IMG/VR virus record: IMGVR_UViG_3300002460_000178
Location: 1-22,483 of that record
Strand: one strand, 5' to 3'
Source: a virus
DNA: 22,483 nucleotides
The position numbers and the translations under genes are program-made. Below the pieces are notes generated by a model that made no database searches, was not told the origin of the DNA, and was given only the letters and a program-made list of their open reading frames with translations. Shown piece after piece: positions 1 to 22,483 of the stretch; the stretch's first letter is position 1; each line of letters starts with the position of its first letter.

Positions 1-217
1 CGGTATAAACGCCAATGGGTGTATTGGCTGCTGTTATCACAATGGCGGCCCCATCGCCGTCTTTTATACTTACCGTGCTTGTTGCTGCAGTCGCTACGGA
101 AATAATAAGCCTTTCCAAAACATTGCCAACGGCTCCTACTGCTCCAAGTATCTGGTCTGACTGACTGGCTGCCACAGCCTCGTAATCAGTATTAAAATCA
201 AATCTGCCTGTGCTCAT
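1..217 (-). CDS. Phage structural-region protein, C-terminus outside window
   Basis: The N-terminal 72 residues are present and the gene runs off the left edge. The protein starts MSTGRFDFNTDY and continues with an alanine, valine and threonine-rich stretch typical of beta-rich head or tail proteins. I do not recognise a family. The ATG at 217 overlaps the TAA stop of the upstream 43-aa gene (TAATG), and AGAGAGG lies just before it, so translation is probably coupled. Its place downstream of cement, capsid and scaffold genes suggests a head-completion, tail or decoration component. That role is inferred from position only. Confidence 0.7.
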   Translation of the reverse strand, partial: MSTGRFDFNTDYEAVAASQSDQILGAVGAVGNVLERLIISVATAATSTVSIKDGDGAAIVITAANTPIGVYT

Positions 218-348
218 TATCTACCTCTCTTTTTCTTGTGCGGTTTCTGTCCTGTTGACTTAACGCAAACAGCATAGGGATTGACATTGCTGCCCGATTT
301 CTTAACCTTGGAAACGCATGATATTAAACGTTTAGGGGACATATTCAT
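217..348 (-). CDS. Very small basic protein in the head operon
   Basis: This is a 43-residue lysine-rich ORF ending in KKKRGR. It overlaps the upstream gene's stop (TAATG at 350-346) and the downstream gene's start (TAATG at 219-215), the tight coupling seen throughout this operon. A second in-frame ATG at 342 sits 8 nt from AGGAG, a better spacing than the 2 nt of the first ATG, so the true start may be 342. Many podovirus head operons carry tiny basic ORFs here. Function is unknown. Confidence 0.55.
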   Translation of the reverse strand: MNMSPKRLISCVSKVKKSGSNVNPYAVCVKSTGQKPHKKKRGR

Positions 349-548
349 TACTCCTTTCTTGGCCTACCGACCCTTCTTTTTTCTTCCTCATCGGGTTCGT
401 CTGCCTTTATCTCTTCCATCCATTTGCTTGAAAATTCTTTGTCAGAGACTTCAAACACATCGCCCGATTTTCTGTTTTTAATGCCGGCGCCATACTTCCT
501 TTCGTGGTTTAAATAACCCCACTTCCCGCTTTTTACTCTTACCTTCAT
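348..548 (-). CDS. Small hypothetical protein with AT-hook-like tail
   Basis: This 66-residue protein starts MKVRVKSGKWGYLNHERKYG, with AAGGAGG upstream of the ATG. Its first half looks like a compact beta-rich domain. Then comes an acidic segment (DEPDEEEKRR) and a final VGRPRKE that resembles an AT-hook (GRP core flanked by basic residues). AT-hooks bind the minor groove of AT-rich DNA, so a DNA-contacting virion or packaging role is possible but is only an inference. It lies between the cement protein and small head or tail genes in one leftward operon. Confidence 0.7.
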   Translation of the reverse strand: MKVRVKSGKWGYLNHERKYGAGIKNRKSGDVFEVSDKEFSSKWMEEIKADEPDEEEKRRVGRPRKE

Positions 549-567
549 GTAATCCTCCTTATATTTC

Positions 568-598
568 AGGGACAGGCTTTTGTTTTATACCTGTCCCT
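568..598 (-). repeat. Intergenic hairpin, 9-bp stem
   Basis: AGGGACAGG (568-576) and CCTGTCCCT (590-598) pair perfectly around a 13-nt loop. The hairpin lies between the cement gene and the 66-aa gene. No T-run follows on the minus strand, so it is not a clear intrinsic terminator. It could be an mRNA processing or stability element that sets cement protein levels apart from those of the genes below. Confidence 0.5.
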
Positions 599-611
599 AA
601 AGGTTAATTAA

Positions 612-1085
612 TTAGCTGAATGTTATTGCGTCAGGCAAAGTTACATTGGTCTGTATCATGCTCATCGGCATCAGCATCGCCGTTACGGTTATGGTCGGCG
701 TTGTGCCGGCTGTTACGATACGAACGCCAAGAAACTGTTCGCTTTCCGATAATGCCGTTGGCGGTATCGGAATAGCAAACTTAAATCCTGCTACCAGTAA
801 GTCTGCATCCTGCGCCGGGGCGGTCGGAGTTCCTGATTCAAATATCCTTCTGCCGATTAACTGGCGGCCTGTGGTCTGTGCAGCGTTAGTCGCATATTCC
901 ACGTCAAAGGTGTAATCCTCATCGCCTGTCGTCTGATCTGCAGCCACATCAACACTAAAAAGAACTGCCATCGGCTCGCCATTGCCAATCGCCCTGTCAG
1001 CAGACAGGTCAATCACGTTGGTCCCTACAGCGCTGGTTGTTACGGCCTGCGCATCGCAAAACAAATTCTGTGCATCTAATATCAT
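612..1085 (-). CDS. Bbp16-like capsid cement protein
   Basis: This 157-residue protein begins MILDAQNLFCDAQAVTTSAV and continues with a TNVIDL segment, the signature I recall for the Bbp16 capsid cement (decoration) family of Bordetella phage BPP-1. Family members form a beta-sandwich that clamps neighbouring major capsid proteins on the outside of the head. The rest is rich in beta-forming residues and ends with PDAITFS, as expected. GGAGG precedes the ATG and the gene lies directly downstream of the major capsid gene, the BPP-1 order. The assignment rests on motif recall and synteny, not on a search. Confidence 0.85.
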   Translation of the reverse strand: MILDAQNLFCDAQAVTTSAVGTNVIDLSADRAIGNGEPMAVLFSVDVAADQTTGDEDYTFDVEYATNAAQTTGRQLIGRRIFESGTPTAPAQDADLLVAGFKFAIPIPPTALSESEQFLGVRIVTAGTTPTITVTAMLMPMSMIQTNVTLPDAITFS

Positions 1086-1116
1086 TGTTTTATACCTCCT
1101 GTTTTTAAAATTAGGT

Positions 1117-2118
1117 TTATGCTACTAACCCCTCTGCTATTGTTAATCCGTCAGTCGGCCTAATAGGAATGCCCCTGAATGTGTAGATTATCTTGCCGTC
1201 TATAAGGTCGTATCTTATTCCGCCGCCGGCTATAGCGTCATCCCTTCTCTGAATATCCAACATCTGGAAGCATGTTCTATTCATGTAGAATACAGGATTA
1301 ACGGCTTCAAGATTCGGTATCCTGTGTATAGCCGTAATCATAAGCTCAATCAAATCAGCAGCCGATGATTTAGCGATAAGAGCAGATATGTCTATATTCG
1401 CAATCCTGACGGCATATCTCCAATCGGCAAGAGCAATGCCGCACTTCCACTGCCACCTATCCTGATACGCCCTCATTCTGTTGCCCGCTATACCCGCTGT
1501 GGTCTCAACAGTTACAAGACCCAAATCATCATGTATAAGCCCCTGCTCTGACCCTTTAGGATAGATTCCGTAAACAGACTGGTCGCCCCATCCTATAAGC
1601 CAGACAGAGGCGTTGTCTGAACCTGCGCCGCCGCCTAACAGCACGTTCTGTCCATTACCGGCGGTTGTTGAGGAATACCTTACAGAAAGACCTGTAAATT
1701 CCTCCGGCGCTGTGCCTGAATTGCCATAAAACAAGGTCTGCGCCATTTCCTGATTCATCGCCTCAATAAACTTGCGGGCGTAAGACAATCTGAACGCCCT
1801 GATATCGCCATTCAATTCAGCAAGGTCCTTATCAACCTCTGACCATGCTTCTAACATTCCGCACTGCTCGTCCATCTGCGCTGTTGTGCCCTTGCTTGGA
1901 GCTACGCCGTTATTCATCAGCCTCCAGAATACTGACGGCAGGCTCGTGTCCTGCACAATTCTTTCACCTGTAGCAAGGTTGCCTTCCTTAAAAGGCAGGT
2001 CTTTCAATATCGGATTTGACATATTTAAAAGACCGATTGTCCTTGCTGTTTTGCCATTTGGGTCGAGCCCCTTAGCCCAATCGGTTAACGTTAAAACTCC
2101 TGCTCCTAATGTTGCCAT
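1117..2118 (-). CDS. Major capsid protein (BPP-1 type)
   Basis: This 333-residue protein starts MATLGAGVLTLTDWAK and includes a stretch typical of BPP-1-type capsids (NPILKDLPFKEGN, residues 35-47). It probably adopts the HK97 fold and builds the icosahedral head. In this family the N-terminal arm precedes a region where many copies dimerise, and the C-terminal half (YDLIDGKIIYTFRGIPIR) is close to family consensus. It sits between the scaffold gene and the cement gene, the expected order. GGAGG precedes the ATG. Length fits the family. Confidence 0.92.
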   Translation of the reverse strand: MATLGAGVLTLTDWAKGLDPNGKTARTIGLLNMSNPILKDLPFKEGNLATGERIVQDTSLPSVFWRLMNNGVAPSKGTTAQMDEQCGMLEAWSEVDKDLAELNGDIRAFRLSYARKFIEAMNQEMAQTLFYGNSGTAPEEFTGLSVRYSSTTAGNGQNVLLGGGAGSDNASVWLIGWGDQSVYGIYPKGSEQGLIHDDLGLVTVETTAGIAGNRMRAYQDRWQWKCGIALADWRYAVRIANIDISALIAKSSAADLIELMITAIHRIPNLEAVNPVFYMNRTCFQMLDIQRRDDAIAGGGIRYDLIDGKIIYTFRGIPIRPTDGLTIAEGLVA

Positions 2119-2145
2119 TTTATACTACCTCCTGTAATTAAGTTT

Positions 2146-2772
2146 TTATTTACCATAAAAAACCTCTTTGTCCGGTTTCTGGACGCCACCTGTCTGTGAT
2201 TTGGAATGAACAAATTTATCGTCTGAAAGCCTTTGTCCCCAGAATAAGACAAACTTCACCATCTCTGGGTGACTGCCTGTTCCATCTTCATTAAAGAAAG
2301 CCTTGATTTTCTCATTGCCTGTTTCTTTAATGTAATGGGCTATGGCTCTTTTGGCAGTTTCAATATTTACATTGTATTGTTTGCCATCCTTGCCGATTAT
2401 GTCAGGGTCTTTTTTCAGGGTTTTAGTCCATTCCACTGTTTGCCTTACCTTTTCTTCTGCAAAGCCCTTACTTATTTTGTTCACTTCCTCTTGTGCGGCC
2501 TCGTTAGACAATCCTCTTTCCTTCGCTGAAGTCAAGACCTTGTCTACTACAAAAGTCGCCATAAAGTCCGGCACAGTAGAATCTTCTGGCAGCTTCAAGT
2601 CATAGACTATCGGCTCAGCCTCTTTTTTCTCCTCTGCCTTTACTTCTGTTTTCTCCGAAACTTCGGGCTTTTCGTCTTCCGCTTCAACTACTTCTTCACT
2701 CTCTTTTACTTCTTCAGATTCTACTGATTCGGTGTTTTCCTGTTCAGCAGCCTCTTCTTTTTCTTTTGGCAT
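2146..2772 (-). CDS. Capsid scaffolding protein
   Basis: This 208-residue protein has an extremely acidic, glutamate-rich first 60 residues, a helical middle (SAKERGLSNEAAQEEVNKIS) and a basic or mixed C-terminus ending GVQKPDKEVFYGK. That profile, and its place directly upstream of the major capsid gene, is typical of phage scaffolds, which fill the procapsid and are later released. AAAGGAGG lies upstream of the ATG. No protease motif is visible, so release is probably without fusion to a protease. Sequence families of scaffolds are very divergent, so the call leans on position and composition. Confidence 0.8.
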   Translation of the reverse strand: MPKEKEEAAEQENTESVESEEVKESEEVVEAEDEKPEVSEKTEVKAEEKKEAEPIVYDLKLPEDSTVPDFMATFVVDKVLTSAKERGLSNEAAQEEVNKISKGFAEEKVRQTVEWTKTLKKDPDIIGKDGKQYNVNIETAKRAIAHYIKETGNEKIKAFFNEDGTGSHPEMVKFVLFWGQRLSDDKFVHSKSQTGGVQKPDKEVFYGK

Positions 2773-2885
2773 AATTAAAACCTCCTTTGATTATATTGAA
2801 TTTTTGGCAAAACGCATATTCCAAATTCTGAATATACTAACTAACAAATTATTTTTTTTCTAACTCTTTGTTTCTATTAACTTAA

Positions 2886-2909
2886 AAGTGTGACATTATT
2901 ATCACACTT
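2886..2909. repeat. 24-bp palindrome AAGTGTGA-N8-TCACACTT
   Basis: The 8-bp arms are perfect around CATTATTA. The half-sites resemble CRP half-sites (TGTGA/TCACA), but the spacing is 8 rather than 6, so a CRP site is unlikely. The right arm overlaps a plus-strand TTGACA (2908-2913), as an operator would. It could instead be an RNA hairpin in the leader of the scaffold-capsid transcript. Confidence 0.5.
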
Positions 2910-2986
2910 GACAAGCTCTTTTTTTTATGTTATTTCTTCATTGTTTGTTTTCTCCTTAACAATCCTCTTTCCTAAGAGGATATAAA

Positions 2987-3127
2987 ATGTTGTTGGCTCT
3001 AACAATATTCATTCTCCCATTGAGTGTCCCTGCAAAGTGGCTTATCACTTGTTGTTTCTTTTATCTGCAATACACATTCAATCATGTAACAACCTTCTTA
3101 CTGCAATACCCTCTGTCTGTAAGGTAA
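2987..3127 (+). CDS. Doubtful 46-aa hydrophobic ORF
   Basis: An ATG with AAGAGGA upstream opens a 46-residue hydrophobic reading frame (MLLALTIFILPLSVPAKWL at its start), inside the AT-rich gap and on the strand opposite the late genes. A plus-strand TTGACA lies about 80 bp upstream but has only a poor -10. It could encode a small membrane peptide or be chance in T-rich DNA. I lean toward chance. Confidence 0.2.
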   Translation: MLLALTIFILPLSVPAKWLITCCFFYLQYTFNHVTTFLLQYPLSVR

Positions 3128-3272
3128 AAAATAGCAAACAGTAAATGCCTGTATATATGCTATGCCTATAACCTGTTTGCATCCTTATATACTCTATATA
3201 TCTATATGGACTATATAAATCTAACATATTAAAGAAGTATTTTAAATTTGGGCAAAATCTATTTTTTTTCAT
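3078..3272 (-). CDS. Doubtful 64-aa ORF after the Bbp19-like gene
   Basis: The ATG at 3272 overlaps the stop of the Bbp19-like gene (ATGA), with AAAGGAA just before it, which matches the coupling style of this genome. The protein, however, is aromatic and cysteine-rich with no recognisable pattern (LYSPYRYIEYIRMQTGYRHS), and it runs through TATA-rich low-complexity DNA. Probably spurious, or a decaying gene. Confidence 0.22.
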   Translation of the reverse strand: MKKNRFCPNLKYFFNMLDLYSPYRYIEYIRMQTGYRHSIYTGIYCLLFFTLQTEGIAVRRLLHD

Positions 3273-3613
3273 TTCCTTTTATTCTCAGTCATCATTTTTA
3301 TAAACGCCTCTTCATCAGCATTAATTATTTCACTCATTATAAAATGCCCTGTGTCCTGCTTGCCTGAATTATGATGTATTAATGCAGAAGGATGCCAGAT
3401 GCTTTCAAACACCTTACAGTATGTGAGGAGGCGCCAGAGGAATCGCCTGCCTTGTTGTGTTGACAATATGAATATCATATCGTCAATCTCGGCTTTATTG
3501 TCAAATCTCGCCTTTAAAGCGGCTTCCTTGACCTGCTTTTCGTCTGCTGCATTCTTAACGTAAGCTCTGGGTTCTCTGGGGGTTTCTTCTATTATCATCT
3601 TATCGTCTGACAT
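3269..3613 (-). CDS. Bbp19-like phage protein
   Basis: This 114-residue protein carries the core LSTQQGRRFLWRLLTYCKVF (residues 50-69) followed by a GKQDTGHFIMSEI segment. That pattern matches the Bbp19-like domain that accompanies portal genes in BPP-1-type phages. Its molecular role is not established as far as I know. It may be a minor head or packaging accessory. The ATG overlaps the portal stop codon (TAATG at 3615-3611), so it is probably translated by coupling to the portal. Confidence 0.8.
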   Translation of the reverse strand: MSDDKMIIEETPREPRAYVKNAADEKQVKEAALKARFDNKAEIDDMIFILSTQQGRRFLWRLLTYCKVFESIWHPSALIHHNSGKQDTGHFIMSEIINADEEAFIKMMTENKRK

Positions 3614-5358
3614 TAAGCATTACCTCCCATCATTGCCGCTATATCAGGCATTGGCATTTCGCCGCCGCCAGCGCCTTCTGCCGCTCCCACCATGTCTTTT
3701 CCCGCTCCGGCAAAGTCTTTAACTGTCTTGGCTATACCCGCTAAGGCCTCTTGTTTGGCTTTAGCCTCTAATGCCTTCTGTCTTTGCAATCTCATTTCAG
3801 AAACCTTATCGTCCGGCCTCACGATTGACGGATTGACGCTCATTAAATCCCCATAAACGTCAATCATCTGGTCAAAATCAACCTTATCTAAAATATCCGG
3901 ATTCTGTGTTATAGCTGTAAGATTGCCCACAAAGCTTGTGAACTTCTCAATACCTGATACGCCAACAAACTTTTGTGCCTGCGCCATTAAACTAATATAT
4001 TCAACCTTTAAGGCAATGCCTTGCAGTTCCTCCGGCGCTTCGGGAAGTAAATTCTGATTATCCATAGCTTTAAAACTAATATCAATAAGGGGGTCAAGTA
4101 AATCCTGATTAAGCTGCTCCAGCACAGGCCCTAATGCCAGTAATTTCTCTTCATGCCTTTCGTCTATCTCCCTTGCCGTAATTTGCCGCCTGTCTGTATT
4201 GGCAAGCATGAGAAATAAGTCCTCAAAGTATGCCCTGCTGATCCTTTGCTGCGTTTCGCTTATTATTGAATCTAAATCAGTCAGTCTGAGATTAACGTCA
4301 TGGGCAGGCCTGAAACCCTTCATTCCTTCCCTCTCATCAACATAGGTGATATCACCCGGCAATATACTGACTTTATGATTTCTAAGAAATGACGGCCCTA
4401 TCATTGGTGGATTAATCATCTTTTCAATAGCCTGCGCCCTTCTTTTTTGCATGAGCTGTAAGGCCTTAATGTCTCCTAATGCAATCATGCCCGGGCAATC
4501 AGTGCCATAGACGTCCTCGCCTGAAACTTCCCACCGCGGACACAGCACAGGAAAGAATGAATAACCGCTCTCCCTGAGCAGCTTATCTTCTCCGTTTCTC
4601 ATATAATTACTGTCATTCCCCATTGCCCCTGTTTCGTAATAGGCGCTTAAAAACGGCTTTGAATCAATTTTGTCTGGCTTATAATCCGTATTGGTAGTGA
4701 TGACGTGCCGAACGTCTATCCAGGCGTCATATCGTCTGCTATTCCAATGATTCTGGACTGTTTCAGATAGATTTTCCCACGGGAACTTTTCCGCAATCTG
4801 CCTGACGGTAAGCCTTAATTGCCGCATGAACGTCCTGATTTGCAGCTTATCATCAGCAGCTATGCAATAAGATCCTAACGGAAAGGCGTAAAATCTCATA
4901 ACCTCGCCGTCTAAGCTCTCCTCAGCACCCATTGCGGCTGTGCCAAATGTCGACAAATCACCATAAATAATAGGCAGAATATTGTATAAATTACTTCTCA
5001 AAAAAACCGTTGTCATTCTGTCTGTAACAGTGTGTAGCCATTCCTTGACAGTGGAAATCTCAGCTAATTGAGGATCAGATGTGGTCAGCCTGAACCACGG
5101 CCTCGCAGGGCTTGTTATGTGGCTCATCATACCGGACCTGTTAGTCCTTGCCGCTAATGTTGCAGTAGAATCAACAATTTTAAGATTGCGCCTGTCACCC
5201 CTGTTAGTATCGGTCAATACAAATTGAGGCCGTCTTGGTAATATATAATCGCTCAAATCCCTGTAATGAGGAATAAATGAACTCCGCTCGCCTTCAAGGG
5301 ACGCTCTTAATATTTCATACTCCTGCCGCTTTGTCATTTTTTCTTGGTTTTTTTCCAT
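3613..5358 (-). CDS. Portal protein (head-to-tail connecting family)
   Basis: This 581-residue protein belongs to the podovirus portal group annotated as 'bacteriophage head to tail connecting protein'. Visible family features are the N-terminal YRDLSDYILPRRPQF, then SGMMSHITSPARPWFRLT (residues about 75-92), the core CPRWEVSGEDVYGTDCPG in mid-protein and RISRAYFEDLFLML. A dodecamer of this protein forms the vertex channel through which TerL pumps DNA. The C-terminus is alanine, glycine and methionine-rich (EMPMPDIAAMMGG). Length fits the family. It lies downstream of TerL and two small virion genes, and GGGG precedes the ATG next to the upstream stop codon. Confidence 0.92.
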   Translation of the reverse strand: MEKNQEKMTKRQEYEILRASLEGERSSFIPHYRDLSDYILPRRPQFVLTDTNRGDRRNLKIVDSTATLAARTNRSGMMSHITSPARPWFRLTTSDPQLAEISTVKEWLHTVTDRMTTVFLRSNLYNILPIIYGDLSTFGTAAMGAEESLDGEVMRFYAFPLGSYCIAADDKLQIRTFMRQLRLTVRQIAEKFPWENLSETVQNHWNSRRYDAWIDVRHVITTNTDYKPDKIDSKPFLSAYYETGAMGNDSNYMRNGEDKLLRESGYSFFPVLCPRWEVSGEDVYGTDCPGMIALGDIKALQLMQKRRAQAIEKMINPPMIGPSFLRNHKVSILPGDITYVDEREGMKGFRPAHDVNLRLTDLDSIISETQQRISRAYFEDLFLMLANTDRRQITAREIDERHEEKLLALGPVLEQLNQDLLDPLIDISFKAMDNQNLLPEAPEELQGIALKVEYISLMAQAQKFVGVSGIEKFTSFVGNLTAITQNPDILDKVDFDQMIDVYGDLMSVNPSIVRPDDKVSEMRLQRQKALEAKAKQEALAGIAKTVKDFAGAGKDMVGAAEGAGGGEMPMPDIAAMMGGNA

Positions 5359-5724
5359 TTATTCCCCTAACAGCGTCTTTGCCGCCCCTGCGCTGCCGCC
5401 GATAACACCTAACGGAGATGTTAATATCGTGCTTTGCCCTGTTAATTCTCCTGCCCGTCTGCGCTTAAGATTCCTCATTTGCATCTGCTGCTGCGTCCTC
5501 TCTGTCTCCTCTTTTACCCTCTGCGTCTCCACTTCCTGCTTCTCAATCTGTTTTTTCTGCCGCTCTGCGTTCTCCTTAGCAAGCTTGTATTGCCGGTTAG
5601 CCTCCGCTTCCTGCATCTTTCTGGATGTTTCCGCTTCCTTTGCCGCTTCTTCACTCTGATAATAGGAAAGAGAGGTGCTGAGGACAGCGGAAACAATGCC
5701 TATAATTATTGATACCCATGTCAT
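5359..5724 (-). CDS. Membrane/coiled-coil small virion protein
   Basis: I chose the ATG at 5724 (MTWVSIIIG), which has AGGAGG 9 nt upstream and starts just after the preceding stop. A longer frame reaches back to 5805 but would overlap the cupin gene. The 121-residue protein has one hydrophobic segment (residues 2-20), a long charged helix likely to be a coiled coil (25-90), then RRRAGELTGQSTILTSPLGV. The ILTxPLG signature followed by a KTLLG ending is common in small proteins next to podovirus portals, which may be internal or ejection proteins. That role is inferred. Confidence 0.72.
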   Translation of the reverse strand: MTWVSIIIGIVSAVLSTSLSYYQSEEAAKEAETSRKMQEAEANRQYKLAKENAERQKKQIEKQEVETQRVKEETERTQQQMQMRNLKRRRAGELTGQSTILTSPLGVIGGSAGAAKTLLGE

Positions 5725-5725
5725 T

Positions 5726-6313
5726 TTATTCAATCCTCCTATTTTCGTATAAATCAAGCAAATCCCATTCGTCAACAATAGGGTCTTCTTTCCCAACATC
5801 CGCATAGCTCATCGTTACAGCTTCTCTTTCAATCTCTGGCAAGTCTGCCTCTGTCTTTCTGCCGTCTGTAACATGGACTGTAGCTAATAATGTATCAGTG
5901 TGACAAAACACCACTTTCTGCAATCCTGCATTGAATTCTACAAGCGCCGGAGCTGCGTATATCTTTGTCTTGGATTCCTCCGTAGTGATAGAACATGTCC
6001 CACTTAATACAAACAATATATGTGCCTTTGTGTGTATCTTGCCGACAACAAGAGTTCCAGCAGGCCCGAACCATTGCCTGATATACATTCCGTCCGTGAA
6101 TGTATGCTTAACGGGCGGGTCTATCCGTATGATATTGTATGTATCAATGAATTTCTGCATTGCGAGCATTAATATCTTAATTTTCTTTCTGATTTCTAAC
6201 GGCGTATCTGTATCAGCGACATGCAATTGCTTATTGAGCGCAAGCATAATCTCCTGACTCTCCCCTGTTATTTCTCTTTTTTTAATCTCGTCTGCACTGA
6301 GTTCTAAGTTCAT
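5726..6313 (-). CDS. Cupin-like virion-region protein
   Basis: This 195-residue protein has a helical N-terminal third and then a cupin-like jelly roll: GMYIRQWFGPAGTLVVGKIH, then HILFVLSGTCSI, APALVEFNAGLQKVVFCHTD, and TVHVTDGR. The spacing of G, H and the 'VLSG' turn matches the small cupin proteins often found next to podovirus terminase and portal genes. The metal-binding set is incomplete (one clear H in the first motif, one in the second), so it may be structural rather than enzymatic. It overlaps TerL by 4 nt, and its stop is one base before the next gene. The role is unknown. Confidence 0.75.
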   Translation of the reverse strand: MNLELSADEIKKREITGESQEIMLALNKQLHVADTDTPLEIRKKIKILMLAMQKFIDTYNIIRIDPPVKHTFTDGMYIRQWFGPAGTLVVGKIHTKAHILFVLSGTCSITTEESKTKIYAAPALVEFNAGLQKVVFCHTDTLLATVHVTDGRKTEADLPEIEREAVTMSYADVGKEDPIVDEWDLLDLYENRRIE

Positions 6314-7581
6314 AGCCTCGCTTCTTCATAAGGGTTATATTCGTGATGGAGCTTGCCCTGCTCTCCCCACCCCTTACTTTCTACATTGACATTCCACTGC
6401 ACATGCGGGGCTACAGCAAAATACCGAAAAGCATCCGCTGCATGGCTTGCATCATCATGCAATGGATTTTTGGAATTGTCCGTCTCATATTTGTAATGCC
6501 TTAGGGCTTGTAAACCATCGGCGCATTTATTCTTGTCAAAGTAGCAGGTGGGGAATACAGACCTTGCGGCGAATATGCCATCACTGATTGACAACATCGG
6601 CACAATCTCAACCTTGCGTCCTAATCCCTGCATGGTTTCCTCAACGCTCTTGCCTGTGCCTATTTGTTTGGCTCTGGCATCGTGCGGCAGATAATCTGTG
6701 TCGTAAATATAACCTTTTGACTGCAGCGCATTAACATAGTGCTGGATTGATTGCAGCCTGTCTTGATAAAAATCTATTACCCGATATTCAAAACCTTCTT
6801 TTTGCACAAACCAGATTGAAGTATAATCGGAATAACCTAAATCCCAGAAGGTATTAACAGGTCGCTGGTTGTTATAAGGCACGGATATTATATGGTTGTT
6901 GTTTTGTGCGTCCCTCATCTCTTTAGCATAAACCGCTCCTTGGACTACCTGCCTACATTCACCCTCCCAGATATTGAGATAATCGTCCTCTGACCTATTG
7001 CGTAATGCCTGCCTATCCTTTTCAAGTTCTGGATTGCACCACGGATTGTCCCGCCATGATGTCTTGACTACCAGCGCACCTTCTGGGGGATTAACAACAA
7101 ATCTCTGATAAGTTTCGTCCTCGTATAGTTCTGGGTTGAATGAAACCCATATTTCGGAGCCCTCTTTTCTAATTGTGGGGATAAGATAATCCCATGAAGC
7201 CCTTGACACTGCCTGCGCCTCTTCAACCCATACCCTATCAATGCCCTCATAAGATTTAATCTGATTAGCGTTGAGCTTCAGCCCCTCAAAGAAAAACTCT
7301 GTGCCGTTCTGACCTTTGATAGATGCTTGCTGGACTGTGTAAAAATCGGATAGATTAAGAAGTGATATTTGATCTGATAGTAATTTGTGGACTGAATCCT
7401 TGATTGACTTCTGCAGTTCCCTTGCGCATAGAATACGGAGTGGCTCTTGCTCTTGCGTGCCTCGTATCAGCAGGGCTCTTGCAATGCTCCAAGACTTCAG
7501 CCCCTCACGCCCTCCATACAAAACCTTGTATCGGTTAGGACTGAACAAGCCTTGATGCTTTTTGATGAACTCTACTTGCAA
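6310..7581 (-). CDS. terL: Terminase large subunit (TerL)
   Basis: This 423-residue packaging motor combines ATPase and nuclease. Walker A is GGREGLKS (residues 23-30), a form of GxxxxGKS with leucine before K. Walker B is RVWVEE (116-121), with the catalytic glutamate. The nuclease half shows WDLGYSD, LPHDARAKQ and DDASHAADAFRY, the acidic motifs of the terminase_3/PBSX-like RNase H fold. It cuts concatemers and drives DNA through the portal. The start is TTG at 7581, with AAAGGT about 8 nt upstream. No nearby ATG would keep the Walker A motif. It follows TerS and the zinc-ribbon gene. Confidence 0.95.
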   Translation of the reverse strand: MQVEFIKKHQGLFSPNRYKVLYGGREGLKSWSIARALLIRGTQEQEPLRILCARELQKSIKDSVHKLLSDQISLLNLSDFYTVQQASIKGQNGTEFFFEGLKLNANQIKSYEGIDRVWVEEAQAVSRASWDYLIPTIRKEGSEIWVSFNPELYEDETYQRFVVNPPEGALVVKTSWRDNPWCNPELEKDRQALRNRSEDDYLNIWEGECRQVVQGAVYAKEMRDAQNNNHIISVPYNNQRPVNTFWDLGYSDYTSIWFVQKEGFEYRVIDFYQDRLQSIQHYVNALQSKGYIYDTDYLPHDARAKQIGTGKSVEETMQGLGRKVEIVPMLSISDGIFAARSVFPTCYFDKNKCADGLQALRHYKYETDNSKNPLHDDASHAADAFRYFAVAPHVQWNVNVESKGWGEQGKLHHEYNPYEEARL

Positions 7582-7591
7582 TAATCTACCT

Positions 7592-7714
7592 TTAAGCCGC
7601 TTCTTTTAAAAAGATTAATTCAAGACATCCGCACAGTTCACAGAATACAGGAGCTTCAAAATCAATCTCCTGCAAATCATATTCAGCGCCGCAATTTTTA
7701 CACGCATATAACAT
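7592..7714 (-). CDS. 40-aa zinc-ribbon protein between TerS and TerL
   Basis: The ORF starts at ATG 7714 with AAGGAC upstream, overlaps the end of TerS by 17 nt, and ends 10 nt before the TerL start. It encodes MLYACKNCGAEYDL and then CELCGCLEL, i.e. two CxxC pairs 18 residues apart, a small zinc ribbon. Being wedged between the terminase subunits, it may assist packaging or be a regulatory peptide. I do not recognise a family. Confidence 0.7.
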   Translation of the reverse strand: MLYACKNCGAEYDLQEIDFEAPVFCELCGCLELIFLKEAA

Positions 7715-8222
7715 CTTGTCCTTCTGGCGTTATGTCTATCTCCGCTTCTGCCTCTACAAATTTAATCTCAATCTTGACATTACCAATGCCGCCGCTAAGG
7801 CTCAAATTATCACTATCAGGGTAAAAGCGTTTAAGCTTGCTAACCTCTACCGCCGCCTTCAATCTCGTGGGATGGTCAGGAACCTCAATAAAGTCTTTTG
7901 TCATACTGTTTGCGTCGGCCATGCCCTCGCCGTTTTTAGCAATTACATTAGCCGATATGACCTTGTTGGCCTCCAGCCCATCCTTGAAAACATGGGCTAT
8001 TTTTAGGTTTGTAACGCCAGCCTTCTTGAAGGCTTGCTCAATTGCTGATATCACACGAGGACGCTTTAAAATTTGCTTAACACTGTTTCTGTGCATCCCG
8101 AGCTTAGCCGCCACATCGCCGATGCCCTTGCTTTTTGGCAGCGCTTCGAGCAGTCTGCGCTCATTATGTCTTAATTGTTCATTTCTGAACACACCCTGCA
8201 CATTTTTGGACATATGCAACAT
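7698..8222 (-). CDS. terS: Terminase small subunit (TerS)
   Basis: This 174-residue protein has an N-terminal helix-turn-helix (about residues 24-55, GIGDVAAKLGMHRNSVKQIL), then helices and a conserved-looking DHPTRLKAAVEVSKLKRFYP. HTH plus a middle oligomerisation region, directly upstream of TerL, is standard for small terminases, which recognise the packaging site and recruit TerL. Two starts are possible: ATG 8222 and ATG 8213. GAAGGG lies 11 nt before the first. A promoter-like TTGACA/TATATG pair overlaps the start region (separate entry). Confidence 0.85.
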   Translation of the reverse strand: MLHMSKNVQGVFRNEQLRHNERRLLEALPKSKGIGDVAAKLGMHRNSVKQILKRPRVISAIEQAFKKAGVTNLKIAHVFKDGLEANKVISANVIAKNGEGMADANSMTKDFIEVPDHPTRLKAAVEVSKLKRFYPDSDNLSLSGGIGNVKIEIKFVEAEAEIDITPEGQDVICV

Positions 8223-8248
8223 ATACTAAATTTCCCTTCATTTGTCAA
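8220..8248 (-). promoter_or_regulatory. Possible leftward late promoter at TerS start
   Basis: On the minus strand TTGACA (8248-8243), a 17-nt spacer and TATATG (8225-8220) form a fair sigma70 promoter. Transcription would begin near 8213, the second TerS ATG, giving a leaderless mRNA and excluding the GAAGGG SD. The -10 matches four of six positions. If it is not used, TerS must be read from further upstream, where nothing clear is seen. Confidence 0.4.
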
Positions 8249-8282
8249 GGACTTTTTTATTAATTATAAATTATTTTTATGC

Positions 8283-8300
8283 TTGTATTAAAAAATACAA
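8283..8300. repeat. Inverted repeat in divergent control region
   Basis: TTGTATT (8283-8289) and AATACAA (8294-8300) form perfect 7-bp arms around AAAA. It lies between the leftward TerS promoter and the rightward promoter, in an AT-rich 180-bp intergenic region, and is a natural candidate operator controlling the switch between the two transcription units. Confidence 0.4.
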
Positions 8301-8322
8301 TTAAAATAATATATAATAATAC

Positions 8323-8351
8323 TTGACAAGTAAACTTAGATAAGGTATATT
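8323..8351 (+). promoter_or_regulatory. Strong rightward sigma70 promoter
   Basis: A perfect -35 TTGACA (8323-8328), an optimal 17-bp spacer and TATATT (8346-8351, five of six to TATAAT), preceded by an AT-rich UP-like tract. It would start the rightward operon about 45 nt before the first start codon at 8405. This is the best promoter in the window. Confidence 0.8.
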
Positions 8352-8404
8352 ATAAGTATAAAGGATGAGGAAACAAAATAAACAATATAACAAAGGAGGA
8401 CAAA

Positions 8405-8581
8405 ATGAATAAAAGAGAATATATAACAGACAATGGAGCAAAAATTCTCTTGCCCGAAGATGATGAGAGGGTCATGACGGCGGAAGAATTGGAAGCAAAA
8501 TACTCCGTTAAAAAAGCAGCAGTTAAAAATCCTGTGTGCCCGAGATGCCACACATATTGTGATGGCGATTGCGGGGCATAA
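8405..8581 (+). CDS. 58-aa zinc-finger-like protein, first gene of rightward operon
   Basis: An ATG preceded by AAAGGAGG opens this 58-residue protein. The first 45 residues are charged and helical (MTAEELEAKYSVKK), followed by CPRCHTYCDGDC near the C-terminus, a compact four-cysteine cluster likely to bind zinc. It is the promoter-proximal gene after the strong rightward promoter, so it should be highly expressed. A role in regulation or host takeover is possible but unsupported by family recognition. Confidence 0.75.
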   Translation: MNKREYITDNGAKILLPEDDERVMTAEELEAKYSVKKAAVKNPVCPRCHTYCDGDCGA

Positions 8582-8584
8582 AGA

Positions 8585-8631
8585 TTATTAACAATTTAAC
8601 CGCCGCCCCGGACAGGGGTGGCAGAAGGAGG
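8585..8631 (+). promoter_or_regulatory. Hairpin-SD leader module 1
   Basis: A conserved segment TTATTAACAATTTAACCGCC (8585-8604) leads into a 7-bp hairpin with one G-T wobble (8603-8621), followed directly by CAGAAGGAGG. The same arrangement recurs at 8951-8986 and, for the hairpin and SD only, at 9068-9096. It probably positions or protects the ribosome-binding site of the 95-aa gene. Confidence 0.6.
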
Positions 8632-8639
8632 CAAGGAAA

Positions 8640-8927
8640 ATGATTTATTTATACAATGACGAAGGAAATATTACAGGGAAGTTCAACCTCAGCAAGGCAA
8701 CTGAGATTGCTTCTAACAGACGACAAAACGACACTCGCTTTCACAAAATATACAGGACCGCCAGTGGCGGATATGTGAGAGCGAGTGTTTCTATGTGGCA
8801 AGGGGAATGTAATGGCTATTCCACAATAAAGAAAAGTGAGGCAATAGAATTGATGGAGCGCTGGGGCTATGACGAAACCGACATAAAAGCAAAGTTTGGT
8901 GATTACATAGAAGTAGAAACTTACTGA
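8640..8927 (+). CDS. Hypothetical 95-aa protein
   Basis: The ATG at 8640 has AAGGAGG and AAGGAAA upstream, after a small hairpin. The protein begins MIYLYNDEGNITGKF and contains YRTASGGYVRASVSMWQG, then a C-terminal helix (AIELMERWGYDETDIKAKFG). It looks like a small alpha/beta protein. The arrangement of a short beta region, a GGYVRA turn and a helix recurs in phage accessory proteins, but I cannot name a family. It is the second gene of the rightward operon, upstream of an intrinsic terminator. Confidence 0.75.
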   Translation: MIYLYNDEGNITGKFNLSKATEIASNRRQNDTRFHKIYRTASGGYVRASVSMWQGECNGYSTIKKSEAIELMERWGYDETDIKAKFGDYIEVETY

Positions 8928-8950
8928 ACACTATAAATAGAATGAGTAAA

Positions 8951-8986
8951 TTATTAACAATTAACCGCCTGCTAAGGCAGAAGGAG
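8951..8986 (+). promoter_or_regulatory. Hairpin-SD leader module 2 without an ATG gene
   Basis: TTATTAACAATTAACCGCC (8951-8969) repeats module 1 with one base missing. It is followed by CTGC-TAAG-GCAG (8969-8980) and AAGGAG (8981-8986). The stem differs from module 1 but is kept as a stem. No ATG follows at a suitable distance. An open frame starts at ATA 9002 and runs into the terminator, so the module may be the relic of a lost gene or a translated leader. Confidence 0.5.
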
Positions 8987-9034
8987 AAAGGAAGACGAAA
9001 AAGATAAAAGAGGTAAAATTCTCCGATGATACAA

Positions 9035-9066
9035 AAGGTAAGGGATTAATCCCTTACCTTTTTTTT
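9035..9066 (+). terminator. Intrinsic terminator within rightward operon
   Basis: AAGGTAAGGG (9035-9044) pairs perfectly with CCCTTACCTT (9051-9060) around ATTAAT, followed by six more T's. It is a strong rho-independent terminator for rightward transcripts. The genes beyond it (48-aa, HNH, 41-aa) then need read-through or antitermination, so it may act as an attenuator. Confidence 0.88.
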
Positions 9067-9067
9067 A

Positions 9068-9096
9068 GCCTGCAATGCAGGCAAGGAGGAAGGAGG
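9068..9096 (+). promoter_or_regulatory. Hairpin-SD module 3 with tandem SDs
   Basis: GCCTGC-AAT-GCAGGC (9068-9082) is a perfect hairpin immediately followed by AAGGAGG twice in tandem (9083-9089 and 9090-9096), 8 nt before the ATG at 9104. It is the third hairpin directly abutting an SD in this operon. Confidence 0.6.
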
Positions 9097-9103
9097 TGGT
9101 AAA

Positions 9104-9250
9104 ATGATAATAATAAAACTTAAAAAACAGTTATCCTGCCTGCGCTGTGGGTATCAGTGGAACCCGCGCAAGGCGGAAGTTAGAATATGCCCTAAATGCA
9201 AAAGCGCATGGTTCGACCAGCCGAGAAAGGTAAAGCTAAATGATTCTTAA
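9104..9250 (+). CDS. 48-aa zinc-ribbon protein
   Basis: The ATG follows a tandem AAGGAGG. The 48-residue protein has CLRCGYQWNPR and then CPKCKS, two CxxC pairs 16 residues apart, with WxxR-type spacing typical of small zinc ribbons in phages and plasmids. The end overlaps the HNH gene start by 11 nt, so the two are probably translated together. It may bind nucleic acid. The specific role is unknown. Confidence 0.8.
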   Translation: MIIIKLKKQLSCLRCGYQWNPRKAEVRICPKCKSAWFDQPRKVKLNDS

Positions 9251-9788
9251 AGAAGAATATGAAAGCGGATATCAAGCCCCCGTGATAGATGTAAAGGGCA
9301 GGAAAAGGGGGATAAAGCAATGGGTTGTTTGCCCAATTTGTGAAAAAGGCAGGTGGGTTAGAATTGATTCTACAAAAATAAAAAGTTTTTCAGGAATGTG
9401 TGGTAAATGTCATAACAAATTTACTTCTGGTTCAATGGAAAATCACCCACGATGGAAAGGAGGAAAAAGAAAAAGTAGGGGGTATGTTATGGTTAAGTTG
9501 TCGCCCAATGACTCTTACTATTCTATGGCTACCAATGGTGGTGGTCATTATGTTAGAGAACATAGATTAATAATGGCAAAACATATTGGACGCTGTTTAT
9601 TATCATGGGAAGTTGTGCATCATAAAAACGGAATAAGAGATGATAATAGAATTGAGAATTTAGAACTATTACCTAAAAGCATAGATAATCTATCCATAGA
9701 TAGATTAATAGCAGAAAATAAATCTTTAAAAAAACAATTAGAAAAATATCAAGAAGGGGGTGATAAAAATGATAAAGCTAAAATATAA
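9240..9788 (+). CDS. HNH endonuclease, free-standing type
   Basis: This 182-residue protein has an N-terminal zinc knuckle (C31, C34 and C54, C57), then the HNH_3-like core: YVREHRLIMAKHIG (residues 104-117), VVHHKNG (125-131, with H127 and H128) and NRIENLEL (136-143). A C-terminal helix follows (about 150-172, KSLKKQLEKYQ). Such enzymes nick or cut DNA and often spread as free-standing homing endonucleases in phage genomes. The ATG lies inside the end of the zinc-ribbon gene and has only a weak SD (GAAAGG). It could also assist packaging, but its position far from the terminases on the opposite strand favours a selfish element. Confidence 0.88.
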   Translation: MILKEEYESGYQAPVIDVKGRKRGIKQWVVCPICEKGRWVRIDSTKIKSFSGMCGKCHNKFTSGSMENHPRWKGGKRKSRGYVMVKLSPNDSYYSMATNGGGHYVREHRLIMAKHIGRCLLSWEVVHHKNGIRDDNRIENLELLPKSIDNLSIDRLIAENKSLKKQLEKYQEGGDKNDKAKI

Positions 9789-9894
9789 AACCAGTGCCGG
9801 CTGGCGGGAATATGTTAATTCTCCTGCCTTTGTGAGGTTTTTCATAGAGGCGAACTATGGCATTTTATTTACTGATTTTGAGCTGGGGAGGTAA
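9769..9894 (+). CDS. 41-aa hypothetical protein
   Basis: The ATG at 9769 follows AAGGGGGTG and overlaps the HNH gene by 20 nt. The protein starts MIKLKYKTSAGWREYVNSPA and ends with a hydrophobic/aromatic segment (FFIEANYGILFTDFEL). It is the last gene of the rightward operon, and its stop codon lies inside the terminator hairpin loop. No family recognised. Confidence 0.65.
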   Translation: MIKLKYKTSAGWREYVNSPAFVRFFIEANYGILFTDFELGR

Positions 9895-9911
9895 CTCTCC
9901 CCTCAGTTTTT
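9885..9911 (+). terminator. Terminator of rightward operon
   Basis: GGGGAG (9885-9890) pairs with CTCCCC (9897-9902) around GTAACT, followed by TCAG and five T's. The four-base gap before the T-run makes it weaker than the 9035 terminator. It fits the convergent end of the rightward operon just before the leftward early operon ends at 10001. Confidence 0.6.
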
Positions 9912-9944
9912 CCTCATGTCAACCTCCTTGTTTTTTTTAAACCC

Positions 9945-9986
9945 ACGCCTTGCCAATACCCTGCCACGCCTTGCCAATACCCTGCC
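9945..9986. repeat. Two 21-bp tandem repeats between convergent operons
   Basis: ACGCCTTGCCAATACCCTGCC occurs twice exactly (9945-9965, 9966-9986), and a third degraded copy begins at 9987 (GCGCCTCGC). The block sits just downstream of the stop of the last leftward gene. On the minus strand it is followed by AAGGAGGTTGACATG and a frame of only four codons (MRKN, ending at TGA). It may be an iteron-like protein-binding array or replication slippage. Confidence 0.7.
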
Positions 9987-10000
9987 GCGCCTCGCAAAGT

Positions 10001-10561
10001 TCACATTTCTTCAAACTTTACCACTTCAAATTTTCCATAAGGGCCTTTACAAGCCGGCCTGTAATCCAAAATGCCGATTCGCCTACCACATTCATCAAGT
10101 ATATCATGCAAAACCCCTGCATTAACAATGTCCCTTGAGTCATAATGCAACTCAAATTCAGCCGACCAATCAACTATCTTTGGCCGAGCCTTCAGAACTC
10201 GCTGCCTCTGAATAACAACTGTTCGTAAATCAATCTCAAACTCCTTTACGCCTAATGAAATCATCTCTGGGCTTATATTCAAAGAACCTGCAATATATGG
10301 CATTAGCGATTTTTTGCCTGCCTTATATCCGGATGAACCCATAATCATGCAGCGGTGCAGCGCAATTGCTGGAATTGCTAAAAAACCTTTACCGTCCCTG
10401 TATGCTGATGTTTCTGATTCAATTTTAATATCATACACTTTCACCTTTTTAACTTGCTTTTCTGTTGATTGAAACCGTGCCATGTCCGGCTTATTCATTA
10501 GTAGTGGTGATAATCCCTTGATTGTAACTAAAATCTTCTTAATTACTTCCTCATTTTTCAT
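10001..10561 (-). CDS. Conserved phage protein, possible RAMP/Cas7-like fold
   Basis: This 186-residue protein begins KKILVTIKGLSPLLMNKPD, has FLAIPAIALHRCMIMGS in the middle (about residues 60-76), PKIVDWSAEFELHYDS in the third quarter, and ends with GRRIGILDYRPACKGPYGKF. The N-terminal strand followed by 'G.sPLLM' and the C-terminal glycine-rich 'G..G..dyRP..kGpfG.F' recall RAMP proteins such as Cas7. I have seen the same ending in uncharacterised phage proteins near replication genes. No cas genes or CRISPR array are nearby, so it would be a stand-alone RNA or ssDNA binder. It is the last gene of the early operon, with AAGGAG before the ATG. Confidence 0.6.
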   Translation of the reverse strand: MKNEEVIKKILVTIKGLSPLLMNKPDMARFQSTEKQVKKVKVYDIKIESETSAYRDGKGFLAIPAIALHRCMIMGSSGYKAGKKSLMPYIAGSLNISPEMISLGVKEFEIDLRTVVIQRQRVLKARPKIVDWSAEFELHYDSRDIVNAGVLHDILDECGRRIGILDYRPACKGPYGKFEVVKFEEM

Positions 10562-10593
10562 TTCCTTCTCCTTTTCCTTTTGTAATGTAGGGG

Positions 10594-11064
10594 CTATTCC
10601 GTTCCAAAAAAGCCTGTTTCTGGGCTGCAGTCTGCCCCATATATCGCCTTAAACTCCTGTTTCCAGTCCTCTGACATGAATTTAATCTCTCTATCAATAA
10701 CCTTTCTGATCAACACAACAGACTTCCGGGGATAGCCCTGAGCAAAGGTGTTAAGCGGCGCATGAAATAATAATTTAGCTGCATCCCTCTCGGCCTGTAT
10801 ATTATCAGTCCTGTTGCTTTCCACTTCTCGGCGCCATGCCTCATCTGCAAGGCTTACAATCTCTGCAAGGCTTGGATAAAAGGCTTTACCCTGATGTAAA
10901 TAATTGTCTACCGCTTGTTTGGCAATGTGAGAAGGGAAAACATATAAAATATTGTGCCAGACTATAACTATCTCCTCAAATCGGGAATCATTTTCCCACG
11001 GTTTTTGCATCGGATATGCAAGTGCCAGATATGTTAATAACTGCACTGTCTCCTGTTTTTGCAT
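10594..11064 (-). CDS. Replicative helicase loader/inhibitor-like protein
   Basis: This 156-residue protein has the N-terminal pattern of phage helicase loaders of the G39P type: QLLTYLALAYPMQKPW, then IVIVWHNILYVFPSHIAKQAV, then GKAFYPSLAEIVSLADEAW (about residues 59-77). Those proteins deliver or restrain a DnaB-type helicase at the phage origin. The C-terminal half is helical with no clear motif. GGAGG lies 9 nt before the ATG, and the start lies 77 nt inside the upstream gene, an unusually long overlap that implies coupled translation. No helicase is in the window, so it may load the host helicase. Confidence 0.7.
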   Translation of the reverse strand: MQKQETVQLLTYLALAYPMQKPWENDSRFEEIVIVWHNILYVFPSHIAKQAVDNYLHQGKAFYPSLAEIVSLADEAWRREVESNRTDNIQAERDAAKLLFHAPLNTFAQGYPRKSVVLIRKVIDREIKFMSEDWKQEFKAIYGADCSPETGFFGTE

Positions 11065-11521
11065 TACTTGCCGCCTCCATTTTTTTTAATACCTCCATTG
11101 CTATTCCAGCAGAGGACTTTGGTTTTGCCTGCGCCTTGCCTGTCATGGGTCTTTCCTCACGGTTCAACCAGTTTAAGAGCCTTGCCCTTGTCGGCTGCTT
11201 CCCTTTTAATTCACACCATGCGATTAATCTGCCATGCAGCTTGTCAATATCAATTCCCTCATAGGCTTTGTTGTCCTTCAGGGTTTTAATCCATTCTTCA
11301 TCTGTTAATTTAGATACTTTTGGCTTTGCTTCATGCAAAGAGCCATCTTCTTTGAGCCCCAAAGCGGCCTTCTGCTTTTCCCATATCTTACCGACAACTA
11401 CCATAATCTTAAAATCAAACTCAGCATCATGCCGCTTTTTATAAAGCTCAATCCTTAACTGCATAATTTCTTCGTAAATTGCATCATATAATTTGTCTTT
11501 TATCTTGCTGCTGATTTTCAT
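10988..11521 (-). CDS. Replication-associated hypothetical protein
   Basis: This 177-residue protein has a charged helical N-terminus, the motif YEGIDIDKLHGRLIAWCELK (about residues 87-106) and then KQPTRARLLNWLNREERP. The last resembles the conserved tail (…rFlvNWLnr) of phage replication initiator or DnaD-like proteins, which here occurs without the winged-helix domain. The final 25 residues overlap the helicase-loader gene in another frame. The pair may work together as an initiator accessory and a loader. I cannot assign a specific activity. Confidence 0.6.
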   Translation of the reverse strand: MKISSKIKDKLYDAIYEEIMQLRIELYKKRHDAEFDFKIMVVVGKIWEKQKAALGLKEDGSLHEAKPKVSKLTDEEWIKTLKDNKAYEGIDIDKLHGRLIAWCELKGKQPTRARLLNWLNREERPMTGKAQAKPKSSAGIAMEVLKKMEAASNAKTGDSAVINISGTCISDAKTVGK

Positions 11522-11567
11522 TTTGCTTTCTCCTTTCCTGATTACTGATATGCCTCAGTTTTCACCT

Positions 11568-12809
11568 TTACAATAATTCCTTTTGTATCTCCGTTAATCT
11601 TCTTTTTTGAATATCCTGATAGCCCAAATCAATCCCCTTGCCTGTTCTGTTCAATTTTTCTGCCACCCTTAAAGTGGTTCCGCTACCCGCAAAGCAATCA
11701 AGCACAATATCCCCTGCTTTTGTAGAACATAAAATCATGCGCTCAACAAGTTTTTCGGGCCACATAGCATAGTGTTTTTCAGGGGATGGTTTGATCGGGA
11801 TGCTCCAGACATCGCCGGGGTTTTTACCTTTAGGGTTTAATTTCCCAACCATATAATCTCCCCCCTTAAACTCGGTTGATTGCATACTTCCTATGCGTTT
11901 TTTATATTGCAAGGGAGTATTGGAAATATATTCTTTGATTTCGGCCTCATCCTCTACCCCTCTTGCAATCTGTTTTATATTTTCTCTTGGTTGGCTCAAT
12001 CCATGTTTTGTTTGTCCATCTGCCCCCATAACCCATTTGTTATTATTATTAACTGCTCTGCTTAATCTCTCAATACTTACCTGTGCATGAGGCTCTCTTA
12101 TCTCATCCAAATTAAAATAATACTTAGGGTTTTTAACTGCAAAGATTATTGATTCCCATTTCTTAGAAAAACGGTCTTGGCAGCTTTCGGGCATCCCATT
12201 TGGCTTGAACCAGACAATATGATTTCTGATAATCCAGCCTTCATCCGCCATCATAACCATTAATCTTTCGGGGATTAGGAGTTTGGATTTAGAGGGACAA
12301 TTGCTTTGTATTTTTTTCATTTTAGGGCGATTTTCTTTTTTCATTCCACCATAAGGTTTTTTGTCAAAATATCCACCAGAATTGGAATTATAACTATCTG
12401 CAATGTTCAAAAACAGCACCCCATCATCCCTTAACACCCGCCATGCCTCTTTAAGCCAAAGCATTGTATGCTCCAGATAAAGTTTGTAATCAGGTTCAAG
12501 ACCATATTGGCCCCGCCATGCTTGGCAATGGATACAGAAACCTTGTTTTCCAACCTTTTTCCCATGCACTCCGATATGACTTTCGGTTAATGAATTTAAA
12601 GAATTACTTCCCTTACCTTGTCTGTTTTCATGTCCTAAGCACATATCTTTTATTTCAAAATCATGCTCACAATCCTTGTCTCCCCCAATAATCACATCAG
12701 GAATTTGATATTTCCTAAGTGAAAAATATGGCGGACTCGTGCAGATTAATTGCACCGACTTATCCTCTATCTGCCATTTTTCAAATACTGATTGATGATT
12801 TATTTGCAT
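11568..12809 (-). CDS. DNA methyltransferase (N4-cytosine/N6-adenine, beta class)
   Basis: This 413-residue enzyme carries catalytic motif IV TSPPY at residues 24-28 and the SAM-binding motif I DCFAGSGTTLRVAEKL near the C-terminus, the order that defines class beta amino-methyltransferases. TSPPY is more typical of N4-cytosine than N6-adenine enzymes, but the target cannot be decided from sequence. Between residues 47 and 97 are CEH, CLGHE and CIHCQAW, a probable zinc-binding insertion, followed by GLEPDYKLYLEHTMLWLKEA. No restriction endonuclease lies next to it, so it is an orphan, plausibly protecting phage DNA from host restriction. Its ATG directly follows the stop of the 53-aa gene. Confidence 0.92.
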   Translation of the reverse strand: MQINHQSVFEKWQIEDKSVQLICTSPPYFSLRKYQIPDVIIGGDKDCEHDFEIKDMCLGHENRQGKGSNSLNSLTESHIGVHGKKVGKQGFCIHCQAWRGQYGLEPDYKLYLEHTMLWLKEAWRVLRDDGVLFLNIADSYNSNSGGYFDKKPYGGMKKENRPKMKKIQSNCPSKSKLLIPERLMVMMADEGWIIRNHIVWFKPNGMPESCQDRFSKKWESIIFAVKNPKYYFNLDEIREPHAQVSIERLSRAVNNNNKWVMGADGQTKHGLSQPRENIKQIARGVEDEAEIKEYISNTPLQYKKRIGSMQSTEFKGGDYMVGKLNPKGKNPGDVWSIPIKPSPEKHYAMWPEKLVERMILCSTKAGDIVLDCFAGSGTTLRVAEKLNRTGKGIDLGYQDIQKRRLTEIQKELL

Positions 12810-12971
12810 TTATTCTTTCACCTTCTTCTTAACCGCCTCTCTTATCATCTCCTCAACATCCTCTGCCGATACATCATACACAGAAAAACCCTTGCTGCTG
12901 ACATAATCCTTGCCGTCAAATTCTATAATTTTAATCTCAACGCGCTGTATTGGTTCTCGTTTTAGCTTCAA
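12810..12971 (-). CDS. 53-aa hypothetical protein (TTG start)
   Basis: This ORF starts with TTG at 12971 inside the stop of the upstream 57-aa gene (TTGA overlap), with GAGG 8 nt upstream, and ends one base before the methyltransferase ATG (TAAATG). It encodes KLKREPIQRVEIKIIEFDGK, then a charged C-terminal helix ending REAVKKKVKE. The alternating beta pattern and clean junctions on both sides support a real gene. No family recognised. Confidence 0.65.
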   Translation of the reverse strand: MKLKREPIQRVEIKIIEFDGKDYVSSKGFSVYDVSAEDVEEMIREAVKKKVKE

Positions 12972-13141
12972 GGTTCAACCTCAGCAATCATTACCTTGAA
13001 TGATTTACCAGCAAAGGTAACAAGTTTTATAAGCTCTGCTATTTCAGAAGCGGACACACTGAATGTAACCTCTCCCGCTAATTCTCCATCTAACTTGATA
13101 CACTTGCCTGAATTTTTAAGACTCGCTGTGAAAGTAATCAT
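12968..13141 (-). CDS. 57-aa hypothetical protein
   Basis: The ATG at 13141 has AAAGGAG upstream. The protein starts MITFTASLKNSGKCIKLDGE and ends with a helix then LVTFAGKSFKVMIAEVEP, a beta-helix-beta pattern with an amphipathic strand at each end. It probably folds as a small compact domain, perhaps a ssDNA-interaction or anti-host factor, though this is only a guess. It overlaps the next gene by 4 nt and sits upstream of the DNA methyltransferase. Confidence 0.7.
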   Translation of the reverse strand: MITFTASLKNSGKCIKLDGELAGEVTFSVSASEIAELIKLVTFAGKSFKVMIAEVEP

Positions 13142-13191
13142 ATTTTTCTCCTTTATCCTTTTAACATCTATTTCTTGCCTTTTGCAAGCAC

Positions 13192-13284
13192 TTATAAGTA
13201 GCGTAAATCATCATCATCAATTACACTATTCTCTTCCAATGCAAATATTTGATTGTTTAATCTTTTTAATCTTTTTTGTTTTAT
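13192..13284 (-). CDS. Possible 30-aa peptide starting at ATA
   Basis: Right after the TGA of the 232-aa gene, in the same frame, GGAGG leads to an open frame beginning ATA AAA CAA and encoding KQKRLKRLNNQIFALEEN then SVIDDDDLRYL. The composition (basic helix then acidic tail) looks protein-like, and no ATG, GTG or usable TTG exists before residue 16. Either ATA serves as a start, or the upstream TGA is read through, or this is a decayed gene. The SD spacing of 4 nt is short. Confidence 0.35.
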   Translation of the reverse strand: MKQKRLKRLNNQIFALEENSVIDDDDLRYL

Positions 13285-13293
13285 AAAGCCTCC

Positions 13294-13992
13294 TCAAACC
13301 TTTTTGCTTTTAGCTGCAACACCCGGAATGTTCATTGCCCCTTTTAAACTTCTTGCCAATCCATTTAAGACTGTCATATCCGGCAAAAGAAAAGTTATGG
13401 GTTGTTTGCCCTCTGCTACCGCCTTGACAAGCATTTTCAAATCAACCATTTCAGCAGACCAGCTTTCCCTGCCTGCCGTTAATCTTGATGCTGGCGGCGC
13501 AGACTTTGGAATGATTATTGTTGCCGGCGTAGATATTGGAGCGTTGATAATCGCCTCTGCTTCTGCAATCTCTCCAGCCTCTTCTGCTAATATTGCCATT
13601 TCAAGGGCTTCTGCTTCTGCCAGCTTCCTTGCCTCTGCTTCACGCTGTCTTTGCTCCTCACGCCTTTGTCTTTCCTGTTCATCATCCCATATAATACACT
13701 TACTTTTTAGAATCTTTCTCGCTTCTATTAGAGGGTCAATTGCATCACTAAGGCGCTTTTTGTGATATTGATAATTCTCATACGCCCTTTTTCTGGAATC
13801 ATCAAGGTCGGCAAATCGGGCATCCTCCATTTTTTTTAGGGCCTGAACCAAGTCCTCTGCTAAAAGCCTGTCATCATTGCCTGCAATCTTTAATTGCTCA
13901 ACCTGTGTGATTAATGCAGTTGATTGTTTTTCTATTTCATGTTCAGGTATTGTTACCGCCTTACTGATTGCTTCTGATACGATTGTTTCCAT
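13294..13992 (-). CDS. Phage coiled-coil protein of recombination cluster
   Basis: This 232-residue protein is mostly helical: a charged coiled coil (about residues 55-145, with ERQRREEQRQREAEARKLAE) and a globular C-terminus WSAEMVDLKMLVKAVAEGK, PITFLLPDMTVLNGLARSLK, then IPGVAAKSKK. That C-terminal pattern is a widespread phage protein domain usually found near RecT/Erf and RecB-like nuclease genes. Its role is unestablished as far as I know; it may help ssDNA annealing or nuclease control. It begins just after the nuclease gene's stop, with AGGAGG upstream. Confidence 0.75.
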   Translation of the reverse strand: METIVSEAISKAVTIPEHEIEKQSTALITQVEQLKIAGNDDRLLAEDLVQALKKMEDARFADLDDSRKRAYENYQYHKKRLSDAIDPLIEARKILKSKCIIWDDEQERQRREEQRQREAEARKLAEAEALEMAILAEEAGEIAEAEAIINAPISTPATIIIPKSAPPASRLTAGRESWSAEMVDLKMLVKAVAEGKQPITFLLPDMTVLNGLARSLKGAMNIPGVAAKSKKV

Positions 13993-13993
13993 T

Positions 13994-14617
13994 TTATTTT
14001 TCCTCCTTTAAAAGTCCATTATTTTTTTTCCACTGATGCACTGTAAGAAAGTTTAAAAATATATCCCTGTTATGCCTGTAATCCTTGCTGCAATCCAATG
14101 ATAGTTTATATCCGCCGTCTATATCAAGATAAAGGCAGTGCATAGCAAACGGCACAATGACATCTTTATTAATTCCACTCCAGTTCACATTGACTATATC
14201 CGGCGTGCCAGCGAACATATGTGTTTTGTGAAATAAGGGCTCCTCATAAGTCAATTCAGCCTTCTCGCCATCGGCAGTCTGCCCCTCCCTGATAAGTAAA
14301 GAATATGCAGCCAATTGCAAAACATTTGCTGGCTGAGGCACACCCGCCTTAATATCAATCAGAATATTTTTCAGCTTCCCATTCTCCTTTAGAAACTTCT
14401 TATAGCCCTCAAGATATTTGGCAAGTGTAGGGTCAAGAGAGTTTTCATTGAGGTCATTCATATTGTAGAGATGTATAGCTTCATGCACTTTGCTGCCTCT
14501 GTCTCTATTGTATTCGCTGTCATTGCCGAAGAAGGAATACGGCAATACGGAGGTAACGCTGGGCAACTCAATATCACCACAAAAATATTTATGGGTCTCT
14601 TTTATAAATTTAAACAT
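13994..14617 (-). CDS. PD-(D/E)XK (RecB-like) nuclease with swapped motif order
   Basis: This 207-residue protein contains every motif of the phage RecB-like exonuclease group, but in an unusual order. Residues 1-76 are canonical: HKYFCGDIELPSVTSVLP, then RGSKVHEAI (40-48) and a helix ending GYKKFLKENG. Next, too early, comes IDIKAG (87-92, D88 and K90 of DxK) with QLAAY (101-105). Only then comes EEPLFHKTHMFAGTPDIV (125-142, D140), which normally precedes DIKAG. The rest, CLYLDIDGGYKL and FLNFLTVHQWKK, is canonical. The likely role is an exonuclease partner of the Bet annealing protein. Whether it is active is uncertain. Confidence 0.8.
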   Translation of the reverse strand: MFKFIKETHKYFCGDIELPSVTSVLPYSFFGNDSEYNRDRGSKVHEAIHLYNMNDLNENSLDPTLAKYLEGYKKFLKENGKLKNILIDIKAGVPQPANVLQLAAYSLLIREGQTADGEKAELTYEEPLFHKTHMFAGTPDIVNVNWSGINKDVIVPFAMHCLYLDIDGGYKLSLDCSKDYRHNRDIFLNFLTVHQWKKNNGLLKEEK

Positions 14618-14636
14618 TTATTTAGCTATTTCCTTA

Positions 14637-14828
14637 TTACAAGAGACTGAAAATCCTTACTGGAACCACCTCAACTTTTGTATATTCAGGGCTTGCAAAA
14701 CTCAGTCTTGCTGCTGAATCTAAAACATATTTGTCAGCATGCACCCAAGAGGCTAATATTTTTCCGTCAACTCTTATAGCCCATCCTGCGGTAGACTTAC
14801 AAAGAAAAAAAAGAAGAGATTTAAACAT
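14637..14828 (-). CDS. 63-aa hypothetical protein
   Basis: The ATG at 14828 has GGGAGG 8 nt upstream. The protein starts with a short hydrophobic segment (MFKSLLFFLCKSTAGWAI) and continues VDGKILASWVHADKYVLDSA with beta-strands at the end (VEVVPVRIF). It begins about 35 nt after the leftmost attC-like site. It may be a phage gene, or the gene of a cassette whose other end is lost. No family recognised. Confidence 0.65.
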   Translation of the reverse strand: MFKSLLFFLCKSTAGWAIRVDGKILASWVHADKYVLDSAARLSFASPEYTKVEVVPVRIFSLL

Positions 14829-14860
14829 ATATGCTTCCTCCCTTTAAATTTAGATTCTCA

Positions 14861-14909
14861 CATAACCAACGGGTCGAGCGGTCAATGCCGCTCATCCTTG
14901 GTGTTAGAA
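14861..14909. repeat. attC-like site C (integron cassette recombination site)
   Basis: The outer cores are TAAC (14863-14866) and GTTA (14903-14906). The arms are CCAA-C-GG (14866-14872) against CCTTGG (14896-14901), and the inner stem is GAGCGG (14876-14881) against CCGCTC (14888-14893) around a short loop. The size of about 49 bp, the two-box arms with a bulged base and the GTTAGAA end match integron attC. The TAA stop of the methyltransferase is the complement of the TTA in the core. Confidence 0.72.
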
Positions 14910-15452
14910 TTTCCAAAACAAACACCAATGCGTTTTCTGCGCCTTGCCCGATGGATGACCAAAGAGCGGTTTATTTGGAGTGCATCTCAGAATTTCCGAT
15001 AGTGGTATGTCGCACTCGTTCCATTTAAATATCAGAACGCCACCACTTTTCAGGACACGGAAACACTCGCTGAACCCACGACTCAAATCGTCGTGCCATG
15101 TTTCGCGGTCCAGCCGTCCGTAACATTGTGCCATATAACTATTTTCGCCAAGGAACAAATGCGGTGGATCAAACACAACAATCTGGAATGTCTCGTCAGG
15201 GTATTCCATTGCGCGAAAATCATGAACTTTATCCGGCAAGCATTTTCTTATGCGAGCGTCTTTCCCACTGCCAACTACTTTCGATGGCATTACACGACAA
15301 TCGGCAAAAAGCACATTCGGGTTTTCCTTATCAAACCAGAATGCTCTATCCCCACAACATGCGTCGAGTATAGGTGGAAATTCTAACAAATCGTTCAAAA
15401 CAGACTCCCTTCGGTCGCCGCTTAACTCAGCGTTATCCCTTTTTTTTCTCAT
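14904..15452 (-). CDS. Class I SAM-dependent methyltransferase on an integron-like cassette
   Basis: This 182-residue methyltransferase has the SAM-binding start ILDACCGDRAFWFDKENP (residues 28-45), VVFDPPHLF (catalytic-type DPPH, about 91-99), and FRVLKSGGVLIFKWNE. The group is common in prophages and mobile DNA, where N6-adenine or similar amino methylation is suspected from DPPH. It is flanked by attC-like sites on both sides, and its stop codon lies on the left core. Residues 6-24 are translated from the right attC-like site, so the N-terminus is site-encoded if ATG 15452 is used. A TTG at 15389 is an alternative. No good SD precedes either start. Confidence 0.82.
   Translation of the reverse strand: MRKKRDNAELSGDRRESVLNDLLEFPPILDACCGDRAFWFDKENPNVLFADCRVMPSKVVGSGKDARIRKCLPDKVHDFRAMEYPDETFQIVVFDPPHLFLGENSYMAQCYGRLDRETWHDDLSRGFSECFRVLKSGGVLIFKWNECDIPLSEILRCTPNKPLFGHPSGKAQKTHWCLFWKF
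15381..15438. repeat. attC-like site B, closely matching classical attC
   Basis: On the plus strand the left arm reads TTCTAACAAATCGTTCAA and the right arm CCGCTTAACTCAGCGTTA. From memory, the aadA cassette attC has TCTAACAATTCGTTCAA and CGGCTTAACTCAAGCGTTA in the same positions: nearly identical apart from one missing A on the right and one changed base on the left. Cores are TAAC (15384-15387) and GTTA (15432-15435). The middle, about 15404-15415, holds a short GAC/GTC stem. This is the strongest of the three sites. Confidence 0.88.
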
Positions 15453-15609
15453 CGGGTGCGTGTTTTTTCGCCGCGCTGATGAACAACAAAATGTCGTTCA
15501 GGTGTCCGATAAAGCCCATTCTTTTTGTTTTCGGGATTGCCTCAATCAGCTCGTCAATTGCTTTCATTGTCTCGTCTGCTTCCTGTTTTGTAAATTCGCC
15601 CTGTGCCAT
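15433..15609 (-). CDS. 58-aa cassette protein of unknown function
   Basis: I chose ATG 15609, which has GGAGG 5 nt upstream, over a longer frame reaching 15648. The protein starts MAQGEFTKQEADETMKAIDE and is predicted fully helical, with IPKTKRMGFIGHLNDILLFI near the middle and a lysine-rich tail. The stop TAA is the complement of the crossover TTA of attC-like site B. The gene lies between sites A and B in a segment of about 258 bp, the size of a small integron cassette. Unknown small helical proteins are common in cassettes. Confidence 0.78.
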   Translation of the reverse strand: MAQGEFTKQEADETMKAIDELIEAIPKTKRMGFIGHLNDILLFISAAKKHAPDEKKKG

Positions 15610-15640
15610 AGAATCCTCCGTTGAAATTAGAATGAACGGG

Positions 15641-15698
15641 ATAACCAAAAAATCGACAGCGACGCGCTACGCTTGCGCGTCATTTTGGCGTTAGCTAT
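15641..15698. repeat. attC-like site A
   Basis: Cores are TAAC (15642-15645) and GTTA (15690-15693). Arm CCAAAA (15645-15650) pairs with TTTTGG (15683-15688), and the inner perfect stem GACGCGC (15661-15667) pairs with GCGCGTC (15675-15681) around TACGCTT. The right end GGCGTTAGC is typical of the attC R' box. A 7-nt asymmetric bulge lies on the left arm. The stop of the next leftward gene is again the core TAA. Confidence 0.8.
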
Positions 15699-15894
15699 CT
15701 ATAATCACCATTGTTTCGGCATCAATCAGCTTCGTTTTGATTCCGACATCAAGCAGCCTTGATGCTAATTCATTATCAAGGAACTCATTCAGGCCAAATT
15801 CGCCTGTAAGGTAATTCCTAAGAATAATAGCCACATCTGCCAGTTTTCTTATCTCTTTATTCATATTTACCCTTGTTGGTTCTTTTCCACTCAT
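15691..15894 (-). CDS. 67-aa hypothetical protein ending on an attC core
   Basis: I chose ATG 15894 (MSGKEPTRVNMNKEIRK), with GGAGGG 7 nt upstream and ATGA overlap with the small membrane gene before it. The protein is helical (KLADVAIILRNYLTGEFGLN) with a C-terminal VGIKTKLIDAETMVIIDS. Its TAA lies on the crossover TTA of site A, as for the two cassette genes. It may be a cassette gene itself, or a phage gene whose TAAC stop context served as the insertion point. Confidence 0.72.
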   Translation of the reverse strand: MSGKEPTRVNMNKEIRKLADVAIILRNYLTGEFGLNEFLDNELASRLLDVGIKTKLIDAETMVIIDS

Positions 15895-16049
15895 TCCCCA
15901 ACCCTCCATGTTTTAAATTCTATACGCCATGCTATAAACCAAAGAGCGAATACTGAAAAAATTCCAACAACCATCCCAATATATGAGTGCCCTATACTTG
16001 AAAACAATATCCAAATAGGCCAAAAAATTTGTGCATAAACAACATACAT
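15891..16049 (-). CDS. Small membrane protein, 52 aa
   Basis: The ATG at 16049 follows GGAG and the previous stop (TAATATG). Two hydrophobic stretches are visible: VVYAQIFWPIWILFSSIG and YIGMVVGIFSVFALWFIAW (residues 24-41), followed by a short basic tail. It probably spans the inner membrane twice. Small early membrane proteins of phages often act in superinfection exclusion or host takeover, but nothing here proves that. Its TGA overlaps the next ATG. Confidence 0.72.
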   Translation of the reverse strand: MYVVYAQIFWPIWILFSSIGHSYIGMVVGIFSVFALWFIAWRIEFKTWRVGE

Positions 16050-16050
16050 A

Positions 16051-16608
16051 TTATTCTCCGTTATTTTTGTTTTTTAAACTCTCATTACGCCATGCTTCTA
16101 AATTACAGGCAGCCGTTAACTCCTCACAGAACATAAGCCATACTGCTTTGTCGCCAGCCCTGAGATAAGGAGCCGCCAACTGCATCGTTCCATGTGCGTT
16201 GCAGTAGTAGGTGAAGGCTTCACCATGCGAGCCCCACAAGTTCATCAGGCCAAAGCAACTGGCAAGTGCCTGAATGCTTGCGCCATGCGGCGATGCCAGA
16301 ACCTCTTCGCCATGCGCAAAAATCCAATCAAGGTCGCTTTTTTCCTTACACTCGGCTTCTGTTTCGTCCCTCCATTGCTTTAGTTTATCCAGCCTTGCAG
16401 GTTCAATCAGCATCAGTTGTCTTTCGTAATACCATGAACTCTCGCCACGGCCTTTAATGTATAAGGTGTAGCCTTCGTGGTTATTACCGCCATATTGGTC
16501 GGCGTAGCTTCCAATCACAATGGCCTCCCAGTCTGCCTTAAAGTGGCTCATACTTGGGCCAAGGTCTTTGGCTATGCGAACCCAATCACCCTTCTGAAAC
16601 TTCTGCAT
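16051..16608 (-). CDS. Conserved phage hypothetical protein
   Basis: This 185-residue protein has two parts. The N-terminal domain looks like a small beta-barrel: KGDWVRIAKDLGPSMSHF, AIVIGSYADQYGG, then LYIKGRGESSWYYERQLMLI (residues about 49-68). The C-terminal half includes KSDLDWIFAHGEEVLASPHG and FGLMNLWGSHGEAFTYYCNA. I recognise it as a widespread uncharacterised phage protein but know no function. Its DNA is richer in GC than neighbouring genes, hinting at separate acquisition. It is placed just after the Bet gene in the operon. Confidence 0.75.
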   Translation of the reverse strand: MQKFQKGDWVRIAKDLGPSMSHFKADWEAIVIGSYADQYGGNNHEGYTLYIKGRGESSWYYERQLMLIEPARLDKLKQWRDETEAECKEKSDLDWIFAHGEEVLASPHGASIQALASCFGLMNLWGSHGEAFTYYCNAHGTMQLAAPYLRAGDKAVWLMFCEELTAACNLEAWRNESLKNKNNGE

Positions 16609-16614
16609 TATAGA

Positions 16615-17514
16615 TTATCCTTCTTCTCCGGGAATCCTTTCAATCTCCGGCTCTATCACTTTCAGGCTGACAATATTTGCATATACCTTATCGCCATAAG
16701 GGGTATTCTTATATTCAATCGCTGCTGATAATCCCGCCTCTGCCGCCTTCTTAGCATCTGTCGCAATGGTCTCAGAGAAAGTGCTGTATTCCTTATCAGC
16801 ATGGATTGTATATTTTGTCCATGCCTTGCCGTCTTTTAAGCCTGTCTTCATTGTTACCTTTTCAATTCCTGTAACTATTGTCTCGGTGCCGACCTCCGGA
16901 GCTTCTGGCTTCTTTTCTGATTTAGATTGCGGAGGGGTAATGGGGGGCTTATCATCAACCGGCATATTGATAGTATTTTCTGGTAATTCCCGGATATGAT
17001 TTATTTCTTCAGGTGAATACATGCCGCCAAAATCTTCAGGGAAGGCTTCTCTTAATGCTTGCACAAGAGCCACCTTCTTCAACATTGTTTTGCCCTTCTC
17101 TCTCCACATTTTATTGAGGCTTCCATCCCCTTTTTTACCTGCATACTCATCAAAATCAACCTCTATGGAAATCGGCACCTGATACCCTTCAATATATATT
17201 TTAGCCCATGCCTTTTTACCATCTTCACTGATTCCTGTTTCGTGTCCTTTATATCGTGGATTTTTAACTGCCCTCTTTAAAAATGTTTCCTTACCTGTTA
17301 CCATTGTTGCTTTTTCGCTGCCATACTTAATTAGATAGGCTTCCCTTAGAAACGGATTAAGATTCTGATATTTACAAAGCGCCATAAACATCATAATTTC
17401 TTGATCCGTTACCTTGCCCTCGCCATTGACAAGATACTTCCTTACGATAGCTGGCGTTAGCTGTACTTCCTGCCCTGTTAATGTTTGATACTTTACTAAC
17501 TCTTGATTCTCCAT
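16615..17514 (-). CDS. bet: Bet/RecT-type ssDNA annealing protein with C-terminal extension
   Basis: This 299-residue protein matches the phage recombination protein Bet family over residues 1-180: MMFMALCKYQNLNPFLREAY, KATMVTGKETFLKRA (69-83), MWREKGKTMLKKVALVQALR and EAFPEDFGGMYSPEE. It anneals complementary ssDNA after exonuclease resection and works with the nuclease at 13994-14617. After a proline and charge-rich linker (185-215) a second domain follows with beta-rich GKAWTKYTIHADKEYSTFSE and YGDKVYANIVSLKV, an OB-like pattern. That tail may bind ssDNA, making an SSB-like fusion. GGAGG precedes the ATG. Confidence 0.9.
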   Translation of the reverse strand: MENQELVKYQTLTGQEVQLTPAIVRKYLVNGEGKVTDQEIMMFMALCKYQNLNPFLREAYLIKYGSEKATMVTGKETFLKRAVKNPRYKGHETGISEDGKKAWAKIYIEGYQVPISIEVDFDEYAGKKGDGSLNKMWREKGKTMLKKVALVQALREAFPEDFGGMYSPEEINHIRELPENTINMPVDDKPPITPPQSKSEKKPEAPEVGTETIVTGIEKVTMKTGLKDGKAWTKYTIHADKEYSTFSETIATDAKKAAEAGLSAAIEYKNTPYGDKVYANIVSLKVIEPEIERIPGEEG

Positions 17515-17532
17515 TTTACTCCTCCTTTTGGT

Positions 17533-17796
17533 TTATATATCCTCAATTATTATCCTTTTGCTCCCTGTAATCATTATTTCCTGCCTCTTTTTGCCTACTT
17601 GAGTAGGCATAATCTCCACGCCACTTGATTTTCTGCTACCCTTCCCGCCAATGCCCTGTCTTGCAGGGTTCTTGCCGAGCCTGAAAGGATATAAACAGCA
17701 ATCCAGACTCGTGCAAAGTGCCGGCGCTTTTTGATTGTCGCCTTGGCATAAAATGCAGAAGGCTCTGATTGATTTTATGGGTGTTTTTTTATTCAT
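17533..17796 (-). CDS. Small zinc-binding phage protein
   Basis: I chose ATG 17796 (MNKKTPIKSIRAFCILC), which overlaps the VRR-NUC stop by 8 nt. A longer frame goes to 17817. The 87-residue protein has CILCQGD, then LCTSLDCCLYPFRLGKNPAR (about residues 27-46), a cysteine arrangement common in small phage proteins next to RecT and VRR-NUC genes. It is probably zinc-binding. The C-terminus is basic (GGKGSRKSS). Its role in recombination or replication is inferred from position. Confidence 0.72.
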   Translation of the reverse strand: MNKKTPIKSIRAFCILCQGDNQKAPALCTSLDCCLYPFRLGKNPARQGIGGKGSRKSSGVEIMPTQVGKKRQEIMITGSKRIIIEDI

Positions 17797-18109
17797 CGGT
17801 CTTCTTCTGAAAATCAATTATGTCATCAATGCTCCTGACTATCAAATAATTACACCCTGATTCTGTGAGCCGATGCTGGAATTCTACTTGATAAGGGCTT
17901 TGCCTGCCTTTAGCTGTTTTACACTCAATGAATAACACCTGTCCATTCCGGCAAGCGATAATATCAGGGATGCCTTTGTGCGCTCCTAATCCCTGCAAAA
18001 CTGAAAAGCAAAACCAGCCGGTCATGCTGAGATACCGTTTGACATCTCGCTTAATTAAGGTTTCAGGTGTTAATTTCTTTCGCTCATGGCAGCTATGTGA
18101 TAATTTCAA
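17789..18109 (-). CDS. VRR-NUC family nuclease
   Basis: This 106-residue protein is a stand-alone VRR-NUC domain of the PD-(D/E)XK superfamily: LGAHKGIPDIIACRNGQVLF (residues 41-60; IPD, D49) and IECKTAKGRQSPYQVEFQHR (61-80; ExK, E62 and K64). Such phage enzymes resolve branched or flapped DNA during replication and recombination. The start is TTG at 18109 inside the TGA of the preceding gene (TTGA), with AAGGAGAAGG upstream. It stands between hypothetical genes and Bet in the early operon. Confidence 0.9.
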   Translation of the reverse strand: MKLSHSCHERKKLTPETLIKRDVKRYLSMTGWFCFSVLQGLGAHKGIPDIIACRNGQVLFIECKTAKGRQSPYQVEFQHRLTESGCNYLIVRSIDDIIDFQKKTDE

Positions 18110-18366
18110 TCCTTCTCCTTTTTGAGTTCAAGGTATTTTTCCACCTTTTTACTTTCTTTCAATAGCTTCTCTACGGCTTCAATAATATACTGCCATTCTT
18201 CATTATCAAATCTCACTGTATCTTTTTCATTAAAGCCGCTTTGGGATATAACAATAAACGGCCCGCCCGCCTCGTCTTCTATTCTAATCTCTGTTGCCAT
18301 TTCATCAAAGATAGGCTTTCCTTCTGGCAACACAACAAGTGATTTTATTACTATTTGATATTTCAT
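18106..18366 (-). CDS. 86-aa hypothetical protein
   Basis: The ATG at 18366 overlaps the stop of the preceding gene (ATGA) and is preceded by GGAGGAG. It begins KYQIVIKSLVVLPEGKPIFD, has a beta pattern (TEIRIEDEAGGPFIVISQSG) and a C-terminal helix, ending KKEKD, whose codons provide the SD for the VRR-NUC gene. No family recognised. Its position just upstream of a nuclease suggests a recombination-linked role, without direct evidence. Confidence 0.72.
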   Translation of the reverse strand: MKYQIVIKSLVVLPEGKPIFDEMATEIRIEDEAGGPFIVISQSGFNEKDTVRFDNEEWQYIIEAVEKLLKESKKVEKYLELKKEKD

Positions 18367-18803
18367 TTCTCCTCCACCAGTTCAACTTGGTCTGGAGACC
18401 AAAAGAACATTAAACCAACATTATATGTCCATGATGTTTCACCATTACTATAAAAATAAACCTTTCCATCCATGAATTTTGCAAAATGCCTTTTTAATTT
18501 CTGACCATGTTCATCGGTTACTATTATCTTTGCATCAACTGGCACTTTTGACCAGTCAACTCCTTCCTTGATGTCCCTGAGCCATCCCTTGCGCCAGTAA
18601 GTATTAAAACTTACTGCATCTTTATTAACATAGTCATAGATATCATCATAGATGCAAGGTTCAAGCGTTATTTCTATTCCAGCAAGAGAGTTCATTAGTC
18701 GCGTATAATCATAAGCTCCTTTTTTATCTTCACCCTCAAAATTAAAACATCCTTTCTGCTCTGTTATTTCCTCTGCACTTAAAGCTATCCCTGTTATTGT
18801 CAT
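18363..18803 (-). CDS. Conserved phage hypothetical protein
   Basis: This 146-residue protein has DWSKVPVDAKIIVTDEHGQK (about residues 83-102), then KRHFAKFMDGKVYFYSNGET and SWTYNVGLMFFWSPDQVELV. The 'dW.kVPvdtki.V.d..g....rhFa.y..GkvY.f..G.tSWT' pattern is a widespread uncharacterised phage domain, probably a small beta-barrel. The function is unknown. GGAGGAGGG precedes the ATG at 18803, and the stop overlaps the next gene. Confidence 0.78.
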   Translation of the reverse strand: MTITGIALSAEEITEQKGCFNFEGEDKKGAYDYTRLMNSLAGIEITLEPCIYDDIYDYVNKDAVSFNTYWRKGWLRDIKEGVDWSKVPVDAKIIVTDEHGQKLKRHFAKFMDGKVYFYSNGETSWTYNVGLMFFWSPDQVELVEEK

Positions 18804-18824
18804 AAGTCCCTCCTCCTTAATTAA

Positions 18825-18992
18825 TTAAACTGGCAGGCGGGCTTTGATACCCGCATGTTCCCCTTCAGCAAGTGGGACGCAGGGAACTATGAAGTAATTA
18901 TCGGTGCGCCACGCACCGCCCACTTTCACAGCGTCTACTTTTCGGCCATTTGCCTGTATTAATCTTATAGGAACATGAACCGCTTCTGCCAC
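18825..18992 (-). CDS. 55-aa hypothetical protein with GTG start
   Basis: I read this gene from GTG 18992, with AAAGG 6 nt upstream. It encodes AEAVHVPIRLIQANGRKVDA, then VGGAWRTDNYFIVPCVPLAE, and ends GIKARLPV, a compact beta-rich pattern with high GC relative to its neighbours. No in-frame ATG exists. The codon GGT GCG TGG CGC ACC stretch forms an 11-15 nt hairpin in the DNA, but coding is more convincing than an RNA. No family recognised. Confidence 0.55.
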   Translation of the reverse strand: MAEAVHVPIRLIQANGRKVDAVKVGGAWRTDNYFIVPCVPLAEGEHAGIKARLPV

Positions 18993-19006
18993 TGCCAGCC
19001 TTTATA

Positions 19007-19174
19007 TTAAAAGTTCACTTTCTTAGCACAAGTCCACCTGTTCAACTTACTATTACTGTAAGCCCATCTCCATATTCTAAATTGATGACTTGAATTTTTC
19101 CAGTCCTTCATACATTCGTTTATCATGCTACCATCACAATAAGATGCACATGGACAATCTTCGCAACACGGCAT
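19007..19174 (-). CDS. 55-aa cysteine-rich protein
   Basis: I chose ATG 19174 (MPCCEDCPCASYCDGSM), with AAGGAG 10 nt upstream, over a GTG at 19195. Six cysteines occur within the first 25 residues, followed by WKNSSHQFRIWRWAYSN and one more cysteine. Dense CxxC spacing suggests zinc or an iron-sulphur cluster. It lies between the transglycosylase and the 55-aa gene. No family recognised. Confidence 0.62.
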   Translation of the reverse strand: MPCCEDCPCASYCDGSMINECMKDWKNSSHQFRIWRWAYSNSKLNRWTCAKKVNF

Positions 19175-19202
19175 ACTATTTTTTCTCCTTTCCACTGCCT
19201 AT

Positions 19203-19793
19203 TTACAATATTCCCTCTGTATATTTTATAAGATAATTTGGTATATCATCTTTTTTCAAATGCCTATTTAGATTCGTTTCGCCTGTGTAATAAGCATACA
19301 GAGCAAGCCTTTTGTTTTTGTATTTCATTAACAAATAAGCCAGATATTTCATGCCGCCTTTTGTGTTATCAAAGGGATGATAGATATCTTTTACCTTCAT
19401 TTTCTTTGCAGTAGCAGGCATGAGCTGCATAATACTGATTGCGCCCTTTTCACTAATAGCCTTCTTGTCAAAGTTAGATTCTTTTTTGATTAATTTCAGT
19501 ATCTCATTATGAGTAAATCCATTCAGGATAGGATACTCCTGATATGATTGATAGATTGCTTTGCTTATATGATATGCAGTAGGATTGTATTTATTTTTTT
19601 TTGGCTTCATTTTATCAATTTCCTGCATTAGTTCATTAATGCTGTTAAGCTGTTCTGTCTTAATAGCAAGCTCTTTTTCGGTCTCCAGCCGCTTTCTCAT
19701 GTCGCAAGAAGACACTGCCAGACCTGTGATTGTGTTTGTAAGCAAGAAAAATCCTGCCAAGATATATAGCAAATATTTTAATTCAAGATTCAT
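19203..19793 (-). CDS. Membrane-anchored SLT-type lytic transglycosylase
   Basis: This 196-residue protein has an N-terminal membrane segment (residues 7-27), a helical linker (31-68), and a lysozyme-like SLT domain. The catalytic glutamate is E105 in LIKKESNFDKKAIS, followed by GAISIMQLMPATAKKM and YLAYLLMKYKNKRLALYAYY, the GxxGLMQ-like and A-YN-like motifs in modified form. It cleaves murein, perhaps to help DNA entry, envelope remodelling or lysis. Being in the early operon, not with holin genes, it may be a host-envelope factor. GGAGGGCTAA precedes the ATG. Confidence 0.88.
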   Translation of the reverse strand: MNLELKYLLYILAGFFLLTNTITGLAVSSCDMRKRLETEKELAIKTEQLNSINELMQEIDKMKPKKNKYNPTAYHISKAIYQSYQEYPILNGFTHNEILKLIKKESNFDKKAISEKGAISIMQLMPATAKKMKVKDIYHPFDNTKGGMKYLAYLLMKYKNKRLALYAYYTGETNLNRHLKKDDIPNYLIKYTEGIL

Positions 19794-19804
19794 TTAGCCC
19801 TCCA

Positions 19805-19912
19805 TTAAAAGGTTATAAAAAGCAATACTATCACTGCCCAAAGAAGAATGGCGGTAGGTATTGCACACAGCAAGACTTTTAAAAAGTTTTTTATAGTGAA
19901 ATCATTATTCAT
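19805..19912 (-). CDS. 35-aa single-pass membrane peptide
   Basis: The ATG at 19912 overlaps the stop of the 69-aa gene (ATGA), with AGGAGGGCTAA before it. It encodes MNNDFTIKNFLKVLLCAI then PTAILLWAVIVLLFITF, one hydrophobic span covering the C-terminal half. It lies directly before the transglycosylase gene, so it may act on the envelope as a holin-like or pinholin-like peptide. That is only a positional guess. Confidence 0.6.
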   Translation of the reverse strand: MNNDFTIKNFLKVLLCAIPTAILLWAVIVLLFITF

Positions 19913-20118
19913 TTAGCCCTCCTATTATAAAGTATACTTCTTGCTTGTTCTTTAGCAAGGAAATAGTACTTATCGGATAATCTATTAAGAGCACTTCTTT
20001 CATATCTATTCAAATCATTGTCTACAAATCGTTGTAAACAATAATTAGACAGTCTATTTACTTTAATTCGTTTATTATTGTATCCCATAGGAATTTTAAG
20101 TTTTTTACCAGTATTCAT
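19909..20118 (-). CDS. 69-aa basic hypothetical protein
   Basis: The ATG at 20118 is preceded by AAGGAGGGCTAA, where TAA is the stop of the upstream gene. It starts MNTGKKLKIPMGYNNKRIKV, then NYCLQRFVDNDLNRYERSAL in a helical stretch, and ends SILYNRRAK, whose codons AGG AGG GCT AAA TGA contain the SD and start overlap for the next gene. It is strongly basic and may bind nucleic acid. No family recognised. Confidence 0.7.
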   Translation of the reverse strand: MNTGKKLKIPMGYNNKRIKVNRLSNYCLQRFVDNDLNRYERSALNRLSDKYYFLAKEQARSILYNRRAK

Positions 20119-20310
20119 TTAGCCCTCCTTAATACACTTGCCACATTTAGGACAAAAATTATAAAGATTCTCTTTAGGTGTTCCTTCAATTAACAAAAAT
20201 CTGGTGTCGCAAGATGTCTCCCATGAATCATCTTCGGCATCAAAGTTGTTTTGTTTCCAGATGCAAAAACCTTCTATAAGATATAAAGTTGCGTCTGATA
20301 CATGAGTCAT
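20119..20310 (-). CDS. 63-aa zinc-finger-like phage protein
   Basis: The protein starts MTHVSDATLYLIEGFCIWKQ, has WETSCDTRFLL in the middle and ends NFCPKCGKCIKEG. C16, C34 and the CPKCG pair fit a widespread small phage protein (Cys ... W.tsC ... FCp.CG). It probably binds zinc. Its last codons (AAG GAG GGC TAA) provide the SD for the next gene, and its own ATG follows an identical SD encoded by a 6-codon micro-ORF. Confidence 0.75.
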   Translation of the reverse strand: MTHVSDATLYLIEGFCIWKQNNFDAEDDSWETSCDTRFLLIEGTPKENLYNFCPKCGKCIKEG

Positions 20311-20331
20311 TTAGCCCTCCTTGATTTTCAT
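20311..20331 (-). CDS. Micro-ORF MKIKEG carrying the next SD
   Basis: ATG AAA ATC AAG GAG GGC TAA. It starts one base after the stop of the small membrane gene and ends just before the ATG at 20310. Its own SD is GAGGAC, and its codons 4-6 are the SD for the zinc-finger gene. It is either a real relay micro-ORF or the remains of a deleted gene whose ends fused. Confidence 0.4.
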   Translation of the reverse strand: MKIKEG

Positions 20332-20490
20332 TTAGTCCTCTTCTTTTAACACACGTCCAATTAATATACTTATTTGAAGAAGAAAAGCAAGTAACCAACC
20401 CGCAACCGCTAAGAAATTATATTCAAAGATTGCAACACTAAGACAACATATATCAGCTATTAGAGCCAGTATTATTATATATTTTCTCAT
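20332..20490 (-). CDS. 52-aa membrane protein
   Basis: The ATG at 20490 (AATGGCTAA upstream, a poor SD) opens MRKYIIILALIADICCLSVA, then FLAVAGWLLAFLLQISILIG and a charged end (RVLKEED). Two membrane spans with a short loop are likely. It is the first gene after the structured RNA element at 20519-20627, which would form the leader of its mRNA. No family recognised. Confidence 0.68.
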   Translation of the reverse strand: MRKYIIILALIADICCLSVAIFEYNFLAVAGWLLAFLLQISILIGRVLKEED

Positions 20491-20518
20491 TTAGCCATTC
20501 CTATGTCTTATCATTTTC

Positions 20519-20627
20519 AAGATGGTATAGAGCTTTCAGACAGACCCCAATCACCGAATTGAACGGCTGACTGGCACTCTCAACCAGAGAAGTCCTTGCG
20601 CTCTGATGCGCAACTCTATACCATCTT
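20519..20627 (-). ncRNA. Candidate structured RNA closed by a perfect 14-bp stem
   Basis: AAGATGGTATAGAG (20519-20532) and CTCTATACCATCTT (20614-20627) pair perfectly over 14 bp. Inside are at least three hairpins, described on the minus strand: TTGCGC-ATCAGA-GCGCAA, a CTCT/AGAG stem-loop, and CAGTCAGCCG against CGGTGATTG with one bulged G. The result is a multi-way junction of about 109 nt. It occupies the only sizeable gap in this part of the operon and is more GC-rich than its surroundings. No tRNA T-loop or hammerhead core was found. The strand is chosen to match the operon, although the fold works on both. Confidence 0.62.
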
Positions 20628-20638
20628 AGAAATAATAA

Positions 20639-20827
20639 TCAATCACTGCTATCCACATTCCACTCAATCTCACAAATATCGCATTGATACTTGTGGTAAC
20701 AATTTCCTAACTGTATTGACCTTAGCTTATGCCCTGCCTTGCAGCACTTAACATACTCCTCTGGCAGATTAGGCGGATTGTAACTATACCAGATGTTTGC
20801 TGTGCCGATATATTTATACTCCTTCAT
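20639..20827 (-). CDS. 62-aa cysteine-rich phage protein
   Basis: I chose ATG 20827 (MKEYKYIGTANIWYSY), which overlaps the preceding stop (ATGA), rather than an upstream frame to 20851. The protein has KCCKAGHKL, GNCYHKYQCDICEIEW near the C-terminus, with CxxC, CxxxxxC and histidines suited to zinc binding. The SD is GGGG. It is the last gene before the structured RNA element. Confidence 0.68.
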   Translation of the reverse strand: MKEYKYIGTANIWYSYNPPNLPEEYVKCCKAGHKLRSIQLGNCYHKYQCDICEIEWNVDSSD

Positions 20828-21000
20828 ATTATCCCCTGCCTTTTCAGCCAAGCCTCATAATCCTTATCCTTGCTTATTTCATCTATTGTGGTATCATCAA
20901 GGGCATCATACGCCCTGCTTCTTGCAACAAAATAAAATATTGTGATTATAGCCAAAACACTTAAACCTAATAATATCAATCCTAAATAATACCAGAACAT
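20824..21000 (-). CDS. 58-aa single-pass membrane protein
   Basis: I chose ATG 21000 (MFWYYLGLILLG), with GGAGGGC 3 nt upstream, over 21018. One strong membrane span (residues 2-27, LGLILLGLSVLAIITIFYFV) is followed by a charged cytosolic-looking tail YDALDDTTIDEISKDKDYEA and LKRQGII. The topology resembles small phage membrane regulators, but no specific role is visible. It overlaps the next gene by 4 nt. Confidence 0.72.
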   Translation of the reverse strand: MFWYYLGLILLGLSVLAIITIFYFVARSRAYDALDDTTIDEISKDKDYEAWLKRQGII

Positions 21001-21037
21001 AAGCCCTCCTTCTTGCATACAGCAAGGTTAATTAATC

Positions 21038-21298
21038 TCAGCAGCCAAAGTTATCTTCAATCTGCTGATATGTTTTTGTGTTGCTTATGAGTCTTAATCC
21101 AAGTTCTTTCTGATAATCCTCAATGAATTTATTATTCAAGGCAAAGAGTGTCTTGATAATATCATGCTCCTTTGCATCAATGAGCAGCCTGCCGATATTC
21201 TCTGCTATAATGCTTTTTTCAAAACCTGTCTTGCCTTCTGCATTTTTCAGTAATAGATATATTCCGTTTGCTAATTCTTTGTAATTTTGTTCTATCAT
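21038..21298 (-). CDS. 86-aa helical hypothetical protein
   Basis: The ATG at 21298 has GGAGGGC about 5 nt upstream and follows the micro-ORF's TGA (overlapping context CAATGAAATG). The protein is all helical: YKELANGIYLLLKNAEGKTG, IIAENIGRLLIDAKEHDIIK, then KFIEDYQKELGLRLI. Such small helical proteins in early operons can bind host proteins, but there is no family match that I recognise. Confidence 0.72.
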   Translation of the reverse strand: MIEQNYKELANGIYLLLKNAEGKTGFEKSIIAENIGRLLIDAKEHDIIKTLFALNNKFIEDYQKELGLRLISNTKTYQQIEDNFGC

Positions 21299-21299
21299 T

Positions 21300-21356
21300 T
21301 CATTGCCCTCCCTCTAATTCCCCATTAGCTATTTTTTGGATTCGTATTTCATTCAT
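21300..21356 (-). CDS. 18-aa micro-ORF between two early genes
   Basis: The ATG at 21356 overlaps the stop of the 97-aa gene (ATGA), and the frame runs MNEIRIQKIANGELEGGQ, stopping in CAATGA just before the next ATG. The codons GAG GGA GGG near the end are the SD of the next gene. The perfect junctions on both sides suggest it is translated, if only to relay ribosomes. Confidence 0.45.
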   Translation of the reverse strand: MNEIRIQKIANGELEGGQ

Positions 21357-21646
21357 AATCTTAATTGCATGTTCTTTTGATTTCGCCCAAATTTCGCCTC
21401 AAAATCCGCCACCGTCCATGCTTTAGGGTCAATCCGTGAAAATTTATACCACACATCCCTGCCGCAATCAGGACATTGGACTATCGCGAGCTTTGGCAAC
21501 GATTCCTTTGGCACTGCAAGCCATAGAGCGCCATCACAGTCTTCGTATGGACAATCGCCGAAATTCATATAATAATCTCCATTCCCAATATCAGGAATTT
21601 TTTTCATGGCTTTGACCATGATATCAATTAAAATGTCTTCTTCCAT
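21353..21646 (-). CDS. 97-aa zinc-ribbon protein
   Basis: The ATG at 21646 follows a weak SD (AAAGAGGG, 13 nt away). The protein starts with an amphipathic helix (ILIDIMVKAMKKIP), then NFGDCPYEDCDGALWLAV and VQCPDCGRDVWYKFSRIDP: CxxxxC and CxxC pairs that form a zinc ribbon. The C-terminal part (AWTVADFEAKFG) is a short helix. It may bind DNA or RNA, or a host polymerase subunit. The specific role is unknown. Confidence 0.75.
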   Translation of the reverse strand: MEEDILIDIMVKAMKKIPDIGNGDYYMNFGDCPYEDCDGALWLAVPKESLPKLAIVQCPDCGRDVWYKFSRIDPKAWTVADFEAKFGRNQKNMQLRL

Positions 21647-21652
21647 TTATTG

Positions 21653-21688
21653 TTATTTGCCCTCTTTCACTAATTCTTTTTCTGGCAT
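21653..21688 (-). CDS. 11-aa micro-ORF overlapping an early gene end
   Basis: AAGGAG lies 8 nt before ATG 21688, which opens MPEKELVKEGK and stops at TAA. It overlaps the last 19 nt of the 80-aa gene in another frame. Its codons AAA GAG GGC AAA contain the SD for the 97-aa gene. It has the same KEG(x) ending as other micro-ORFs here. Confidence 0.4.
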   Translation of the reverse strand: MPEKELVKEGK

Positions 21689-21912
21689 TTTTTATTCTCC
21701 TTTTCTAATTCTTTCAAAACGCATTTTCCTATTTCAGGCTTGCTCAGCCTGTCCCAGTTGTCTCTCTTTGAGATGCCCAGTAAATATCCCTCCAGTAGTG
21801 CCTTTCTGTGTATCCTGTGTCTGATTGTTACTGCGCTATATATCCCCATATTCCTGATAAATCCTAATTCATTTTCTGTTGTCCATATTGTGTGATGCTT
21901 TTCTGTTTTCAT
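21670..21912 (-). CDS. First gene of the early operon, 80-aa phage protein
   Basis: The ATG at 21912 has AAAGGAG upstream after a structured leader. The protein has IWTTENELGFIRNMG, GYLLGISKRDNWDRLSKPEI (about residues 42-61) and a basic tail. I recognise the 'WTtenELeFIRn.G......Yl.....R..W' pattern from uncharacterised phage proteins. It is probably the first to be made. DNA-binding or regulation is plausible but unproven. Confidence 0.72.
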   Translation of the reverse strand: MKTEKHHTIWTTENELGFIRNMGIYSAVTIRHRIHRKALLEGYLLGISKRDNWDRLSKPEIGKCVLKELEKENKKCQKKN

Positions 21913-21936
21913 AAGTAAGCGTCTCCTTTAAATAAG

Positions 21937-21975
21937 AATGCCCTATCATAGGCCATAAGTCTACAATAGGGCATT
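21937..21975 (-). promoter_or_regulatory. Leader hairpin 2 of early operon
   Basis: AATGCCCTAT (21937-21946) pairs perfectly with ATAGGGCATT (21966-21975) around a 19-nt loop. On the minus strand it lies about 10 nt before the AAAGGAG of the first early gene. No T-run follows, so it is more likely to control translation or mRNA stability than to terminate. Confidence 0.55.
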
Positions 21976-22080
21976 ATATCTCGAAAGCAGGCAAAGGGAT
22001 ATTGGCATATCGGTCGCCCACTGGTTCAAGTTTATTAAATTGTTCATTTCATAGTTTGTTAAATCCGATATGCCAATCAT
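21961..22080 (-). CDS. Possible 39-aa leader peptide, leaderless start
   Basis: The ATG at 22080 lies 7 nt after the promoter's -10, near the predicted transcription start, and opens MIGISDLTNYEMNNLINLNQ, ending YNALL at a TAG. It lacks an SD, so it would be a leaderless ORF. Both arms of the 22001-22077 inverted repeat lie inside it. It could be a translated leader peptide linked to attenuation, or chance. Confidence 0.3.
   Translation of the reverse strand: MIGISDLTNYEMNNLINLNQWATDMPISLCLLSRYNALL
22001..22077 (-). promoter_or_regulatory. Long-range inverted repeat in the early leader
   Basis: ATTGGCATATCGG (22001-22013) and CCGATATGCCAAT (22065-22077) form perfect 13-bp arms 51 nt apart, beginning a few bases after the predicted transcription start. 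In RNA they would fold into a large stem-loop. In DNA they could be a pair of operators for a looping repressor. A riboswitch-like or autoregulatory leader is possible. Confidence 0.55.
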
Positions 22081-22087
22081 GGGATGA

Positions 22088-22116
22088 AGCATATCATAGC
22101 ATTTAAAACTTGTCAA
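22088..22116 (-). promoter_or_regulatory. Leftward early promoter
   Basis: TTGACA (22116-22111), a 17-nt spacer and TATGCT (22093-22088) form a likely sigma70 promoter. It sits in a 245-bp intergenic region upstream of the whole leftward early operon (first gene ATG 21912). The predicted start is near 22080. Confidence 0.65.
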
Positions 22117-22157
22117 GCATTTTTTTTAAATATTTTTCAAAACCACCATCCCTGTTT

Positions 22158-22483
22158 TTAATTTAACATACTGGTTGCAATATAAGCATCTGTGCCGTCA
22201 ACATCGCCTACGGCACAGAATATACTGCCATTCCATGTGATGCCGTAAAGGGTAACATTCTTAGGATTAGCCCTTTCAGTCCATGTAATACCGTCAGGTG
22301 ATGTTAAAATATAAGCATCTGTGGCGTCAGCAAAACCTACGGCACAGAATATACTGCCGTTCCATGTGATACCCCAAAGGGTAACATTCTTAGGATTAGC
22401 CCTTTCAGTCCATGTAATGCCATCAGGACTGGTTGCAATATAAGCATCTGTGCCGTCAGCAACCCCTACTGCACAAAATATAC
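22158..22483 (-). CDS. Asp-box (BNR-like) repeat protein, C-terminus only
   Basis: The last 107 residues are visible; the gene continues beyond the right edge. It is built of a 43-residue unit containing SPDGITWTERANPKNVTL then GITWNGSIFCAVG and TDAYI. SxDGxTW is the Asp-box signature of sialidase-like beta-propellers. Phages use such domains in fibres, spikes and receptor-binding proteins. It ends ATSMLN. In a circular genome this would be the far end of the late leftward operon. The DNA units are very similar, suggesting recent expansion. Confidence 0.8.
   Translation of the reverse strand, partial: IFCAVGVADGTDAYIATSPDGITWTERANPKNVTLWGITWNGSIFCAVGFADATDAYILTSPDGITWTERANPKNVTLYGITWNGSIFCAVGDVDGTDAYIATSMLN
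22181..22483 (-). repeat. 129-bp tandem repeats encoding Asp-box units
   Basis: TATAAGCATCTGTG begins at 22181, 22310 and 22439, exactly 129 bp apart (43 codons). Long identical stretches (for example GGGTAACATTCTTAGGATTA) show little divergence. Two full units and a partial third are in the window, and more probably lie to the right. Such near-identical repeats can expand or shrink by slippage and may be misassembled. Confidence 0.85.

Follow-up and report, generated by a model that had tools for sequence, protein, structure and literature searches.

What role can a 131-nt stretch play in a phage operon when it closes on itself through a long stem and sits between the stop codon of one small gene and the ribosome-binding site of the next? 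The locus belongs to a 22,483-base IMG/VR record (IMGVR_UViG_3300002460_000178) of an uncultivated virus of bacteria; the whole of this stretch was analyzed and is called the window here. Terminase, a major head protein, a RecT-type annealing protein, and a DNA methyltransferase are all encoded in the window. The portal protein is 48% identical to that of Escherichia phage phiV10 (Uetakevirus), and the head module is of the epsilon15/phiV10 (short-tailed) type. Judged by RecT, terminase, and gene-sharing comparisons, the phage is isolated. Its closest RecT relative is 70% identical, its terminase relatives mostly show 51 to 66% identity (the exception being one identical fragment), and the loci that carry RecT and terminase relatives have too few genes in common with the window.

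From position 14904 to position 22481, nearly every gene lies on the minus strand and the gaps are short. The element (20508 to 20638, minus strand) spans the space between a stop codon and the next Shine-Dalgarno sequence. The gene upstream of it (20639 to 20851, minus strand) encodes a small Cys-rich protein of 70 codons when read from a TTG start, or a shorter one from a possible internal ATG start. The gene downstream (20332 to 20490, minus strand) encodes a hydrophobic (membrane) protein of 52 amino acids and has its Shine-Dalgarno AGGA at 20502 to 20499. The first-pass annotation of this DNA, made from the letters alone, had described the operon as otherwise gap-free, which is nearly right: other intergenic gaps near the element range from −28 to 54 nt, against 148 nt for the gap that holds it, and a further gap of 115 nt (19794 to 19908) contains a 35-codon membrane ORF.

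The window carries other repeated or symmetrical sequences. An identical 13-base ribosome-site/start module, GGAGGGCTAAATG, precedes four consecutive small genes (window positions 20320, 20128, 19922, and 19803, minus strand), and the gene directly below the element has a diverged version of it, AGGAATGGCTAAATG. Repeated modules of this kind could enable a RecT phage to shuffle its small genes. A perfect 13-bp inverted repeat with 51 mostly unstructured bases between its arms (22001 to 22077) is located in a 245-nt gap, with a repeat-protein gene on one side and the small-gene operon on the other, and is possibly an operator pair. A perfect 30-base palindrome, AAAAGGTAAGGGATTAATCCCTTACCTTTT, found in noncoding sequence at 9033 to 9062, lies near two plus-strand ORFs, one of which encodes an HNH endonuclease (9240 to 9788), and is perhaps a bidirectional terminator.

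Closing stem and interior

The ends AAGATGGTATAGAG and CTCTATACCATCTT, at 20519 to 20532 and 20614 to 20627, form the perfect 14-bp stem described in the first-pass annotation. That description understated the structure, which runs beyond 14 bp. The ends extend outward by 11 columns, 10 of them paired, giving a closing stem of 25 columns (20508 to 20532 with 20614 to 20638) around a branched interior of 81 nt. Of these columns, 88% are Watson-Crick pairs, and 24 of the 25 are paired once two U-G pairs are counted, leaving a single mismatch. The 5′ arm, UUAUUAUUUCUAAGAUGGUAUAGAG (20614 to 20638, minus strand), has its first base directly after the UGA of the upstream gene, while the 3′ arm, CUCUAUACCAUCUUGAAAAUGAUAA (20508 to 20532, minus strand), has its last base five bases ahead of the downstream AGGA.

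This structure is statistically striking and lies far beyond chance. One exact 14-bp inverted repeat with 20 to 150 nt between the arms was observed, whereas windows simulated with a first-order Markov model give an expectation of 0.018 each. Outward extension comparable to that of the element occurred with a frequency of 0.00036 at random placements with the same spacing and at 1 of 351 placements that were similarly AT-rich, and none of 100 simulated windows contained a 25-column stem with 24 pairs. With the fold corrected for composition, the element ranked first among the 4472 windows tested. Its fold z scores were −5.79 on the plus strand and −5.32 on the minus strand, and none of 200 shuffles was equally good.

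Inside the closing stem, two hairpins are well supported. Hairpin 1 (UUGCGC-AUCAGA-GCGCAA; 20596 to 20613, minus strand) adjoins the closing stem, and its inner four pairs have a probability of ~0.97. Hairpin 3 (CCAGUCA-G-CCG-UUCAAUU-CGG-UGAUUGG; 20547 to 20574, minus strand) contains a bulged G and one G-U pair, with most pairs at a probability of ~0.9. The candidate middle hairpin (CUCU-GGUUG-AGAG; 20577 to 20589, minus strand) forms only if the interior is folded alone. It is poorly supported in the full-length ensemble, with a pair probability of 0.05 for the version drawn, so that two of the three internal hairpins proposed earlier have good support and the middle one has not. A branched head is plausible from the predicted fold.

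The 81-nt interior folded without the 14-bp arms gave a z score of −1.8 (p of about 0.05 against shuffles). Because the interior alone is only marginally above the shuffles, most of the signal comes from the closing stem, and an inverted repeat at the level of DNA would give the same fold signal. The element is also richer in GC than its surroundings, as had been noted: its GC fraction is 0.49 (0.53 in the interior), whereas the two flanks have 0.32 and 0.36 and the window as a whole has 0.41.

The element is read as an mRNA-sense RNA because the flanking genes run on the minus strand. The 131 nt folded to −55.7 kcal/mol on the minus strand versus −44.3 kcal/mol on the plus strand. Among the non-Watson-Crick columns of the drawn structure, four are G-U pairs when read on the minus strand but only one when read on the plus strand, small numbers taken from a structure that was drawn for the minus strand; this excess is only suggestive of an mRNA-sense RNA.

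Relatives and known classes

A distant blastn search with the element DNA in phages and plasmids revealed no relative, and the end pair, hairpin 1, and hairpin 3 used as exact patterns gave no matches in viral contigs. The end pair was likewise not found in genome contigs by an exact scan of 11 plus 11 bases, which diverged copies or an unsampled host would escape. No relatives were found for either neighbor gene or for the nearby transglycosylase, and the window RecT had no match in genome contigs. A covariance model of the element matched only the element itself, on both strands, in 458 kb comprising the window and other phage loci, and had no match in 15 whole records. The Rfam search that the first-pass annotation had proposed, carried out against Rfam 15, returned no match at the gathering score and none at E≤10 in 20400 to 20750. 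The literature offered background only and no described counterpart.

The element is a well-defined orphan, a real structure with no relative found. The first-pass annotation had taken it for a conserved structured RNA. A structured RNA in the mRNA sense is the best-supported reading, with a processing signal as the leading mechanism; the word "conserved" is not supported, given that no homologue emerged by DNA, pattern, neighbor protein, or covariance model in collections from which the records closest to the window may be missing. This lack of homologues does not count against an RNA.

Several known classes were considered and rejected. The element is not a tRNA or tmRNA; ARAGORN predicted no such gene. 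The loop of hairpin 3, UUCAAUU, closed by a G-C pair, fits the tRNA T-loop consensus by eye, but the hairpin does not adjoin the closing stem, unlike in a tRNA, and the earlier suggestion of a tRNA-like element is weak. The element is not an intrinsic terminator, because no U run follows the stem on either strand. Integron attC sites carry the core sites RYYYAAC/GTTRRRY at their ends; neither an AAC nor a GTT core is visible by eye in the ends of the element, TTATTATTTC/GAAAATGATAA. A regulatory leader for the downstream membrane gene had also been suggested. A leader that would mask the ribosome site is rejected for the predicted fold, in which the AGGA core is mostly unpaired either way, with an unpaired probability of 0.64 to 0.98 in the presence of the element and 0.46 to 0.97 after its removal in silico; ligand-bound folds are a separate matter.

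Stems of comparable length were found at only two distinct places in 463 kb of 36 other loci, one in L005 (11833 to 11928) and one in L022/L024 (2475 to 2570), a pair of records that hold one and the same sequence. Unlike the element, both stems lead into U-rich sequence, and the covariance model of the element matches neither. Long closing stems do occur in phage operons, and these two are not homologues of the element.

Both places have features of their own. In L022 (2470 to 2699) and L024 (1043 to 1272), the U-rich-ended stem comes directly after a small HTH-like gene and is followed by RF02932 (Betaproteobacteria-1 RNA). In L005 (11767 to 11935), a promoter-like TTGACA-17-TTATGC is followed by the long stem, which encloses two inner hairpins, and by a U run, with a fold z score of about −7 to −8; this could be a discrete small RNA or leader. 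A 14-bp stem in L004 (7856 to 7955) was rejected as a counterpart, as it departs from the element in sequence and interior and has edges resembling those of attC sites. Two sites of that locus, at 7447 to 7485 and 7840 to 7975, have TATAAC...GTTTAAC and TATAAC...GTTATA edges, respectively, with the 14-bp stem in the second and a small gene between them. Judged by these edges, they resemble integron attC sites, here in a phage contig.

Possible roles of the element

Most likely, the element would mark a place where the message is cut or protected. We tentatively favor a cis-acting intercistronic RNA that forms a processing or stability boundary of the RNase III type. The element would be part of the minus-strand polycistronic mRNA, where ~25 near-perfect base pairs would close the branched head. 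This long duplex would be cut by an RNase III-like enzyme specific for double strands, so that the small-gene message upstream and the message downstream come apart, and the resulting ends would be protected by structure. Cutting would perhaps also set free the branched head as a stable RNA about 100 nt long. The stem itself, its borders at the stop codon and the Shine-Dalgarno sequence, its improbability, and its place in a co-directional operon are established; that the RNA is transcribed in the mRNA sense, is cleaved, and has some effect on gene expression is our inference.

Once transcribed, the 25-column stem with one mismatch would supply the duplex of about two helical turns expected of an RNase III target, and its size is in keeping with that of RNase III substrates. 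The element is located between co-directional genes, and translation of the downstream gene after processing would call for a mostly unpaired AGGA core, as predicted here. Against a processing role, no conserved counterpart was found, a DNA-level inverted repeat would give the same fold signal, and a processing hairpin would not require so elaborate a head.

The main rival to the processing or stability boundary is a MITE-like DNA insertion with terminal inverted repeats, placed in the sole dispensable spot, from the stop codon to the next ribosome site, with the RNA fold as a by-product. We consider this possible, if rather unlikely. It fits with a signal dominated by inverted repeats around a marginal interior, with 25-nt arms that are 88% complementary and so qualify as the terminal inverted repeats of a MITE, and with the GC contrast between the interior (0.53) and the flanks (0.32 to 0.36). 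The element also occupies an otherwise tight operon and is missing from every other sequence searched. However, the contig holds one copy only, and no plasmid, phage, or genome match was obtained. No clear target-site duplication is visible by eye beyond a 2-bp GA, and the outermost bases of the element match the phage background in AU richness. Nor was an empty site found, because no relatives of either neighbor gene turned up.

A trans-acting small RNA (decoy, sponge, or protein-binding) cut from the operon transcript, with the T-loop-like UUCAAUU of hairpin 3 as its recognition part, is an unlikely alternative that draws on other features. The fold is compact and closed, with its two well-supported internal hairpins and a loop that resembles the T-loop. 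Moreover, the presence of the Rfam small RNA RF02932 in a phage operon (L022 and L024) shows that such RNAs occur in phages. Set against this, the element has no Rfam match at E≤10, is no tRNA or tmRNA, and has no relatives. On the minus strand, no promoter-like site directly precedes it, and it lacks a terminator; the T-loop resemblance is a seven-base match that could be due to chance. We regard it as improbable that the element represents a new class of phage small RNA, about 130 nt long, in which a long duplex closes a branched head bearing a T-loop and which is excised from the operon message to work in trans (a decoy for a host RNA-binding or defence protein would be one example); a released RNA with a T-loop head would nevertheless amount to an unrecognised phage RNA class.

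Stimulation by the element of readthrough at the UGA of the upstream gene (20641 to 20639), with an extension of about 45 residues, is the least probable explanation and no more than a weak possibility: the frame past the UGA is open across the entire element, with a TAG just beyond it by eye, and the strong 14-bp stem begins 11 nt past the stop, but an open frame of such length is not rare in GC-richer sequence, the extension contains by eye no known protein motif, and the AU part of the stem begins right at the stop codon with no spacer.

Comparison with known systems

The element resembles bacterial MITEs in being short, noncoding, intergenic, and bounded by terminal inverted repeats. It differs from them in being present as a single copy, with neither a target duplication nor related transposon ends found. 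Betaproteobacteria-1 RNA (RF02932), as it occurs in L022 and L024, offers a likeness of another kind, since it too is a structured RNA (about 120 nt) that lies within an operon of a phage; the element is not homologous to it, and the window has no Rfam match.

Structured initiation regions are known from phage T4, where genes 38 and 25 have a structure between the Shine-Dalgarno sequence and the AUG, and where a structure in gene e inhibits initiation from long transcripts (PMC3014915). The element shares with these regions the placement of phage mRNA structure beside a ribosome-binding site, and in both cases the stem shortens the effective flank-to-flank distance. Unlike the structures of T4 genes 38, 25, and e, it stops short of the Shine-Dalgarno sequence, the core of which is mostly unpaired.

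As a putative processing or stability boundary, the element is comparable to the RNase III sites of the T7 early region (R1.1 type), as both are intergenic RNA duplexes that lie between co-directional genes on the polycistronic message of a phage. R1.1, located between T7 genes 1.0 and 1.1, is an intergenic hairpin of 60 nt that contains an internal loop and is proven to be cleaved (PMC6121014). Compared with R1.1, the element, for which cleavage is only predicted, has a longer closing stem and a branched head of 81 nt. If it does act as a processing or stability boundary, it would be one more case of phages dividing a polycistronic message after transcription.
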